Below, in pieces: positions 1-64,000 of a DNA stretch of 64,000 nucleotides; position 1 is the stretch's first letter; each line of letters begins with the position of its first letter. Position numbers and translations under genes: made by a program. The notes below the pieces were generated by a model that was not told the origin of the DNA, searched no databases, and saw nothing but the letters and a program-made list of their open reading frames with translations. Origin of the DNA: a candidate division Zixibacteria bacterium HGW-Zixibacteria-1 (lineage in GTDB: Bacteria; Zixibacteria; MSB-5A5; GN15; PGXB01); NCBI GenBank assembly GCA_002838945.1, contig PGXB01000031.1, positions 1-64,000 on the forward strand. Direction: 5' to 3'.

Positions 1-72
1 TCTACCCTTGGTTACGTCAGTCCAGTTGACTTTGAAAAAGAAAATGAATATGCTTATATAACTGTCCACTAA
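1..72 (+). pseudogene. IS3-family transposase, C-terminal end (cut by window edge)
   Basis: Frame 1 reads STLGYVSPVDFEKENEYAY then a stop at 70-72. The Gly-Tyr-x-Ser-Pro-x-(D/E)-(F/Y)-E pattern is the usual end of the rve integrase domain in IS3-family OrfB transposases. Only the last 23 codons lie inside the window, so whether the element is intact cannot be told. The identification rests on this short motif plus the terminal sequence that follows. Confidence 0.7.
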
Positions 73-87
73 ATCGGGGGAACCTCA
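61..87 (+). mobile_element. Right end of IS3-family element
   Basis: Directly after the transposase stop the sequence reads AAATCGGGGGAACCTCA and ends in CA, as IS3-family terminal inverted repeats do. They begin TG and end CA, with a G-rich stretch near the right end. The matching left end is outside the window, so the boundary at 87 is inferred from the terminal CA alone. Confidence 0.5.
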
Positions 88-142
88 ATTTCGACCTACC
101 CAAATAAAATCTTATCAGGACACCACATTATTACAGAAAGTG

Positions 143-183
143 CAAACAAAAACACCGGGAGCCCCGTGAGGAGGGCTCCCGGC
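143..183 (-). terminator. Rho-independent terminator of the DUF4402-like gene
   Basis: Perfect 10-bp stem CCGGGAGCCC (155-164) / GGGCTCCCGG (173-182). On the minus strand it is followed by GTGTTTTTGTTT. It lies about 33 bases past the stop at 216, in the right orientation for the minus-strand gene. Confidence 0.8.
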
Positions 184-215
184 CTTGAGGAGAGGCAACT
201 GCGCGATAGAATTAT

Positions 216-746
216 CTAATTGCCGGTGTAGGCGACGGTCAGAATTACTTCAGACGAGTAATTCCCGCCGGTCTGTGTCAGCCCCGGCCTGACCATGCCG
301 CCAATCCAGACATCCATCTGGCCGGCCGGCCCGAGAACGAGCGTCTCCGGGCCGTTGGGATTGATGGCCGCCACCGGGACGGTTTGTCCGCCGCCGGTGC
401 CGTCATCATAAGAAGCATCGGTGTTATTGAAATCGACGCGCATATAAGCAACCGAATCCTGATGCATCAGGGAATCGGGGAGGGTGAAATCAAGGGTAAT
501 CTCGGCGCCGTTGTCGCCGTTGATGTGCCATTCGCCGGCAAAGCCGACATCGCCTTTATCGACGGTTTTGTCGATCCCCGGTAAAACGGTTCCGAACATA
601 AGGTCATGTTCTCCGGTAATGACAATACCCGCAATGACGGTGGCTGTGGCATGAATAGTGGCGCTTTCCTGGGCATGCAGCGAAACTGTCGTTCCGGTGA
701 GAAGCGCCAAAGTCACAAGAATCAGAATAAATTTGGTCGTTTTCAT
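216..746 (-). CDS. Exported DUF4402-like protein
   Basis: Exported protein of 176 residues, probably a small all-beta surface or fimbria-like subunit; the biochemical role is unknown. The N-terminus MKTTKFILILVTLALLTG followed by an Ala-Gln site at about residue 26 is a clear signal peptide. The mature part has the pattern of DUF4402 proteins: an early ATATV...I.ITGEHDLMFG strand pair, then Asn/Gly-rich beta segments. I chose the ATG at 746 because GGGAG sits 8 bases upstream; an in-frame TTG at 767 would swallow that ribosome site. It stands alone with its own terminator next to an insertion-sequence remnant. The DUF4402 assignment is by eye. Confidence 0.75.
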   Translation of the reverse strand: MKTTKFILILVTLALLTGTTVSLHAQESATIHATATVIAGIVITGEHDLMFGTVLPGIDKTVDKGDVGFAGEWHINGDNGAEITLDFTLPDSLMHQDSVAYMRVDFNNTDASYDDGTGGGQTVPVAAINPNGPETLVLGPAGQMDVWIGGMVRPGLTQTGGNYSSEVILTVAYTGN

Positions 747-1157
747 TCCAAAATCTCCCTTTTTCAAAATCTTCTGCGCTTTAAGATTGCAATCATGATG
801 CCGGGGTGTTGCGGTTATTGTAAGATGCTATTTCTCAACAAGTTATGGGGTGGATGGAAGTGGCATAACCGGTCCAAAAATAAAGCGGTATTGGAAACGC
901 CCCATATGGCAGAATAGTATCTGCATGCAAGACAAACGATTATAAGATATGTCAGCCTGCCCTCGCCATTCTCCGGCATTGCTTCCGCTCACTCGGTCCG
1001 CCGGGCGTCGGTATTTTACTGATAGAAGGGCACTTAAAGAAAGATTCGGAAAAATATTTTTGGAAGGATGCTAAAGTAGTGTGGGGATGTTCCGATACAC
1101 CAACCGACAGCGGCTGTTCAATAATTAAACAGTTGCGAGATAAAATAGGAATTTACC
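747..1157. other. Intergenic region between divergent exported-protein genes
   Basis: About 410 bases separating the divergent starts at 746 (minus) and 1158 (plus). It should hold both promoters, but I could not pick convincing -35/-10 pairs. No RNA gene, repeat or coding pattern was recognised. Short open frames here lack ribosome sites and recognisable composition. Confidence 0.4.
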
Positions 1158-2654
1158 ATGGGTCAAAGAATGATCCGAAATCGATTCTCAGCGATCTTAC
1201 TCGCCGCGATGCTTATCGGCGCGATATCAACTCATGTACAAGCGCAGGATTATGTCTGGGCGGCCAATTACGGCGGCATATATAATGACGGCAGTTTCGA
1301 AGGCGTGCCGACTTCCGATAACGGCTATGCCGTTCTCGGAAGCACTTACTCCTTCGGCGCGGGTCAATATGATGTCTATCTGGTAAAGCTCGGCAATGCC
1401 GGCAACGTGCTTTGGTCGAAAACGTACGGCGGCGTCGAATCGGATCAGGGGTACAGTATCGATCACATGGCCGACGGCGGCTTTATCCTGGCCGGTTCCA
1501 CGCGGTCGTTCGGAAGCGGCGATCGTGACATGTATCTTATTCGCACCGATGCCTCGGGCAATGCTGTATGGTCGAAGTCCTTTGGAGGGATATTAAGTGA
1601 CCAGGCCCGCTCGGTGAGGCGCACTTCTGACGATGGTTTTATCATCTGCGGCACGACCGATTCGTACGGCCACGGCTATTCCGACATATATTTAATAAGA
1701 ACCGATTCGCTGGGCGACACGCTCTGGACGCGCGCCTACGGCGGTGCCGGAGGCGAGTCGGGCAACGCCGTCCGCGAAACCCTCGACGGCGGGTTTATTG
1801 CGATCGGCTCCACCGGTTCATTCGGCGAGGGGTACAGCTCGGTTTATGTGGTTCGGGTCGATGCCGATGGTGATTCGCTCTGGGCGAAAACATATGGCGG
1901 CGCCAAAGCGGACAACGGCTACACGGTGGAACTGACCGGTGACGGCGGCTTTTTGCTGGCCGGCGGTACTGCATCGTTCGGTGCCGGCTATACGGATGCT
2001 TACCTGGTCAAAATAGATGCCGACGGCAATGTGGCATGGGAGAAGACATACGGCGGGGCGATGGATGATCGTGTCTATTCGATCTGCCTGGCCATGGATG
2101 GAACCATCATGCTGACCGGGACGACCGACTCATACGGCGCCGGAAAAGGCGACATCTATTTGATAAAGGCAAACCCTCTCGGTGCTGCCATATATACCCG
2201 TACCTATGGAGGAAGCAAAACCGATTACGGGCGGATGATTTTCCAGGAGGCGGCGACCGACTATATTTTGGTCGGCGAAAGCTACTCCTATTCAACCGGC
2301 GGCTCGGACGTTTACGTGATCAAGCTGGACGGTACGGCGACACCGATATTCGAAAATGATCCGAATCTTCTGCCTTCGGGTTATGAACTGGCCCAGAACT
2401 ATCCGAATCCGTTCAATCAGTCAACCAGTATCGAATATGTTCTTCCGCGGCACTCGGCGGTATCGATCGTGATTTATAATATTCTCGGGCAGGCGGTGCA
2501 GGAATGGCATTTTGATTCGCAGCATGCCGGGGCGCATGTGCTCCGCTGGGACGGATACGACAACAGCGGCAGTGAAACAGCCTCGGGGATTTATTTTTAT
2601 CGGTTTATTGCCGGAGATTTTTCAGAAACCAAAAAAATGGTTCTGATAAAGTAG
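1158..2654 (+). CDS. Exported seven-repeat beta-propeller protein with T9SS-type sorting tail
   Basis: A 498-residue exported protein. Signal peptide MGQRMIRNRFSAILLAAMLIG with cleavage after about VQAQ (residue 30). Residues 33 to about 390 are seven tandem repeats of about 52 residues. Each begins W-x-K-x-Y-G-G, continues with DGGF-[IL]-[LA]-x-G-[ST]-T, SFGAG, then D-x-Y-L-[IV]-[KR]-x-D, so a seven-bladed propeller is likely. The last ~85 residues (LAQNYPNPFNQSTSIEY ... ASGIYFYRF ... KKMVLIK) are a FlgD-Ig/type-9-secretion type A sorting domain, which in known systems is removed when the protein is anchored or released outside. Ligand unknown. Start ATG at 1158 has a weak AGGA 8 bases upstream. 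Apparently monocistronic. Confidence 0.85.
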   Translation: MGQRMIRNRFSAILLAAMLIGAISTHVQAQDYVWAANYGGIYNDGSFEGVPTSDNGYAVLGSTYSFGAGQYDVYLVKLGNAGNVLWSKTYGGVESDQGYSIDHMADGGFILAGSTRSFGSGDRDMYLIRTDASGNAVWSKSFGGILSDQARSVRRTSDDGFIICGTTDSYGHGYSDIYLIRTDSLGDTLWTRAYGGAGGESGNAVRETLDGGFIAIGSTGSFGEGYSSVYVVRVDADGDSLWAKTYGGAKADNGYTVELTGDGGFLLAGGTASFGAGYTDAYLVKIDADGNVAWEKTYGGAMDDRVYSICLAMDGTIMLTGTTDSYGAGKGDIYLIKANPLGAAIYTRTYGGSKTDYGRMIFQEAATDYILVGESYSYSTGGSDVYVIKLDGTATPIFENDPNLLPSGYELAQNYPNPFNQSTSIEYVLPRHSAVSIVIYNILGQAVQEWHFDSQHAGAHVLRWDGYDNSGSETASGIYFYRFIAGDFSETKKMVLIK

Positions 2655-2693
2655 CGGTCGATTTCTCTAATACTGCCAATTTTTATTTATAAA

Positions 2694-2942
2694 TCAAAAC
2701 AGCGGGTATGTAGCCATGCAGGGGGCAGGTTTCCCAAGCATCAGCGGCATTTCGAGAATCGAGGGACACAGGCCGCGGATCTCGGATTCCTCTGTAATTT
2801 TGGCAACATCGGGCTGGTCGGACAAAGAGTCATCCACTTGCGGGGTCCCGGTATTGTCATGGATGTCTTCCATGGCGCTAATAGCCGGAAACAGCAGACA
2901 CATCGCCATAAAACACAGAAGCGTTATCGCTACTCTTCCCAT
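2694..2942 (-). CDS. Small exported protein of unknown function
   Basis: An 82-residue protein with a clear signal peptide (MGRVAITLLCFMAMCLLFPAISA), then a short acidic stretch and a C-terminus with two Cys. No family recognised. Support for it being real: the signal peptide and a ribosome site GGGAG 6 bases before the ATG at 2942. Against: short, no homologue recognised, no visible partner. It converges with the propeller gene ending at 2654. Confidence 0.5.
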   Translation of the reverse strand: MGRVAITLLCFMAMCLLFPAISAMEDIHDNTGTPQVDDSLSDQPDVAKITEESEIRGLCPSILEMPLMLGKPAPCMATYPLF

Positions 2943-3242
2943 CAGAGCTCCCTTCGCCTGATAGAACGTTTCGGCGGGTAATTGGAATTGAAAACGTTCT
3001 ACCTATTGCCTTGCGCGGTCGCAGGATTATTCCTGCAAATCCGTAATAATAACGGACTTCCGGTTGTTTGCCATTTAAGTATCAAATCCCGTGCCAGACT
3101 CCATCGGGCTCCGAACGGTGCTCTTAAGGTATTCTATTTCATTGGGTTATTAAATCTCGCAAGATGATGGATCAGCCGGCTTCGTAGATATTCACGAATT
3201 CGGATGGTCTTGAAGCCAATTCTTGCGTAAATCTCAGGCCAT
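2943..3242. other. Intergenic region, no gene seen
   Basis: Roughly 300 bases between the small exported ORF and the terminator at 3243. An open frame at 2982-3167 (plus) has no ribosome site and an unconvincing composition, so I do not call it. The region should carry the minus-strand promoter for the 2694-2942 gene; no clean promoter was found. Confidence 0.4.
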
Positions 3243-3275
3243 AAAAAAGGACAGCCATGAGGCTGTCCTTTTGAT
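3243..3275. terminator. Bidirectional-looking terminator below the FG-GAP/dockerin gene
   Basis: Stem AAAAGGACAGCC (3245-3256) / GGCTGTCCTTTT (3261-3272) with loop ATGA, A-rich on the left and T-rich on the right. It lies about 20 bases beyond the restored stop (3293) of the minus-strand dockerin protein, which fits with that gene originally running to 3293. Confidence 0.75.
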
Positions 3276-3292
3276 TTCTTATCGAAAACAGG

Positions 3293-3410
3293 TCAGCAGA
3301 TCGGTTCCGGCCCCCCTTTGTAGATGTAGTTGATCAGGTAGGTTATGTCGAGCAGGTTGATGGCACCGGAGCCGTCGGCGTCGGCTGATTCCAGCGGATC
3401 AGGGGGCGGC
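3293..3410 (-). pseudogene. Out-of-frame second dockerin repeat of the upstream propeller protein
   Basis: Just beyond the TGA at 3399-3401 the minus strand, read in the neighbouring frame, gives DPLESADADGSGAINLLDI followed by TYLINYIYKGGPEPIC and a stop at 3293-3295. This is a good second dockerin-like repeat: Asp-x-Asp-x-Ser-Gly calcium loop, then LLDI.YLINYIY.GGP. The break coincides with a run of five G (plus-strand 3402-3406). Removing one G rejoins the frame. It is either a real single-base frameshift or a homopolymer error. Confidence 0.75.
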
Positions 3411-5954
3411 GCCTACACGATAGATGTAATTGATGAGAAAGGTGATATCAAGAATGTTGATATCATCGCTGCCGTTGGCATCGCCGCATAAGAATGTCGG
3501 AGCGGTCGCCAGAGATTTAAAGGCATATATAACGCCGCTGGATCCAAAGGTGACGCAGGTCATATTGGGCAGACCATCGCCGCTGATGTCGCCCACATCG
3601 ATATCCATGACATCATCCGCACAACTGTAGCTCCACATTAAGGCGCCGGTGAGGCCATTGAGAACATATATATTTTGATCATCGGAGCCGGCAATAACAT
3701 CATTCTGTTCGTCGAGATCGACATCATACACCATCACACAATTCACCTCGCCGCCCGTTTCGAAACTCCATAGTTCATGGCCGTCCACCGCGCTCAAGGC
3801 GTGAACCTTGCGGTCGGTGGAACCGCCGGGAACGACCACATCGGGATTTTTGTCTCCATCGAGATCGCCGCAGTCAATGCTCTGAACGTTCGAGGCGATA
3901 TCAACCGGCTGGGCCCAGATCGTTGTCTGGGTGGCGCCGTCGATCATGACGACCTGCTTGGAATATGGCGTGATCGCGGCAGCAACATCAGGAACGCCGT
4001 CATCATTGACATCGCCGACGGCGATATGTTCGACGGCATCGGGGCAAGGAGCTTCCCATAAAATAGCGCCGTTGGAACCATCGATACAGACGACTTTCTT
4101 GCCGTAGGTTCCGCCACCAACGGCGACATAAACATCCAATGGGCCGGTATTGGCCTGGCCCAGCTCGATGTCATTGACAGCGGCGCCGACACCCACCGAC
4201 CAGAACTCACTTTTGGTATCGGTCTGGATGGCATAGACTCGTGCGTCGTCACTGCCGGCAATGACCTCATCCGCCCCGTCGCCGTTCAAGTCGGCCGAGG
4301 CCAGACACTTGCGGTAAATTTGCGCGGTGGGCGTGGTGAACTGCCACATAGCCGTACCGGTTTTGCCGTAAATTGCAGTTACTGTCTCATCATAACCGCC
4401 GACCGCGGCATCGGCAGTACCATCATGGTCATAATCGCCGGTTGTCACCGAATAAAGATTCTGGGTGCCGGTCCATCGCCATAGTTCCAGACCGGTCAAT
4501 CCATTGACGGCGATGGCCTGATCATCGACTGAGCAGACCGCGACCGGATCGTCAAACCCATCGCCGTTCAGGTCAGCCACGGCGATGCCGTTGCCGTATT
4601 CTCCGAAAGCATATTCCCACAGAAGAGGTGATTGCACCGTGCGCAGGGCCCAGACGGTTTTTCCGGGATCGGTTCCGACATGGTCGGCGCCGCCGCCGGC
4701 GGCAACATCCATTATTTCATCTTCATCGAAATCGGCGCAGCTGACCCCGCTCATATTGCCATTGACGGCATAATACCATAATTTGGCTCCATTGGTGCCG
4801 TCGACGACTTCGACCCGGTCTGAGGTTGCCGCGACCACATCGATGTCTTTTTCCCCGGTAACGTCACCGAATGAAATGTCCTTGACGTTGCCGTCAAGCG
4901 GATCGGAAATCCACATGGTGGCGTCGGATTCACCGTCGAAGGCATAAATGCGGTGATCCCCCAGATAGGTACCGACAATCAGATCAAGATCGCTGTCTTC
5001 ATCCAGATTAAAGGATCGGATAATGATTTCGCCGTTGGAATGGTTGACACTCCCCAGATTGAAGGTCCATTCGACGGTACCGTCAAGGGCGGTCCGGACA
5101 AAAATCTCACCGTGATCATCGGAATAAATGACACCGAAAACGGCCTCGAGAGTACCGTCGTTGTCGATATCATCCATAATGACATCCATACCGAGGTATG
5201 GCACGGTTAGGGCCCAGATATCGGAGCCGTCATTGCCGTCCAGCACTCCGATATAGTTATCGAATCCGGCCAGATATTCATGCGCAAAGGCGATATCATC
5301 GATGCCGTCGTTGTCGACATCGCCCGCGGCGACCGCATTGATCCAGAGGCTGCCGATATTCCTTGCCCAGATCTGCGCCCCGTTGCGCCCGCTGATGGCA
5401 TAGATATGGTCATCAAAACAGCCGACCGCGACATCAAGGAATTCGTCACCATCGAAATGACCGGTAGTAATGGCATTATTGGTGGTGCCGTTATAAAATA
5501 CCCATAAGCGCGAGCCATCCAGACCGTTAATGGCATGAACCCTCCCGTCGGGTGTGTTGGCGCCGTCATAAGAGGCGCCCGCAATGACATCCATGACGCC
5601 GTCATTGGTCAGATCGCCGATGGTCATGGAGCGAATGCCGTCATCGACCGGATAATTCCATATTTCAATGCCGGTTTTGCCGTCAACGGCATGGACATAG
5701 GAAATATTGCCGTAGTAAGTATTATTATATTCGGCAGCGATCACGTCGGCGGTTCCATCGCCGTTAAGATCGGCCGTGGCGACAAGCCTGACATCAAGAT
5801 CGGAATCAAAAATCCAGATCGGTTCAGCCGATGATTCCTTGCCATTCTCTCCGACCGCGGAAAAGACGGTATTGAGTACCAGAAACAGCAGGGCAATTGC
5901 GGTGATAGCGGCGACATGGGGAATTCGCCTTGACAAGTGGTTTCTCCCGCCCAT
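3399..5954 (-). CDS. Exported FG-GAP/PQQ-like propeller protein with (broken) dockerin
   Basis: An 851-residue exported protein. After the signal peptide (about residues 1-33) there are some sixteen repeats alternating D-[LV]-[DN]-x-D-G-x-x-D-[IV] (FG-GAP/VCBS-type calcium loops) with V-[HY]-A-[IV]-x-G-x-[TD]-G-x-x-[IL]-W blades of the PQQ/YVTN propeller sort. It is probably one or two large beta-propellers. The end, CGDANGSDDINILDITF then LINYIYR, is the first half of a dockerin-like module; the second half lies in another frame (3293-3410). Start ATG at 5954 is preceded by AAGGAGAG. Role unknown: calcium-bound surface or matrix protein is an inference. Confidence 0.8.
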   Translation of the reverse strand: MGGRNHLSRRIPHVAAITAIALLFLVLNTVFSAVGENGKESSAEPIWIFDSDLDVRLVATADLNGDGTADVIAAEYNNTYYGNISYVHAVDGKTGIEIWNYPVDDGIRSMTIGDLTNDGVMDVIAGASYDGANTPDGRVHAINGLDGSRLWVFYNGTTNNAITTGHFDGDEFLDVAVGCFDDHIYAISGRNGAQIWARNIGSLWINAVAAGDVDNDGIDDIAFAHEYLAGFDNYIGVLDGNDGSDIWALTVPYLGMDVIMDDIDNDGTLEAVFGVIYSDDHGEIFVRTALDGTVEWTFNLGSVNHSNGEIIIRSFNLDEDSDLDLIVGTYLGDHRIYAFDGESDATMWISDPLDGNVKDISFGDVTGEKDIDVVAATSDRVEVVDGTNGAKLWYYAVNGNMSGVSCADFDEDEIMDVAAGGGADHVGTDPGKTVWALRTVQSPLLWEYAFGEYGNGIAVADLNGDGFDDPVAVCSVDDQAIAVNGLTGLELWRWTGTQNLYSVTTGDYDHDGTADAAVGGYDETVTAIYGKTGTAMWQFTTPTAQIYRKCLASADLNGDGADEVIAGSDDARVYAIQTDTKSEFWSVGVGAAVNDIELGQANTGPLDVYVAVGGGTYGKKVVCIDGSNGAILWEAPCPDAVEHIAVGDVNDDGVPDVAAAITPYSKQVVMIDGATQTTIWAQPVDIASNVQSIDCGDLDGDKNPDVVVPGGSTDRKVHALSAVDGHELWSFETGGEVNCVMVYDVDLDEQNDVIAGSDDQNIYVLNGLTGALMWSYSCADDVMDIDVGDISGDGLPNMTCVTFGSSGVIYAFKSLATAPTFLCGDANGSDDINILDITFLINYIYRVGAAP

Positions 5955-6187
5955 TTTGTCTCTCCTTACTTGAGGTGGTTTGAGAGCTATCTTGTATATT
6001 TATTTTTCAAAAACTAATGGTCGAAGTAAAGAAAAGAGTCTCTGTATCAGCAGGAAGACCAGATGTAATAGCAAACAGCAGAGATGCATTCGTCTAACCG
6101 GCCAACTAACTTAATATATTCAATCCATTCCTGCTGTCAAGGCCGGATTTTCTGGCGGGAAATATCGATATTTCGATTGAAATCAGA

Positions 6188-6213
6188 GGGCCGGAATTTT
6201 AATGATTCCGACC
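6188..6213 (-). terminator. Hairpin downstream of the large subtilisin gene
   Basis: GGGCCGGAAT / ATTCCGACCC pair over 10 positions with one mismatch around a 7-base loop, 15 bases past the stop at 6228. On the minus strand it is followed by TCTGATTT, so the T-tract is poor. It may be a weak or factor-dependent terminator. Confidence 0.4.
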
Positions 6214-6227
6214 CGCCGGGATATTGC

Positions 6228-9200
6228 TTATTTGAGCAAGAGCATTTTTCTGGATTGATCAAATTCGCCCGCTTTAATGCGATAGAAATAGATGCCTGAG
6301 GCCGCCTGTCGGCCGGCCCGGTCGCGCCCGTCCCAAATGACCGAATATTTACCGGCCGGCATGGTTTCGTCAATCAATGTCTTAATGTTTTGCCCCAGAA
6401 GATTATAGACAGAAATAACAACATGGGTTCTGTGCGGCAGTGAATATTCAATAGTGGTGGACGGATTGAACGGATTGGGATAATTCTGGAGGAGGCTGAA
6501 AGATTCGGGAAGCAATTGATTCTCATTGTCGGTCACGTCGGTGGAATTGCAGTCTGATGGGAGCGGCGCACAGTTGTTCATTTTGCGGTTGTATCTCCAG
6601 AAGGGGACCGGATTGCTGCAGACATCATAAGTGGCGCCGGGAAAGTTGACGAATATCTGGACACTGTCCGGCGTGGCGATAGTCAAATCGACATTGCCGT
6701 CGCCATCGATATCTCCGGTTGCGGGCGTGAAGCGGTCGCTGGTGAAGGTTCCGATCGATATAATAAGCGGGAAACCATCCAACTGCCGGCCCTGATTGTC
6801 CCAGGCATATATTCGCTGCGGCTCATAAGTGTTGAAAAGGTCATTATTGGCACAGGCGACTATATCGGGACTGCCGTCGCCGTTCATATCGGCCAGAAGA
6901 AGCATATTAAGGACGCTTGGTTCCGGTGTCGAGACGAAGGAGCCGTTCGGGCTCGACGACAGATACGAGGAACCATCCAGATTCCAGACGAGGATATAAC
7001 TGTTGCTTATGTCGAAGAAGGTCGTCATGTACTCCGGTTCCGAATCGTCGTCGATATCAGCAAAGATGGGATCGGTCGGAACCTCGTAAGCATCGACACC
7101 CATATTATGCGGCCAGCCGTCGATCAAATTCAAACCGCCGTCGAATGCATAAATCCAGTAGCCAAAGTCCTGATAATAACCATATACGATAAGTTCATAT
7201 TGATCGTCATTATCGATATCGTAACCCGACATCCCGGCGCAATTGAAACTGCTTCCGTTCATCTCTATCAGCAGGCTGTCGGTTACCGTGCCGGTGGCAT
7301 AGTCTATCTGCCAGATCATGCCAAACGAGCGGCTGGCGGCATAAAACTCATCTGTCCTGTCGCCGTCGAGATCGAGAGGCAGTGATTCGGAGAAATAATC
7401 GAATTTTCTGATAAAATCTCCATTTGACTCGAAGAGAAACGTCTCCGAAAGATAACCATTATAGACAAAAACATGAATTTCATCGCGGCCGTCGTTATCG
7501 ATGTCCTTAAGCATCACTTTGGGAAATTCATGTTCGGTGCGGTAAAAATTGCCGACCGGCGGAAAGATGCCGAGATAATTTTCGGTGTTTCCCTCGGTGG
7601 AGCGATAGCAGTACACCTTGGGCGGATCATAGCCGACCGCGACAATATCATCGACACCGTCATCATCAAGATTACCGATGGCGATCGGTATCATGTAATT
7701 ATTCCGCGGGAAATCGGGCATCCCTTCGGTTTTGAGGGTACCATCAAGATTGAAAACCATGATTTCGGAGGAAGTACCGGTCAGGATTTCGTTGGCGCCG
7801 TCGTTATCGAAATCGCAATAGGTGGGAACGATCGTCGGATAAGCCACGAGGTCGGCTTTCCAGGCCCGGTCGGTTTCGAAGATCGACTGCACCATGACTG
7901 AAACGGTGTCGGCGACCAGCAGGATGCCGTAAGAGTACACCGACAGCCTGAGATCATAATTTCCCGTGGGGACGCTTTCAAGGAACCAGCCGCCGAGGAC
8001 ATCATCAAAGACCGGCACGGTAAAGGTGTCGATCAGGGTCCAGGCGTTCGCCGAAGTATCCGGTTTATACTCCAGAACGGCATGACTGAAAGCGGGTGCG
8101 GCGGCACTGCCTTTGATCGCGACAAAATTGGCGACGGTCTGGCCGTCGGTCGGCGAAGTAAGCATCGCCTGCGTGTCATTGGCGACAAAAAATGAAACGT
8201 ATGAAATATTCTCACCGCCGACAGTAAGGCGAAGAGTCTGGCGGCCGCTCAGGCCGATGGTATTCAGGAAGACCAGCGTTCCATCGGTGACCGAATCGGT
8301 CGCGCTGTATATTTCGGTCCAGGTGTCGGGATTGTCGCCCGACCCGATCTCGAGGGTGTATCCGGTGAAGTCGGCGCCGTCGGCAATACCGCGAATTTCC
8401 ACATTGCCCGACACGATTTCATTGTAGCGTGGGGAACTGATTTTCGCCCTGATTTTGGGAAGCGCCTGCATGGCATGGTATAGGTTTAAGCGCCCGTAGC
8501 CGCTGTACTGGTCGAAACCGGGAAGGTTCCAGCCGACACCGTACGGATCGACGATATCATCGGCCGTCTGCTGCAATATCTGTTTAACCCGGTCGGCGGT
8601 AATGCCGGGCGATACCGCCCGTAAAACAGCGGCGGTACCGACAACATGAGGGCAGGACATACTGGTCCCGCTTGCCATATAGTACAGGGAATCAACAATA
8701 TGCACCTTGGGTTCATACGGGTAGCCGGTGGCGTACATGTCGGTCTTTCCGGCCCGGAGCGACAAAATAGACAGCCCCGGAGCGACCAGGTCGAGATGGC
8801 TACCGTAGGTCGAGAAAGTGGCAACCTGATCGGAATCGTTGGAAGCCCCGACAGTGATGGTGGCGGCATAGCCGGCCGGGTAAACCAGGCTGTAAGTGCC
8901 TTCATTACCGGACGACGCGCACATGATGACACCCTTGTCGCGGGCATATTCGATGGCATCCTCTATCAAATCGCTTCTGTAATTGAAGCCGAAACTCATG
9001 TTGATTACCTCGGCGCCGTTATCGGCGGCGTAAATGATGGCGGCGGCGATTCTCGAGACAAGGGGAAGCGGATCGAATTTCAGGCCCATTATCCGGCAGT
9101 CTTCGGCGACACCGGCCATGCCGATAATATTGTTGGCAACCCCTGCAATAATACCGGAGCAGTGAGTACCGTGGCCGAAATTGTCGGTAGGGTCATTATC

Positions 9201-9959
9201 GCCGGGATCGAGAGGATCCATCGAGGCGGCAAAATCCCAGCCGTTGACATCATCAATATAGCCATTGTGGTCATCATCAAACCCATTGTCGGGAATTTCT
9301 CCCGGGTTGATCCAGATATGATCGATCAAATCGTGGTGAACCATATCAACGCCGGTATCGATAATGGCGACCACAACCGTGACGGTTCTGTCCGGAGGAT
9401 TGTCGAAAACTTCTCCGGCGTCGATATCGGCATCGGGCACGCCATTTATGAGCACCAATTCATCATTGTAACTGCCGTAATTTCTAACGACATGGTAATG
9501 CGGTTGGCCGGTGTTATTCAGGCTCCACTGAAATTGATACAATGAATCATTGGGCTGCTCATGGAACTCAACGATCTGGTTGATCTCGGCATACTCGACT
9601 TCGGGAAGCCGGGCATAGGCATCTCGCAGCCCTGTAATATCGGCGCCATCGGCGACAGTCAAAAGATAAACCGAGCCGAATTTTTGAGTTGAAGCCGCGG
9701 CTGAGCTTTTTCCCACGAGCGGCGATATCCCGGTGACGTTATATTGTGCATTCAGGGCCTGGGCTGATTTCAAACCGACGGCGGCCGTCCCCTGTTTTCC
9801 GGGATTTATCCGCGGAACGCGGCTGTCTTTGAACTTGACAATGAGGCTGTTCGGCTGATAAGATGTCGAGGAGGCATCTTCGCCGGTATAAAAAGCCAGG
9901 CAGATTGAATTGGCAAACAATAAAAATAAGAGTGCAAAGATCGATTTCATTGATATCAT
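6228..9959 (-). CDS. Subtilisin-like serine protease with FG-GAP repeats and T9SS-type sorting tail
   Basis: A 1243-residue extracellular S8 peptidase. Order: signal peptide (1-22); fervidolysin-like propeptide (about 35-135, NSLIVKFK start); catalytic domain with Asp201 (IIDTGVD), His263 (FGHGTHCSG) and Ser433 (SGTSMSCPH); Ig-like segments (about 510-680); FG-GAP/VCBS repeats (about 700-1120); and a C-terminal sorting domain (LLQNYPNPFNPSTTIEY ... ASGIYFYRI ... KMLLLK). All triad residues are present, so it should be active after export. ATG at 9959 has AGGGAG 7 bases upstream; a second ATG three codons on is less well spaced. Its own promoter lies at 10053-10081. Probable job: digestion of outside protein, or processing of other surface proteins. 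Confidence 0.9.
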   Translation of the reverse strand: MISMKSIFALLFLLFANSICLAFYTGEDASSTSYQPNSLIVKFKDSRVPRINPGKQGTAAVGLKSAQALNAQYNVTGISPLVGKSSAAASTQKFGSVYLLTVADGADITGLRDAYARLPEVEYAEINQIVEFHEQPNDSLYQFQWSLNNTGQPHYHVVRNYGSYNDELVLINGVPDADIDAGEVFDNPPDRTVTVVVAIIDTGVDMVHHDLIDHIWINPGEIPDNGFDDDHNGYIDDVNGWDFAASMDPLDPGDNDPTDNFGHGTHCSGIIAGVANNIIGMAGVAEDCRIMGLKFDPLPLVSRIAAAIIYAADNGAEVINMSFGFNYRSDLIEDAIEYARDKGVIMCASSGNEGTYSLVYPAGYAATITVGASNDSDQVATFSTYGSHLDLVAPGLSILSLRAGKTDMYATGYPYEPKVHIVDSLYYMASGTSMSCPHVVGTAAVLRAVSPGITADRVKQILQQTADDIVDPYGVGWNLPGFDQYSGYGRLNLYHAMQALPKIRAKISSPRYNEIVSGNVEIRGIADGADFTGYTLEIGSGDNPDTWTEIYSATDSVTDGTLVFLNTIGLSGRQTLRLTVGGENISYVSFFVANDTQAMLTSPTDGQTVANFVAIKGSAAAPAFSHAVLEYKPDTSANAWTLIDTFTVPVFDDVLGGWFLESVPTGNYDLRLSVYSYGILLVADTVSVMVQSIFETDRAWKADLVAYPTIVPTYCDFDNDGANEILTGTSSEIMVFNLDGTLKTEGMPDFPRNNYMIPIAIGNLDDDGVDDIVAVGYDPPKVYCYRSTEGNTENYLGIFPPVGNFYRTEHEFPKVMLKDIDNDGRDEIHVFVYNGYLSETFLFESNGDFIRKFDYFSESLPLDLDGDRTDEFYAASRSFGMIWQIDYATGTVTDSLLIEMNGSSFNCAGMSGYDIDNDDQYELIVYGYYQDFGYWIYAFDGGLNLIDGWPHNMGVDAYEVPTDPIFADIDDDSEPEYMTTFFDISNSYILVWNLDGSSYLSSSPNGSFVSTPEPSVLNMLLLADMNGDGSPDIVACANNDLFNTYEPQRIYAWDNQGRQLDGFPLIISIGTFTSDRFTPATGDIDGDGNVDLTIATPDSVQIFVNFPGATYDVCSNPVPFWRYNRKMNNCAPLPSDCNSTDVTDNENQLLPESFSLLQNYPNPFNPSTTIEYSLPHRTHVVISVYNLLGQNIKTLIDETMPAGKYSVIWDGRDRAGRQAASGIYFYRIKAGEFDQSRKMLLLK

Positions 9960-10052
9960 AATAAAACTCCCTGTGGCATGGTATAAAAGGGTGCCCGGTG
10001 AGGTGTAATTACTTAAATTTACGCAAATTCCCTGTTTTTTACAAGTCCTTGT

Positions 10053-10081
10053 ATAATAATTTACCGAATTTTCACTGTCAG
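10053..10081 (-). promoter_or_regulatory. Sigma-70-type promoter for the large subtilisin gene
   Basis: On the minus strand: -35 CTGACA (10076-10081), 17-base spacer, -10 TATTAT (10053-10058). Each box is 5/6 to consensus. It lies 94 bases upstream of the ATG at 9959 and just past the end of the glycosyltransferase gene, so the protease can be expressed apart from the smpB operon. Confidence 0.6.
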
Positions 10082-10098
10082 TATCTTATCATCATCAT

Positions 10099-11595
10099 CT
10101 ATTTGATTTCCAGTTCCGAATCGAGGGTGTCATCGATTCCCGGTTGCGGAATGTAATAATTGTAGCCGGAATCAATCGGATATATATAATTCGTATCGGT
10201 TCGGATATGCAGGTGGAAATCGCCGAATGATTTATAAAGCCTGATGCCGCTTGAAATGACCAGCTTGTTTCGCGAGAGCATGTGGCTGACATATTTGGGG
10301 GTCGGCGGCGGTGTATTTTTCAAATACAACGGCACATTCCGGTGCAGGTAATAATACCCCCCGCCGTAAAACCATTCGCCGGCGTTATCATATACGCTGT
10401 GGACATTGCCCATATCGTGCAAGTAAAGATATGCCCGGAGCCGCCCGTTCTTTTGAAAGATATTCTGGTCATACACCGCGAATGTTTTGTCATGGTAGAT
10501 TTTGTTCTGAAACGGCAGGGCGGCCATGGAACCGGCGGACGACAGTGCCAGGAACGAAATTGCAAACAGAGCATAAAGCGGGCGGAAATATTTTAATCCT
10601 GTGATGATTTTATCGGTGATCACACCTGCGACGACCATCAAAACGGGGATTATGACATAAATGTGGCGGTAGTCGATCTGATGTTCTTTGGCCGGGATAA
10701 GAATATGCGAAATCAGCAGTACCACAACGATGACCATCAATAAGCGGTTCTCTTTCCATGTGGCAAATCCTCCGGCAATAATCAGCCAGTACAGAAAAAG
10801 CGAAGCATAGGCCAGATACATAAAATATTCGATGCTGAAAGCCGAGCCGACCGAACCGGTCATGAAGAATGACTTATCATAGTGGTAAAAATTTATGTAA
10901 GAGATAAACGGCGCGCCCAGGGTAATGGTTTCGAAGAGTCCGACGAAAATTATGCCGGCCGCGACACCGGCCAGATAGTTTTTTCTGCCCGCCGGATCCA
11001 TTTTGATCGAAATCATAACGATCAAGGCGGCTGCGGCGGGGATGTAATTGAGACGCACGGCGGCCAGAAAACCGGCCATGATCAGGACACGGCGGGAAGC
11101 CGCATTCAACGAAAGAGCAATGGCGGCCATGAAGAAAGTCGCCGCCCAGACTTCGCTCAGCGGCCTGATGGAAAAATAAATTACTTCGTACCAGACGGCG
11201 CAGAAAAAGGCGGCCCAAAGTCCGGCGCGGTGAGAGGCAAGTTTTTTCCCGATATAATAAGCGGAGAGTATTACCGAGAGGGAAATCAGGGACATGATAA
11301 TTTTAATGCCGGGAATATAGATGGCAGGATTATCGAGACCCAGGATTTTGAAGGGATAAAGAAAAATGGTCATAATACCGGGGACAAGCCAGGAGCGGGC
11401 GGCGAGGCGGTATTCCCAGGGGATAATACCATAGCCGAAGACAACACGGTGTGCCTGCTCGAGCACCTGGAAGATTTCGTCGGGATGATTAATATTGTCG
11501 GAAATCAACGCCGTAATAATTCGGGCGACGGCTCCCGCGGCGATAATAAGCCACAGGATAGACTTGCTTTCTTTGTTGTCGGTATGGATATGCAA
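10099..11595 (-). CDS. GT22/Alg9-like membrane mannosyltransferase
   Basis: About 498 residues, roughly ten to twelve membrane helices. The N-terminal loop DNINHPDEIFQVLEQAH followed by FGYG.IPWEYR.AARSW.VPG is the signature of GT22 (Alg9/PIG-B type) glycosyltransferases, which use polyprenyl-phosphate sugars; the Asp-Glu pair is the proposed catalytic site. The sugar and acceptor are unknown; a cell-envelope glycan is likely. The start is awkward: TTG at 11595 lies one base after GGAGG, and no ATG is nearby. It is last in the smpB-amidase-murI operon, 35 bases after the lipoprotein gene. Confidence 0.8.
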   Translation of the reverse strand: MHIHTDNKESKSILWLIIAAGAVARIITALISDNINHPDEIFQVLEQAHRVVFGYGIIPWEYRLAARSWLVPGIMTIFLYPFKILGLDNPAIYIPGIKIIMSLISLSVILSAYYIGKKLASHRAGLWAAFFCAVWYEVIYFSIRPLSEVWAATFFMAAIALSLNAASRRVLIMAGFLAAVRLNYIPAAAALIVMISIKMDPAGRKNYLAGVAAGIIFVGLFETITLGAPFISYINFYHYDKSFFMTGSVGSAFSIEYFMYLAYASLFLYWLIIAGGFATWKENRLLMVIVVVLLISHILIPAKEHQIDYRHIYVIIPVLMVVAGVITDKIITGLKYFRPLYALFAISFLALSSAGSMAALPFQNKIYHDKTFAVYDQNIFQKNGRLRAYLYLHDMGNVHSVYDNAGEWFYGGGYYYLHRNVPLYLKNTPPPTPKYVSHMLSRNKLVISSGIRLYKSFGDFHLHIRTDTNYIYPIDSGYNYYIPQPGIDDTLDSELEIK

Positions 11596-11630
11596 TCCTC
11601 CGAATTTTTTACAAACGAGTCAAATTTAAT

Positions 11631-12494
11631 TTAGAAACGCATCAGACCCGGGATCGTTTGATAGATGTACCGAATCTTCATGGCCCGGCTTTTACCTTCT
11701 CCGGCAATGCCTTCTATTCTCATTTTGGCGAAATTGCCTTCGGCGGTCTTAACAAGGTACGATTCCCCTTCGCGGACAGGCATCCGGTCGACCGGGGGGA
11801 TATCCAGCGTAAATTCCGGGTACTGATAGATGTCCTTTGTTTTTCCCAGTGAATAAAAGTCGGATTTTCTTAAGAAGCCGTTCAGGCGATGCGGCGAGGC
11901 GATATAATCGACACCGTCCTTACTGTAGAAATAAAGATCATTCTCTTCACCGTCGGCTCGAATGGCCGTCCCCAATGCAAAGGAAAAGCCGTCATTCAAA
12001 TCGCTGTACCTGAAGGCAAGGATGAATTCGCCTTCCGGGCGGCAAATGATGCCGACTTCATTGGATGACATCGATACCGACTGGTCGGCCAGGACAGTTC
12101 TGACCGAGACATAGTACTCGACGCCATTATCCAGATTATCGATTGTGATTGTCTCGAATTTATCTTCCGGATCGGTATCACCGGGATAGACCGCGTCATT
12201 GAACGGCTTCGGAGAGCGGGGCGGTTTGCCCTGCCCGTATTTTTCATAAAGCGGTTTGTCGGAGATATAGATATAGTAGCCGGACAGGAGAATGCTGTCG
12301 GGGCAGTCGGTGTTCCACTTGAGATATAGCTGCCGATCATTCGGCTGGACGGTCAGATTCATCGGAGTACATTCGGTCGGTATCAGTTTGGTAATTTTTT
12401 GCGGCGGCGCTCCGCAGCCGACAGATAGTGCAAGAATAAGAATGACAGCGACTGATAATTTTATATGACAATTAATTCGGTTTGTCTTGGACAT
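11631..12494 (-). CDS. Lipoprotein with fibronectin-III-like domain
   Basis: A 287-residue predicted lipoprotein. The signal ends in the lipobox LSVGC (Cys at about 27). Residues 40-150 have a fibronectin type III look (LTVQPNDRQLYLKWN ... SGYYIYIS ... VEYYVSVRTV). The rest is unrecognised, with many aromatic and charged residues. The ATG at 12494 has GGAGG nine bases upstream, and the gene overlaps the end of the M24 peptidase gene by 34 bases, so the two are probably translated together. Likely envelope-located; function unknown. Confidence 0.75.
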   Translation of the reverse strand: MSKTNRINCHIKLSVAVILILALSVGCGAPPQKITKLIPTECTPMNLTVQPNDRQLYLKWNTDCPDSILLSGYYIYISDKPLYEKYGQGKPPRSPKPFNDAVYPGDTDPEDKFETITIDNLDNGVEYYVSVRTVLADQSVSMSSNEVGIICRPEGEFILAFRYSDLNDGFSFALGTAIRADGEENDLYFYSKDGVDYIASPHRLNGFLRKSDFYSLGKTKDIYQYPEFTLDIPPVDRMPVREGESYLVKTAEGNFAKMRIEGIAGEGKSRAMKIRYIYQTIPGLMRF

Positions 12495-13630
12495 AGGAAT
12501 TTGCCTCCATTCTGCGTAACGGCCAGGTCCTCTTCAAGCCCCACATATCCGATACCTTCCAGTTCGATGCCCAGTTCGACGGTAAAGGCGTTATTTTCTT
12601 CAAGCGGAATTTTCGGGGTAACTCCGTAGCGTTTCCATTTGGGACCGACGATGGCGGCGCCGTCATGCACCGAGCGGCCGATTTGATGGCCGAGGGCATG
12701 CTGGTATTCCGGGTAACCGTCATCGGTCAGCATTTTGCGGGCGGCGGCATCGATGGTAAATCCCTTCACGCCCGGTTTGTAAAGTTTTGATGTTTCATCA
12801 ATAATGCTTCTAATCTTGTTGAAGGCTTTGGTCAGCACAGCCGGGGCCCTTGATTCATTGGCCCGTTTGAAATAGGCGAGCCTCTGGATATCGGAGCAAA
12901 AGCCTTCCACTCTGGCCCCGAAATCGATGTGGAGCAGATCGCCCGGCTCCAGGACCGCTTCGGTGGGATGCCCATGCCCGGGGCTGGTTTTGGCTCCGGC
13001 ATTGACAATGGTATCGAAGGAATTAACACCGCCCAGCTTGCGGATGTTGGCGTCGATGATTCCGGCGATTTCCATTTCGGTCAGGCCGGTTTTGATTTGC
13101 CCAATCGATTCGCGCCAGCAATCGGTCGCCATAAAGGCGGCGGCTGAAATCAGGCTGATTTCCTGCGGAATTTTTCGTCCCCGAAGCAGGTAGATAATCG
13201 GCTCCGATGACACGATCCTCTCCGGATATGGCGTGCCTTTCAGATATTCGAGCAACAGAAGGTACATGCCATGTGAAAGGCCGTCGGCGGCGATGTCATT
13301 AACGGAATAATTGAGAGCCAGTTTTCCCGGATTGAATTTTTTGACGACGCGTTTGATTTCTTTGCCGCAATCTTCGACATAAGGTTGCACCGTCCCGAAT
13401 CGGCGCGATTTTTCGAAGTCGGCGGCATCGAAATTTCCGACCAGCGCCAGAGTATCGCCCGTTCTGGAAATAAAGAAAGCGGACTGCCAGACGACCTTAT
13501 GTCCCACGACCAGATCGAGGGCGGGGTCGGCCATCATGCTTGATTCGCGGCAGAAAATGAGCCAGAGATCGATATCCAGTTCATTAAGAATATCAATCGC
13601 TTGTTCGATTTTGGCTTTGATCAGATCCAT
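12461..13630 (-). CDS. M24-family metallopeptidase (Xaa-Pro aminopeptidase-like)
   Basis: A 389-residue cytoplasmic metallopeptidase with creatinase-type N-domain (about 1-150) and pita-bread catalytic domain (about 160-389). The five metal ligands can be placed: Asp in LLHIDFGA, Asp in FCSDIQR, His in ALGHQIGR, Glu in FTVELGIELEG and Glu in VGLEED. Expected to remove N-terminal residues, often before proline; exact substrate not determinable. I use the ATG at 13630, one base after the murI stop (TGATATG) with AAGG upstream. A longer frame to 13729 would run into murI and has no ribosome site. Middle of the smpB-murI operon. Confidence 0.88.
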   Translation of the reverse strand: MDLIKAKIEQAIDILNELDIDLWLIFCRESSMMADPALDLVVGHKVVWQSAFFISRTGDTLALVGNFDAADFEKSRRFGTVQPYVEDCGKEIKRVVKKFNPGKLALNYSVNDIAADGLSHGMYLLLLEYLKGTPYPERIVSSEPIIYLLRGRKIPQEISLISAAAFMATDCWRESIGQIKTGLTEMEIAGIIDANIRKLGGVNSFDTIVNAGAKTSPGHGHPTEAVLEPGDLLHIDFGARVEGFCSDIQRLAYFKRANESRAPAVLTKAFNKIRSIIDETSKLYKPGVKGFTIDAAARKMLTDDGYPEYQHALGHQIGRSVHDGAAIVGPKWKRYGVTPKIPLEENNAFTVELGIELEGIGYVGLEEDLAVTQNGGKFLCPRQTELIVI

Positions 13631-13631
13631 A

Positions 13632-14453
13632 TCAATACCTTGTAATATCCACTCTGGTGATATTGTTAATATGACGCCCCAGAAAACGCTCGGCAATCTG
13701 CGAAAATTTGTCGGGCACATCGGAGACATAGAATTTATGCATCGCCTCCCGGCCCGATGGACGAAGCAGGTTCCTGACCGACAGTACGGCGGCCAGTTCG
13801 CGGGCGGTTTCTTCGGCGGAATCTATCAGCCTGACATTTTCACCCATCACTTTTCCGATTACCGTCTTGAGGAGCGGGTAATGCGTGCAGCCGAGAATGA
13901 GAGTATCGATGTCGAGGTCGAGGAGAGTTTTGAGGTAGTCGTGCGCAATCAGATGCGTCGCCTCTTTTTCGATATATCCTTCTTCCGCGAGCGGCACGAA
14001 CAAAGGGCAGGCCAGCGAAAAGACCTTGGTTTCCTGTCGCCGGCGTTGTATGGCGCGGGCGTAACTGTCTGACCCGATGGTTGCCTTGGTTCCGATAATG
14101 CCGATCCGGTTGTTTTTGGATTGATTCATGGCGGCCTCGGCCCCCGGTTCGATCACTCCCAGGATATCGATATCGAATTCTTCCTGAAGCGTATCCAGCG
14201 CTACGGCCGAGACCGAGTTACAGGCAACGATTAAAATCTTGACCTGATGTTCCATGAGAAACCGGACATCCTGGCGTGCAAAATTGATAATTGTTTCTTT
14301 GGAGCGCCCGCCGTAAGGTGAACGGCCGACGTCTCCGAAATAGACGATATTTTCCCCCGGGAGCAGTTTGAAAATCTCGGCGACCACCGTCAAGCCGCCG
14401 ACTCCGGAATCAAACACCCCGATCGGTTTATTTTGTAATTCTTCATGTGTCAT
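13632..14453 (-). CDS. murI: Glutamate racemase
   Basis: 273 residues, normal for MurI. It interconverts L- and D-glutamate for peptidoglycan. Motifs: GVFDSGVGGLTV at about 12-24 with the first catalytic Asp-Ser, VACNSVSA with the first catalytic Cys at about 79, and LGCTHYPLL with the second Cys at about 190. Its ATG overlaps the stop of the upstream amidase gene (TAATG), so the two are translationally coupled, joining peptidoglycan precursor supply with turnover. Confidence 0.96.
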   Translation of the reverse strand: MTHEELQNKPIGVFDSGVGGLTVVAEIFKLLPGENIVYFGDVGRSPYGGRSKETIINFARQDVRFLMEHQVKILIVACNSVSAVALDTLQEEFDIDILGVIEPGAEAAMNQSKNNRIGIIGTKATIGSDSYARAIQRRRQETKVFSLACPLFVPLAEEGYIEKEATHLIAHDYLKTLLDLDIDTLILGCTHYPLLKTVIGKVMGENVRLIDSAEETARELAAVLSVRNLLRPSGREAMHKFYVSDVPDKFSQIAERFLGRHINNITRVDITRY

Positions 14454-15925
14454 TATTTCTTCTCGTATTTGGCCTTAAATCTTTTAAGCCCGGCATAAAT
14501 AGCCTCGGCGACTTCCTGTCTATAATTTTTGCTTTTCAGCAATTTCTCATCATTTTGATTTGTCAAAAATGCGGCCTCGACCAGAATAGACGGCATGTAA
14601 ACGCCGTTGAGGACGATGAATCCTGCCTGGTCGATACCCCGGGCCTTTGTAAAATCCGATAATTTTGACCGGAATTCCTTGTCCACCATCGCCGCTAAAT
14701 CGGCCGACTCAACCTGAAATTCGGTCTGGATCATATCGCTGAGAATGATGCTCAGATTATCGCCCGACTGCCCGGAATTGTTCGACATTTCGGCCAGGAA
14801 TGATGCGTTTTCGAGCTGGGCGGCGGCGCGGCCGGCATCATTTTTGGCCGGGGCGAGGAAAAAAACCTGGAAGCCTTGGGCGGAGCGATTGGGGGAGGCA
14901 TTGGCGTGAACGGATATATAAACATCGCCGCCGCCATTATTGGCGATGCGGGTGCGGTCCTCAAGGGGGACATAATTATCGTTTTCGCGGGTCATGACAA
15001 CTTCAAAGAGTTTTTCTTTCCGGATAATTTTGGCCAGACGTTTGGCAATATCAAGGACAATTTCTTTTTCCTGTGTTTTTTTGAGGCCGATGGCGCCGAA
15101 GTCGGTGCCGCCATGACCGGCATCGATTATGATTTTATCGATTTTCTCGTCGGGTCCGACGTTGTCAACTTTGTTTTGCACGATCGGAGCCGCCATGGTA
15201 TCGATCATCGATATCTGGATACGGGGGGGATTGGATTGAAAGCGATGGGTGTACTTGCCGATCGGCTGCCGGAGCCGCAGTGAAATCTGGGCGGCTTCCT
15301 CGAATTGGGAGACGCTGATATCTCTCAGGTATTTATTATTGCGACGGCTGAGAACCTGTCGCTGGTTGACGGTCCCGCCCGGCACGGTCACGTTGAGCCA
15401 GTTGCCTTCGGAGATATAAATTTCATAACCTCTCGGCTCGGTGACAAAAATCTCAATAAGCAAACCATTGGCTTTGGGCGACAACGCCAGATCGGTTATG
15501 CTATACCAGTCCGAATCGATTCTTATGCGGCGGGATTCTACATCCCAGGTGATTAACTCGGGACGGATGACATCGAACATGGGAAGAAATATTCCGGCCG
15601 GCACGAACAATGCGCCCTGGCGCGTTTGGACCGGATAAGTGAGATTTTTGACCGAGTCGTCGATTCTGATATACGGCGAATTTATGAAAAAGACGACGCG
15701 ATGTCCCTCAGTTTCCAAAACGGCCGAAATACCGACAATATCCCAGTTAATTCTCTCACCGAGAATCTCCGATAATTGAGAAATCGAAAAATAATCGAGA
15801 TTGAATTCCTCGAAAGATTCTATTTTTTCCAGGCCGCCGGATAGCTGGACGGTGATATCCGAAGCCTGCGGGACAGCGATTGACAATAAAGGTATTAAAA
15901 TTGTCAGGAGTAAAAATCTTCTCAT
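14453..15925 (-). CDS. N-acetylmuramoyl-L-alanine amidase (Amidase_3)
   Basis: A 490-residue periplasmic Zn amidase that cuts the bond between muramic acid and the stem peptide. Signal peptide MRRFLLLTILIPLLSIAVPQA; then a copper-amine-oxidase-N-like/AMIN-type region (about 30-240). The Amidase_3 domain at about 262-490 contains IIIDAGHGGTDFGAIG (Zn His), KEIVLDIAKRL, DNYVPLEDRTRIANN, SVHANAS (Zn His) and the final VEAAFLTN (catalytic Glu). I start at the ATG at 15925 (AAAGAGAT upstream), which begins the signal peptide; the frame is open further up to 15982 inside smpB. Overlaps murI by the TAATG junction. Confidence 0.93.
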   Translation of the reverse strand: MRRFLLLTILIPLLSIAVPQASDITVQLSGGLEKIESFEEFNLDYFSISQLSEILGERINWDIVGISAVLETEGHRVVFFINSPYIRIDDSVKNLTYPVQTRQGALFVPAGIFLPMFDVIRPELITWDVESRRIRIDSDWYSITDLALSPKANGLLIEIFVTEPRGYEIYISEGNWLNVTVPGGTVNQRQVLSRRNNKYLRDISVSQFEEAAQISLRLRQPIGKYTHRFQSNPPRIQISMIDTMAAPIVQNKVDNVGPDEKIDKIIIDAGHGGTDFGAIGLKKTQEKEIVLDIAKRLAKIIRKEKLFEVVMTRENDNYVPLEDRTRIANNGGGDVYISVHANASPNRSAQGFQVFFLAPAKNDAGRAAAQLENASFLAEMSNNSGQSGDNLSIILSDMIQTEFQVESADLAAMVDKEFRSKLSDFTKARGIDQAGFIVLNGVYMPSILVEAAFLTNQNDEKLLKSKNYRQEVAEAIYAGLKRFKAKYEKK

Positions 15926-15935
15926 GAATATCTCT

Positions 15936-16403
15936 TTATAATTTTCTGCGATGTGCCCTTTCAATGGCCCGGTCGGCCTCACGTTTGGCTATTTGGTCGC
16001 GTTTGTCATATTTTTTACGCCCCCGGGCGGTGGCGAGTTCGATTTTTACACGCGGCCCCTTAAAGTAAATGCGCAGCGGTACCAGCGTGAAGCCCTTTTC
16101 GTTGACGGCCCCCAGAAGGCGCCTGATTTCTTTTTTATGAAGGAGAAGCCTTCTGGGCCGCATCGGATCATGACCTTCCTGGCCCGCAAATTCATAGGGT
16201 GAAATATGCAAATGGTAGAGAATCACTTCGCCGCCTTCGACCACGGCATAGCTGTCGGACAGATTTACTTTGCCGGCGCGAAGCGATTTCACTTCACTGC
16301 CCATCAACTCAATTCCGGCCTCGCGTTTTTCGATTATCTCATAATCGCGAAAAGCTTTACGATTGGTGATGATATTCCGTTCTTTGGCTTTTTCTTCAGT
16401 CAT
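15936..16403 (-). CDS. smpB: SsrA-binding protein (trans-translation)
   Basis: About 155 residues, the usual SmpB length. It binds tmRNA and brings it to stalled ribosomes. Motifs seen: NRKAFRDYEIIEKREAGIEL, GSEVKSLRAGKVNLSDSYA, HISPYE, RRLLLHKKEI and a basic tail ending AHRRKL. ATG at 16403 (MTEEKAKERN) matches the family start; an in-frame TTG at 16439 would add 12 residues. First gene of the minus operon and divergent from the nitrilase-family gene. The tmRNA itself is not in this window. Confidence 0.95.
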   Translation of the reverse strand: MTEEKAKERNIITNRKAFRDYEIIEKREAGIELMGSEVKSLRAGKVNLSDSYAVVEGGEVILYHLHISPYEFAGQEGHDPMRPRRLLLHKKEIRRLLGAVNEKGFTLVPLRIYFKGPRVKIELATARGRKKYDKRDQIAKREADRAIERAHRRKL

Positions 16404-16489
16404 TCCATCCAATATAGATTTATACCTTAGCGGTTGCAATTAAATTGTTGTTTTCATAATATATAATGACCTGTATATGGGAGTATTTG

Positions 16490-17272
16490 GTGAAAGTTGC
16501 ATTATTTCAGAACTCTCCGGCATTCGGCGAAATAGAAAGAAACATTGATTCGATGCTGGCGGCCTCGGAGGATCGGGATTTTGATCTTCTTGTTCTGCCT
16601 GAACTGTTTGCCACCGGCTATCAATTTATCAGTGTCGAGGAAGCTTTGTCTCTGGCCGACCCGGCCGGCGAAGGTTTCACTTATGAGAAAATGAAAAAAC
16701 TAGCCGCCGACAGGAAGGCGCTGGTTGTCTACGGATTTCCGGAAGTCGATAAGGGGCGGTTATTTAATTCGGCGATAGCCGTTTTTCCTTATGGGCGCTA
16801 TCATAAATACCGAAAAATCCATCTGTTCAACACTGAAAAAGAGATTTTTGAGCCGGGCCGGGAAGGTTTTTCAGTGTTTGAATATAAAGGATCGAAAATC
16901 GGCCTGATGATTTGTTTCGACTGGCGTTTTCCCGAAGCGGCCCGCCGGCTGGCGCTTGACGGAGCCCAAATAATCTGCCATCCGTCCAACCTGGTCCTGC
17001 CGCACTGCCCCGACGCCATGATTACCAGGGCGCTGGAAAATAACGTCTTTACCATAACCTGCAACCGGATCGGCACAGAGAATCGAACCGGCCAATCACT
17101 GACATTTATCGGAAAATCACGTATTATTGCACCCGACGGCCGTATTTTGGGCGGGCTTGAAGAGAATGAGGTCGGCTGGTTGGAGATGGAGATCGATCCT
17201 CAACTGGCTGATAATAAACAAATTACACCGCGCAACGAGATATTTTCCGACCGCCATCCCGAATTCTATTAA
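16490..17272 (+). CDS. Carbon-nitrogen hydrolase (nitrilase superfamily amidase)
   Basis: 260 residues. The catalytic triad is clear: Glu38 (LPELF), Lys109 (YRKIHLF) and Cys142 (MICFDWRFPE). Cytoplasmic hydrolysis of a C-N bond in a small amide is expected; the size fits omega-amidase or carbamoylputrescine-amidase-type branches, but the substrate cannot be assigned. I choose the GTG at 16490 (VKVALFQ) because GGGAG lies 6 bases upstream and family members start here; the ATG at 16466 would add eight unmatched residues. Divergent from smpB. Confidence 0.88.
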   Translation: MKVALFQNSPAFGEIERNIDSMLAASEDRDFDLLVLPELFATGYQFISVEEALSLADPAGEGFTYEKMKKLAADRKALVVYGFPEVDKGRLFNSAIAVFPYGRYHKYRKIHLFNTEKEIFEPGREGFSVFEYKGSKIGLMICFDWRFPEAARRLALDGAQIICHPSNLVLPHCPDAMITRALENNVFTITCNRIGTENRTGQSLTFIGKSRIIAPDGRILGGLEENEVGWLEMEIDPQLADNKQITPRNEIFSDRHPEFY

Positions 17273-17401
17273 TGAGCCTGTCAGGCCGTCATCGAAACCT
17301 CATATTTTGCCATTCTTTTATGAATTATTGAAAGTTCTTATCAATAAAAGTTCTTTTTTGCCGATAGAGACAGAAGAGAAATGTAATAAAAGGGTGGGTC
17401 A

Positions 17402-17803
17402 ATGAGTTTGAATGAGAAAGTGAAAACGTCAAGAATATTAGTTATCGATGATGAACCTCAGGTTACCGAGATAATCGAGGCTTTTTTGACCAATGCCGGT
17501 CATGAGGTTATTGTCGGTAATACGGCTACGGACGGCCTGAGGAAGGCCCGCGAAAAGAAGCCTGATGTTATTCTTCTTGACATAATGATGCCCGACGCGG
17601 ACGGCTACAGCATCTGCAATCAATTAAAAAGTGATCCGCCGACAGCCGATATCCCGGTCGTTTTTCTGACCGGCAAGGACCGTTCCGACGACCAGGGGCG
17701 CTCGTTCAAGGTCGGCGGCGATATGTTTATAAAGAAGCCGTTCTCCTGCGAAAGACTGCTCGAAATTATCAATATTATCCTGATGTCGACCGCCAAGCAT
17801 TAA
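17402..17803 (+). CDS. Stand-alone response-regulator receiver protein
   Basis: 133 residues, receiver domain only, no output domain. Acidic pair Asp16-Asp17, phospho-acceptor Asp60 (LLDIMMP), Thr in FLTGKD and Lys in IKKPF are all present, so it should be phosphorylated. No histidine kinase is in the window. GGGTGGG lies just before the ATG. The upstream 129 bases contain AAAGTTCTT twice, 15 bases apart (about 17330-17355), possibly a binding site. The partner is unknown. Confidence 0.88.
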   Translation: MSLNEKVKTSRILVIDDEPQVTEIIEAFLTNAGHEVIVGNTATDGLRKAREKKPDVILLDIMMPDADGYSICNQLKSDPPTADIPVVFLTGKDRSDDQGRSFKVGGDMFIKKPFSCERLLEIINIILMSTAKH

Positions 17804-17818
17804 AAATAATTTTTTTTG

Positions 17819-17846
17819 TTGACTTTATTGTGCGGCGCACTATATT
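17819..17846 (+). promoter_or_regulatory. Promoter with palindromic spacer, PHA regulator gene
   Basis: -35 TTGACT (17819-17824), 16-base spacer, -10 TATATT (17841-17846), 26 bases before the ATG. The spacer contains GTGCGGCGCAC, an inverted repeat GTGC/GCAC. Nearly the same -35, spacer and -10 recur at 45465-45492. A repressor or MerR-like site between the boxes is possible. Confidence 0.65.
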
Positions 17847-17872
17847 ATTAGTATCTGAAGCGTATAACTGTT

Positions 17873-18472
17873 ATGAGAATAATCAAGCGATATAAGAACC
17901 GGCGCCTCTATGATACCGAGCGAAAAGAGTATATTACGCATAATGAGCTGCGTCATATCATTCGCTCGCGAATGCCGTTTCAGATAGTGGACAGCGAAAG
18001 CGAGGCGGATATAACGCTGGCCGTCCTGAGCCAGCTTCTGGTCGGAGAAGTGCGCCGGTGGGAGGATATTAAAGAATCGAAGGATGTTTTAATCGAAGTA
18101 ATAAATAGAGGAGGTGAAAAGTCTATGTCGATTTTGAAAAACACATTCCTGGCCTCAATTGGTATTTACAATGTGACCAAGAAAAAAGCCGAGGAGATTA
18201 TTGATTCGCTGATCAAGGCAGGGGATATCTCCAAGTCGGACCGCAAGCAGGCCATTATGGAACTTCTGGATCGGGCCGAGGAATCGACCGGCAAAATGAA
18301 GGATAAGATCGTTAAGGAGACGTCAGGGATCCAGAAAGAGGCCGGCAAAGTTCTCGACAAGATCAAAAAGGCGGTCGATAACATGCCGCAGAAGAAAATC
18401 ATGGCGGAACTGGAGCGCCTTAATAAGAAGGTTGACGAACTTAATCAGAAGCTTGAAAAAAAGGGCAAATAG
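17873..18472 (+). CDS. PHA accumulation regulator-like DNA-binding domain fused to phasin-like coiled coil
   Basis: 199 residues. Residues 1-62 match the PHB/PHA accumulation regulator DNA-binding domain: IKRYKNRRLYDTE, then EYITHNELRHII. Residues about 80-199 are a long Lys/Glu-rich amphipathic region (VTKKKAEEIIDSLIKAG, then repeated helices to LNQKLEKKGK) resembling phasin/PhaF-like granule proteins. A link with polyhydroxyalkanoate granules is the family expectation, yet no PHA synthase is in the window. ATG at 17873 has no strong ribosome site. Ends at a good terminator (18495-18521). Confidence 0.8.
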   Translation: MRIIKRYKNRRLYDTERKEYITHNELRHIIRSRMPFQIVDSESEADITLAVLSQLLVGEVRRWEDIKESKDVLIEVINRGGEKSMSILKNTFLASIGIYNVTKKKAEEIIDSLIKAGDISKSDRKQAIMELLDRAEESTGKMKDKIVKETSGIQKEAGKVLDKIKKAVDNMPQKKIMAELERLNKKVDELNQKLEKKGK

Positions 18473-18494
18473 AAAAGCCCCGATATTTTTTATA

Positions 18495-18521
18495 AAATGG
18501 CAGATTCTCTGCCATTTTTTT
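18495..18521 (+). terminator. Terminator of the PHA regulator gene
   Basis: Stem AAATGGCAGA (18495-18504) / TCTGCCATTT (18508-18517), 3-base loop, followed by T's. It separates this gene from rlmN. Confidence 0.8.
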
Positions 18522-18587
18522 ATATCTTGATCGTAATCAGTCACGAAATATTTTGAAAAACGGCCTTTCGGCCTTAAATTGCTATTT

Positions 18588-19637
18588 ATGGAAAAAACAA
18601 ATCTTCTCGGCGTCTCTCTCTCCGAACTGGGACAAATGATGATGGAGATGGGGGAGAAGGAATATAAGAGTCGCCAGCTTTTTAAATGGTTCTACAATCT
18701 GCTTGAAAGCGATTTTGAGCGGATGACCGATTTGTCGGTAAAATTGAGAAAAAAGCTGTCCAAGAGATATTTTTTCAAGGGCCTGGATGCGGCTGATGTG
18801 GCGGTATCATCGGACGGCACGGAGAAGTACTTATTTCGGCTGTCCGACGGAAAATTGATTGAGTCGGTGCTTATTCCGGACGGGCAGAAGCGGACGGTAT
18901 GTATTTCCAGCCAGGCGGGATGCCCGCTTAAATGTTCTTTTTGTGCCACCGGCTTGATGGGCTTCGGCCGCGATCTGACGGTCGGGGAGATTATCGGGCA
19001 GTTGCTTTTTTTGAGACAGAAGTACGGCGAAGAGGCTTTCCGCAATATTGTTTTTATGGGCATGGGTGAGCCGCTGCTCAATTATGAGAATGTCATCAAA
19101 TCGGTCGAAATAATTTCTTCGGAACTGGGGCTGTCGGTCTCGGCCAAGAAAATTACGATATCGACGGTCGGTATTGTGCCGCAGATTTACGCGCTGGCTG
19201 ACTCGGATCTGAAGGTCAACCTGGCGATTTCATTGCATGCGGCCGATGATGATAAACGGCGGAAAATCATGCCGATCGCGCGGAAATACGGTCTTGACGA
19301 ATTAATGAAAGCGGTCCGATATTTCGCCGACCAGCGAAAAAAGAGGGTGACTTTCGAGTATATTCTATTCAAGGATTTCAATGATTCGACCGGGGATGCC
19401 GACACGCTGGCGCAATTAATCAAAGGAATTCCTTGCAAAATCAATATTCTTGCATATAATCCAATAGATAATCTGCCTTATAAACGTCCTTCGGAGGAAG
19501 AGGTCGATAATTTCGGGAAGTACCTGTACCCTCTGGCTCCGGCGGTTACGGTTCGCAAGAGCCGCGGGCTTGACATTGCCGCCGCCTGTGGTCAACTGGC
19601 CGGCAAGGCACAACATTTTGAGGAGGACATGAGTTAA
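18588..19637 (+). CDS. rlmN: Dual-specificity rRNA/tRNA adenine-C2 methyltransferase RlmN
   Basis: 349 residues. Radical-SAM enzyme that methylates C2 of A2503 in 23S rRNA and of A37 in some tRNAs. The 4Fe-4S ligands are the three Cys of GCPLKCSFCATG; FMGMGEPL, ISTVGIVP and NLAISLHA follow in family order; the C-terminal Cys in AAACGQLA is the methyl-carrying site. ATG at 18588 is used (TTG at 18579 is in frame); no clear ribosome site. The stop overlaps the next gene's ATG (TAATG), so the downstream exported protein is translationally coupled. Confidence 0.95.
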   Translation: MEKTNLLGVSLSELGQMMMEMGEKEYKSRQLFKWFYNLLESDFERMTDLSVKLRKKLSKRYFFKGLDAADVAVSSDGTEKYLFRLSDGKLIESVLIPDGQKRTVCISSQAGCPLKCSFCATGLMGFGRDLTVGEIIGQLLFLRQKYGEEAFRNIVFMGMGEPLLNYENVIKSVEIISSELGLSVSAKKITISTVGIVPQIYALADSDLKVNLAISLHAADDDKRRKIMPIARKYGLDELMKAVRYFADQRKKRVTFEYILFKDFNDSTGDADTLAQLIKGIPCKINILAYNPIDNLPYKRPSEEEVDNFGKYLYPLAPAVTVRKSRGLDIAAACGQLAGKAQHFEEDMS

Positions 19638-21028
19638 TGATGCGTGTAATCAGGAATGTGACAGTCTGCATGATCTTTTTCATCCTGGCGCCGGGGCTGT
19701 TTGCTTCTCAATTTGAAGTCAGTGATTTAAAAGTATCCGGAATGCAGTGGGGGCCGCAAAAAATCACTGCCGTATTAACCAGCCATGAACTCGACTATAA
19801 ATTTATACATGCCGAGGCAAAGGTCATTTTCTCGGGCCAGTCCCAGGAGACCAGCCGGCATTCGAAGGCGAATTTCATCATTGGCCCGGATACGACATTT
19901 CCGCTGGATATTCCAATCAGGATACCGGGCGGATTCGGCAAGGGCGTGGTGCAAGTCGCAATATATGATGTCGTCGATACGCTGGATAATACTCTGCCCA
20001 GGCAGTTAATCTTCAGCACGGATATTCCGCTTAATATGGAAGTTCCTGCTCCGGTGGCGAATCTGGTGCATACCGGCATTCAGATCCCCTTATTTGTCGA
20101 GCAATCGGAAGTCTTCGACAATCTTTTCAACCGGCTGATTCTCCTGCAGCTTCAAAGAGGTCAGAATATCAAGGACATCGCCGCGGCATTCAATACCGAT
20201 CCCGGCTTTGTCAAGCAGACGGTTACCGACCTGATCGGGTTGAACTACATTAAGCAGGAAAACAATGTTTTCAAGCCGAACGTGGCGGTCATCGATACCG
20301 ATAAGGCGGCCGCCTTGAAGGAACTGGCGTCGCCTGCGATCAATAACCTGTATGACATAATTATGGCCAATCTGCCGGCCTTTGATGACGAAATTAAAGA
20401 AATGGTTCAGCAGGGTAAGATGACGGGCGATCCCAATGATCTCTTCGACGGCGCTTCGGTGCTGTATCATCAGCACCCGGTCATAACGGCCATTTCTCTC
20501 TGGGATAGAATCGGAAAGAGTTTTCTCAATAACGGCGCGCCGTTTTCCGGTTACAGGAGACTCGGATTGTGCGATGTCGAGATCGGCGACTTTATGTATC
20601 TGGTGGTCGGCGATTCGACATATTCGACGAAGACTTTTTATTTTTATGATAATGATCCCCAGGGAAAGAAATTTGTCAGCGGTGTGGTCGATTCTTACGT
20701 GACCTGCAGTCCGCAGCTTAAAGCCGGCGGCAGGTATCCGATCAATTCGATGTTTGCGCAGGACCGGCAGCCGTTGTACTATACTTATAATGATGTCAAG
20801 TGCAATGAGGCCCTGACGGTGCTGGAACAGGGCATCCCGGCCTATATCGAAACGCTTCGCACCAGCTTCAACAATATCTGGGGCGGCAATGCCAATGATC
20901 CGGCGGCCAAGAGCGCCCGCTACTGGTTCTGGAGTTATGTGGCGGAAAAGCTGATTGATAAATTCGAAAAAGACGGGAAGATAAAACCGGAAGCTAATCT
21001 TTACATTTTTCAAATAGTGGATTATTAA
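19637..21028 (+). CDS. Exported protein of unknown function with internal winged-helix-like segment
   Basis: 463 residues with a signal peptide (MMRVIRNVTVCMIFFILAPGLFA). The N-terminal third is beta-rich. Residues about 170-215 (LQLQRGQNIKDIAAAFNTD then GFVKQTVTDLIGLNYI) read like a helix-turn-helix or winged helix, odd for an exported protein. The C-terminal half has two Cys and many aromatics. No family recognised. Coupled to rlmN by the TAATG overlap and followed after 2 bases by a small lipoprotein gene, so the two may act together in the envelope. Confidence 0.75.
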   Translation: MMRVIRNVTVCMIFFILAPGLFASQFEVSDLKVSGMQWGPQKITAVLTSHELDYKFIHAEAKVIFSGQSQETSRHSKANFIIGPDTTFPLDIPIRIPGGFGKGVVQVAIYDVVDTLDNTLPRQLIFSTDIPLNMEVPAPVANLVHTGIQIPLFVEQSEVFDNLFNRLILLQLQRGQNIKDIAAAFNTDPGFVKQTVTDLIGLNYIKQENNVFKPNVAVIDTDKAAALKELASPAINNLYDIIMANLPAFDDEIKEMVQQGKMTGDPNDLFDGASVLYHQHPVITAISLWDRIGKSFLNNGAPFSGYRRLGLCDVEIGDFMYLVVGDSTYSTKTFYFYDNDPQGKKFVSGVVDSYVTCSPQLKAGGRYPINSMFAQDRQPLYYTYNDVKCNEALTVLEQGIPAYIETLRTSFNNIWGGNANDPAAKSARYWFWSYVAEKLIDKFEKDGKIKPEANLYIFQIVDY

Positions 21029-21030
21029 TA

Positions 21031-21435
21031 ATGAGTATCTCAAGACGTACGATTGTTTTGATTGCAATTTCCATGTTATTGATAGCGCTTGGGTGTGACG
21101 AGAAGGCACCGCCTCGCGATGAGATTCCGATTATCAAGAATTTTCTGGCCAAATTCGAGCAGGCGGTCAAAGATTACAATGCGGCGCTGATCGATTCCAT
21201 GACCATTGCCGAGGCGTATGATGAGGGATACAATTCGACCAAAATACTCGAGGACATATATCAGGGCCGCGATGCCTTCTATACTTTCGGCAACAGGAAT
21301 TTCGATTACACCAAAAATAAAGCCATCGTGCAATTCAGTATTCTGGCGGACAGTACCGACGGCGGCCGTCCGGTGGAGATGACCCTGGTCAAGATACACA
21401 AGCAATGGTACCTGAAGCGATTTGATTTGAAATAA
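21031..21435 (+). CDS. Small predicted lipoprotein
   Basis: 134 residues. Signal ending in lipobox LIALGC (Cys at about 22). The rest is alpha/beta with a final KIHKQWYLKRFDL; this length and ending resemble NTF2-like/SnoaL or DUF4878-type lipoproteins, a tentative match. Starts 2 bases after the exported protein's stop, so certainly co-transcribed. Ends at a strong bidirectional terminator. Confidence 0.7.
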   Translation: MSISRRTIVLIAISMLLIALGCDEKAPPRDEIPIIKNFLAKFEQAVKDYNAALIDSMTIAEAYDEGYNSTKILEDIYQGRDAFYTFGNRNFDYTKNKAIVQFSILADSTDGGRPVEMTLVKIHKQWYLKRFDLK

Positions 21436-21466
21436 AAAAAGCCCGCCATCCGGCGGGCTTTTTTAT
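21433..21466. terminator. Bidirectional terminator between lipoprotein gene and ctpA
   Basis: GCCCGCC (21441-21447) / GGCGGGC (21452-21458), flanked by seven A's and by six T's. It serves the plus-strand lipoprotein gene and the convergent minus-strand protease gene. Confidence 0.9.
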
Positions 21467-21478
21467 CACTAATAATTT

Positions 21479-23347
21479 TTAATTTTCATCGGGGGCCTTG
21501 CGTCCGTAATCACGGCCCGCTTCAAAAATCTTGGAATACTCCGATTTGTTTTTCAGCAGTTCGACCGCTTTAAGAATGCCGGGATCAGTCTTGAGAATAA
21601 CGTCCTCGTAAACGGCCCGCTGGCCGCCGATCTTGGACACGATTTCCCGCTTGATGGCCTTCCGGATATAATCAATCGATTTGGTAAAGTCGGCTTCTTT
21701 TTCCTTCTCTACCAGACCGGAGAATTCAGTCAGGGCGCCGGAGAAAAGATCGTCCTTTTTTTCTTCATCGACGATTTTCTTCATCTCATCCAGCGAAACC
21801 TCCAAAGCGGTTTTATAGGCGAAATCTTTTTCTTTAATGTACGATCTGAAGTCATTCACGATATCATCGGTGACGACAATGTTACGGGTCGCATCGGGAT
21901 GCTCCGCTACGTACTTGACAGCGAAGTCAAAGAACATCGTCTTTCTTTCGAGGTTAATCTCGATCGGTTCATAGGGGCGGGCCTCATCGACCTCGAGATC
22001 GGGAAGGATTCCGCCGCCGCCATAGACGGTTCGTCCGGCGTTGGTGTAAAAAACTTCTTTATCGGACAATTTTACAGTATCGGTAACGACCGTATCGACT
22101 TCCGGTTCCATGTCGTCCAGACCGGCATGCATATCACCCTTCTTTTCGACTTCCGGTTTCTGAATACAGCGGCCCGAAGGGATATAGTATCGGGCGGTGG
22201 TCAGCTTGAGGTGATTATCATCATCGTCGCCGACCGGGAAAAGCTGCTGGACGAGGCCTTTGCCATAAGTACGATGTCCCATTATGACACCGCGGTCCCA
22301 GTCCTGGATGGCGCCGGCAACGATTTCGGAAGCGGAAGCGGTTCCTTCATCAACCAGCATCACCAGCGGTTTTTCCGGGAAGAGGGTGGTGTCAAGACCG
22401 GTGGTGGCGCCGTTCATCCCGGAATAATATCTTTTTTCGGAGCCGGGGAACTGGCCCTTGGAATAAACGACCAATCGCCCGTCCTGCATAAAAAGACCGG
22501 CCACCTGAACCGCCTGTTGGAGCAGTCCGCCGCCATTGGAGCGCAGGTCGAAAATCAAACCATCCACATTCTGTTTCTTAAGGTCCGAAATGGCATCAAT
22601 CAATTCATTGGTGGTCTCTTCGGCAAAGCGTGAAAGCCTGACATAACCGATATTGGTACCTTCGACGACACCGTAATAGTTCACTGATTTAAGTTCGATG
22701 ACGGCTCGTTCGACGTCGAAGTCAAGCGGGCTGGCCAGACCCGGGCGCATAATCGTGAGATTGACTTTTGTTCCGGCCGTTCCGCGCATGAGTTTGGAGG
22801 CGTCGGAAGTGGTCATTTTGTAGGTGGATTCGCCGTCGATGGCACGAATCTGGTCGCCCGGATGCAATCCCATGTTATATGCGGGGGTGCCTTCCATTGG
22901 AGTGACGACAATTATATAGTCATCACGGGAATCTATTTCCATCCCGAGGCCTTCATATTTGCCGTGAGTGCTTTCCATCAGCCGGTCATACGACTGCTTT
23001 TCCATCAAAACGGAGAAACGATCCAGATTCTGAAGCATGCCTTCGATTCCGGCATTGATCAAATCTTTGGTGTCAACTTCTTCCATATACCGGTTTTTGA
23101 TATCATAAACGACACTGTTCAATTTCCGAATTTCCTTAAGCAGGGTTTCCCGGGAATCCACGGGCTCAACTTCTGATCCCCCGGCGGCGGTTTCATCATC
23201 GACATTGATTTTGACCGTATCCGCAAAAATCCAGTTATTCGAAGCGGTGGCACGGTTTCCCTGATAAGCTTCTCCGGAACCGACAGCCCAGATCAGACCG
23301 AGCATGAATGCCGTCAGAGATATGATCAAAAGTGAGAATCTTTTCAT
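21479..23347 (-). CDS. C-terminal processing protease (S41)
   Basis: 622 residues, longer than a typical CtpA (about 430-550). Signal peptide or anchor at 1-25, PDZ domain at about 105-190 (YEGLGMEI ... GLHPGDQIRAIDG) and the S41 core with DLRSNGGG, the nucleophile segment GTASASEIVAG (Ser338 or Ser340) and the base Lys of HRTYGKGLVQ. The C-terminal ~180 residues are helical and charged. It trims or degrades periplasmic proteins from the C-terminus. ATG at 23347 has GGAGG 8 bases upstream; the frame continues to a TTG at 23380 without support. Own promoter at 23379-23406. Confidence 0.92.
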   Translation of the reverse strand: MKRFSLLIISLTAFMLGLIWAVGSGEAYQGNRATASNNWIFADTVKINVDDETAAGGSEVEPVDSRETLLKEIRKLNSVVYDIKNRYMEEVDTKDLINAGIEGMLQNLDRFSVLMEKQSYDRLMESTHGKYEGLGMEIDSRDDYIIVVTPMEGTPAYNMGLHPGDQIRAIDGESTYKMTTSDASKLMRGTAGTKVNLTIMRPGLASPLDFDVERAVIELKSVNYYGVVEGTNIGYVRLSRFAEETTNELIDAISDLKKQNVDGLIFDLRSNGGGLLQQAVQVAGLFMQDGRLVVYSKGQFPGSEKRYYSGMNGATTGLDTTLFPEKPLVMLVDEGTASASEIVAGAIQDWDRGVIMGHRTYGKGLVQQLFPVGDDDDNHLKLTTARYYIPSGRCIQKPEVEKKGDMHAGLDDMEPEVDTVVTDTVKLSDKEVFYTNAGRTVYGGGGILPDLEVDEARPYEPIEINLERKTMFFDFAVKYVAEHPDATRNIVVTDDIVNDFRSYIKEKDFAYKTALEVSLDEMKKIVDEEKKDDLFSGALTEFSGLVEKEKEADFTKSIDYIRKAIKREIVSKIGGQRAVYEDVILKTDPGILKAVELLKNKSEYSKIFEAGRDYGRKAPDEN

Positions 23348-23378
23348 TCCATTGACCTCCAATTTGATGCCATAAGGC

Positions 23379-23406
23379 AATCTATCTTATTTATAACTAT
23401 TGTCAA
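23379..23406 (-). promoter_or_regulatory. Promoter for the S41 protease gene
   Basis: Minus strand: perfect -35 TTGACA (23401-23406), 16-base spacer, -10 TAGATT (4/6, 23379-23384), 32 bases before the ATG at 23347. Confidence 0.5.
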
Positions 23407-23775
23407 GCAAGATAGGCACCATATTACTGCTCTATCTTCTTGTATTTTTAACATTTATAAGGCACAATTGGTTTCACTTTTTATTGCGGGTCCCTCAATA
23501 AATATAAATCATTGCGATATTTGATATTGCAGCCGTGTCCGAGCAACGGGTATAAATCTTATAATAAAACAATGGAAAATGCACCATATAAAATGGATTA
23601 TCCTGTTGCCGGACAATGAAAAATTCAAATATTATGCAATGATCTGCAGAAATATTGTTCAATCCCTTATCATATATTAGTTGTTTTGTATGGAGAAACG
23701 GCGTTGACATAGCCTTCGGGCATGCCTATCTTGGAATCCTTTAAGGTTCGGCAGTATGAAACAAAGGTTATATAA
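23407..23775. other. AT-rich intergenic region, no gene seen
   Basis: About 370 AT-rich bases between the divergent ctpA and HAD-phosphatase genes. An open frame on the minus strand (23495-23710) lacks a ribosome site and a recognisable family, so it is not called. No RNA gene or repeat recognised. It should hold the plus-strand promoter for the HAD gene. Confidence 0.4.
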
Positions 23776-24420
23776 ATGAACTTGAACGGCATAAAAAACC
23801 TCATTTTTGATCTTGACGGGACGCTTATTGATTCATCCGAAGGAGTTATTGAAGCGACCAATTACGGGCTTCGGTTACTCGGCGAGGAAGAGAGATCGGG
23901 GCCGGAAATCAGGAAATATATCGGTTATCCCCTCGAGGACATGTTTCGCGCTTTCTCGATCGGATCATATTCCGAGTTCTGGAAACATTTCCAGGAAAAA
24001 GCGAAAGAGACAGTGGTGGCTTCGGCAGTGCCGCTGGATGGTGTCGATCATGTAATTCGGGAACTGTCGAAACGCGGCTACAAAATGGCCATAGGAACGA
24101 CCAAGATTCGGATTCATATTGAGAAAATCCTTCGCAAGCATAACTGGCAGGACATTTTTCATTTTTATGCCGGGGCCGATGATGTCGTGAAGGTCAAGCC
24201 GAATCCGGAAGTTTTTATCAAGCTGCTCAGGGAGATGTCCGGAAATTCGAATGATACGGTGGTAATCGGCGACACCGCCAATGATGTCTTTGCCGCGCGC
24301 GGCGCCTCATTGCCGGTTATGGCGGTCCACTCGCCATTCGGCATGGATGGCGACCTGGAGGCCAGCCGGCCGGACATGATAATCGAAAGTCTTGCCGAGT
24401 TGCTGACAATCCTTAAATAG
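23776..24420 (+). CDS. HAD-family phosphatase (phosphoglycolate phosphatase-like)
   Basis: 214 residues. HAD motif I FDLDGTLIDSS (nucleophile Asp at about 12), helical cap (about 20-85), motif II IGTTK, motif III Lys in VKVKPNPE and motif IV VIGDTANDVFAA. This arrangement is the Gph/PpaX/YjjG branch, which removes phosphate from 2-phosphoglycolate, pyrophosphate or nucleotides; the substrate cannot be chosen. AAAGG precedes the ATG. The DNA glycosylase gene starts 18 bases after its stop, so they are probably co-transcribed, which would fit repair of oxidised or damaged sugar products. Confidence 0.88.
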   Translation: MNLNGIKNLIFDLDGTLIDSSEGVIEATNYGLRLLGEEERSGPEIRKYIGYPLEDMFRAFSIGSYSEFWKHFQEKAKETVVASAVPLDGVDHVIRELSKRGYKMAIGTTKIRIHIEKILRKHNWQDIFHFYAGADDVVKVKPNPEVFIKLLREMSGNSNDTVVIGDTANDVFAARGASLPVMAVHSPFGMDGDLEASRPDMIIESLAELLTILK

Positions 24421-24438
24421 TATCCGGATAATATTGTA

Positions 24439-25341
24439 ATGGCCAGGGCGAAAATCGAGATTAATCCGCCGTTCGACATGAAACTGTCGTTGAAGTTTGC
24501 CACCGCCTGCCGTTTCGAATCAGAGGCCGATTGCGCCGAGGGCCGCTTTCATCGGATGATCAATATTGCCGGAACGCCGGTGCTTCTGACTATTACCACT
24601 GCCGGCCCTATCGAAAAACCGACCGGGACAGTCGAGTGGTCCTTTCCTGAAGGCGGGGTTGTGGATAAAAAAGAAGTCCTGAAACTGGCGCGGCATATCA
24701 TTTCATCCAGTCTGGATCTGGGGCCGTTTTATAAACTGGCATCAAAGTCAGGGCGCATGCAAAGTGTCATCAACAGGTTCCGTGGATTAAAACCGATCCT
24801 GACGCCCAGTATCTTTGAATCGGCGGCGTGGGCCATAATGGGACAGCAGGTGAATCTTAACTTTGCCTACACACTTAAGATGAGAGTCACCCAAAAGTAT
24901 GGGCGAGTTATAAGCATCAATGGCCGGGACTATTCCTTATTCCCCGAGCCCGAGAAGTTTCTTAAGGCGACTGTAAGTCAATTGCGGGGGATGCAGTTCT
25001 CGAACCGCAAGGCGGAATACCTGCTGGGTCTGTCGAAAGCAGTTGCCGAAGGAAATTTGGAGCTTGAAAAATCAGGGGAGTTGGATTATAATGAGGCCCT
25101 GAATGATTTATTGGCTATTCGCGGTGTCGGTATCTGGTCGGCAAATTATATTTTGATGAGGGGCGCCGGGCATGCGGACTGTCTGCCATTAGGTGATTCA
25201 GGTCTGCATCGGGCCGTTAAAAATATGTATAAGCTTAAAAATAATCCGACTCATGAAAAGGTGGAGAAGCTGGCCGGGCCGTTTGCACCATTCAGGTCCT
25301 TATACACTCTTTATTTATGGTATTCGCTATTAGACGAATGA
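24439..25341 (+). CDS. DNA glycosylase, AlkA/OGG-type HhH-GPD family
   Basis: 300 residues. N-terminal beta domain like AlkA/OGG1 (about 1-90), then the helical core. The helix-hairpin-helix is LLAIRGVGIWSANYI at about 226-240, followed by the catalytic Asp253 in LPLGDSGL. Segment SAAWAIMGQQVNL matches the family's I-x-x-Q-Q-V helix. It excises damaged bases, most likely 3-methyladenine-type lesions; an OGG-like role is less likely because the catalytic Lys before the GPD motif is not evident. Follows the HAD gene closely. Confidence 0.85.
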   Translation: MARAKIEINPPFDMKLSLKFATACRFESEADCAEGRFHRMINIAGTPVLLTITTAGPIEKPTGTVEWSFPEGGVVDKKEVLKLARHIISSSLDLGPFYKLASKSGRMQSVINRFRGLKPILTPSIFESAAWAIMGQQVNLNFAYTLKMRVTQKYGRVISINGRDYSLFPEPEKFLKATVSQLRGMQFSNRKAEYLLGLSKAVAEGNLELEKSGELDYNEALNDLLAIRGVGIWSANYILMRGAGHADCLPLGDSGLHRAVKNMYKLKNNPTHEKVEKLAGPFAPFRSLYTLYLWYSLLDE

Positions 25342-25469
25342 AATATTAGAGTATAATCAGTGCATTTAGAAACAATGCTGTGAACTAATTACATCGAGGG
25401 ACGTAAACAACAATTAGCGCCTGTAATAAACTCGAGGGCGCAGTTTAATAAATATAAAAAGGAGTCATG

Positions 25470-26570
25470 ATGGATATTAGAGTGCAGAATCTTGCAAAGG
25501 TTATTGTGCATTACTCGCTTGGAATCAAGCCGGGGCAGTTGTTCAAGATCAAGGCGGAGCCGGTCGCGGTGCCGCTGGTCAAAGCGGTATATGATGAAGC
25601 CCTGAAGATCGGCGCCAATGTATATACGGATATCCGATTGATTGAGCTCGACGAACTTTTCTTCAAGAATGGAAACGACGATCAATTGAAATATATTTCT
25701 CCCGTCCGTGAATTCGAAATCGAGAAAATTGATGCTTATCTGGGTATCTGGGCCACGACCAATACCAAGTATCTCAGCGGCATCGATCCCAAGCGCCAGC
25801 AGATATTCGGCAAGGCCAATGAAAAATATATGAACCGGTTCTTTGCGCGGGCCGCAAGCGGCGAGCTGCACTGGGCCGGGACGCAGTATCCGACCGAAGC
25901 TCATGCCCAGGATGCCGAGATGTCGCTGCATGATTATGAGGAGTTCGTTTACCGCGCGGGTCATCTTTATGATGATGACCCGGTGGCTTTCTGGAAGGGC
26001 ATGGAAAAGGAACAGCAGCGGCTGATCGAAATTCTCGATCGGGCCGAGCAGATTCATTTGAAGGCCGATGGAACCGATTTGAAGCTGGGTGTTAAAGGGC
26101 GCAAGTGGATCAACTGCTGCGGCAAGGAGAATTTCCCCGATGGTGAAATATTTACCACGCCGATCGAGGATTCGGTCAACGGAACGATAAAATATACTTT
26201 CCCTGCCTTTATGGCCGGACGCGAGGCCGATGGTGTGGTCTTCACTTTCAAAGACGGCAAAGTGATCAAGGCTACGGCGGAGAAGAACGAGGAGTTCCTG
26301 CTGGCGATGCTTGACACCGATGAAGGCGCGCGTCGCCTGGGCGAGTTCGCTATCGGGACCAACTACGAGATTGCCAAGTTCACCCGGAACACCCTATTCG
26401 ATGAAAAGATCGGCGGAACCTGTCACCTGGCGGTCGGCGCCGCTTATCCCGAAACCGGCGGGGTCAATCGCTCCGGCATTCACTGGGACATGGTCTGCGA
26501 CCTGAAGAAGGGCGGCGAGATTGCTGCCGACGGCAAGGTCTTTTACAAAGATGGCAAGTTTACGATTTAA
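25470..26570 (+). CDS. M29-family aminopeptidase
   Basis: 366 residues, normal for M29 (thermophilic aminopeptidase/AmpS/PepS). N-domain begins VQNLAKVIVHYSLGIKPGQ, typical of the family. Metal-binding parts toward the C-terminus: LGEFAIGTN, GTCHLAVGAAYPETGG and SGIHWDMVCDL. A cytoplasmic two-metal exopeptidase with broad specificity is expected. GGAG lies 5 bases before the ATG at 25470; another ATG directly in front (25467) is only 2 bases from GGAG. Ends at a terminator. Confidence 0.92.
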   Translation: MDIRVQNLAKVIVHYSLGIKPGQLFKIKAEPVAVPLVKAVYDEALKIGANVYTDIRLIELDELFFKNGNDDQLKYISPVREFEIEKIDAYLGIWATTNTKYLSGIDPKRQQIFGKANEKYMNRFFARAASGELHWAGTQYPTEAHAQDAEMSLHDYEEFVYRAGHLYDDDPVAFWKGMEKEQQRLIEILDRAEQIHLKADGTDLKLGVKGRKWINCCGKENFPDGEIFTTPIEDSVNGTIKYTFPAFMAGREADGVVFTFKDGKVIKATAEKNEEFLLAMLDTDEGARRLGEFAIGTNYEIAKFTRNTLFDEKIGGTCHLAVGAAYPETGGVNRSGIHWDMVCDLKKGGEIAADGKVFYKDGKFTI

Positions 26571-26587
26571 TGCCTTGATTCAGGCAA

Positions 26588-26620
26588 ATAAAAAGCCCCG
26601 TCGCATGACAGGGCTTTTTT
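26588..26620. terminator. Bidirectional terminator between M29 peptidase and second subtilisin
   Basis: AAAAAGCCC / GGGCTTTTTT outer arms with inner GTC-GCAT-GAC; one C/A mismatch. T-rich on both strands, between convergent genes. Confidence 0.85.
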
Positions 26621-26628
26621 CTTGCAAA

Positions 26629-28992
26629 TTATTCACCGGGCCCGGGCCCGTCCCGGTAGAGATAATTAATTAAAAATATAATATCAAGTAAATTTATTGA
26701 GCCGCTGGAATCGGCATCGGCGGCCAACAGACTGACCGGCGCCGGGCCGCCCTGATACAGATAATTTATCAGAAAAATGATGTCCATCAGATTATATGCA
26801 CCGGAATTGTCGGCATCGCCGCGCAGGGCGGAAATGGCAGAGACTTCCCCGGAATAAACAACCGGCCCGTAGCAAAGAGAGGGATTCGACAGCAGAATCT
26901 CCTGATTGTCGATGAAGCCGGTATCCACTTCAATAATGGCGCCGGGCACGGCGTCATCGGCGATTTCAAACAGCAGACGGGCCACTTCGCCCGAACCGGG
27001 GGAGAGCTGAATGCCCTTGAGGGTGGTATCGGCTTTTAACTGAAAAACGAGCTGACCGGTGAGAGTGTCATGGTACAATTCCGTTATGGTATCGAAATTT
27101 TTGGTTCGGTTGCCGGAAGAAAATCGGACCAGGCGAAAACCCGGATTGACATCATAATTGACCGGAATGATAAGGCTGTTGAGGGCCTGGGTGTTGACCA
27201 GATTAACCGACATGACGGCGGTATCGCCCGGATTGGCCGCAGTACTGACGAATGAAAGGGTATCGGCGACAACGGTGACAAAGTCTTCTTTGGCACGGGT
27301 AAGGGTACCGTCGGATGATGATACAACGGTCAGGGTGACATTGTAACGTCCGACCGCGTCGTACGTATGTGTCGGATTCACCGCAGTCGAGGAATCGCCG
27401 TCGCCAAAGTACCACTTTCGGGAAATGACATCGACACTTGAACTGTCCTGAAAATTGACCGTCAGATTTTCATGGCCCAGGGTGGTGTCGGCGGTGAAAT
27501 TGGCGCCCCAATTAAAGGCTTGAAGGGCGTCAATAATACCCCAGCCGTAAGTATTATCGGGAGCCGCAGCATTGTCGGCGGTCTCCATCAGCGCTTTTCT
27601 TATTTGCAGCGGGGTCAATGAAGGATTGGCCGAGAGCAGGATGGCACAGGCTCCGCCGATCAGCGGCGTTGACAGCGAAGTTCCGTTTTTATAAGTATAA
27701 TAAGTATCGCTGGTACCTTCGGCGCAGCGAGTGCTGACACCCATGGCGCAGACTTCCGGTTTGGTTCGACCGTCATAGGACGGACCCCTCGAGGAAAAAT
27801 AGGCTATAATTTCCGACGAACTGACCGCGCCGACTGCAAGAATATCGAAAGCATCGGCCGGGGGGGTTAAGGTTCCCGAATCCGGGCCGGAATTGCCCAT
27901 GGAATTACAGACGATAATGCCGAGCGAAGCGGCGGTGCTGGCGGCGGCGCTGGTGATAGCGGTCACGCCGTCGAAATCCTCATAAGTGTACCAGTCGGAA
28001 TATCCCAGGGAGGTGGAAATTACATCGACGCCGAGCGAGTCGGCCCATTCCATTCCGGCCACCCAGTTGTCTTCCTCCACCACGGTTTCGCTTCGCATAT
28101 CTTCGGTTTTGGCCAGCAGAAATGAGGCTCCGTAGGCCGGCCCGATAAGGGTTCCGGGTGCGAAGCCGCCAAGCGTCGACCAGGTTGAAGTGCCATGATT
28201 ATGCTGGGAGGGAGTATCTTCGGCTTCATTTTGAGTATTGCCGTCGTTGAAGATAAAATCATATTCGGCCAGCATTCTTCCTTCATTCATAATCCCGGTG
28301 AAGGCGGCATGAGTTTTCCGATAGCCGCCGTCAAGCATGGCTACAATAACACCCTGACCGTTGTACCCCATGAGATGCATGGCCGGAACGTTAATCATCT
28401 GATTCTGTGTATATGATTGCCCGTAATCGAGAGGTGCATTGCTGTCCGGGGATATTTTTAGATTTTCGGTCTGTTCATCATCCTGATTCTCGGATATCTC
28501 AGCTCTTTTAAAAGTTGAGACCGGGGATATCTTATAAACGAAAGAAAGATTTTTTATGGTCTCGAGCGAACTGATATCAACTTCAAAACTGGCGGCATTG
28601 AGCCAGCGTGAGACCCGTTTCAGTTCCCCGCCGAAATCTCTGATGCGGTCGACATAATCCGTGGAAACCGGCAGGTCGGCGAAGGTTACGTGATCCAGTC
28701 CGACTTTTGACCGGCGCTTGGAGGCGTGTTCCGAAAAGGTAATCCCGGAGGCGGCTTTTTGAAACTGGCTGATATCGGTTATTCCTTTGTCGGTGAAAAA
28801 GATCCATACTTTGACCCGTGCTTTATCCATAGCTTTTAAATAATCACCCGCGGCATCAGAGAGGACCATTTGAGGTTTTTCGAGAATAACCGGCTCCGAT
28901 TGCAGGTAGTCGGCTTCAAAAGAGAAACCGCTCCCGCTATATGTAATAATAATCAAAATAGCGGCGAGTAAATTGTTTAAAAGGGATTTCAT
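26629..28992 (-). CDS. Subtilisin-like protease with PKD, cohesin-like and dockerin modules
   Basis: 787 residues, exported. Signal peptide to about residue 24; prodomain with SEHASKRR; S8 catalytic domain with Asp221 (AMLDGGYRKTH), His266 (HNHGTSTW) and Ser439 (NGTSLSTPL). A PKD domain follows (about 520-580, WYFGDGDSSTAVNPTHTY), then a cohesin-like beta domain (about 585-720, PGDTAVMSVNLVNTQALNS) and a complete pair of dockerin repeats at the end (LMDIIFLINYLYQGGPAP and LLDIIFLINYLYRDGPGP). Having both a cohesin-like and a dockerin part in one chain suggests self-assembly or attachment to a surface matrix. AAAGGAC before the ATG. Own promoter upstream. Confidence 0.9.
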   Translation of the reverse strand: MKSLLNNLLAAILIIITYSGSGFSFEADYLQSEPVILEKPQMVLSDAAGDYLKAMDKARVKVWIFFTDKGITDISQFQKAASGITFSEHASKRRSKVGLDHVTFADLPVSTDYVDRIRDFGGELKRVSRWLNAASFEVDISSLETIKNLSFVYKISPVSTFKRAEISENQDDEQTENLKISPDSNAPLDYGQSYTQNQMINVPAMHLMGYNGQGVIVAMLDGGYRKTHAAFTGIMNEGRMLAEYDFIFNDGNTQNEAEDTPSQHNHGTSTWSTLGGFAPGTLIGPAYGASFLLAKTEDMRSETVVEEDNWVAGMEWADSLGVDVISTSLGYSDWYTYEDFDGVTAITSAAASTAASLGIIVCNSMGNSGPDSGTLTPPADAFDILAVGAVSSSEIIAYFSSRGPSYDGRTKPEVCAMGVSTRCAEGTSDTYYTYKNGTSLSTPLIGGACAILLSANPSLTPLQIRKALMETADNAAAPDNTYGWGIIDALQAFNWGANFTADTTLGHENLTVNFQDSSSVDVISRKWYFGDGDSSTAVNPTHTYDAVGRYNVTLTVVSSSDGTLTRAKEDFVTVVADTLSFVSTAANPGDTAVMSVNLVNTQALNSLIIPVNYDVNPGFRLVRFSSGNRTKNFDTITELYHDTLTGQLVFQLKADTTLKGIQLSPGSGEVARLLFEIADDAVPGAIIEVDTGFIDNQEILLSNPSLCYGPVVYSGEVSAISALRGDADNSGAYNLMDIIFLINYLYQGGPAPVSLLAADADSSGSINLLDIIFLINYLYRDGPGPGE

Positions 28993-29045
28993 GGTTTGTC
29001 CTTTCAGGTCTTTATCTCCAAGCAGGTAAGTAGGCTATATTAATC

Positions 29046-29073
29046 AATTTACATAAAATGCGCGGATTGTCAA
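29046..29073 (-). promoter_or_regulatory. Promoter for the second subtilisin gene
   Basis: Minus strand: -35 TTGACA (29068-29073), 16-base spacer, -10 TAAATT (29046-29051, 4/6). About 54 bases before the ATG. The remaining 230 bases up to the pseudopilin gene show no other feature I can support. Confidence 0.5.
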
Positions 29074-29303
29074 TTATTTGTTGGCAATAAGCAATTAATA
29101 TGGGGGATGTCCTACACATATTATGAAAAACAGGCATCCAGCCGATAGGGTTCCTGAATTTCTCTAATCTTCCACTCATTATAACTTCTTATCGGCCAAG
29201 GCGCTAATCTATTTCATTCGATGCCTCCATTATTTTGGGCTCCGAGGCACAATTTATGCAAAATGCTTAATCAAACAGATAACAAATGGATGGAATGGTG
29301 AAA

Positions 29304-29807
29304 ATGAAGAGACTATTATCTAAACGCGGTATAACCTTGCTGGAATTGATGGCCAGTGTAGTAATAATCGGGATTTTGGCGGCGATGGCGGCCCCGTCAT
29401 TTGAGAGAAGTGTTCAGAGAATAAAGTTTCGCGGTAAAACCAAGGATGTTGTTTCGCTATTGCGGACGGCCCGCTCCGAAGCTATTACAAAGAAAGAGCC
29501 TTTTGGGGTTTATTTTGACAGCGAAGCAAGAATTATCAGTTTTTTCCAGGACCAGGCCAATCTGACCAGTTACACCTATGATGATGGCTCCGATTCTCTT
29601 ATAATGGCCGATTCACTGCCGCCGGAAATGATCTATCTCTATGCTACATTTACAAATTCGGCGGTTATTTTCCAGCCGAACGGGTCGGCATCGGGTTCCG
29701 GCTATATTTACATGATAGCGCTCAGCAACAGCATAGTTAACACCTCATCTGCCAGTGTGTTAGCATCCACCGGCAAGTCGAAGGTAGAATATATTCATAA
29801 TTATTGA
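29304..29807 (+). CDS. GspH/FimT-type prepilin-like protein
   Basis: 167 residues. Class III prepilin leader MKRLLSKRG with cleavage before ITLLELMASVVIIG; Glu at +5 of the mature form, then a hydrophobic helix. A GspH/FimT-like globular domain follows (VVSLLRTARSEAITKKEPF), the pattern of minor pseudopilins. Processed by PilD at the inner membrane and built into the pilus or T2SS tip. I use the ATG at 29304 because it gives a normal short leader; two earlier in-frame ATGs (29286, 29295) would lengthen it. Upstream of pilM but separated by a terminator. Confidence 0.88.
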   Translation: MKRLLSKRGITLLELMASVVIIGILAAMAAPSFERSVQRIKFRGKTKDVVSLLRTARSEAITKKEPFGVYFDSEARIISFFQDQANLTSYTYDDGSDSLIMADSLPPEMIYLYATFTNSAVIFQPNGSASGSGYIYMIALSNSIVNTSSASVLASTGKSKVEYIHNY

Positions 29808-29834
29808 TGCTCCCTCTTTCTCATCCTCCGGTAG

Positions 29835-29865
29835 ACCCCCGCCAGAAATATGCGGGGGTTTTTTT
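29835..29865 (+). terminator. Terminator after the pseudopilin gene
   Basis: ACCCCCGC (29835-29842) / GCGGGGGT (29852-29859) followed by seven T's. It separates the pseudopilin from the pilM operon. A second small hairpin CGGACG/CGTCCG (29893-29908) lies between it and pilM; function unknown. Confidence 0.9.
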
Positions 29866-30057
29866 AATTTAGGATAAAAACGGGCTAATATACGGACGGT
29901 CGCGTCCGATAAGATAAAGAAGGAAATAGGTTTTTTAAGAATCTTTAATTTTGGGGCCGATTTTGGCGGCCGGTTAAATCCGGCAGTAAATTTTGATAAA
30001 TAGATGACGATAAGATAGTAAAGATGAATAAAACAAGACAATTATAAAGAGACGCCT

Positions 30058-31110
30058 ATGTTATTCACACGAAGTAGTAAAAGCACCGTCGGGCTGGATA
30101 TTGGCGCCAATTCGATCAAGCTGGTTCAGCTTGAGAGAAGCAAGGGCAGCCATTCCGTTACCGCTCTTGGGATTCGTGAACTTCCTCCGGAGGCAATTGT
30201 CTCGGATGAAATCAAGGATCGCGATGCGGTAATCTACAATATTCAGTCCCTGATCGACGAAGTTGATCCCAAAATCAAAGATGTTGTCGTGTCGATTTCC
30301 GGGTATGGTGTCATCACCGATAAGTTTATGATCGACAAGAAATCCGGATCGGAAGCGGAACAGGCTATCCTGTTCGAAGCCGAGCAACGATCGCCCTTCG
30401 ACGTCGAAGATGTTACGCTGGATCATCATGTAATCAGAGTTGATGAAGAAACCAAGAAGCAGGAAATACTTCTTGTCGCGGCCAGAAACGAATTCCTCAA
30501 CTCGTATATCGAGTTGATTCTTGATGCCGGGCTGCGTCCGGTGGTAGTCGATATCGACGCCTTTGCTCTATTGAATGCTTATGCGCACAATTATGATATC
30601 GACCCCGAGCGGATTACGGTCCTGGTAAATATGGGTTATGATGTTACAAACATTTTATATCTCGTCAACGGATTGTATCATTCGACCCGTGATATTTCGG
30701 CGGGTACCCGGGAAATCTATAATTCCATTCAGAAGGAATTTCGTTTGAACGCCGAGCTGGCCGGGAAGGCCATCAAGGGCGAGATGAAGGATTCGATCGA
30801 CCAGGATATGCTCAAGGCGACGATTATATCATCGACCGAGGAGCTGATATCCGGTCTCGAAATGGCCTTTTCCTACTTCAGAACGCAGGCAAAAGTCGAT
30901 AAAATAGATTGGATGGTTTTTGCCGGGGGCGGATCATTGGTTCCCTATCTGCCGGAATTTCTCCAGTCCAAGCTGAGTATCCCTCTGGAAATTCTCAATC
31001 CTCTTCGCAACATTGATTATGATCCGGAAATGTTTCAGTACCTCGAACCAGAGAAGATTGCACCGATGCTGACTGTCCCGGTCGGCCTGGCGATGAGAAA
31101 AGTGAGGTAA
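30058..31110 (+). CDS. pilM: Type IV pilus assembly ATPase-fold protein PilM
   Basis: 350 residues, actin-like (FtsA/PilM fold). Begins KSTVGLDIGANSIKLVQL, the phosphate-1 loop of the family; FAGGGSLVPYLPEFL near the end is the adenosine-binding segment. A cytoplasmic ring component that binds the N-terminal tail of PilN. The ATG at 30058 follows AAAGAG. First gene of pilM-N-O-P-Q; pilN starts 4 bases after it ends. Confidence 0.95.
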   Translation: MLFTRSSKSTVGLDIGANSIKLVQLERSKGSHSVTALGIRELPPEAIVSDEIKDRDAVIYNIQSLIDEVDPKIKDVVVSISGYGVITDKFMIDKKSGSEAEQAILFEAEQRSPFDVEDVTLDHHVIRVDEETKKQEILLVAARNEFLNSYIELILDAGLRPVVVDIDAFALLNAYAHNYDIDPERITVLVNMGYDVTNILYLVNGLYHSTRDISAGTREIYNSIQKEFRLNAELAGKAIKGEMKDSIDQDMLKATIISSTEELISGLEMAFSYFRTQAKVDKIDWMVFAGGGSLVPYLPEFLQSKLSIPLEILNPLRNIDYDPEMFQYLEPEKIAPMLTVPVGLAMRKVR

Positions 31111-31114
31111 GGCC

Positions 31115-31753
31115 ATGACAACCATGATTAAAATAAATCTTCTGCCAAAGCAGTTCAGCAAACGGTCGGGCGGGTTCTCACTCGGCAAGCACGGTATCTA
31201 CACGATTATTGCGGGTGTGGGTATTCTGCTAATGTTCGGGGCGGTATCGGCCTGGCAGCTTTACAAGATGAATGAACTTGACGGCCAGATGCAGATTGCC
31301 CGCGCCAGGACGGTTCAGCTTGAAAAGGATATCAGGCTGGTCGATGCTTTGATGGATATCAAGGGCAAAATCACCAACCGTCTTGAAGCCGTCGAGCGTC
31401 TGGATCGCCATCGCAGCGCCTGGGTGCGTATTCTTGAAGATCTTTCCAAAGACGTTCCGGATTTTATCTGGCTGGCGAAATTTACGGAGCAAAAGCAGAA
31501 AAAAGCCGCCAACGATACTTCGGCGGCTCAGGTACAGGTGAATGCAGAGATTAAACCGGCCGAGATAGAAGGTTTCGGTTTTACTCTTAACGCCCTGGCC
31601 TCATTTATGATAAAACTTATGAGATCGGACTATTTTGATAATATTGACCTTGTTAATACGGAAGAATTCACCTTCGGAAAACAGAAGGCATACAATTTCA
31701 AGTTAAGTTGTAATGTTCATTATCTGTCGGACGAAGATCTGGAAAAGATATAA
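31115..31753 (+). CDS. pilN: Type IV pilus inner-membrane protein PilN
   Basis: 212 residues. The N-terminal INLLPKQF is the PilM-binding tail seen in PilN proteins. One membrane helix at about 30-50 (IIAGVGILLMFGAVSAWQL), a periplasmic coiled coil, then a ferredoxin-like fold. It forms the alignment complex with PilO. Ribosome site GAGG/AAGG before the ATG; AAGGCC touches the pilM end. Confidence 0.93.
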   Translation: MTTMIKINLLPKQFSKRSGGFSLGKHGIYTIIAGVGILLMFGAVSAWQLYKMNELDGQMQIARARTVQLEKDIRLVDALMDIKGKITNRLEAVERLDRHRSAWVRILEDLSKDVPDFIWLAKFTEQKQKKAANDTSAAQVQVNAEIKPAEIEGFGFTLNALASFMIKLMRSDYFDNIDLVNTEEFTFGKQKAYNFKLSCNVHYLSDEDLEKI

Positions 31754-31809
31754 AGATATATGGTCAAAAAGACCCCGATCCTAACTCAAAAATAAATTAG
31801 CGAGGCATC

Positions 31810-32421
31810 ATGGATTTCAGAGATCCCAAAATTCAGAAAATACTCATGGGTGTTTGTGCCTTTGCGGTTGTCGCATATTTCTGGTATAGCCGGTTATATA
31901 CATCATATGACCAGCGTCTGACTCAGATGACCCAGGAGTATTCCACGATGATAACCAATCTGAAGAATGTCGAAATGAAGTCTAAATCTCTTGATGCCCT
32001 CAAGCTGGAATATGAAGACCTGCTTGGTCGTTATCATGAGATTGAACAGCTTCTGCCCGAAGTGAAACAGATTCCGTCATTTCTGGTGCAGTTGCATACG
32101 GCTTCCTCATTGACCGGAACAAAAATCACCAAGATCGAGCCCAAGCCGGCAGCGCCCGAGAATTTCTATAATGTGGCCGGGTTCCAGATTGAAATGACCG
32201 GAAGTTATCATGATTTCGGCAAATTCATTGGTTATGTGGCAAATTTCCCGTTTATCGCCAATATCTCCGATGTTGAGATAACGGCGGCGCTGGCGCCCAA
32301 CAAGGCGCCGGGCAACGATGACAAAAAGACTATCGGTCAGAAGAAGACCATCAATGCAAAATTCGTTCTCTCCACCTATTTTGTCAAGCCGGAGGAGCGT
32401 TTGCAGGAACTGGCTATATAA
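31810..32421 (+). CDS. pilO: Type IV pilus inner-membrane protein PilO
   Basis: 203 residues. One membrane helix at about 10-28 (ILMGVCAFAVVAYFWYS), coiled coil at about 30-80, and a PilO-type ferredoxin-like domain (LPEVKQIPSFLVQLHTAS ... FQIEMTGSYHDFGKFIGYV). It pairs with PilN and contacts PilP in the periplasm. 56 bases after pilN. Confidence 0.93.
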   Translation: MDFRDPKIQKILMGVCAFAVVAYFWYSRLYTSYDQRLTQMTQEYSTMITNLKNVEMKSKSLDALKLEYEDLLGRYHEIEQLLPEVKQIPSFLVQLHTASSLTGTKITKIEPKPAAPENFYNVAGFQIEMTGSYHDFGKFIGYVANFPFIANISDVEITAALAPNKAPGNDDKKTIGQKKTINAKFVLSTYFVKPEERLQELAI

Positions 32422-32442
32422 GCAGCGGGAGGAGTAATAAAG

Positions 32443-33843
32443 ATGAAAAATACACTTTATATAATCTGTCTATTATTGCTGGCTGTCCCCGCGGCTTTCG
32501 CCGATGCCGAAATCGACGCAGTGCAGTTGAATCGACAGAATGGAGAACTTGTCTTCCGGATCGACGCTTCTTCCCAGTTCCAGTTTACGCACCAGACCGA
32601 AGAAGCCAAGGATGGCAAGCCGTTCCGCGTTATCATTGATCTTTTCCCGGCGATTCACAAGCTTGGTCAGAAATCATTCTTTGATCTGCCGCCGAAAATG
32701 GTCAAGGCAATAAGATCCAGCCAGTATGCGGTCGATCCAAATAAAACGGTTCGAGTGGTTCTGGATTTGAACGAGGAATCCGTTTATAGAATAGAGAAAA
32801 CCGGCAATTCAGTATTTGTCTATATCCCCGATTCGAAGGGGAGCGATTTCCCGGTTTGGTCGAGTGTGGATAATTTAAAGCTGCAAAGCCCGGCCGAAAA
32901 ACCTCCGATATTGGTCAAAAAGGAAGAGCCGAAGCCGCAGAAGACCGCGGCAGTTGTAACTAAACCGAAGGAAGAAGCCAAGCAGACTCCGCAAGTGGCC
33001 GCTGCCCCCGAGACTACTTTCTACAAACCGCAGAGTTCGGGTCCTGTTGAACAAGACTGGTTGCAGCCGAAAGCACAGAAGCCGGTAGTAGTTAAAGCGG
33101 AAGAAAAGCCGGCCGCCGAGAAGAAAGTGACAGCTCAATCATCGGAGACAGCCAAGCCTGTCGCCGAAGTGATAAAAACAAGTCAGCCGACAAGTCCTGA
33201 TAAGCCGGTGAAAAAGGAAGAAAATAAACCCGCCGAAAAGGCGGCTCTCAAGACCGAATTGGCGGCCTCAGGTTCGAGTCCGGCCCAGAATAATAATAAG
33301 GCGGCTGCTCCGGTCGTAAATCCGGAACCGGTACAGACCGATGAAGCGCAGCCCGAATCGGCGGATAATATTCCTGCCCAGGAAAATCCGGCCCAGCTGG
33401 TGGTTCAGGAACAGCCGGAAGAGGAGCAGGATGAGGAAGACGAAAAGTCGACCTCACGGTTCCGTCGTCAACCTGCTTTTCCAGCAAAATTGAAAGGTAC
33501 GATTGTAGCCGAATTCCCGAAACGAATGGTTATTAAGTACACTCCCGGAATATCCCGCGATCCCTTTGCCTCATTGATGGATGAGACGAAGCAGTCGGAT
33601 GGTCCGATGGACAAAAGGATTCCGGACGTGGAAACCACCCATCTGGTTGGTGTTTTGGAGTCGAGCGACGGCCAGAATCGGGCCCTGCTGGAGGATATGG
33701 AAGGATACGGATTTATTCTCAAGTCGGGAGATAAGGTCAAGAAAGGATATGTCTCACAGATTTATTCCGATAAAGCACTGTTTCAAATCTTCGAATACGG
33801 GTGGAGCCGGACCGTGGCGCTTCATCTCGAAGACAACGAATGA
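32443..33843 (+). CDS. AMIN-domain plus PilP-like fusion protein of the type IV pilus
   Basis: 466 residues with a signal peptide (1-20). Residues about 22-140 form an AMIN domain (FRVIIDLFPAIHKLG ... VRVVLDLNEESVYRI), normally at the N-terminus of PilQ. Residues about 145-345 are a Lys/Ala/Pro/Glu-rich spacer. Residues about 362-466 are PilP-like (SRDPFASLMDE ... ETTHLVGVLES ... GYGFILKSGDKV). No lipobox is seen, unlike classical PilP. It sits exactly where pilP belongs. It should tie the PilNO complex to the secretin and to peptidoglycan. Confidence 0.85.
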   Translation: MKNTLYIICLLLLAVPAAFADAEIDAVQLNRQNGELVFRIDASSQFQFTHQTEEAKDGKPFRVIIDLFPAIHKLGQKSFFDLPPKMVKAIRSSQYAVDPNKTVRVVLDLNEESVYRIEKTGNSVFVYIPDSKGSDFPVWSSVDNLKLQSPAEKPPILVKKEEPKPQKTAAVVTKPKEEAKQTPQVAAAPETTFYKPQSSGPVEQDWLQPKAQKPVVVKAEEKPAAEKKVTAQSSETAKPVAEVIKTSQPTSPDKPVKKEENKPAEKAALKTELAASGSSPAQNNNKAAAPVVNPEPVQTDEAQPESADNIPAQENPAQLVVQEQPEEEQDEEDEKSTSRFRRQPAFPAKLKGTIVAEFPKRMVIKYTPGISRDPFASLMDETKQSDGPMDKRIPDVETTHLVGVLESSDGQNRALLEDMEGYGFILKSGDKVKKGYVSQIYSDKALFQIFEYGWSRTVALHLEDNE

Positions 33844-33858
33844 AAGGCAGGTTAAAAT

Positions 33859-35157
33859 ATGAAAAGTCTTAAATTCAGCAAATATCTTTGGGTCGTCCTG
33901 GTTCTTATCATTGCTTCGGGACCGGTCGGAACGGTTGTAGCACAGATTGAAGATCCAGGCGCGCCGATTGAAAACCTGTCGTTTCAGGCGGCAGAAATTC
34001 GGTCAGTCATCAGATTCCTGGCTGATTACGGTAAGGTAAACGTGGTTGTGGCGCCCGATGTGCAGGGAAGCGTTACAATCAATCTTCGCAATGTTTATTG
34101 GAAACAGGCACTTGAGATTATCGGCAGCAATTATAATCTGGCCGTAGTCTGGGAAAAAGCCGGGTATATCCGGATTCTTCAGGCCGATAAATATCGTTCC
34201 GAGCAGAGTGACATCAATAAGCACAAACTTGAGCAGGTAACGCTGGCCAAGCTGGAAGTGAAAATCGTCCGGCTGGCGAATACCGCCGCCGCGGATATTA
34301 AAGAATCGGTCAAATCGCTTCTGAGTGACCGGGGTAAGGTTGACTCCGATGAACACACCAACTCTCTGATTATCCAGGAAGTTCCGGAAAATCTCCCGAG
34401 TGTTGTGAATTTCATTAAAGAGTTGGACAAACCGGCGCGGCAAATCCGTATCTCCGCCCAGCTTCTGGAAATCTATAGTAATGACGACTTTGAGTTCGGT
34501 GTTGATTGGACGGCTAACGGAATAAGTACCTATGGGGCCGATAATGCCCGCTCCATCACTCAAACCGGTACTCAAAACGGCAATCAGGTTACCAACCCGT
34601 TTATTTCCTATGATCTTGGGCTAATTGGACGCGGCTGGACTGTTGATGCCATTGTTTCAGCAGTTGTCTCAGAGGGTAAAGGTAAGATTATTGCCCATCC
34701 GGAAATCACCACAGTGGAGAACAAGGAAGCCCGCATTCAGATGGGGCAAAAGGTCCCGATCAAGCAGTTTGACGAGGCGGGCAATGTCGTAATCAAATTT
34801 GAAGAAGTCGGAACGATTCTCAAGGTCACGCCGCATATTACGGCCGACAATCAGATCCTTATGCATTTGATGCCGGAACGCAGCACCCTTGAGCCGGATC
34901 CGAGCGGTATTGTTATCAATACCAATAATGCCGAGACCAATGTGGTCGTAAATAACGGTCAGACAGCGGTCATCGGCGGCCTGACCACCCAGGATGAAGT
35001 GGAAGCGGTCTCGGGAATACCGATTTTGAAGGACATTCCGTTGCTGGGTGCGATCTTCCGCTATACCACCAAAAGCACGGAAAATCGTGACCTGGTCATT
35101 TTCGTGACCCCGACGATCGTCGAGAATGATCTTGCGGGCGTTGAAACAGCTCCTTAA
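33859..35157 (+). CDS. pilQ: Type IV pilus secretin PilQ (short form)
   Basis: 432 residues, well short of typical PilQ (about 600-750) because the AMIN domains are absent; one is encoded in the gene before. Signal peptide (about 1-29), STN domain (about 38-115, LSFQAAEIRSVIRFLADYG), NolW/N1 domain (about 130-200, VKIVRLANTAAADIKESV), then the secretin beta-barrel (about 265-425) with IIAHPEITTVENKEARIQ and VPILGxxF-type end IPLLGAIFRYT. Forms the outer-membrane pore for the pilus. Ends at a terminator. Confidence 0.94.
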   Translation: MKSLKFSKYLWVVLVLIIASGPVGTVVAQIEDPGAPIENLSFQAAEIRSVIRFLADYGKVNVVVAPDVQGSVTINLRNVYWKQALEIIGSNYNLAVVWEKAGYIRILQADKYRSEQSDINKHKLEQVTLAKLEVKIVRLANTAAADIKESVKSLLSDRGKVDSDEHTNSLIIQEVPENLPSVVNFIKELDKPARQIRISAQLLEIYSNDDFEFGVDWTANGISTYGADNARSITQTGTQNGNQVTNPFISYDLGLIGRGWTVDAIVSAVVSEGKGKIIAHPEITTVENKEARIQMGQKVPIKQFDEAGNVVIKFEEVGTILKVTPHITADNQILMHLMPERSTLEPDPSGIVINTNNAETNVVVNNGQTAVIGGLTTQDEVEAVSGIPILKDIPLLGAIFRYTTKSTENRDLVIFVTPTIVENDLAGVETAP

Positions 35158-35177
35158 GCGCATTGATTAGATACAGA

Positions 35178-35208
35178 TAAAAACCCGCCTTCAGGCGGGT
35201 TTTTTTTG
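35178..35208 (+). terminator. Terminator after pilQ
   Basis: AACCCGCCT / AGGCGGGTT arms around TTC, followed by eight T's (35200-35207). Confidence 0.9.
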
Positions 35209-35307
35209 GTTAAGAGACAACCCTGATTTTCCGATAAAACTAATGAGAGAATATCTCGAAAATTACGGGAGAAATTCAGTCTAATTTTAAACATATCGGG
35301 AGTAATT

Positions 35308-37437
35308 ATGAAAGTCACCAAGTATTCACTCGGTATTGCTGTCTTTGCGTTTTGTGCCATGCTTATGGTCAATCTGATCGGAGGATGCAGCAGTTCCTCG
35401 AATGACTCGGAACGCTCCAGCGGTCTGACAATTGAGACTGTTGTGGCCAGTCCGTCCACCGTCGAAGTCGGCAGCACCACCGTTATTGAAGCGGTTGTCA
35501 CCGATGGTTCTACTCCGCTGCCCAACAGGATTATCACTTTCACCGTCCCCGCTGAATATGGATATTGCACTCCGGCGGTCGACACCACCGACGAAAACGG
35601 TGTGGCCGCAACCGTCTTTACCTCGGTTCAATCCGGGCTTGCGGTGGTTACCGCCAGAATTTCCGAGACGGTTTATCAGACGGTTAATGTACTGATTAAT
35701 TCTTCGTCGCTGCCCAGCAGCGGTAATATTGATATTGCCACGACTCCGTCACTTCTTCTGGCGGACGGGCTTTCATCGTCGACCCTGACGGTTACGGTTC
35801 GTGACGGCGCCGGCAATCCGGCCCCGGAATCGACCATAGTCATGTTTGCCGCCGGTGAAAAATTCGATGATATCGACGGCAATGGCTATTTTTCGGCCGG
35901 GATCGACAGCGTAATTTATGATGCCATCCCCAATGATCAGTGGGATCCCATCGGTATCGTTCCCTCAATGGCCTATGTTCTTGGAAGCAACGGTCAGGCG
36001 ACCGCTCAGTATATTTCCGGAACCGAAGCGGTAACGGTTTATATTCGGGCGACAGTCACCGCAAATAACTTCCAGGGGTATACCGAAACCAGCCTGCAGC
36101 TTACTCCAGATGCCTCCATCAGCAGCATATCACTTGCCTGCGATGAGGTTCATATGGCCGTGGTTGCTACCGGCGGTATTGAAGCGGCCACCCTTTATGC
36201 CACCGGCTATGACGCCAATGGCAATCGGGTACCGGAAGGCCTCGAAATTTCGTTTGTTATCACAGACGGACCGGGCGGCGGCGAACATCTGGGCACGGTC
36301 GGCTATGGTCCTTATATAGCCACCACCAACGCCGGCGGTGTGGCCACCTGTCCGATTTCATCGGGGACAGTCTCTGGAACAGTAAGAATTCGCGCCTATG
36401 CCGAAACCATTCTTTCGGCGGCGACACAGATTATGGTTCATGCCGGCCCGCCGGCTTACATGACGATCGGAGCCGAAAAATGCAATTCCCCGACCTGGAA
36501 TGTTATCAATGAGCGAGTCGGTGTCGTGGCCCTGGTTTCCGATGTTTATCATAATCCGGTGGCCGATTCGACAGCAGTTTACTTCACCTGTGATGAAGGC
36601 ACGATGATGGCCCATTTACTGCGGACCCAGAGCGAGGAAGGCATTGCCTCCAGTTACTGGATTTCGGGTTATGATGATCCGTTGGCCGACGGTGTCGTGG
36701 AGATTATTGCCGAAACCAATGGCGGCGATCTGGCCGATACCAGTTACTTTTTGAATACTTCGAGTCCGGTGTATTTCTGGTTTATTACCGATCCGGCCTC
36801 AGGATTCCCGGTTTTTCCGACCACGATCAATGCCGATGGCAAGGAAAAGAAATCTTTTTATATCGAAGTTCGCGATTATAATATGAACTATGTTGCCGGC
36901 GGGACCGCAATCGAAGTTGAAGCCGGTCTCCTGAGCGCTTCCGGCGGCGCCGTCCAGGATGGCTGTCTGGCTTCGCGCGTCAAGGGCTCTATTACCTCAG
37001 TGACTCTGGAATATGATCGGTCCATGAATGGCGTGTCGGATGATGGCATCGGCGCCATCGATTATGTCACGGCCAATTATGCCAATTTATTGGTAGAAAC
37101 TATTCCGTGCACACTTTTGACAGGCCCGGCCTATACGCCCAACTGCGTGCTTGATATCGTTTCCTCGGCCAATGCCGACGGCCAGGTTGCCTTCGGAGTG
37201 ACCATCAAGGATCGCTGGAACAATCCGCTCGGCGATCACACGCTGGTGGCTTCAGTAACCGGCGGCGGCTCGATCTCAAACGGCACCCAGTCCACCGATA
37301 TGTATGGTGAGGCCAGAGGGTTTACGCTCAATACGCCGCCCGCGGCCGATTCGGTCAGCCAGGTTACGGTGACCGTTCAGGATATCGACCCGCGCGGAAA
37401 TATAACGCTGACAAATACTGTTTCAATAAGCAATTAG
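35308..37437 (+). CDS. Large Ig-like (Big_1/invasin-type) repeat lipoprotein
   Basis: 709 residues. Signal with lipobox NLIGGC (Cys at about 28) and a Ser-rich stretch. Five to six Ig-like domains follow. Several have the invasin/Big_1 pattern: V..VTDGSTPLPNRIITF ... DENGVAATVFTS, VRDGAGNPAPESTIVMF, YDANGNRVPEGLEISFV, VKDRWNNPLGDHTLV-like. One insert (FDDIDGNGYFSAGIDS) looks calcium-binding. Placed right after pilQ, though beyond a terminator. It may be a surface-exposed adhesin or a pilus-associated outer-membrane protein; the association is inferred from position only. Confidence 0.8.
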   Translation: MKVTKYSLGIAVFAFCAMLMVNLIGGCSSSSNDSERSSGLTIETVVASPSTVEVGSTTVIEAVVTDGSTPLPNRIITFTVPAEYGYCTPAVDTTDENGVAATVFTSVQSGLAVVTARISETVYQTVNVLINSSSLPSSGNIDIATTPSLLLADGLSSSTLTVTVRDGAGNPAPESTIVMFAAGEKFDDIDGNGYFSAGIDSVIYDAIPNDQWDPIGIVPSMAYVLGSNGQATAQYISGTEAVTVYIRATVTANNFQGYTETSLQLTPDASISSISLACDEVHMAVVATGGIEAATLYATGYDANGNRVPEGLEISFVITDGPGGGEHLGTVGYGPYIATTNAGGVATCPISSGTVSGTVRIRAYAETILSAATQIMVHAGPPAYMTIGAEKCNSPTWNVINERVGVVALVSDVYHNPVADSTAVYFTCDEGTMMAHLLRTQSEEGIASSYWISGYDDPLADGVVEIIAETNGGDLADTSYFLNTSSPVYFWFITDPASGFPVFPTTINADGKEKKSFYIEVRDYNMNYVAGGTAIEVEAGLLSASGGAVQDGCLASRVKGSITSVTLEYDRSMNGVSDDGIGAIDYVTANYANLLVETIPCTLLTGPAYTPNCVLDIVSSANADGQVAFGVTIKDRWNNPLGDHTLVASVTGGGSISNGTQSTDMYGEARGFTLNTPPAADSVSQVTVTVQDIDPRGNITLTNTVSISN

Positions 37438-37461
37438 TTTTTACTCCTGTTTTGTTTCGAG

Positions 37462-37503
37462 AGGGTCATCCGCTTAGCCAGCGGATGGCCCTTAAATTTT
37501 TCC
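37462..37503 (+). terminator. Terminator of the Ig-like lipoprotein gene
   Basis: GGGTCATCCGCT / AGCGGATGGCCC with one mismatch, loop TAGCC, then TTAAATTTTT. Confidence 0.75.
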
Positions 37504-37546
37504 AGAAATTTGTGGTTTCTTCGAAAAACTTAGTTAAATTGCGGGC

Positions 37547-39229
37547 ATGCCGCTTCTAAATGAGAAGGATTTCCGGCTCACGGATACTATCCATGAAGCC
37601 GTCATACACACATGCCGGCGATTGGCCGATAAACCGGCCCTGGTCGCCCAGGGCGGTGAAGGCAAAGCCTATACCTTTGGGGAGATCGGCGATCTGGTCG
37701 GCAGAGTTGCCGGCGGCCTGCGCAAAAAGGGTTTTTCCAAAGGCGACCGGGTGGCAATTATCGCTGAAAATTGTCCCGAATGGGGGATTTCATACCTGGC
37801 CGCTATGGCGGCCGGATGCATTGTTGTGCCGCTGGATGTTTCGCTTAAGCCGAATGAGCTGAGCCGCATGTTAAGAGTTTCCAAAGCCAGGGCTCTTATT
37901 TGCTCGCCCCGCTGGAAAAAAGAGGCGGACGATATGATCGCCCTTAACGGTCTTCGGGTGGATACGGTGGCCATGAATTTTGATGAGGGCGAAACATTGA
38001 AAGGGCTGGCCGATTCCGACCCATATTTCGAAAAATCGGTCAGTCGTAGTGATATTGCAGTTATAATTTATACTTCCGGCACCACCGGCGATCCCAAGGG
38101 GGTTATTTTGACCCACAACAATATTCTGAGGAATATCGAATCCATCGTCAAAAGCCTGATGATCTATCAGGATGATAATCTTTTGTCGGTATTGCCGCTT
38201 CATCATACTTTCGAGGCCACGGTCGGTTTTCTTTTTCCACTCTGTACCGGGTTGACGGTGAAATATTCCCGGTCTCTCAAGTCACGGGATCTTATGACGG
38301 ATATTAAAAACAATAAAATTACATTTATGATCGGTGTTCCCTTGCTTTTTGAAAAGATGTATGCCGCCATCAATAAACGGATCTCCGAATTACACCCGAT
38401 TAAAAGGGCGCTGTTTAACTCGCTATATGGCGTCTGCAAGGTGGGCTGGAAATTCAAAAGGCGCCCGGGTATAAAACTCTTCAAGGATCTAAGAACAAAA
38501 GCCGGTCTCGAGTCGATTCGCCTGATGGCTTGCGGTGGCGCGCCGCTTCCGCCCCGGGTCGCCGAGTGGTTTACCATGGTTGGTTTTATTTTTCTGAGCG
38601 GCTACGGCCTGACCGAATGTGCGCCGGTGGTCTCATTCAACCGACCGGGGGATATCGACTTCGGATCGGTCGGGAGGCCGCTTCCGGGCATTGAAGTGAA
38701 AATTGACAACCCCGCCCCGGATGGTGTCGGCGAAATCATTGTCAGGGGTGAGAACAATACGCCGGGTTATATCGACAATCCGGAGGCCACCGCCAAGCTT
38801 TTGAAAGATGGCTGGCTGTTTACCGGCGATATGGGCAAAATCAAGCATGGCCGTGTTTTTATAACCGGCCGTATGAAAAATATTATTATCAGCGGCGGCG
38901 GAAAAAATATCTATCCCGAGGAAATCGAGGCCGAATTGAATGTCTCACTGTATATTCTCGAATCAGTGGTGGTGGGACGGACCAAAGAAAAGAAGGCCGG
39001 GGAGGATATCTGGGCCGTTATCGTTCCCGATATGGAACAGATCCAGTTATTGGAGGGGAAGCCGGGCGCTGAAATAACGTCGGAGCGAATAAGGCAGATT
39101 ATCAAGCAGGAGATCGATGCGGCCAATAGCCGGATGGCGGATTATAAAAGAATCACCCAGTTTGAAATCCGCCTCGATGAGTTCGAGAAAACTTCGACCA
39201 GAAAAATCAAAAGAAGGTTTTATCAATAG
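37547..39229 (+). CDS. AMP-binding long-chain acyl-CoA synthetase
   Basis: 560 residues. ANL-superfamily adenylating enzyme. P-loop YTSGTTGDPKGV at about 176-187, LPLHHTFE (A4), GYGLTECAPVV (A5), FTGDMGKI (A7), and the C-terminal Lys in TSTRKIKRR (A10) that completes adenylation. It resembles the long-chain FadD/FAA branch (SGGGKNIYPEEIEAEL), so fatty acid activation with ATP and CoA is the likely reaction. yjbQ starts 3 bases after its stop, so the three genes to mtnA form an operon. Confidence 0.9.
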   Translation: MPLLNEKDFRLTDTIHEAVIHTCRRLADKPALVAQGGEGKAYTFGEIGDLVGRVAGGLRKKGFSKGDRVAIIAENCPEWGISYLAAMAAGCIVVPLDVSLKPNELSRMLRVSKARALICSPRWKKEADDMIALNGLRVDTVAMNFDEGETLKGLADSDPYFEKSVSRSDIAVIIYTSGTTGDPKGVILTHNNILRNIESIVKSLMIYQDDNLLSVLPLHHTFEATVGFLFPLCTGLTVKYSRSLKSRDLMTDIKNNKITFMIGVPLLFEKMYAAINKRISELHPIKRALFNSLYGVCKVGWKFKRRPGIKLFKDLRTKAGLESIRLMACGGAPLPPRVAEWFTMVGFIFLSGYGLTECAPVVSFNRPGDIDFGSVGRPLPGIEVKIDNPAPDGVGEIIVRGENNTPGYIDNPEATAKLLKDGWLFTGDMGKIKHGRVFITGRMKNIIISGGGKNIYPEEIEAELNVSLYILESVVVGRTKEKKAGEDIWAVIVPDMEQIQLLEGKPGAEITSERIRQIIKQEIDAANSRMADYKRITQFEIRLDEFEKTSTRKIKRRFYQ

Positions 39230-39232
39230 AAA

Positions 39233-39649
39233 ATGGTCAGGACCGAAGAAATCCGCTTTGAATCAAAAGGCTATTGCCATATTGTCAATATCACCGACCG
39301 GATCGCTGGTCTTGTGCGCGAGTCCGGCATCAAGGCGGGCATTGTGACTATTTTTTCACCATCAGCCACATCCGGCCTGACCACGATCGAATTCGAACCG
39401 GGATTGCTCAAAGACTTACCGGAGTTTTTCGAGAAAATACTTCCATCCGGAGTGCCGTATCATCATGACATGACCTGGCATGACGGCAATGGTTTTTCAC
39501 ATATGCGTTCGGCGCTGATCGGACCGGATATTACGATACCATTCAGCGACGGCGAACTGTTTCTGGGGACCTGGCAGAATGTCGTCTTTCTTGATTTCGA
39601 TAACCGTAACCGCAGCCGCCGGCTGATAGTACAGATAATGGGAGACTAA
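39233..39649 (+). CDS. YjbQ/UPF0047 family protein
   Basis: 138 residues, full length. Family motifs: IVTIFSPSATSGLTT, WHDGNGFSHMRSALIGP and LGTWQNVVFLDFD. Members bind a metal near the conserved His/Asp residues; a minor thiamine-phosphate synthase activity has been reported for some, but the main role is unclear. Tightly packed between the acyl-CoA synthetase and mtnA. Confidence 0.9.
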   Translation: MVRTEEIRFESKGYCHIVNITDRIAGLVRESGIKAGIVTIFSPSATSGLTTIEFEPGLLKDLPEFFEKILPSGVPYHHDMTWHDGNGFSHMRSALIGPDITIPFSDGELFLGTWQNVVFLDFDNRNRSRRLIVQIMGD

Positions 39650-39651
39650 CG

Positions 39652-40668
39652 ATGAATTTTACCGTAATCGAACGGGTCGGGAAAACGGCCAAAATACTCG
39701 ATCAGACACAGCTTCCGACCAAGCTGATTTACAAGCAGTACAACGATTACCGCGATATCATGGAATCGATCCGAAGGCTCGAAATTCGGGGCGCTCCGGC
39801 GATCGGCATCGCCGGCGCTTTTGCGGTGGCGGTGGCGGCTGAAGTCGATGTCAATATGAGTGTCGGGCAGTACAAGATTATCCTGGCGCAGGTGGCGGAA
39901 GAGATCAAGGCGGTGCGGCCGACGGCGGTTAATCTGGGCTGGGGAGTGGACCGGGTGGTGAAAGTGATCGAAGATTATCAGGGTGAGGATATCAAGGAGT
40001 TTCGCTTGCACATCTGGGCCGAAGCCGAAGCGATCTTAAAAGAGGATAAAGAGCTGTGCGATAAAATCGGACAAAACGGCGCCGCGCTTATCAATGACGG
40101 CGACACGGTGCTGACGCATTGTAATGCCGGGGCACTGGCGACAGGCGGTATCGGAACGGCGCTGGCGGTTATCTATGCGGCCAAAAATCAGGGGAAAAAT
40201 GTTAAAGTCTATGCCGATGAGACCCGGCCGCTGCTGCAGGGGGCGCGGTTGACGTCGTGGGAATTGATGCAGGAAGGAATCGATGTTACTTTGATCTGCG
40301 ACAATATGGCGGCGATGGTGATGAAACAGGGCAAAATCGATAAAGTGATTGTCGGCACCGACCGGGTGGCCAAAAACGGCGATGTAGCCAACAAGATCGG
40401 CACATACGGCGTGGCGGTGCTGGCCAGAGAGCATAATATTCCGTTTTATGTGGCATTGCCGTACTCGACCTTCGATAACAATATTCCGACCGGTGATGAT
40501 ATCCCGATCGAGGAGCGCTCTTCAACAGAGATCACCGATTGGGGCGGGGTGCAGACAGCGCCGGATGGTGTCAAAGTCTATTCACCGGCTTTCGATATCA
40601 CGCCGCGGGCGCTGGTGACGGCATATATCACGGATCAGGGCGTAACGCCGGGAGGAAGAGGGGAGTGA
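39652..40668 (+). CDS. mtnA: S-methyl-5-thioribose-1-phosphate isomerase
   Basis: 338 residues. Converts methylthioribose-1-phosphate to methylthioribulose-1-phosphate in methionine salvage; relatives of the eIF2B fold also isomerise ribose-1-phosphates. Motifs: RGAPAIGIAGAFAVAVA, LTHCNAGALATGGIGTAL with the catalytic Cys, VGTDRVAKNGDVANKIGTY with the catalytic Asp, PSTF-like ALPYSTFD and the end AYITDQGVTPGG. No other salvage gene is in the window. Starts 2 bases after yjbQ stops. Confidence 0.93.
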   Translation: MNFTVIERVGKTAKILDQTQLPTKLIYKQYNDYRDIMESIRRLEIRGAPAIGIAGAFAVAVAAEVDVNMSVGQYKIILAQVAEEIKAVRPTAVNLGWGVDRVVKVIEDYQGEDIKEFRLHIWAEAEAILKEDKELCDKIGQNGAALINDGDTVLTHCNAGALATGGIGTALAVIYAAKNQGKNVKVYADETRPLLQGARLTSWELMQEGIDVTLICDNMAAMVMKQGKIDKVIVGTDRVAKNGDVANKIGTYGVAVLAREHNIPFYVALPYSTFDNNIPTGDDIPIEERSSTEITDWGGVQTAPDGVKVYSPAFDITPRALVTAYITDQGVTPGGRGE

Positions 40669-40694
40669 GGATTCGGCAAATAAAAGGCTGGCAG

Positions 40695-40718
40695 ATGTGC
40701 CCACATGGCGGGCCACAT
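40695..40718. repeat. Imperfect hairpin after mtnA
   Basis: ATGTG-CCC (40695-40702) pairs with GGG-c-CACAT (40710-40718) around ACATGGC. There is no T-tract, so it is more likely a REP-like palindrome than a terminator. The sequence turns AT-rich from about 40735. Confidence 0.35.
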
Positions 40719-40838
40719 ACATAATTGGGTCGGATTTGCAGCTTTGGGTTTCTTAATATTTTAATCATAATTAGTTTGCATAAAGTTCTTTTTGTTTATA
40801 GATTGCGATGTCGGTAATTCTTGAAATTGAGATATGAC

Positions 40839-40860
40839 TCAGGCTAATTTGTTAGTCTGA
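40839..40860. promoter_or_regulatory. Inverted repeat upstream of the DUF4062 gene
   Basis: TCAGGCTAA / TTAGTCTGA, 9-bp arms with one G-T wobble and a 4-base centre, about 45 bases before the ATG at 40904. The position fits an operator or a 5'-UTR hairpin; the function is a guess. Confidence 0.35.
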
Positions 40861-40903
40861 TGCATGTCGGTGTAAATTAAGTTATTGGTATTGAGGCAAT
40901 TAT

Positions 40904-41941
40904 ATGGACAAGAGATATCAGGTCTTTGTCAGTTCGACTTATGAAGATTTGCGTGCCGAGCGGCAGGAAGTCATTCAGGCCTTGCTGGAATTGGATTGCA
41001 TTCCGTCCGGGATGGAATTATTTCCAGCGGCGGATGAAGACCAGTGGACGCTCATAAAGCGTGTGATAGATGACCGTGATTATTACATAGTAATTAGTGC
41101 CGGGCGTTATGGTTCCATTGGCGCAGATGGTAAAAGTTATACTCAAATGGAATATGAGTATGCGATTTCCGTAAATAAACCAGTTATTGCCTTTCTGCAT
41201 CAAGATATTGGTAAAATTCCAAATGAGAGAACGGAAAAGAGCGATAAAGGCAAAAGAAATCTAATGGAATTTCGGGCGCTGATGGAAAAAAAGCTCTGTA
41301 AATATTGGACTTCGCCGGCAGAATTGGGCGGTGCCGTAAGTCGCAGCATTATCAAGCTTATCAAGGCACATCCCGCCATTGGTTGGGTGAAGGCCGATTT
41401 GGTGCCAGATGAATCTGCTGACAAAGAAATACTTGAATTAAGCAGGCAGGTTGCTGAACTTGAAAATCAGTTGGAATTATTAAGAAATGAACCACCATTA
41501 GGCTCTGAAGAATTAGCGCAGGGCGATGATTTATTCGAAATGAGATATGTGTGTGATGTATCTGGTGTGAGTGTAGTGGATGGCTATCAGAAGGATGTGG
41601 CTGATAGCTATGATTTTACATGGAATGAGATATTTCTAAGAATCGCGCCTATGATGTTAGATGAAGTGTCGGAACAAGATTTGATAAAAGAATTAAATGA
41701 GATGATTTTGAATAGAGATCTCTCTCAAAAGAAGGATCCAGAGGATTATGAATATGAAATAGGTAATGTTGTAGTATTCAGTGATGATTTTCAGACAATA
41801 AAAGTGCAGTTACGTTCACTCGGGTTAATAGTCCAAGGCAATAAACCACGCAGCGCTAAAGACACGAATATTTATTGGAAACTGACTCCCTATGGTGATG
41901 CGGTAATGACAAAGGGCCGGGCAATTAAAAAGCATAAATAG
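40904..41941 (+). CDS. DUF4062-domain protein with C-terminal helical/wHTH-like part
   Basis: 345 residues. Residues 1-85 are the DUF4062 domain, a TIR/NDT-like Rossmannoid module: YQVFVSSTYEDLRAERQEV, then GMELFPAADEDQW, VISAGRYGSIG and SYTQMEYEYA. A short coiled coil follows (about 178-200). The C-terminal ~130 residues end in NIYWKLTPYGDAVM, like a winged-helix tail. DUF4062 proteins are often found fused to NTPase or effector domains in signalling and defence settings; this one has no large effector. Codon use and composition are clearly AT-richer than mtnA and later genes, which suggests transfer. GAGG precedes the ATG. The next gene, 75 bases on, is another Rossmannoid sensor/effector. 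Confidence 0.8.
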   Translation: MDKRYQVFVSSTYEDLRAERQEVIQALLELDCIPSGMELFPAADEDQWTLIKRVIDDRDYYIVISAGRYGSIGADGKSYTQMEYEYAISVNKPVIAFLHQDIGKIPNERTEKSDKGKRNLMEFRALMEKKLCKYWTSPAELGGAVSRSIIKLIKAHPAIGWVKADLVPDESADKEILELSRQVAELENQLELLRNEPPLGSEELAQGDDLFEMRYVCDVSGVSVVDGYQKDVADSYDFTWNEIFLRIAPMMLDEVSEQDLIKELNEMILNRDLSQKKDPEDYEYEIGNVVVFSDDFQTIKVQLRSLGLIVQGNKPRSAKDTNIYWKLTPYGDAVMTKGRAIKKHK

Positions 41942-42016
41942 TAATTGATTATACCATATAATCATCATAGGTTTGCAGCCTATTATTTTAGTAATATTTA
42001 ATTTCGGGAAGAATTA

Positions 42017-42868
42017 ATGAAGGAAAAACCTATCTTTGCATTTGTCTTGATACCATTTGCACCAGAATTTGCTGATATATATAAATTCGGTATTAAAGAA
42101 CCGGCTAAAGATCTGAATATAGTGGCTGAACGGGTAGATGAACAGATATATAAGGAAGGTATTTTGGAGAGAATTTACAGACAAATTGAAATAGCCGATA
42201 TTATAATTGCTGATATGACGGGGCAAAATCCAAATGTGTTTTATGAAATTGGCTATGCCCACGCAAAAGGGAAATTATGTATTCATTTGACCTCAGATGC
42301 TAATGACATACCTTTCGATCTTAAGGATAAACGGCATATCATATATGGTAATTCTATTGAGGAATTAAGGGTTGCGCTGACTAGAGAACTTAATTGGGCC
42401 AAAAATGAAATAGAAAATATTAGGAAGAGTCTGATAAAAGTGCATTTAAAAAACATTTACGGCGAATTGGATAAAACTGAATACATTGCTAAGGGTTCCA
42501 TTTATTTTAAAATTGATTTGCTTAACGAATTCGAAAAGACTTCTTCCGAAATTGAAGCCATTTACTTTTATACGTCTACTGATTGGGATATTTATCAGGA
42601 CGATAAATTATGTCCATCTGCAAAATCAGATCTTCCAGATTTTCATAAGCGTCATTTTTTAAATTCACCTATACGCAAGATGGCAAGCAACTCGTGGGCT
42701 CAAGTAAGTTTCAAGGCAATAAAAATATTGGCAAGGGCATATCAAGGTGAAGCGTTGAAGGATTCTTACAGAATAATAGGAAAAAGTATTTTAAGACTAA
42801 TGACATCTGAAAGTAATTTTGACTATGATATAAGAATAGATACAACAGTCGATGACCTTCCTTTTTAG
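42017..42868 (+). CDS. TIR/nucleoside 2-deoxyribosyltransferase-like protein
   Basis: 283 residues. The N-terminal ~130 residues follow a pattern known from TIR-like and deoxyribosyltransferase-like Rossmann proteins: FVLIPFAPEFADIYK, an IE-AD-IIIADMTGQNPNVFYE segment (candidate catalytic Glu in FYEIGYAHA) and FDLKDKRHIIY. The C-terminal half (about 150-283) is unrecognised and may be the specific effector or sensor. AT-rich like the DUF4062 gene and on the same strand; GGGAAG before the ATG. NAD or nucleotide cleavage is possible by family, not shown. Confidence 0.75.
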   Translation: MKEKPIFAFVLIPFAPEFADIYKFGIKEPAKDLNIVAERVDEQIYKEGILERIYRQIEIADIIIADMTGQNPNVFYEIGYAHAKGKLCIHLTSDANDIPFDLKDKRHIIYGNSIEELRVALTRELNWAKNEIENIRKSLIKVHLKNIYGELDKTEYIAKGSIYFKIDLLNEFEKTSSEIEAIYFYTSTDWDIYQDDKLCPSAKSDLPDFHKRHFLNSPIRKMASNSWAQVSFKAIKILARAYQGEALKDSYRIIGKSILRLMTSESNFDYDIRIDTTVDDLPF

Positions 42869-42899
42869 AGCTACCGTCAATAATGATCTAGTTACCCTA

Positions 42900-43760
42900 T
42901 CACAATTCCTCCAACCAGCCGGAAATCATTTTGGCGGTCGGCTTGATGGTGAGCATTTTGCGCGGCGATATTTCCTCAGACAGCATTTCAATCAAACGAT
43001 AACCCAGGTAATAGCCGGTGCGGATCGGCGTTGTATCATCCTTGTAACGCAGGCATTGGAAAAAGCGGCCGAGGTCACTGCGATCCCATGACCGGAGCGC
43101 CTTTTGTGATTCAGAGATCAACTCGGGCAGGTTCTTGCGGCACCAGGCGAAATAGCCGCCTTTCGGGTTGGGCATGTTGATGCTTTTATGCAGGTTCGCC
43201 ATAAAGAGATGATTAAGATCATACTCCGGCAGCAGTTTTGTCGAAAGCCATGTCGCAAAGCCTTCCTCATAGATAAATAAATATATCGGGCCTTTGTCAT
43301 TGCGGATACCGGTTTTGTGCCATCGGATATAATGACCATACTCATGGGCGAGAAGCACCATCAGGTTGTTTCCGACGGTGCCGGGGAAATCAGGCGAGCA
43401 TCCGATAACAGGTCTGTGATCGAGTTTGTACACCCGGCCGTTGAAAGCGCCGAAGCCGGGAAAAAGAATTATTTCCGGTGGCGTGACTTTGCCAAGCAAT
43501 CTGACGGCTCTCTTATAGATATCAATCGCGGCGGCTTGCCACTCGGCCGGATCGAACTTTCTAATTTTTGCGCGCCAATTCGGTTCGAGAAGTTTTGCCA
43601 CGGTTTGGTCAACGTTGTACCGTTTTTCCAGATGATGATTGTTAACTTTGCGCAGGGAATAAATCAGTTTATGTAATTTTTGTTTTTTATCGGCGCTGTT
43701 CCCCGCCAGAATTTCTTTGATGGGTGTGATGTAATCATGTATCGTTATTTTGTGCGGCAT
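42900..43760 (-). CDS. Predicted Zn-dependent protease (HEYGH type)
   Basis: 286 residues, cytoplasmic. The metal site HEYGHY (about residue 142-147) followed by the third ligand Glu in IYEEGFATWLS is the arrangement of DUF2268-like and related gluzincin peptidases. Substrate unknown. The ATG at 43760 has GGGAGGAG directly upstream; a longer start at 43772 would overlap that site. Composition returns to the window average here. It converges on the AT-rich two-gene island and is divergent from the exonuclease gene. Confidence 0.8.
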   Translation of the reverse strand: MPHKITIHDYITPIKEILAGNSADKKQKLHKLIYSLRKVNNHHLEKRYNVDQTVAKLLEPNWRAKIRKFDPAEWQAAAIDIYKRAVRLLGKVTPPEIILFPGFGAFNGRVYKLDHRPVIGCSPDFPGTVGNNLMVLLAHEYGHYIRWHKTGIRNDKGPIYLFIYEEGFATWLSTKLLPEYDLNHLFMANLHKSINMPNPKGGYFAWCRKNLPELISESQKALRSWDRSDLGRFFQCLRYKDDTTPIRTGYYLGYRLIEMLSEEISPRKMLTIKPTAKMISGWLEEL

Positions 43761-43839
43761 GACTCCTCCCATGATTCTTCGATCTGCCCTTTATTTAAAA
43801 CAATTATGGAATCTATGCAATATCTTATTATATTGAATC

Positions 43840-44409
43840 ATGCTGATTCCCGGGGTAAAAAACAAACTTCTCATTGTCGATCTCGAAGCGACCTGCTGGG
43901 AGAATAAGGGCTTGTTCAAAGAGATGGAGACGATCGAGATCGGCGCAGTCTTAGCCGATTTGAATGATCGCGACAGTGTCCGCGAATATGATGTTTTTAT
44001 CCGGCCGGTACGTAATTCCATTTTGTCGGATTTTTGCAAAAATCTGACCTCGATCCGACAGGAAGATGTCGATCAGGCGGAAACATTCCCGGTAGTCTTT
44101 CCGAAATTTCTCGAGTGGGCCGGTGATCCGGATGAATATACCTTCGCTTCATGGAGCGGTTATGACAAATGGCAGTTTCAGAATGACTGTGCCTTCCATA
44201 AGATGGAATATCCCTTTCCGACTCATTTCGATATCAAGAAGTTCTTTTCGAAAGCGCATCAAAACAGGAAATTCGGTCTCAGCCGGGCCGTCCGAAAGAG
44301 CGGGCTGGAGTTCGCGGGGACGCATCATCGCGGAATCGATGATGCCCGCAATATCTGGCGCGTATTAAGAAAAATCATCGACGAGAACGAGCAACTGGAA
44401 TTATTTTAG
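43840..44409 (+). CDS. DEDDh 3'-5' exonuclease (ERI-1/KapD-like)
   Basis: 189 residues. Exo I IVDLEATCW (Asp14, Glu16), Exo II-like segment with SWSGYDKWQF (Asp) and Exo III HHRGIDDARN (His and Asp). This spacing is the ERI-1/KapD branch, which trims 3' ends of RNA or structured nucleic acid. ATG at 43840. Ends at a bidirectional terminator. A role in RNA processing is the family expectation; target unknown. Confidence 0.88.
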   Translation: MLIPGVKNKLLIVDLEATCWENKGLFKEMETIEIGAVLADLNDRDSVREYDVFIRPVRNSILSDFCKNLTSIRQEDVDQAETFPVVFPKFLEWAGDPDEYTFASWSGYDKWQFQNDCAFHKMEYPFPTHFDIKKFFSKAHQNRKFGLSRAVRKSGLEFAGTHHRGIDDARNIWRVLRKIIDENEQLELF

Positions 44410-44419
44410 CAAATCAAAT

Positions 44420-44447
44420 GGGCGGGGTGTGACCCCGCCCTTTATTG
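44420..44447. terminator. Bidirectional terminator
   Basis: GGGCGGGG (44420-44427) / CCCCGCCC (44433-44440) then TTTATTG. Lies between the exonuclease gene and the broken mscS gene. Confidence 0.8.
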
Positions 44448-44448
44448 T

Positions 44449-44796
44449 TTATGCTTTCTGCTCCTGGAACAGGTGAACATCACGCTGCGGGAACGGAATC
44501 GAAATATTGTTGGCATCCAGGGCCATTTTGATATTTTCCATCAGGTCGAAATAAACCGCCCAGTAATCGGCTGTTTTTACCCAGGGGCGGACGGCAAAAT
44601 TGACCGAACTGTCGGCCAATTCGAGCACGCGCACGGTGGGGGCGGGATCCTTGAGTATGCGCTGATCGGCTTTAATAATTCCCTCCATGACATCTTTGGC
44701 TTTTTTGATATCGTCGCCATAGCCGATACCGAATACCAAATCGATGCGGCGGGTTTCCTCGGCAATGTAATTAATAATATTACCGCCGGAAAATAT
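44449..44796 (-). pseudogene. MscS-type channel, C-terminal part (out of frame)
   Basis: From the segment IFSGGNIINYIAEETRRID (44796 downwards) to the end, this reads as the MscS middle/C-terminal cytoplasmic domain (LVFGIGYGDDIKKAKDVM ... VRPWVKTADYW). It follows the N-terminal part (44780-45205) in another frame. The frame itself is open to 44838, but the upstream residues do not match the family. Together with the N-part it represents one damaged channel gene. Confidence 0.8.
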
Positions 44797-45205
44797 GTAT
44801 GGTTTCGACCGAGCCGCTGCTACCGCCGGCTTCGACATAATGGCCCACCTCGAAAGGCCGAAAAATGATTAGCATGATGCCGGCGGCGAAATTCGACAGT
44901 GAGCCCTGTAGTGCAAAACCGACCGCCAGACCGGCGGCGCCGAGGATGGCAATAAAGGATGTCGTTTCCACGCCGAGTGTGCTCAATGAGGCCAGAGCGA
45001 CCACGACCAGCAGCATGATTCGGGTAAGACTTATGACGAATTTTGCCAGGGTTTTATCGGTGGCCTTCTTTTCAAAAGCACGTTTGAGAACACGGCTGAT
45101 AACGCTGATGACCATGCGGCCGATCACGAAGATCAGGATGGCGCCGATGATTTTCAAACCATAGGCCGTGCCATAGGCCCACAGCCATTCCATTGCTTTT
45201 TCCAT
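44780..45205 (-). pseudogene. MscS-type mechanosensitive channel, N-terminal part (truncated)
   Basis: 141 residues from the ATG at 45205 (GGAGAG just upstream). It contains the three membrane helices, including the pore helix ILGAAGLAVGFALQGSLSNF, and the start of the beta domain (FRPFEVGHYVEAGGSSG ... VETIHIF), then terminates after two stray Arg. The usual T.L.T.DN..V.VPN segment is missing. The next homologous residues are in another frame (44796 on). It would make a channel without its cytoplasmic cage, probably inactive. Confidence 0.8.
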
Positions 45206-45464
45206 TTTCTCTCCTTTCAATGTTTATTGAACTTTTTATGACATATTCAATTCTCAATTCCATTGATTATCTCGATTTACATTAAAAAAACCAATATTCA
45301 ACATCGATGTTTCACTTATAATGAAAAACCGGAATAATGTCTAATGTTTAATTATCAAATGGCTTTGAATAAACCAGCGATATCTATCGCAGTCCGGCCC
45401 GGTCTTGTCGTTGGGTGTTGCGGTATGTGATTGTGCGGTATAGTGTTACATTTATCGAAAGTGA
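45206..45464. other. Intergenic region between broken mscS and the sORF promoter
   Basis: About 260 AT-rich bases. Near the right edge TGCGGTAT occurs twice (45419-45426 and 45434-45441, 15 bases apart), 24 bases before the -35 box at 45465; this direct repeat could bind an activator. Otherwise nothing recognised. Confidence 0.4.
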
Positions 45465-45492
45465 TTGACTTTTAGTGCGGCGGCGCTATATT
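45465..45492 (+). promoter_or_regulatory. Promoter upstream of the sORF and histidine ammonia-lyase
   Basis: -35 TTGACT (45465-45470), 16-base spacer TTTAGTGCGGCGGCGC, -10 TATATT (45487-45492). Transcription would start at about 45499, practically at the sORF's ATG (45502). Very close in sequence to the promoter at 17819-17846, including the spacer. Confidence 0.65.
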
Positions 45493-45501
45493 ATATCTGT
45501 T

Positions 45502-45612
45502 ATGAACGAATGGAAAAGCAATAACGATGATCATCCGAAACCGGATACGCATCCGGTTTGTCACATTGCCCGTTATCAGCCGAAGAGTTCATCCGGTCTT
45601 CAGGATGAATAA
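45502..45612 (+). CDS. 36-residue sORF (possible leader peptide) before hutH
   Basis: ATG to TAA, 36 codons, reading MNEWKSNNDDHPKPDTHPVC then HIARYQPK... It contains three His within ten residues, a Cys and two acidic runs. It lies directly under a strong promoter with almost no 5' leader, so it would be a leaderless message. Inside it sit hairpins AAACCGGAT/ATCCGGTTT (45538-45559) and TTCATCC/GGATGAA (45588-45609). A His-sensing leader for the ammonia-lyase gene 72 bases downstream is an inference. It may also simply be a small protein or a chance frame. Confidence 0.4.
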   Translation: MNEWKSNNDDHPKPDTHPVCHIARYQPKSSSGLQDE

Positions 45613-45684
45613 CCCGGCTGAGAAATTCTTTATTCACCAAGAAAATTTATTCCGTTTAATGTGTAAAATGATTGTGAGGTATAA

Positions 45685-47208
45685 ATGACTATAGTTCTGG
45701 ATGGTTCAGGACTGACCATAGAAAAACTGGTCAGGATTGCCCGGTATAATGAAAAGGTGGAGCTTCACCCGGATGCCATAACGCGAATCAACAAATGCCG
45801 CGCCATGCTCGAGAGGAAAATCGAGGCCAGGGAAATCATGTACGGTGTCAATACCGGTATCGGCGAGTTCTCGGAGGTTGTACTTTCGGACGAGCAGGTC
45901 AAGGATTTTCAGAAATATTTAATATACAATCATGCGGCCGGTATCGGCGACCCGGCGCCGATCGAGTATGTTCGCGGCGCCATGGCGGCGCGTATAAATG
46001 TGCATGCTCATGGAAACTCGGGAAGCCGCCTGGAAATAACTCAGACACTGATCGATATGCTCAACAAAGGCGTCACGCCGTTTGTCTGTCAGAAAGGATC
46101 AGTCGGGGCATGCGGCGATTTGGCCCCGATGTCCCAGATTGCATTGTTATTGATGGGCGAGGGGAAAGCGTATTATCAGGGTGAATTGCTGGATGGCAAA
46201 GAAGCGCTTAACCGGGCGGGGATTCCGATTCCGGGATTGAAAGCGCGTGACGGGCTGGCCACAATCAACGGCTCCAATGTTCTTACCGCGATGAGTGCCA
46301 TATTTCTGTATGATGCCAATCGCTGGCTTAAACAGGCCGAAATTGCGGCCGCGATGTCGCTCGAGGCGCTCAAGGCCAACATGAAACCATACACGCCGAA
46401 ACTGCATGAAGTGCGCGGTTTCAAGGGCGCCGTCAGATCGGCCCGGTCGATTCTCATGATGGTGGCGGGCGGCGACCTGGTTGACGGGCGGATCAAGTGC
46501 AAGGTACAGGATGCTTACTCGATGCGTTCCACACCGCAGGTGGTCGGGGCGGCCCATGATGCTCTGGCTTATGCCCGTTCGCAAGTCGAAATCGAGCTGA
46601 ATGGTGTCGGCGACAACCCGATATTTTTCCCTGATGAAAATATACAGCTTTCCGGGGCCAATTTCCAGGGGTCGCCGGTATCGGTGCCGATGGATATGGC
46701 CGGTTACTGTATCACCATGGTTTCGGTCATGTCGGAACGCCGCATGAATCGTCTCAATAACCCGGCCCTGAGTGTCGGTCTGCCGCCGTTTCTGACCAAA
46801 GGGGCGGGGATGTTTTCGGGCATGATGCTCTCGCAGTACACCGCCGACATGCAAATTGTCGAGCAGCGGATTCTTTCGGCGCCGGCCTCGGTCCAGTCGA
46901 TTCCGGCCGCGGCCGACCAGGAGGATTTTGTCTCGATGGGGATGAATACCGCCATCAAGAATTTCCAGATACTCGATAATGCTTATGGTGTGCTCGGTAT
47001 CGAACTGATGGCGGCGGCTCAGGCGCTCGATTTCCGCGAATATAAATTCGGCAAGGGAACGACGAAGGCCAAAGATATCATTCGCAAGTATGTCGATTTT
47101 CTCGAAATCGACCGTCCACTTTACCCTGATCATACGAGGATGAAGGAACTGGTCAAATCGTGCGAGATTCTTGAAGAAGTCGAGAAGGAGATAGGATCGC
47201 TGGGGTAG
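45685..47208 (+). CDS. hutH: Histidine/aromatic amino acid ammonia-lyase
   Basis: 507 residues, normal for HAL. It removes ammonia from L-histidine to give urocanate, using the MIO group made from an Ala-Ser-Gly triad. Here the triad is Ala142-Cys143-Gly144 (GSVGACGDLAPMSQ). Other family parts are present: catalytic Tyr in YGVNTGIGEF, GDNPIF, and QDXXS-like DQEDFVSMG. Substrate choice between His, Phe and Tyr cannot be settled by eye; hutU, hutI and hutG are absent here. GTGAGG precedes the ATG. Possibly controlled by the sORF and promoter upstream. Confidence 0.85.
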   Translation: MTIVLDGSGLTIEKLVRIARYNEKVELHPDAITRINKCRAMLERKIEAREIMYGVNTGIGEFSEVVLSDEQVKDFQKYLIYNHAAGIGDPAPIEYVRGAMAARINVHAHGNSGSRLEITQTLIDMLNKGVTPFVCQKGSVGACGDLAPMSQIALLLMGEGKAYYQGELLDGKEALNRAGIPIPGLKARDGLATINGSNVLTAMSAIFLYDANRWLKQAEIAAAMSLEALKANMKPYTPKLHEVRGFKGAVRSARSILMMVAGGDLVDGRIKCKVQDAYSMRSTPQVVGAAHDALAYARSQVEIELNGVGDNPIFFPDENIQLSGANFQGSPVSVPMDMAGYCITMVSVMSERRMNRLNNPALSVGLPPFLTKGAGMFSGMMLSQYTADMQIVEQRILSAPASVQSIPAAADQEDFVSMGMNTAIKNFQILDNAYGVLGIELMAAAQALDFREYKFGKGTTKAKDIIRKYVDFLEIDRPLYPDHTRMKELVKSCEILEEVEKEIGSLG

Positions 47209-47215
47209 TTGATTT

Positions 47216-47276
47216 GTGTTGGTGTCAGGTCACAATCCCGACCTCGGCGGAATCAAGACCTGACACGACATTGATT
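47216..47276 (+). repeat. Dispersed inverted-repeat element, copy 1
   Basis: GTGTCAGGTC (47222-47231) and GACCTGACAC (47257-47266), perfect 10-bp arms, with an internal CCGACCTCGGCGGAATC segment. Copies 2 and 3 lie at about 47293-47350 and 47525-47580; copies 1 and 3 share the interior. Confidence 0.75.
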
Positions 47277-47292
47277 GCAAGGGTAGAGGATT

Positions 47293-47350
47293 TATCTGGT
47301 GTCAGATCACATCCTTCGGTAAACCTTAGGACAGGACCTGACATGACATT
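47293..47350 (+). repeat. Dispersed inverted-repeat element, copy 2 (diverged)
   Basis: GTGTCAGATC (47299-47308) and GACCTGACAT (47335-47344) with an interior unlike the other two copies. The TGACATTG flank matches copy 1. Confidence 0.65.
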
Positions 47351-47390
47351 GGAATTTAGGGCGGGTTTTTTCGTATTAGGCGCCGTCTTA

Positions 47391-47481
47391 GTCCCCTCTT
47401 GAGAGGGGATTCAGGGGTGTGTAGGTATGCTGCAATCTGAAGAACACACCCCGCCCTTCGGGCACCCCTCTCGAGAGGGGA
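47391..47481. repeat. Composite palindromic element
   Basis: CCCCTCTTGAGAGGGG (47393-47408) and CCCCTCTCGAGAGGGG (47465-47480) are each palindromes, facing GGGGTGTGT (47414-47422) and ACACACCCC. The whole 90 bases can fold as one large inverted repeat. It looks like a REP/MITE-type dispersed element and contains no gene. Confidence 0.75.
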
Positions 47482-47524
47482 GGATATAATTATCATGGGT
47501 GGATTGGGACGCCTGTCGTCCACG

Positions 47525-47580
47525 TGAATGGCGTCAGGTCATAATTCCGACCTCGGCGGAATCAGGACCTGACACGACAA
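47525..47580 (+). repeat. Dispersed inverted-repeat element, copy 3
   Basis: GCGTCAGGTC (47531-47540) and GACCTGACAC (47566-47575), interior TTCCGACCTCGGCGGAATCAG nearly identical to copy 1. It ends about 50 bases before the DinB-like gene. Confidence 0.75.
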
Positions 47581-47628
47581 TAATTAGTTTGCCTGATCAA
47601 TGACACTGTTGTCAATGCAGAGGGGAAT

Positions 47629-48150
47629 ATGAAAAACGAAATTATCTGGGTCAAACGGAAATTCAAGCTGGATCTTCCGGTCGAGATGTTTCCCATTGTG
47701 GTCGAACGTTTGCGCGGCGTGCCGGCGCGTCTGGAGGAGAAAATCGCCCCGCTGCCGGATGATATCCTGCGGCATAAGGAGGGCAATGCCTGGTCGATTC
47801 TTGAGGTAATCGGGCATCTGGGCGATGTCGAGGCTCTCTGGCACGGGCGAATCGATGATTACCTTGAAAATCTGGATGAACTTCGGCCGGCCAATATAAC
47901 CAACACGGTAACAAATAAGGCCGATCACAACAGCGCTTCGGTTGAGGAACTCCTGGGGGCCTTTCGGAAGTCGCGGGAGCATCTGGTGAACAGGTTTGAC
48001 GAGATGACGAATAAGCATATGAAAATGTCGGCTTATCACCGGCGGCTGGATACGCAGATGCGGATGATCGACCATGCTTTGTTTATTGCCGAGCACGACG
48101 ATCACCATTTGTCGAAAATTACTGATATGATAAATGAATATTCCCGTTAA
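47629..48150 (+). CDS. DinB-superfamily protein
   Basis: 173 residues, four-helix bundle of the DinB/YfiT type. Metal-binding His can be placed in VIGHLGDVEALW (first) and AEHDDHHL (last two). Such proteins are often thiol-dependent transferases or hydrolases; the substrate is not known. GAGGGGAA lies before the ATG. Sits just after the repeat block. Confidence 0.8.
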   Translation: MKNEIIWVKRKFKLDLPVEMFPIVVERLRGVPARLEEKIAPLPDDILRHKEGNAWSILEVIGHLGDVEALWHGRIDDYLENLDELRPANITNTVTNKADHNSASVEELLGAFRKSREHLVNRFDEMTNKHMKMSAYHRRLDTQMRMIDHALFIAEHDDHHLSKITDMINEYSR

Positions 48151-48197
48151 TTCGGCCTCTTGCTTTTTAAAAAACTTCGAATAAATTATCCGCTTAT

Positions 48198-49409
48198 ATG
48201 AATTCGAAGTTTTTTACCTCCATCGGCGGCAATCGGCAGGTGGTCGCCCTCTCCATTGCCCGCATGGCCGAAGCCATGGGCAACAGTATTCTCTTTATAG
48301 CCATCCCTCTTTATGTCGCAAAATTGCCGTCGTTGACATTGCATTTCGCGGTACCCGTTCTGGTCGGAATCCTGATTTCCACTTTTGGATTGGTTAATTC
48401 ATCCCTTCAGCCGGTTATGGGCGCCGTCAGCGACCGTCTGGGGAGGCGCAAGATTCTCATACAAACCGGCATGGCCATCATGGGGCTGGGCACGCTCGGT
48501 TTTGTATTTGCGGAACGCTACCTGCATCTTCTGGCGCTGCGCGGATTACAGGGAATAGGCATCGCCATAACAATACCGGCTTCGATGGCGCTTATGGCGG
48601 CGGTGACGAAGAAAGAGACGCGCGGCGGCTCAATGGGTATTTACTCGATGCTGCGGATGATCGGATTTTCGGCCGGGCCGCTGGTCGGCGGCTTTATCCT
48701 GGTACATTTCGGATTCAACGAGGTCTTTTTTACCGGAGCATCTTTCATATTCCTGGCCACGATTCTGGTTCAGATGTGGGTCAAAGATGTGCCGGTCAAC
48801 AATAATAATACCAGCTTCAAAATTATCGATCGGTCGCTTCTGAGTCCGGCCATCACGGCGGCCGGGCTGGCCACGTTTGTCATGGCCTTTTGCTTTTCGA
48901 TGCTGGCCACACTGCAAAATGAATTCAATGCCAAGCTGGGCATCGACGCTTTCGGCTTCAGCATTGCCATCAGTTCGATGATGGTCGGGCGGATACTGCT
49001 TCAGGTGCCGCTGGGGAGGCTTTCGGACCGCATCGGACGGCGGCCTTTGATAATCGGAGGATTGATACTTCTGGCCCCGGCTTCGGCCCTGATAGGCAAT
49101 GTAAATACCCTGACTCAACTGGTCATTTTGAGGATGATTCAGGGAGTCGCCTCGGCCGGAATCGCCGCGCCCGCCTTTGCGCTGGTGGCCGATCTGGGCA
49201 AAGCTGGGGGAGAAGGGCGCCAGATGAGCGTGATTACCATGGGTTTCGGTCTTGGGATGGCGGTCGGGCCGTTGGTGGCCGGTTTTCTGGGCGTCATATT
49301 TTTCCAGCTTCCGTTTTATGCCGGCGGGCTGCTGTGCCTGGTAGTCGCCTTAATAGCTTTCAAGTATATCCCGGAGACGATCAGGGAAAACATTCCTCCC
49401 AAAGTCTAA
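48198..49409 (+). CDS. Major facilitator superfamily transporter
   Basis: 403 residues with about twelve membrane helices. Motif A appears in both halves: GAVSDRLGRRKIL (loop 2-3) and GRLSDRIGRRPLI (loop 8-9), the usual DHA1 drug-proton antiporter layout. It likely exports a small molecule with proton import; the substrate is unknown. 47 bases after the DinB-like gene. Confidence 0.88.
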   Translation: MNSKFFTSIGGNRQVVALSIARMAEAMGNSILFIAIPLYVAKLPSLTLHFAVPVLVGILISTFGLVNSSLQPVMGAVSDRLGRRKILIQTGMAIMGLGTLGFVFAERYLHLLALRGLQGIGIAITIPASMALMAAVTKKETRGGSMGIYSMLRMIGFSAGPLVGGFILVHFGFNEVFFTGASFIFLATILVQMWVKDVPVNNNNTSFKIIDRSLLSPAITAAGLATFVMAFCFSMLATLQNEFNAKLGIDAFGFSIAISSMMVGRILLQVPLGRLSDRIGRRPLIIGGLILLAPASALIGNVNTLTQLVILRMIQGVASAGIAAPAFALVADLGKAGGEGRQMSVITMGFGLGMAVGPLVAGFLGVIFFQLPFYAGGLLCLVVALIAFKYIPETIRENIPPKV

Positions 49410-49491
49410 TCTCTCATTTCTGCAGCTCCTGCAACATTTCAATCAGATTGTCGTCTAATTAAGCGAATCACCGATAAAGAAAGGAGCCGAG

Positions 49492-50277
49492 ATGAGAAGT
49501 TTATTGGGATTTATGCTTTCCCTCGCGATCAATATAATTTTGTTCACCCCGGCTTTTGCCGATCTGACCGAAAACCGGGAACTTAACCTGGTTGCAGACG
49601 ATATCAGGATGTTTGAAATCGACTGCGGGGCGGGGAATCTCTATATTCGGGGTGTCGAGGGGCTCACGAATATCGAAGTTGAGGCTGAAATTATCATTGA
49701 GGGCATTAATGAAAGCCGGGCGCGGGATTTTATGGATAAATATCTCCGGCTGGATCTGATCGAGAAGCAGGGAAAGGCCGTATTGACCAGCTATTTCGAT
49801 AATTCGATGCCGACGACGTTGTTTTCATTCGGGAGACAGTCTGCGTTAATCAATCTGGTTATCAAAATTCCCCAAAATATGGGCTTGAAGATTGACGACG
49901 GTTCCGGCGATTCGAGGATCGAGAATATTTTCGGTGATGTCGATTTCGATGACGGTTCGGGTGATCTCGAAATAGAATTTATTAACGGCAATGTTAATAT
50001 AGACGATGGCTCCGGCGAACTGGTTGTGTCCAATATCGACGGCCGGGTGATAATCGACGACGGTTCGGGAGAAATCCGCATTAAGGATGTCACCGGCGAC
50101 GTCGATATTGATGACGGTTCCGGGGATATTGTGGTAAGGAAAGTCGGCGGAAGTGTTGCGGTCGATGACGGCTCGGGCGATATCAACATTCGCCACGTCA
50201 GCCGAGATGTTGATATTATCGATGACGGTTCGGGCGACGTGAGCATTTCCTATGTCGATGGCCGCGTGAGAAGATAA
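49492..50277 (+). CDS. Exported DUF4097-like beta-helix protein with DDGSGD repeats
   Basis: 261 residues. Signal peptide to about residue 23 (FTPAFA). Residues about 25-125 have the start of DUF4097 proteins. From about residue 131 there are seven tandem repeats of 18 residues (one of 19), each DDGSG[DE]-[ILV]-x-[IV]-x-x-[IV]-x-G-x-V-x-[IV]. This is the look of a right-handed beta-helix with acidic, possibly calcium-binding, turns. Role unknown. GGAG precedes the ATG. Ends at a bidirectional terminator. Confidence 0.85.
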   Translation: MRSLLGFMLSLAINIILFTPAFADLTENRELNLVADDIRMFEIDCGAGNLYIRGVEGLTNIEVEAEIIIEGINESRARDFMDKYLRLDLIEKQGKAVLTSYFDNSMPTTLFSFGRQSALINLVIKIPQNMGLKIDDGSGDSRIENIFGDVDFDDGSGDLEIEFINGNVNIDDGSGELVVSNIDGRVIIDDGSGEIRIKDVTGDVDIDDGSGDIVVRKVGGSVAVDDGSGDINIRHVSRDVDIIDDGSGDVSISYVDGRVRR

Positions 50278-50313
50278 TACCCATTCGCCTCATTTATGAG
50301 GAAGGTCTCAACA

Positions 50314-50345
50314 AAAGGCGCCCCTGTTATGCGGGGACGCCTTTA
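50314..50345. terminator. Bidirectional terminator
   Basis: AAAGGCG / CGCCTTT outer arms and CCC / GGG inner arms around TGTTATGC. Lies between the convergent DUF4097-like and ABC permease genes. Confidence 0.7.
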
Positions 50346-50367
50346 ATTTTGGTATTTTTTAAATATG

Positions 50368-51165
50368 CTAATAATCCCGGCGGGAGATAAGATACAAAGT
50401 CGCGCCGTAAATCACCGCGCAGAAAATCAGGGTGGTATAAATTGAGAAGAAATTGATAAATCCGTCACCGTTCGTCAGTGAAACATAATTTGCGCCCACT
50501 TCGCCGAATTTGGGAAATATATAATACATCCAGTCAAGAATTTTGGTCCAGACCGTTTCCCCCAGGAAATTATAAACAGCCTCCCGCCCTTCGAGCAGAC
50601 CGGAGGCAAAGCGGATAATGAAATAGGCCATGATGGCAATCGCGCCGGAGCGGGTCAGGGCCCCTATCGAGAAAACAAAAATAAGAATAAACAGGAAATG
50701 CACGAAAGAAAACATCGAGCCGAACAAAATTCCCCATGAGATATTTCCGACGCGGAAGGAAACAGTCAGCCAGATCAGGAGAACCATGAGGACCAGGATG
50801 ATAATGTGTATCAGGTAGATAGAAACAAATTTCAATGTCAGCAGTTTCCAGCGGCTGATCGGTTTGGAAAACATCAATTCCACGCGGCCCTTGCCGAGAT
50901 ATGACGGGATCAGAAAGGCTGAGCCGAATACCATCAGGAAGATGACAAAGCCGATAAAACCATCGAAGAAATGAGCCAGCATATTGTCGAGAAGCGCATT
51001 GGACTCAACACCGCTTTCGAATAAATTTTGCCCCTGAATCTGGATCGAAGGCATCAATCCGAAGAGAAGAACCATAAACAGGGTTATGGCGGCATAGATA
51101 TAAATAATTTTGCGACTCTTGATCTCCAGCAAAGAATCGAGGAAGATGGCGTTGAATTTATGCAT
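50368..51165 (-). CDS. ABC-2 type transporter permease
   Basis: 265 residues, about six membrane helices, of the ABC-2/NosY sort: starts with a cytoplasmic helix (FLDSLLEIKSRKI), then FLIPSYLGKGRVELMFSKPISRW, typical of the family. It forms an exporter with the ATPase gene that overlaps it by 8 bases. Substrate unknown. Confidence 0.88.
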   Translation of the reverse strand: MHKFNAIFLDSLLEIKSRKIIYIYAAITLFMVLLFGLMPSIQIQGQNLFESGVESNALLDNMLAHFFDGFIGFVIFLMVFGSAFLIPSYLGKGRVELMFSKPISRWKLLTLKFVSIYLIHIIILVLMVLLIWLTVSFRVGNISWGILFGSMFSFVHFLFILIFVFSIGALTRSGAIAIMAYFIIRFASGLLEGREAVYNFLGETVWTKILDWMYYIFPKFGEVGANYVSLTNGDGFINFFSIYTTLIFCAVIYGATLYLISRRDY

Positions 51166-52102
51166 TGCCGCCGCCTCCTTTGATTAGTTGCATGAAGCTC
51201 TCTTCGAGACTGATTTTTTCCGGTGTCACGGCAAGAATGTCGATGTAATTCTGCCGCAGAAGATCGATCAGCCCGTTGATCTGATACTTGTCGTCAAAAA
51301 TGACGGTGATGAAATTTCCCTCGATACGAGCATCGGGGAAAGCGATTTTTATCTCGACCTCGATTTCTTCGTTTAATTCTGCGGTTTCGACATGGTAGGT
51401 CGGTTTCATGGTGATCAGGCTGTGGACCGGTCCGGCTTTGATCATTTTTCCTTTATCCAGAATCGCCACCCGGTCGCAGATCGACTCGACCTCGGCCAGC
51501 AGGTGTGAATTTAGGAATATAGTTTTGCCCTGTTTCTTGAGATCGATCAGGATGTTTCGGATCTGGTGCCGTCCGATCGGATCGACCCCGTCGGTCGGCT
51601 CATCGAGAAAGATGATATCGGGATCATTGATCAACGCTTGGGCGAGCCCGAGGCGCTGCATCATTCCCTTGGAATATTTTTTTATTCCGGTATCGCGCCA
51701 CTTGGTCATATCAACCAGTTCCAGAAGCGGCGCCGCCTTGGTTTTAATTTCGTCTCTGGAAAGTCCGGCCATGCCGCCGAAACATAGAAGCATCTGCAAA
51801 CCGGTTTGATAAGATGGGAACCGATGATTTTCCGGCAGAAAGCCTATTTTCCCGCGGGCTTCCGGGTCGTCGATACTGTGTCCGTTGATAAAGGCAGCTC
51901 CGGCGGTGGTCCCTAGCGAACCGAGAAGAATCTTAACCAGCGTGGTTTTACCGGCTCCATTGGGGCCGAGCAGGCCGAATATTTCGCCGCGCTGCACCTC
52001 GAGACTGACATTTGTCAGGGCCTGAACCTCATTGGCGCCCAGGGCGCTCTTGTAGATTTTGGTGAGATTCTCAACTCTGATGGCGGCGGTTGTACTATTC
52101 AT
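51158..52102 (-). CDS. ABC transporter ATP-binding protein
   Basis: 314 residues. Walker A GPNGAGKTTLVK at about 45, signature YSKGMMQRLGLAQAL, Walker B DIIFLDEPTDGVDP and H-loop LNSHLL, all intact. The C-terminal ~90 residues are the extra domain usual in ABC-2 (DrrA/CcmA-like) exporters. It energises the permease encoded next. Likely in one operon with galT, which starts 41 bases upstream. Confidence 0.92.
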   Translation of the reverse strand: MNSTTAAIRVENLTKIYKSALGANEVQALTNVSLEVQRGEIFGLLGPNGAGKTTLVKILLGSLGTTAGAAFINGHSIDDPEARGKIGFLPENHRFPSYQTGLQMLLCFGGMAGLSRDEIKTKAAPLLELVDMTKWRDTGIKKYSKGMMQRLGLAQALINDPDIIFLDEPTDGVDPIGRHQIRNILIDLKKQGKTIFLNSHLLAEVESICDRVAILDKGKMIKAGPVHSLITMKPTYHVETAELNEEIEVEIKIAFPDARIEGNFITVIFDDKYQINGLIDLLRQNYIDILAVTPEKISLEESFMQLIKGGGGNA

Positions 52103-52142
52103 GTTACTATTAACGCAAAATTCGGCTGATTGTTGCGGCTTC

Positions 52143-53144
52143 CTAATCGGTAAGTTTCACCTCGCGGAGATATTGCGCCGACTCCTCGGGTGAAATCGTG
52201 TTAATATATATACCCGAACCGATCTCAAATCCGGCGGCGGTGGTAATTTTGGGAATAATGACCATATACCAGTGCTGATGCCGGGTATCCTCGTCGCCGA
52301 CCGGGGCGGATCGAATTATATAATTATGATCAGGATTTTTCAGGCCGTGATACAATCGGGCCAGCACCTCACGCAGGACCCCCGCCAGCTCGATGATGAG
52401 GCTGTCATTTATAAGCATGTAACTGGCGCTGTGATACTTGGGATAGACGCGACATTCAAACGGGGAGCGGGCGGCATAGGGGCAAAAGGCCACAAAATAA
52501 TCGGTCTCGACAATTATTCGCTCGGCCTGCTTAAGCTCTTCTTTGACCATATCGCAGTAAACGCAATGGCCGGTCGTGTCATAATACTGGACCGCCTGTT
52601 CCATCGGGTAACGGACATGAGGCGGGACAATCGGGGTGGCTATTATCTGCGAGTGGGGATGGGCCAGTGAAGTCCCGGCCAGGGGGCCATGATTGCGAAA
52701 AATGGTGACGAGATTAACTTTTTGGTTTCTGCTGATCTCGATCTGGCGCTCGCGGTAGGCGCGCAGGATATGTTGAATATGATCGGATTCCATGGTGGCG
52801 ATGGTCGGGTTGTGAAGCGGGTGTTCCACGACCACCTCGGCAATACCAAAACCATGGGCCGACACGAAGTATCCTTCTCTGGTTCTATGTGTGTCCAGGT
52901 CGGGATCAAGCGCGGCAAATTTATTGGGGACAACCCGCACCAGCCATTTACCATCGACAGGGTAAACATATGACGGCTGCAGGGTCAAATCTTCATTGCC
53001 CTGACAAAAGGGGCATTTCGCTTCATAAGGGGCGGCTGACTCCCGGGCGGGCGCCGATTTTATAAAATCGGATGGGCGCTTTCCTCGCCCCGGCGAGAGA
53101 ATCACCCATTCCTTGGTGGCCATATTCTGTCGATATTCAGGCAT
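52143..53144 (-). CDS. galT: Galactose-1-phosphate uridylyltransferase
   Basis: 333 residues, HIT superfamily. The Leloir pathway enzyme that exchanges UMP between UDP-glucose and galactose-1-phosphate. Zn-binding CPFCQGNED (about 42) and CVYCDM (about 195), active-site HPHSQII (second His is the nucleophile) and NHGPLAGTSLAHPHS-like context. ATG at 53144, 28 bases after the predicted transcription start. galK and galE are not in the window. Confidence 0.92.
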   Translation of the reverse strand: MPEYRQNMATKEWVILSPGRGKRPSDFIKSAPARESAAPYEAKCPFCQGNEDLTLQPSYVYPVDGKWLVRVVPNKFAALDPDLDTHRTREGYFVSAHGFGIAEVVVEHPLHNPTIATMESDHIQHILRAYRERQIEISRNQKVNLVTIFRNHGPLAGTSLAHPHSQIIATPIVPPHVRYPMEQAVQYYDTTGHCVYCDMVKEELKQAERIIVETDYFVAFCPYAARSPFECRVYPKYHSASYMLINDSLIIELAGVLREVLARLYHGLKNPDHNYIIRSAPVGDEDTRHQHWYMVIIPKITTAAGFEIGSGIYINTISPEESAQYLREVKLTD

Positions 53145-53178
53145 ATTTTCCCGGAATCAGGTTTGATTAATATAGGAT

Positions 53179-53207
53179 ATTATAATCTTATAAAACAAGC
53201 CGGTCAA
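53179..53207 (-). promoter_or_regulatory. Promoter of the galT-ABC exporter operon
   Basis: Minus strand: -35 TTGACC (53202-53207), 17-base spacer, -10 TATAAT (53179-53184, perfect). It lies 35 bases before the galT ATG and is the best sigma-70-type match in the window. Confidence 0.75.
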
Positions 53208-53246
53208 GTCCGCTTTTATAAATGAATTTTGGCTTTTGGGCTGATT

Positions 53247-55253
53247 TTATTTTATGGGCGCGGCGCCTTGTTTCCCGCCGCCCCGGGAAAGAAGATTGGC
53301 CATCTGCATGTAAGAATTCAGCTGAAGGTCCATATAACCCGCAATATTCGGAAATGAATCGCGGATATTATGCCTCAGATACGGCTCGTCGGTCAGGTAG
53401 TAAAGCCTTTTGACACGATTTATCCAGTTCAAATAATACAGCGAGCCTTCAATCAACCCGGTTTTTTCCTCATCGGAAATAACGGCAAAACCGGGCTCAT
53501 TCCTGTTAAGGGCAAATTGATCGCGGCCCCAGGAATAAATTTCTGTCTTAATCCCAAGCAGACCGGCCAGGGAGGGAATAATATCCACCTGGCTGGCGGT
53601 TCGTCTTATAACCGTCTGGCTGTCGCCCAGCAGCGCCGGTGCATAGAAAAGAAGAGGAATATGGAAACGCTCCGGGACCAGAGGATGGATCGTTCTGTGA
53701 TGCTGGCTGTGGTCGGCGGTAAAGATGAAGATGGTACTGTCAAAAACCGGTTTCTGCCTTAATTTATTCATGAATTCCCCCAAGGCCCAATCCGAATAAT
53801 AACAGGCATTCAACATCCGGCTGTTTTCATGCTCTTCTCCGTACTTCATAAATCTGTCATCGGGAATCAGGTATGGTTCATGGTTACTCAGGGTCATGAC
53901 GGTCAGGTTGAACGGCCTTTTCGTGGAATCAATCCAGTTGATCAGACTGTCGAAGACAACGTGATCCGGGACACCCCATTTGCCGAGGGCATTTTTCGAA
54001 CCAAAATCACTTTCGCTGAAGAATTTGTCGTATCCCACTTCTTTCAGAAATCCGCGCATATTGTCGAATTCGATATCGCCGCCATAGGCAAAAACGGATT
54101 CATAGCCGAAGGGAGCCAGGATTTGGGCAATGCTTGTGAAGGGATTATCGGCGGCATAGCGTTGCATTATTGATCGCCCCGGAAGAGACGGGAAAGAACA
54201 AAGAATGGCGGTGATGCCGCGATTGGTCCTGACGCCGTTGGCATAGAAATCGGTAAACAAGATGCCATGGGTGCATAGTTTGTCGAATTCGGGTGTTATT
54301 CCGAGTGTCGAACCCAGAGCGCCGGTCTTGTCGGCGCCCCAGCTTTCCATGATAACAATGACAACATTGGGATGAAATCCGTATTTGTCGTTTGAGTCAA
54401 TAGTTTGTTTCAGATCGCAAAATGCTGCGGCACTATCGGTTTTTATATCCAGCATTTCGCGGACGGTCATGCAGGCCACGTCATTATCGTAAAACGACAA
54501 CCGGTTTTCTTCTTTTCCAAAGAGCGGTTTGCCGTCCTTTAACTCTTCATAAATCGAACGAGTCAGCGTAAAAACGCTGTTTAGAGACAGTTGACTGACG
54601 AATTCATTCTCGCTGAAGAAGGCAAGGCCCCAATCAAGTCCTGTCATTCCCAGGCGACCCCTGATTCCGAAAGTCATGATTACGGCAAGAAGGACATAAG
54701 AAACCGTCTTTGATTTCCATCCATGGTAATCGCCTGGCCATGAAAAAGATTTGAATAGTTTTTTTGTCAGAAGCATAAAAGAAACCGTGGCGGCGAACCA
54801 CAAGAGAATCAAATACCAGGCCCCTTCCGCGGTCGAAGCGGCGTACCACATTAGCCCCGGGTACTCGATATACTCCACCGCCCAGTAATTCAGCCGGCTG
54901 TTGAAAGTATCATAAAAGCGAATGTCGGCGCTCGAGGCGAAAAAGATAATTCCAAAGATAATCGAAAGACCCGTAACGAAAATGGTCCGGGTCCTTCTTT
55001 GTGCGAATTTTACGAAAGGCAACAGTGATATCAAAAACAGCGGCAGAATGATTATACATAATATGGAACTATCGAAGCGGAACCCGACCCAGAAAGAATG
55101 GAGCAACAGTGCGAGAGGGGTATTGTCAACCAGGGGCAGATGAGTCAGAAGAAAGAGCAGCCTGAACAAAGCGAAATAGATGACACCCATGAGATAGACG
55201 GCCAGCCAGACGACCGCCTTGTCGGGCAGGAATGACAATTTATTTCTAAGCAT
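53247..55253 (-). CDS. LtaS/MdoB-like membrane sulfatase-superfamily transferase
   Basis: 668 residues. Five N-terminal membrane helices (to about residue 220), then an extracytoplasmic alkaline-phosphatase-fold domain. First metal site VVIVIMESWGAD (Glu), nucleophile Thr in NGVRTNRGITAI, later FTADHSQHHRT (Asp, His). These are the LtaS/OpgB-type phosphoglycerol or phosphoethanolamine transferases. The acceptor is probably an envelope polymer or lipid; unknown in this lineage. ATG at 55253 is used; an in-frame TTG precedes it. Confidence 0.85.
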   Translation of the reverse strand: MLRNKLSFLPDKAVVWLAVYLMGVIYFALFRLLFLLTHLPLVDNTPLALLLHSFWVGFRFDSSILCIIILPLFLISLLPFVKFAQRRTRTIFVTGLSIIFGIIFFASSADIRFYDTFNSRLNYWAVEYIEYPGLMWYAASTAEGAWYLILLWFAATVSFMLLTKKLFKSFSWPGDYHGWKSKTVSYVLLAVIMTFGIRGRLGMTGLDWGLAFFSENEFVSQLSLNSVFTLTRSIYEELKDGKPLFGKEENRLSFYDNDVACMTVREMLDIKTDSAAAFCDLKQTIDSNDKYGFHPNVVIVIMESWGADKTGALGSTLGITPEFDKLCTHGILFTDFYANGVRTNRGITAILCSFPSLPGRSIMQRYAADNPFTSIAQILAPFGYESVFAYGGDIEFDNMRGFLKEVGYDKFFSESDFGSKNALGKWGVPDHVVFDSLINWIDSTKRPFNLTVMTLSNHEPYLIPDDRFMKYGEEHENSRMLNACYYSDWALGEFMNKLRQKPVFDSTIFIFTADHSQHHRTIHPLVPERFHIPLLFYAPALLGDSQTVIRRTASQVDIIPSLAGLLGIKTEIYSWGRDQFALNRNEPGFAVISDEEKTGLIEGSLYYLNWINRVKRLYYLTDEPYLRHNIRDSFPNIAGYMDLQLNSYMQMANLLSRGGGKQGAAPIK

Positions 55254-55309
55254 CAATTATTCTCGTCTCCAATCGTATTGCCGCCTTCACAAGATTAATA
55301 ATTAATGAA

Positions 55310-55331
55310 AAAAGCCGGCATGCGCCAGCTC
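55310..55331 (-). terminator. Terminator after the signal peptidase gene
   Basis: Minus strand: AGCtGGC-GCAT-GCCgGCT followed by six T's, one internal mismatch. About 40 bases past the stop at 55372. Confidence 0.7.
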
Positions 55332-55371
55332 TTATTCATAATTAAAACAATAAACGACGTTCGGGGCGGAA

Positions 55372-56478
55372 TTATTTGACAGCCATTCCGAGCCGGGACA
55401 GGTCCGAGCTCCAGTAAATCCGCATCGCCTTGCCGACAATCATATCTTTGGGAACGGCTCCCCAAAACCTGGAATCATAGGAATTGTCAAGATTATCCCC
55501 CATCACGAAATAAGATTCAGAGGGCACCTGGTAGGGCCCGAAATTATCCCGGGTGTTGGCCATTTCCTCGGTGCGGGGGATGATATTATCACTTATATGT
55601 TTTGAAGTCGAGGGCAGGGCGGCCTCGACATCGTTGACAAACAGCACCTTGTCTCTGTATTCCACTATGTCGCCCGGAACGGCGATACATCGATCGACAT
55701 GCATGGTCGTGCTATCGACCGGCCAAATGAAGACTATTACATCATTGGGGGCGGGACCTTCCGTGTTATAGATACCATAATCGGCCAGAATATAATCGCC
55801 CGGGATGAGGGCGTTTTCCATGCTTGATGTGGGGATGACGAAGGCTTTGTAGTTCCGGAAGACGGGGAAAGCATAGGATGATATGAACAGGCAGACGAGG
55901 AAGATGCCCAGATAGACATAGGACTGATTGTACCAGCCGGGAGTAAATTTCCCGGATGTCCGTTTCGCGGCGCCGTGGGCAAGTTTAATGACAATGATAT
56001 AATATGCCAGGATTAATATGACAGCCGCCAGAAAATTCAATGGATGGGAATTAACATATATTAGAATTGCCGCGGCGATATTGCCGAAAATAAGAGCGCC
56101 GACAAAGAAAATGGCGGCCGCGATCGGCTTGCCGCAATATAGGTGACCAAGGCCGGGCATAAATAATGTGAGCAATGCCGCCAGCCATCCTTTGCGCTTA
56201 TGCCAACGGGGTGTAAAACTGTCGGTGACCGCCCGGGCGGTTTTTACGGCATGTACAATGGCAAAAATAAAATAGGCCGGGACAATAATAGCGGTAACAA
56301 GGAAATTCAGTGGGCGAGAATTCCAATACATCAGGATTGCGGAAGCAATATAGCCGACAGTAATGGCACCGACAAAAAAACCAGCCGCCTCAATTGGCTT
56401 TCCGCAATACAGATGACCGAGCCCCGGCATAAGCAATGTCAACAATGCCGCCAGCCATCCTTTGCGCGGTTTAGTCAT
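55372..56478 (-). CDS. lepB: Signal peptidase I with duplicated membrane domain and altered active site
   Basis: 368 residues. The N-terminal part is duplicated: residues about 6-95 and 96-184 both begin KGWLAALLTL.MPGLGHLYC and repeat over ~90 residues, each with two to three membrane helices. The catalytic domain follows. Ser219 sits in PTSSMENALIPGD, and GDNLDNSYDSRFWG is box E. In box D, where signal peptidases have Lys-Arg, this protein has Val-Asp262-Arg (HVDRCIAVPGD). The general-base Lys is therefore not at its usual place, so activity is doubtful unless another residue replaces it. Ends the sigma-factor operon, 34 bases after ybjQ. Confidence 0.85.
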   Translation of the reverse strand: MTKPRKGWLAALLTLLMPGLGHLYCGKPIEAAGFFVGAITVGYIASAILMYWNSRPLNFLVTAIIVPAYFIFAIVHAVKTARAVTDSFTPRWHKRKGWLAALLTLFMPGLGHLYCGKPIAAAIFFVGALIFGNIAAAILIYVNSHPLNFLAAVILILAYYIIVIKLAHGAAKRTSGKFTPGWYNQSYVYLGIFLVCLFISSYAFPVFRNYKAFVIPTSSMENALIPGDYILADYGIYNTEGPAPNDVIVFIWPVDSTTMHVDRCIAVPGDIVEYRDKVLFVNDVEAALPSTSKHISDNIIPRTEEMANTRDNFGPYQVPSESYFVMGDNLDNSYDSRFWGAVPKDMIVGKAMRIYWSSDLSRLGMAVK

Positions 56479-56512
56479 GTTTATTCCCTTTATTTAATAG
56501 ATAAAATATTTT

Positions 56513-56836
56513 TCAACTGTCGTTTTCGACAACGACGGCGGTCCCATACGCCAGAAGTTCTGCCGCTCCTCTCATTATCTCCGATGTCGAGAATCGTATA
56601 TTCACGACGGCATTTGCTCCCAGTTTGGCGGCCTCTTCGACCATCCTGTCAAGAGACTGTTCTCTGGTTTCCGCAAGCATTTTGGTATATTCCACGACTT
56701 CGCCGCCGATAATCGTGCGGAACGATGCCTTGATATCCTGTCCGACATGCCTCGCCCTGATGGTGTTGCCTCTGACCAGACCGAGCATCTTGACAATTTT
56801 CATTCCCGGTATTGTTTCGGTATTAACTATTATCAT
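56513..56836 (-). CDS. YbjQ/UPF0145 family protein
   Basis: 107 residues, full length for this family: IVNTETIPGMKIVKMLGLVRG, a central ARHVGQDIKA..R.IIGGE, and LGANAVVNIRF. It forms oligomers; the role is uncertain (heavy-metal binding has been suggested). Its start overlaps the end of the anti-sigma remnant by 4 bases (56833-56836), so they were one operon. Confidence 0.9.
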   Translation of the reverse strand: MIIVNTETIPGMKIVKMLGLVRGNTIRARHVGQDIKASFRTIIGGEVVEYTKMLAETREQSLDRMVEEAAKLGANAVVNIRFSTSEIMRGAAELLAYGTAVVVENDS

Positions 56837-56990
56837 CTTTGAATCTCCTTATAACGGTCGCGTCGATAAGCAAATATCCGTTCCCGAGTGATTGAAACCA
56901 AGAGAAAAATTGATCCCAGGATTAGAACTCCGATTCCGACTCTGAGAATCAAAGGCTCCGCCTGATTCAGAAAGAAATTAAAGGATCCAT
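56833..56990 (-). pseudogene. Membrane part of the anti-sigma factor (out of frame)
   Basis: Reading from about 56990 in the second frame gives FFLNQAEPLILRVGIGVLIL followed by SIFLLVSITRERIFAYRRDR, a membrane helix and the RER-x-F-x-x-x-x-DRY-KE tail common in zf-HC2 anti-sigma proteins of this sort. It belongs to the truncated gene at 56978-57232. The frame is open up to 57063, but only by reading across the zinc-finger gene's end. Confidence 0.7.
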
Positions 56991-57232
56991 CCGATTCCCA
57001 GCTCCAGCCTGCGATAGGTCCCGCGCCAGTAATTTTCCCAGACATGTTCCGGAATATCCGCATATTTCATGGCCCCGGTCACCTCCTTAAGTTGTTGAAA
57101 CACCTGCACTTTTTTTTGGCATTCAGGGCAGAATTTAAGATGCCTTTCGAATTCGGTCTTCTCCTCGGGGGTTAATTCCCCGTCGGTAAAGCCTGACAAC
57201 ATTATACTGAATTTTTCTTCATGCAAGTTCAT
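56978..57232 (-). CDS. zf-HC2 anti-sigma factor (truncated by out-of-frame break)
   Basis: 84 residues. Zinc-binding anti-sigma domain with HxxxCxxC: FERHLKFCPECQKKV at about 29-43, preceded by SGFTDGELTPEEK. After YWRGTYRRLELGIGWIL the frame stops; in related proteins a membrane helix follows. The next recognisable part is in another frame (56833-56990), and roughly 20-25 residues, including most of the first helix, appear to be missing. It may release the sigma factor permanently. Overlaps the sigma gene by 14 bases. Confidence 0.75.
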   Translation of the reverse strand: MNLHEEKFSIMLSGFTDGELTPEEKTEFERHLKFCPECQKKVQVFQQLKEVTGAMKYADIPEHVWENYWRGTYRRLELGIGWIL

Positions 57233-57776
57233 GACATAATTTCGCCAATTTTTTGCGCGCGTAATACAGGCGCGACATTACTGTTCCTTTCGGGATATTC
57301 AGCAGTCTGGAAATTTCGTCATATGGCATATCCCGAAAGTGTTTCAACATAATTATCTCCCTGTCTTCGAAAGAGAGTTGCGCGAGCGCCTTTTGCAGTA
57401 TTTGTGCTTGTTCCTTAAGTATCATTTTTGTCTCAGGGTTGGATTCATCCACCAGCAGGAAATCATTTTCTTCCAAATCAACGGCTTTTGAATCCCGTTT
57501 TTCGCGGCGCTGAAGATCATCCTTGCAAAGATTGGCGACAATTGAGTAAAACCAAGGGAAAAACTTCTGGTCCCGTTCAAACTTTCGGGCGGACTTAAAG
57601 ACTCTTATAAATGCTTCCTGCGATATGTCCAGAGCCTCATCCCGATTGCCGACCATTCCCAGCGCCAGATAATATGCCTTTCGCTTATATCTTTCCACAA
57701 GCGCTCTCATTGCGGATTTATCACCCTCTGCGATTTCCGCAATCAAAATATTATCTTCTACTTGCGCGACACTCAA
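57219..57776 (-). CDS. ECF-type RNA polymerase sigma factor
   Basis: 185 residues, sigma-70 family, RpoE-like. Region 2 at about 20-90 (DEALDISQEAFIRVFKSA, WFYSIVANLCKDDLQRR) binds the -10; region 4 at about 130-180 (DREIIMLKHFRDMPYDEISR, GTVMSRLYYARKKL) binds the -35. The start appears to be TTG at 57776 with AGG about 9 bases upstream. Overlaps the anti-sigma gene, the typical pairing. Its regulon is unknown. Confidence 0.9.
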   Translation of the reverse strand: MSVAQVEDNILIAEIAEGDKSAMRALVERYKRKAYYLALGMVGNRDEALDISQEAFIRVFKSARKFERDQKFFPWFYSIVANLCKDDLQRREKRDSKAVDLEENDFLLVDESNPETKMILKEQAQILQKALAQLSFEDREIIMLKHFRDMPYDEISRLLNIPKGTVMSRLYYARKKLAKLCHELA

Positions 57777-57861
57777 TTGGTATACCTGTCCGAGGCTGAT
57801 TTATTCAATGAAAAATGCCATATAATCGGCTAACATCAGGAATACAATAGAATTAGTCAAG

Positions 57862-59538
57862 TTAAACATTGGCATTTTCGGGAAGGCTGAGCATTCGCTC
57901 AATTTCCTTTTTCCTGTCGGCCGAGCCTAAGTGTTTGACGGCCACTATATTTCTTTTGGACCGGTCGGACGATTCGACTTTTTCCACAGCATAATGATCA
58001 TCGCTCAGGGAGGCTATCTGATGCAAATGCGTAATTACCAGCAATTGTGATGATTTCGCCAGATCGGCCAACCTTGAGGCCACCATCGCCGCAGTCCGGC
58101 CGCCGATACCGGCATCGATTTCATCGAAAACCAGCAGCATTTTGTATTTTCCTGATTTTTGCTTATCGGCCGCCTTGAGCGCCAGCATAATCCGCGATAT
58201 TTCGCCGCCGGAAGCTGTTCTGGCCAAAGGCTTTAACGGTTCACCGGGATTGGCCGACACCAGGAAACGACCGGTCTCAAAGCCTTCGGGAAATGGTCGA
58301 ATTCTCTTTCCCTCGAATTCCAATCCGACGGGATCGGACTCATAAATAAATTCAAAGTCGAATTTGGCCGAATTAATTCCGACCTGGTTAAGCTCTTTCT
58401 CGACCACCCGAGATAATTTTTGCGAGGCTTTTCGTCTTATAGCAGAGATTTCCAGGGCCGTTTCGGTGTAGCGTAAACGCAGTTTTTTTTCGTCGGCGCG
58501 AAGGATTTTCAACTGCTCCTCAACATCAATTCTGCGGCCAAGCTGGAAATTGATCTGCCTCAGTGTTTCCAGAATAGCTTCTTCGGAGCCGCCGTATTTT
58601 TTCTTGAGTCGATAGATTTCATCAAGCCGGAGATTGATCTGCTCCAGCCGATCAGGGTCGTCCGGAATGGATGACAGATAAGCTTCGATGCGAGTGCGCA
58701 ATTCTTCAAGATTAATTATGGCGCTCTCCATCAATTCGGTTTCCGGCTCAAGTTTTTTATCGATTGCGGCCATATCGGATAATTCTTTGCGGCAGGTGCC
58801 GAGAATATTCAGGGCGGCGTTTTCATCCTGATCGAGAATGCGCAGGATAAGCGAGGCTTTTTCGCCCAGGAGCCGGGCCGAGTCCAGTATTTTTCGCTCG
58901 GCCAGGAGTTCTTCCTCCTCGCCAATATTGATTCCGGCCTTTTCAATTTCATCTTTCTGAAAGAGCAGCAGTTCCCGTTCTTTTTTTTCGGTTTCCTTGC
59001 GTGACTCCAGACGCTTCAACTGCTGGGCGCTGTTTTGCCAGTCATGGAATACCTGTCGCAACTCATCGACCTTATCGCTCAATCCCGCAAAACGATCAAG
59101 AAAACCCAGGTGATTTTTTTCGTCGAGCAGTTGCTGATGCGAATGCTGGCCGAACAGTTCCGCCATGGGACGGGTAATATCGCGTAATTGCGTCAGGGTT
59201 ACGAGTTGCCCGTTGATGAGACTTTTAGAAGGTTTGTTGAGGACGATTTCCCGCCGCATCGAAATCGTTTTTCGATTATGCTCTATCTCGGCCTGATCGA
59301 GTATTTTGATAATATCATCATTGTCCCCGATATTGAAATCCGCCTCGATAACGGCCAGTCCGGTACCGGAGCGGATGTCGGTTTGATCCGCTTTTTCACC
59401 GAGAAGCCGGGCGATAGCGCCCACGATAATCGACTTGCCGGCGCCTGTCTCGCCGGTCAGAACATTCATACCCTCCCCGAATTCGATATCGAGCCGGCTG
59501 ACCAGGGCGAAATTTTCTATATGGAGGTGTTTCAGCAT
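57862..59538 (-). CDS. recN: DNA repair protein RecN
   Basis: 558 residues, SMC-like ATPase acting in double-strand-break repair. Walker A LTGETGAGKSIIVGAI at about 30-45, long coiled coils (about 155-360) and the C-terminal ASGGEISRIMLAL signature with FDEIDAGIGG Walker B. ATG 3 bases after the primase stop. In the mutS2-dnaG-recN operon, all genome-maintenance genes. Confidence 0.94.
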   Translation of the reverse strand: MLKHLHIENFALVSRLDIEFGEGMNVLTGETGAGKSIIVGAIARLLGEKADQTDIRSGTGLAVIEADFNIGDNDDIIKILDQAEIEHNRKTISMRREIVLNKPSKSLINGQLVTLTQLRDITRPMAELFGQHSHQQLLDEKNHLGFLDRFAGLSDKVDELRQVFHDWQNSAQQLKRLESRKETEKKERELLLFQKDEIEKAGINIGEEEELLAERKILDSARLLGEKASLILRILDQDENAALNILGTCRKELSDMAAIDKKLEPETELMESAIINLEELRTRIEAYLSSIPDDPDRLEQINLRLDEIYRLKKKYGGSEEAILETLRQINFQLGRRIDVEEQLKILRADEKKLRLRYTETALEISAIRRKASQKLSRVVEKELNQVGINSAKFDFEFIYESDPVGLEFEGKRIRPFPEGFETGRFLVSANPGEPLKPLARTASGGEISRIMLALKAADKQKSGKYKMLLVFDEIDAGIGGRTAAMVASRLADLAKSSQLLVITHLHQIASLSDDHYAVEKVESSDRSKRNIVAVKHLGSADRKKEIERMLSLPENANV

Positions 59539-59540
59539 TT

Positions 59541-61292
59541 CTACTCTTTGCGCCTTTTAATCAGGCCGGCGATTTCCTCGGCCAGTTTCCCGGCAGTTTC
59601 ATGGTCGCCTTTATCTTCAGCGACTTTAAGTTCCACCTTCAATTTGTCGATAACCCGTTCCCTTCGGTACGAAAGTATTTTCTCGACATAATCTTTTATC
59701 ATGGGGCGGGCGCGGTCTTTTTCCCAGTCGATTTCGGCCAGCAAAGTCATTTCGGAGACAAGCGAATCATCATCAAGAAAGTTGATAATACTCCCGGCCG
59801 ACAGGGAGCCATGCTCCTTCAATATCACGAGCATCCGGGAATAAAGCCCGGCATAGGCTTCGGTGTGAAAATCCTCCGGCATCAGCCGGTCGCTGACATC
59901 TTCCATGTATTCGGGATAATTCGTAATAAGCGACAGCAGGTCCCGCTCGATATCGGCGACTTTCTTGGGGGGTCTGACTCCGGCGTATCCTTTTCTGGGG
60001 ACCATATCGATTTTCAAAAGATTGTTAAACGTCCGAACATCGGTTTGCAGCATTTCGGCGGCTTCGGCGATAAAAAGCTGTCTTCGGGTGGTATCGCCGA
60101 TACGGCCGGCCAACTCGGCCAGTTCCTTGATCAGTTTTTCCCTGGCAATGATTCCCTGTTTTTTTAGATCGATATTTTTTACACGGAACTCCAGATAACG
60201 CATAGCATTCTCTTTTAATTTATCGATACCGGCGGCGCCTTCCCTGACAGCCACCGAATCCGGGTCATCGCCTTCGGGCGGAATCATCACCAACACCTCG
60301 AGGCCGGCGTCGTAGAGAGCATCGACCGAGCGCAGGGCCGCGGTCTGACCGGCCGAGTCGGCATCGAAGAATAAATAGGCCATATCGGTAAAGCGCGCCA
60401 GAAGCCGTGCCTGCTGGGCGGTGAAAGCGGTTCCCGACGAAGCCACCACATTTTTGATTCCGGCCTGGTACAGCGAGATCAGATCGAAATAACCTTCGAC
60501 AATGATAACCTCATTTTTTTCGCGGATAAGCTGGCGGCTGAAATTGAGACCATAGAGGACATTGCTTTTGGAATAGAGCATTGTTTCCGGCGAGTTGACA
60601 TATTTGGCCGGTTCCCCTTTTTTAAGGGTGCGCCCGCCAAAGGCAATCGGTTTGCCGCTGAGGTTGAATATGGGAATCATCAATCGCTGTCGAAATCGGT
60701 CAAAGTACTTATCATGCTTTTCGGAATGAATTATCAATCCCGCCTTGACCAGTTCATTCGGAAAAAGCTCCTTTTTCAAGGCAAAATTCAAAAAGCCGTC
60801 CCATTCCTCGCCGGCCAGGCCAAGCTGGAACAACGCGATCGATTCATCGGTCAGGCGGCGGTTATCCTTGAGGTACTTCGTAATCTGGTTCGTGTATTTC
60901 GGGGCGGTCAACATCGATTTGAAATAATTAAGCGCCAACAGGTGGGCATAGTACAACCGATCCAGTTCCTCTTTAGCGGAGCTGTCGATTTTTCTTTCGG
61001 GTATGGTAATGCCCGCTTTTTGAGCCAGGAGCTTGACCGCCTCGACGAAACTCATGTTTTCATGTTCCATGAGAAAAGTGAAAACATTCCCGCCTTTGCC
61101 GCAGCCGAAACAGTGATAAATCTGTTTATCGGCGGAAACTGAAAACGAGGGTGTCTTTTCGGTGTGAAAGGGGCAGAGGGCCAGGAAATTCCGCCCTCTT
61201 TTTTTCAGGCGGACGTACTGCCCGATGATGTCAACGATGTCGCTGGTCTGTCGGACCTGCTCGATGATATTTTCCGGGATGGTTCCAGCCAT
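59541..61292 (-). CDS. dnaG: DNA primase
   Basis: 583 residues. Makes RNA primers at the replication fork. Zinc-finger CPFHTEKTPSF ... HCFGCG at about 41-65, N-terminal primase core, then TOPRIM with IIVEGYFDLISL and FFDADSAGQTAA. The C-terminal helicase-binding part is present. ATG overlaps the mutS2 stop (TAATG). Confidence 0.96.
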   Translation of the reverse strand: MAGTIPENIIEQVRQTSDIVDIIGQYVRLKKRGRNFLALCPFHTEKTPSFSVSADKQIYHCFGCGKGGNVFTFLMEHENMSFVEAVKLLAQKAGITIPERKIDSSAKEELDRLYYAHLLALNYFKSMLTAPKYTNQITKYLKDNRRLTDESIALFQLGLAGEEWDGFLNFALKKELFPNELVKAGLIIHSEKHDKYFDRFRQRLMIPIFNLSGKPIAFGGRTLKKGEPAKYVNSPETMLYSKSNVLYGLNFSRQLIREKNEVIIVEGYFDLISLYQAGIKNVVASSGTAFTAQQARLLARFTDMAYLFFDADSAGQTAALRSVDALYDAGLEVLVMIPPEGDDPDSVAVREGAAGIDKLKENAMRYLEFRVKNIDLKKQGIIAREKLIKELAELAGRIGDTTRRQLFIAEAAEMLQTDVRTFNNLLKIDMVPRKGYAGVRPPKKVADIERDLLSLITNYPEYMEDVSDRLMPEDFHTEAYAGLYSRMLVILKEHGSLSAGSIINFLDDDSLVSEMTLLAEIDWEKDRARPMIKDYVEKILSYRRERVIDKLKVELKVAEDKGDHETAGKLAEEIAGLIKRRKE

Positions 61293-63652
61293 TATCTCAA
61301 CTTTACAACGGTTACGCCGGCCCCGCCCTCGTTCCAGTCGCCGAGGCGGATAGAATCGACGGCGGAATGCCGTTTCAAAAATTCGGTTAATTCCTTGCGA
61401 AGTTTACCCGTGCCCTTGCCGTGGATAACATAAAGCTGCTGCAGTCCCGACAGCATGGCCGAATCGAGAAATTTATCCAGAGATTCGCGGGCCTCCTCGA
61501 CCGTCATGCCGCGCAAGTCGATTTCCGGGCCGGGAGCGGACATCTCTCTCAGGCCGCCGGCGCTTTTCAGCTTTTTGTCGGATGCATCCGTGATGATTTT
61601 TTTAAGGTCGGTTATATCCACGGTACTCATGATGTTGCCGACCCGCACTTTGCCTTTATTATCGCCGGCCATGCCGACAAACTCGCCCTCGGCCCGCAGG
61701 GAAATGACCAGAACCGGGTCGCCCGGCTCCAGTTTATCGGATGGCGCCGGTTTGGGTTGATGCTTCGCCTTCAGCCTTTCCAGAGTCTCCTTCTTCTCCT
61801 GAAGGAACTTATGGGCCTGTTTGACGGTGCCGGTTGAAGCCTTGCTTTCCCTGATTTCCTTGACGATGCGTTCCACCTCGCTGCGGGTTTCATTTAGGGT
61901 CCTTTCGAGTTCCTCAAGTTGCCGTTTTTTGATTTCGTCAATTTCCTTTTCCAGCTTCTCGATTTTTTCATTGTAATGATTTTCGAGATTGGCGGCATTA
62001 CGGAGTTTTTCCTCCAGTTCGACTTTATCTTTTTTCAGGACGGAGAGGTCCTTTTCGAGTGATTCGATTAGGCCGGTCAGAGAGCGCTCGCTTTTGCCGA
62101 TCAGATTGGCGGCATGAGCCGCGATATCCCGCGGCATGCCGAGTCGCTGGGCGATCTCGACCGCGTAGGAGCCGCCGGGGATGCCGGTGTACAGCTTAAA
62201 TGTTGGCGCCAGCGATTCGCGGTCGAACTCAAATGAGGCGTTCTCGATTTCGGGCTGAATCATCGGCAGTGTTTTCAACTGTGAGTAATGGGTGGTCACG
62301 ATCAGCTTGGCCTTCAATTCCACCATTTTAAGGATGATGGCTTCGGCGAGCGCGGAGCCTTCCTTGGGATCGGTCCCGGCGCCGATTTCATCAAGTAAAA
62401 TCAGGCTTGATTCCCGGGCATTCCGGACGGCAAAGATAATTTGCCGCACATGCGAGGAAAAAGTCGAGAGCGACAATTCGATGGACTGTTCATCACCGAT
62501 ATCGGCAATGACACTGTTGAAAATTCCGATTTCGGATTTTGCCTCGGTTGGGATATGCAGCCCGGATTGGGCCATCAGCACCAGCAGGCCGACCGTTTTC
62601 AGGGCCACCGTTTTTCCGCCGGTATTGGGGCCGGTTATAATCATGGCCAGCCGGGAGTCATTGAGCGAAAAATCGTTCGGGACGATATCATCGGTTTTCC
62701 CGACCCGATAGGCCATAAGCGGATGCCGCGCCTTAATCAACTCGATTTTGCTGTTTTTGCTCATTAACGGCTTATTGCCGCCGATTTTGATCGATAAATT
62801 CGCCGAAGCATGAATCGAATCGAGGATGCCGATAATTTCGCAGTTGGCCAGAAGGCGGTCGGCCGCTTCGCCGATCAGGGTGGTAAGATGACGCAGGATC
62901 CGATCGATCTCCAGCTGCTCATCCTGGAACAACTGACCGAGCCGATTATTGGCCTCAACAATGGCATTGGGCTCCACGAAAAGAGTTGAGCCGGATTTGG
63001 AGCGATCATGAATTATTCCCGAATCGGATTGAAACTGTCCGGCAATGACCGGGATAACATAGCGGCCGTCGCGGACGGTGATGGTGTCATCCTGCCAGCC
63101 CGGGGTTTTGTGCCTTTGGGCGAGCAACTCACTCAACCGGCCGGTAATTTTCCGCTTGAGGTCGTATAGATCCATCCTGATCCGCTTCAGTTTTTGCGAA
63201 GCGCTGTCCAGAATTTCGCCGTTTTTATCGATGGCCCGATCGATTTCTTTTTTGATTTCCGGAAAGGGGTGAAGTTCGGCCAGATATTTTTCGATCAGCG
63301 GGAAATGTTCACGTTCCGATTTGGCATAGTCATGAAGATGGGATGAGAGATCGATCAGTTCCCGGACACGAAGAATCGAGGCCGGGTCAAGATGAATTCC
63401 CTCGGTTCGGGACCTTCTGATCATCTCGCGGCCGTCATCAAGGCGGTATAGCGGAATGGCATCGCCGAAAAGGATAATATCCTTCATTTCGGAGACTTCA
63501 TCGAGCCTTTCGCGGATAGCCTCGATGTCGGTTCCGGGAGCGACTCTTTCGACATTGTCGATACCGTATGCGGTAACGCACAACCCCTTCAAGATGGATA
63601 TAATCTTGAAGTACTCAAGAACCTCCAGGCTATGTAGGTCAAAATCTTGCAT
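61292..63652 (-). CDS. mutS2: Endonuclease MutS2
   Basis: 786 residues. MutS core and lever without mismatch-binding domain, Walker A GPNTGGKTVALKTVG, Walker B SLILLDEIGAGTDP, coiled-coil region (about 520-620), KOW-like segment (about 640-700) and a C-terminal Smr nuclease domain (EIDLRGMTVEEARESLD ... VIHGKGTGKLR). It cuts branched DNA and limits recombination; in some bacteria it also rescues collided ribosomes. ATG at 63652 lies 16 bases from the terminator T-tract of the preceding gene. Confidence 0.95.
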   Translation of the reverse strand: MQDFDLHSLEVLEYFKIISILKGLCVTAYGIDNVERVAPGTDIEAIRERLDEVSEMKDIILFGDAIPLYRLDDGREMIRRSRTEGIHLDPASILRVRELIDLSSHLHDYAKSEREHFPLIEKYLAELHPFPEIKKEIDRAIDKNGEILDSASQKLKRIRMDLYDLKRKITGRLSELLAQRHKTPGWQDDTITVRDGRYVIPVIAGQFQSDSGIIHDRSKSGSTLFVEPNAIVEANNRLGQLFQDEQLEIDRILRHLTTLIGEAADRLLANCEIIGILDSIHASANLSIKIGGNKPLMSKNSKIELIKARHPLMAYRVGKTDDIVPNDFSLNDSRLAMIITGPNTGGKTVALKTVGLLVLMAQSGLHIPTEAKSEIGIFNSVIADIGDEQSIELSLSTFSSHVRQIIFAVRNARESSLILLDEIGAGTDPKEGSALAEAIILKMVELKAKLIVTTHYSQLKTLPMIQPEIENASFEFDRESLAPTFKLYTGIPGGSYAVEIAQRLGMPRDIAAHAANLIGKSERSLTGLIESLEKDLSVLKKDKVELEEKLRNAANLENHYNEKIEKLEKEIDEIKKRQLEELERTLNETRSEVERIVKEIRESKASTGTVKQAHKFLQEKKETLERLKAKHQPKPAPSDKLEPGDPVLVISLRAEGEFVGMAGDNKGKVRVGNIMSTVDITDLKKIITDASDKKLKSAGGLREMSAPGPEIDLRGMTVEEARESLDKFLDSAMLSGLQQLYVIHGKGTGKLRKELTEFLKRHSAVDSIRLGDWNEGGAGVTVVKLR

Positions 63653-63667
63653 AACATAAATTCACAA

Positions 63668-63696
63668 TAAAAAGGCCGGTATTTCCACCGGCCTGA
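63668..63696 (-). terminator. Terminator of the gene at the right edge
   Basis: AGGCCGGT (63673-63680) / ACCGGCCT (63687-63694). On the minus strand it is followed by TTTTATTG. It separates the gene cut by the window edge from mutS2. Confidence 0.85.
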
Positions 63697-63733
63697 ATAT
63701 AAAAATTTGTAACGAAAAGGGAAACAGCTTATT

Positions 63734-64000
63734 TTATATTCCTTTTTCTCCGCTGCCGAATACTTTATCCATCCGATATATAACGCGGTAAACCTGCTCG
63801 CGGTTTTTCGATAAATCGGCGAGATCATCGCCGGACAAATCGCTCGGCGGCCGTTGTAAAAGCGTGTTTTCGACTTTTTCCATAAAATTGGGATTCCTGG
63901 GATGCAGGGTGGAAGAGCCTTCATAAAGCATCGGGAGGGTTTTTGCAAAAGTTGAGCCGAGAAAAGAATTGTCGAACTCCACGTAAAACTTATCCGGCAT
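63734..64000 (-). CDS. C-terminal part or whole of an unknown protein at the window edge
   Basis: 88 residues ending in VFGSGEKGI. The first codon in the window is an ATG at 64000, which could be the start or an internal Met. No family recognised; the part FMEKVENTLLQRPPSDLSGDDL then LADLSKNREQVYRVI is charged and helical. Minus strand like mutS2, with its own terminator. Confidence 0.5.
   Translation of the reverse strand: MPDKFYVEFDNSFLGSTFAKTLPMLYEGSSTLHPRNPNFMEKVENTLLQRPPSDLSGDDLADLSKNREQVYRVIYRMDKVFGSGEKGI

Follow-up and report, generated by a model that had tools for sequence, protein, structure and literature searches.

A short open reading frame (sORF) stands directly before a gene for histidine ammonia-lyase (HAL) in a member of Ca. 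Zixiibacteriota, and the question raised by this locus is what such an sORF does there. To our knowledge, few bacterial leader peptides switch on amino-acid breakdown through a free amino acid (TnaC and SpeFL), and an unrelated leader that senses histidine would help to tell what ligand sensing in the ribosomal tunnel requires. An earlier note on this DNA had read the sORF as an attenuation leader that senses histidine through its His codons and hairpins, and had remarked that translation would then have to favour, not stop, expression of the catabolic gene. We count the latter remark as supported, and the sensing mechanism did not hold in orthologues. The conserved feature is the last 12 residues of the peptide up to the stop codon, which the earlier note did not mention. 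We propose, with a probability of roughly 0.6, that the sORF encodes a cis-acting leader peptide that halts the ribosome translating it once the stop codon is reached, letting HAL be expressed, probably when histidine is plentiful.

Features of the HAL locus

The window (the whole stretch of DNA analyzed, 64 kb of a PGXB01 contig) contains the following features at this locus.

45465..45492, + strand: promoter-like sequence TTGACT-16-TATATT, a predicted sigma-70-type promoter, from a scan and from comparison with other leaders
~45498-45500, + strand: predicted transcription start, adjoining the ATG at 45502
45502..45612, + strand: leader ORF of 36 codons plus TAA (45610-45612), encoding MNEWKSNNDDHPKPDTHPVCHIARYQPKSSSGLQDE
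45502..45573, + strand: N-terminal 24 codons of the leader, hardly conserved in sequence, nearly fixed in codon number
45538..45559, + strand: exact 9-bp hairpin AAACCGGAT/ATCCGGTTT, within f1 (the window's family) not kept beyond the genus
45574..45609, + strand: conserved C-terminal block YQPKSSSGLQDE, immediately 5' of the stop codon
45588..45609, + strand: 7-bp hairpin in the last eight leader codons, exact in the window copy
45613..45684, + strand: 72-nt spacer with a ribosome-binding site (RBS), GAGG, at 45677-45680; candidate Rho-loading region
45685..47208, + strand: HAL, 507 aa (PF00221), the gene thought to be controlled

The reading frame, its distance of 72 bases to HAL and both hairpins had been described in the earlier note and are as it gave them; the frame is conserved in orthologues, and none of 200 letter shuffles of the sORF reached a 9-bp hairpin. 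The three clustered His residues are also present, spread over 11 residues rather than the ten stated.

The HAL of the window scores 529 bits against PRK09367 (cut-off 524) and 502 bits against hutH, below the equivalog cut-off of 539, so histidine is a likely, not a certain, substrate. It is the only HAL of the genome, in which hutU and hutI lie side by side on another contig (L127, G000:C56). Rfam gave no match in the window at the gathering score, NCBIfam no family for the window's leader, and Pfam none for 52 of 53 leaders scanned (the 19-residue leader was left out). We found no published description of such a leader in the open-licence literature, preprints being outside the scope of the search; a conserved leader can stay unnoticed in an uncultured phylum.

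Occurrence and conservation of the leader

HAL was sought in 98 genomes, and upstream DNA was read at 69 HAL loci and later at two more. An sORF with the tail Y-x4-[SAG]-S-G-L-Q-D-[E/T]-stop, or small variants of it, precedes 56 of the 57 readable HAL genes of f1 and of f4, another family of the same order (14/14 and 42/43, respectively), and none of 14 HAL genes of other families (f2 0/5, f5 0/2, f7 0/2, f8 0/2, f9 0/1, f13 0/2). The sole f4 exception, G072 (L164), has a TTGACA box shortly before the start of HAL itself and no leader. This locus may represent a natural deletion of the leader. The f2 HAL orthologues, at 85-87% identity, also stand without it, and together with G072 they indicate that the enzyme can do without the leader peptide. 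In a quick HAL protein tree the window-type enzymes do not sort by family, so the tree speaks neither for nor against a loss of the leader in f2.

When 132 genomes of the phylum were searched with a profile made from 53 leaders, 56 matches at E <= 2.9e-5 came from 55 genomes, each belonging to f1 or f4, and the next best match was at E 0.0018. Because 53 of the 56 matches had themselves gone into the profile, the search shows absence elsewhere rather than giving independent proof. Family f3, whose HAL upstream regions were not read singly, yielded no profile match better than E 0.15. Fourteen f1 and f4 genomes had no profile hit: nine have no HAL match, four contain HAL pieces missing the 5' end (G054, G057, G069 and G073), and one is G072. 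No leader match better than E 0.0075 was seen in the nine genomes without a HAL match, which are 66-98% complete, and a missing contig can explain some of these absences.

The tail motif used as a search pattern matched 45 times in the 98 genomes, 42 times before HAL, and the reversed control pattern matched three times. The three matches away from HAL (G066, G060 and G071) comprise a 7-aa ORF, an 18-aa ORF and a read-through frame. The idea that the leader also stands ahead of different genes, or in further groups, was considered and rejected; off-HAL matches are as many as those of the reversed control (3 vs 3). One further match in the 132 genomes (G102) has no stop codon. In the GTDB collection, a pattern in which Leu had to be CTN, Gln had to be CAG and the Tyr had to be present, and which therefore misses variants, was found in 19 stretches, of which 16 are Zixibacteria (one is labelled Ignavibacterium, with the same coordinate as G006). 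No HAL was found within the three other stretches, one of which extends just some 400 bases beyond the motif; another feature among them is a 22-aa ORF from Helicobacteraceae whose end fits the motif. The GTDB records are titled as metagenome-assembled genomes; the leaders and HAL loci compared in this study are related to one another, and their starts are predicted.

The leader precedes two types of HAL. Seven f4 genomes encode a divergent HAL with 38-43% identity to that of the window, and the leader is present before all seven, ending SGMQDE in two; the five divergent enzymes that were scanned are all hutH (589-609 bits vs the cut-off of 539). The divergent HutH of G017 (L128; 41% identity to the window's HAL) and the window-type HAL of G034 (L129) are flanked alike, by an exonuclease-WYL gene and a sulfatase gene. 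Given these neighbours and the kept leader, HAL was seemingly replaced in place by a non-orthologous HutH, and such a replacement suggests that the leader is tied to HAL activity.

Within 54 leaders compared, Y(-12) and G(-5) are invariant, S(-6) and Q(-3) occur in 53 each, L(-4) in 52 and D(-2) in 51, counting from the stop codon. At the final position E is found 29 times and T 17 times; R(-13) and P(-10) are each kept in 35, and position -9 is variable. Variant tails include SGMQDT in G055 and AKGLQDT in G075. The pN/pS ratio of the last 12 codons is 0.164 for the 14 f1 leaders and 0.333 for 40 f4 leaders, compared with 0.82 and 0.78 for codons -24 to -13, 0.93 and 0.96 for codons -34 to -25, and 1.5-3.2 for the last 12 codons read in shifted frames. 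The tail is thus kept as protein and the N-terminal rest is almost free, and from these ratios we infer that the leader is translated. All three stop codons, TAA, TAG and TGA, are in use, which together with conservation up to the stop fits an event at termination. Two marks of arrest leaders are found here: a short, apparently coding ORF that lies just ahead of a gene for amino-acid catabolism and reads in the same direction, and peptide-level conservation next to the stop codon.

The earlier note had suggested a comparison of orthologous upstream regions, in which the sORF proved to be kept at all but one of the readable f1 and f4 loci, and the His codons and hairpins did not. There is no His in 31 of 53 leaders and no conserved His run, and sensing through His codons was therefore rejected. 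The 9-bp hairpin was compared among the 14 f1 leaders, where it recurs in the same-genus relative only, as a 7-bp form; L021, also of f1, has an unrelated 9-bp hairpin elsewhere in its leader. Hairpin attenuation as a general mechanism was likewise rejected, since the hairpins seen in the window are not conserved and terminator-like sites occur in just 5 of 53 spacers.

Although its N-terminal sequence is hardly conserved, the leader is 36 codons long in 30 of 53 cases and 35-37 codons in 44 (46/55 once G055 and G075 are added, at 36 and 35 codons as counted by eye). Start codons were assigned as an ATG with a Shine-Dalgarno sequence, else the first ATG, else the first start, so length played no part in the choice; a simpler rule gave 35-37 codons in 42/53. 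This count does not include L112, which a contig end truncates. The outliers are L023 of f1 (19 codons), L104 and L013 (26), L036 (32), four leaders of 33 codons, and L109 (38). For the 50 leaders of at least 30 codons, the standard deviation is 1.1 codons in length and 7.3 nt in the gap between the -10 box and the start codon. Gap and length are correlated at -0.50, and part of the constraint may thus fall on the distance from promoter to stop.

A promoter scan performed at chance level by itself (3 found vs 2.7 expected in shuffles), and it was the comparison that bore out the promoter near the ATG: upstream DNA sufficed for 53 leaders, and the best-scoring box that our script placed ahead of each was exactly TTGACA (43) or TTGACT (10). 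A promoter-like sequence is thus conserved before the leaders, with one call, that of L104, differing between two scripts. In all 14 f1 copies the start codon follows the end of the -10 box at a distance of 6-12 nt, so near that their mRNA would be leaderless or nearly so. Of 39 f4 copies, 31 have a gap of 15-25 nt, and GGAGG or GAGG stands within many of the gaps.

The proposed arrest and competing explanations

In the proposed mechanism, the sigma-70-type promoter would start transcription at or just before the leader ATG, and a ribosome would translate the 36 codons and arrive at the stop codon with the conserved tail filling the upper exit tunnel. In a ribosome that has reached a stop codon, the last 12 residues occupy the stretch from the peptidyl-transferase centre to the constriction of the tunnel. 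Abundant histidine or a close metabolite, together with the tail, would block peptide release, leaving the ribosome on the stop codon, where it would protect the spacer, most likely from Rho, and transcription would reach HAL. With no ligand, the peptide would be released, the spacer exposed, and the transcript ended early. Histidine is the most likely ligand, and urocanate or other metabolites are also candidates. A tail conserved in cis, ahead of a catabolic gene and where RNA structure is not conserved, is what an arrest of the TnaC or SpeFL kind would leave.

Several properties of the spacer bear on this mechanism. It measures 60-201 nt (median 80, standard deviation 23; 54 loci), and a read-through fusion of leader and HAL was rejected on these lengths, which are not all multiples of three. 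Spacer RNA has no conserved structure (mean z -0.27 in 14 f1 and -0.36 in 39 f4 copies), that of the window showed no intrinsic terminator, and the genome has a gene for Rho. C exceeds G in 41 of 53 spacers, compared with 23 of 53 regions that precede the promoter and with 5 of 15 loci where HAL has no leader, in rows that are related; the sORF itself has the same bias (43/53), and that of the spacer is modest and suggestive at most.

TnaC (E. coli tnaCAB, tryptophan breakdown) is similar in being the product of a short ORF that leads into a gene for amino-acid catabolism; in both cases the key residues lie close to the C-terminus and stop codon, a spacer follows the ORF, and the genome has a Rho gene. 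As described for TnaC, high tryptophan stalls the ribosome and blocks Rho, whereas at low tryptophan a rut site behind the ORF becomes exposed and transcription is terminated by Rho; residues 9-24 were modelled in the region from the peptidyl-transferase centre to the constriction (PMC8429421). However, the residues Trp12, Asp16 and Pro24 of TnaC (PMC8429421), equivalent to positions -13, -9 and -1, have no counterparts here. TnaC also has 24 residues rather than about 36, the f1 copies here look leaderless, and the near-fixed length of 36 codons is not required by the TnaC model. The ORF of SpeFL (E. coli speF, ornithine) is similar in length to the leader studied here. SpeFL is likewise described as arresting at termination before a catabolic gene in response to an amino acid (PMC8429421, PMC7815308). 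It has an N-terminal sensor domain (PMC8429421), whereas here, in a comparison by description, mainly the last 12 residues are kept. In mdtU, the E. coli mdtJI leader, conservation is also strongest at the C-terminus, but base-pairing of that segment with the RBS of the target is predicted there (PMC7815308), and the pairing test at our loci was negative.

A more specific proposal, which we put forward tentatively and with some doubt, is that this arrest peptide evolved independently and senses free L-histidine in the tunnel, being leaderless in f1 and selected for a length of 36 codons with two-thirds of its sequence nearly free. If so, the N-terminus must reach a fixed place, e.g., the tunnel exit, or the stalled ribosome must stand at a fixed distance from the start. 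In SecM, insertions just before the arrest sequence can weaken arrest (PMC11190716). The 56 sequences, with their two starting modes, two types of downstream enzyme and cases that lack the leader, form a natural set.

Alternatively, the leader could be a small protein acting in trans, the released 36-residue peptide binding HAL or a partner through its conserved tail. Such a role would account for the protein-level constraint on the tail, and a free peptide could need the near-fixed total length. It would, however, leave two thirds of the protein nearly neutral, and the leader lies directly before HAL in 56 cases and was never found by itself; moreover, the same tail accompanies both enzyme types, which would require them to keep a common binding surface at 38-43% identity. 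We consider this explanation unlikely. Somewhat less likely still is that the act of translation matters and the peptide sequence does not, translation opening the HAL RBS or keeping RNA polymerase going. The near-constant length of the ORF and its position after the promoter would suit this, but the retention of residues -12 to -1 while third codon positions vary is left unexplained, spacer length varies from 60 to 201 nt, and pairing of the tail codons with the RBS is not conserved (mean z -0.27; below -2 in 2 of 53).

An RNA element, i.e., a riboswitch or a protein-binding hairpin in which the reading frame is incidental, is very improbable. The terminal 7-bp hairpin is complete in 7 of 14 f1 copies, and its outer pair is T-A in five and C-G in six of the 14; yet it is complete in none of 40 f4 copies, the window has no Rfam match, and the low in-frame pN/pS values against the high ones in shifted frames point to the peptide. 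Classical attenuation by His codons and alternative hairpins, in the reverse sense, is the least probable of all: hisL and other His-codon attenuators do have a leader ORF before a histidine-related gene, and the window copy combines three His codons with a perfect 9-bp hairpin, but the leaders here have neither conserved His codons nor a conserved terminator hairpin and their target is catabolic, so this mechanism could survive only as a genus-specific addition.

Other observations on HAL and the window

The MIO cofactor of ammonia-lyases is usually formed from Ala-Ser-Gly. Window-type HALs have Ala-Cys-Gly at this site (GSVGACGDLAP) in 30 of 30 rows, i.e., the window and 29 related sequences, and the divergent HutH proteins have TSG or CSG in four of five (four were read by script). 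Elsewhere in the window, on the minus strand at 44449-45220, an MscS-like channel gene is seemingly split into overlapping frames, 45220-44780 and 44838-44449, its Pfam domain being cut where the first frame ends. A 261-aa protein encoded at 49492-50277, which has no Pfam match, contains many DDGSGD-like repeats.
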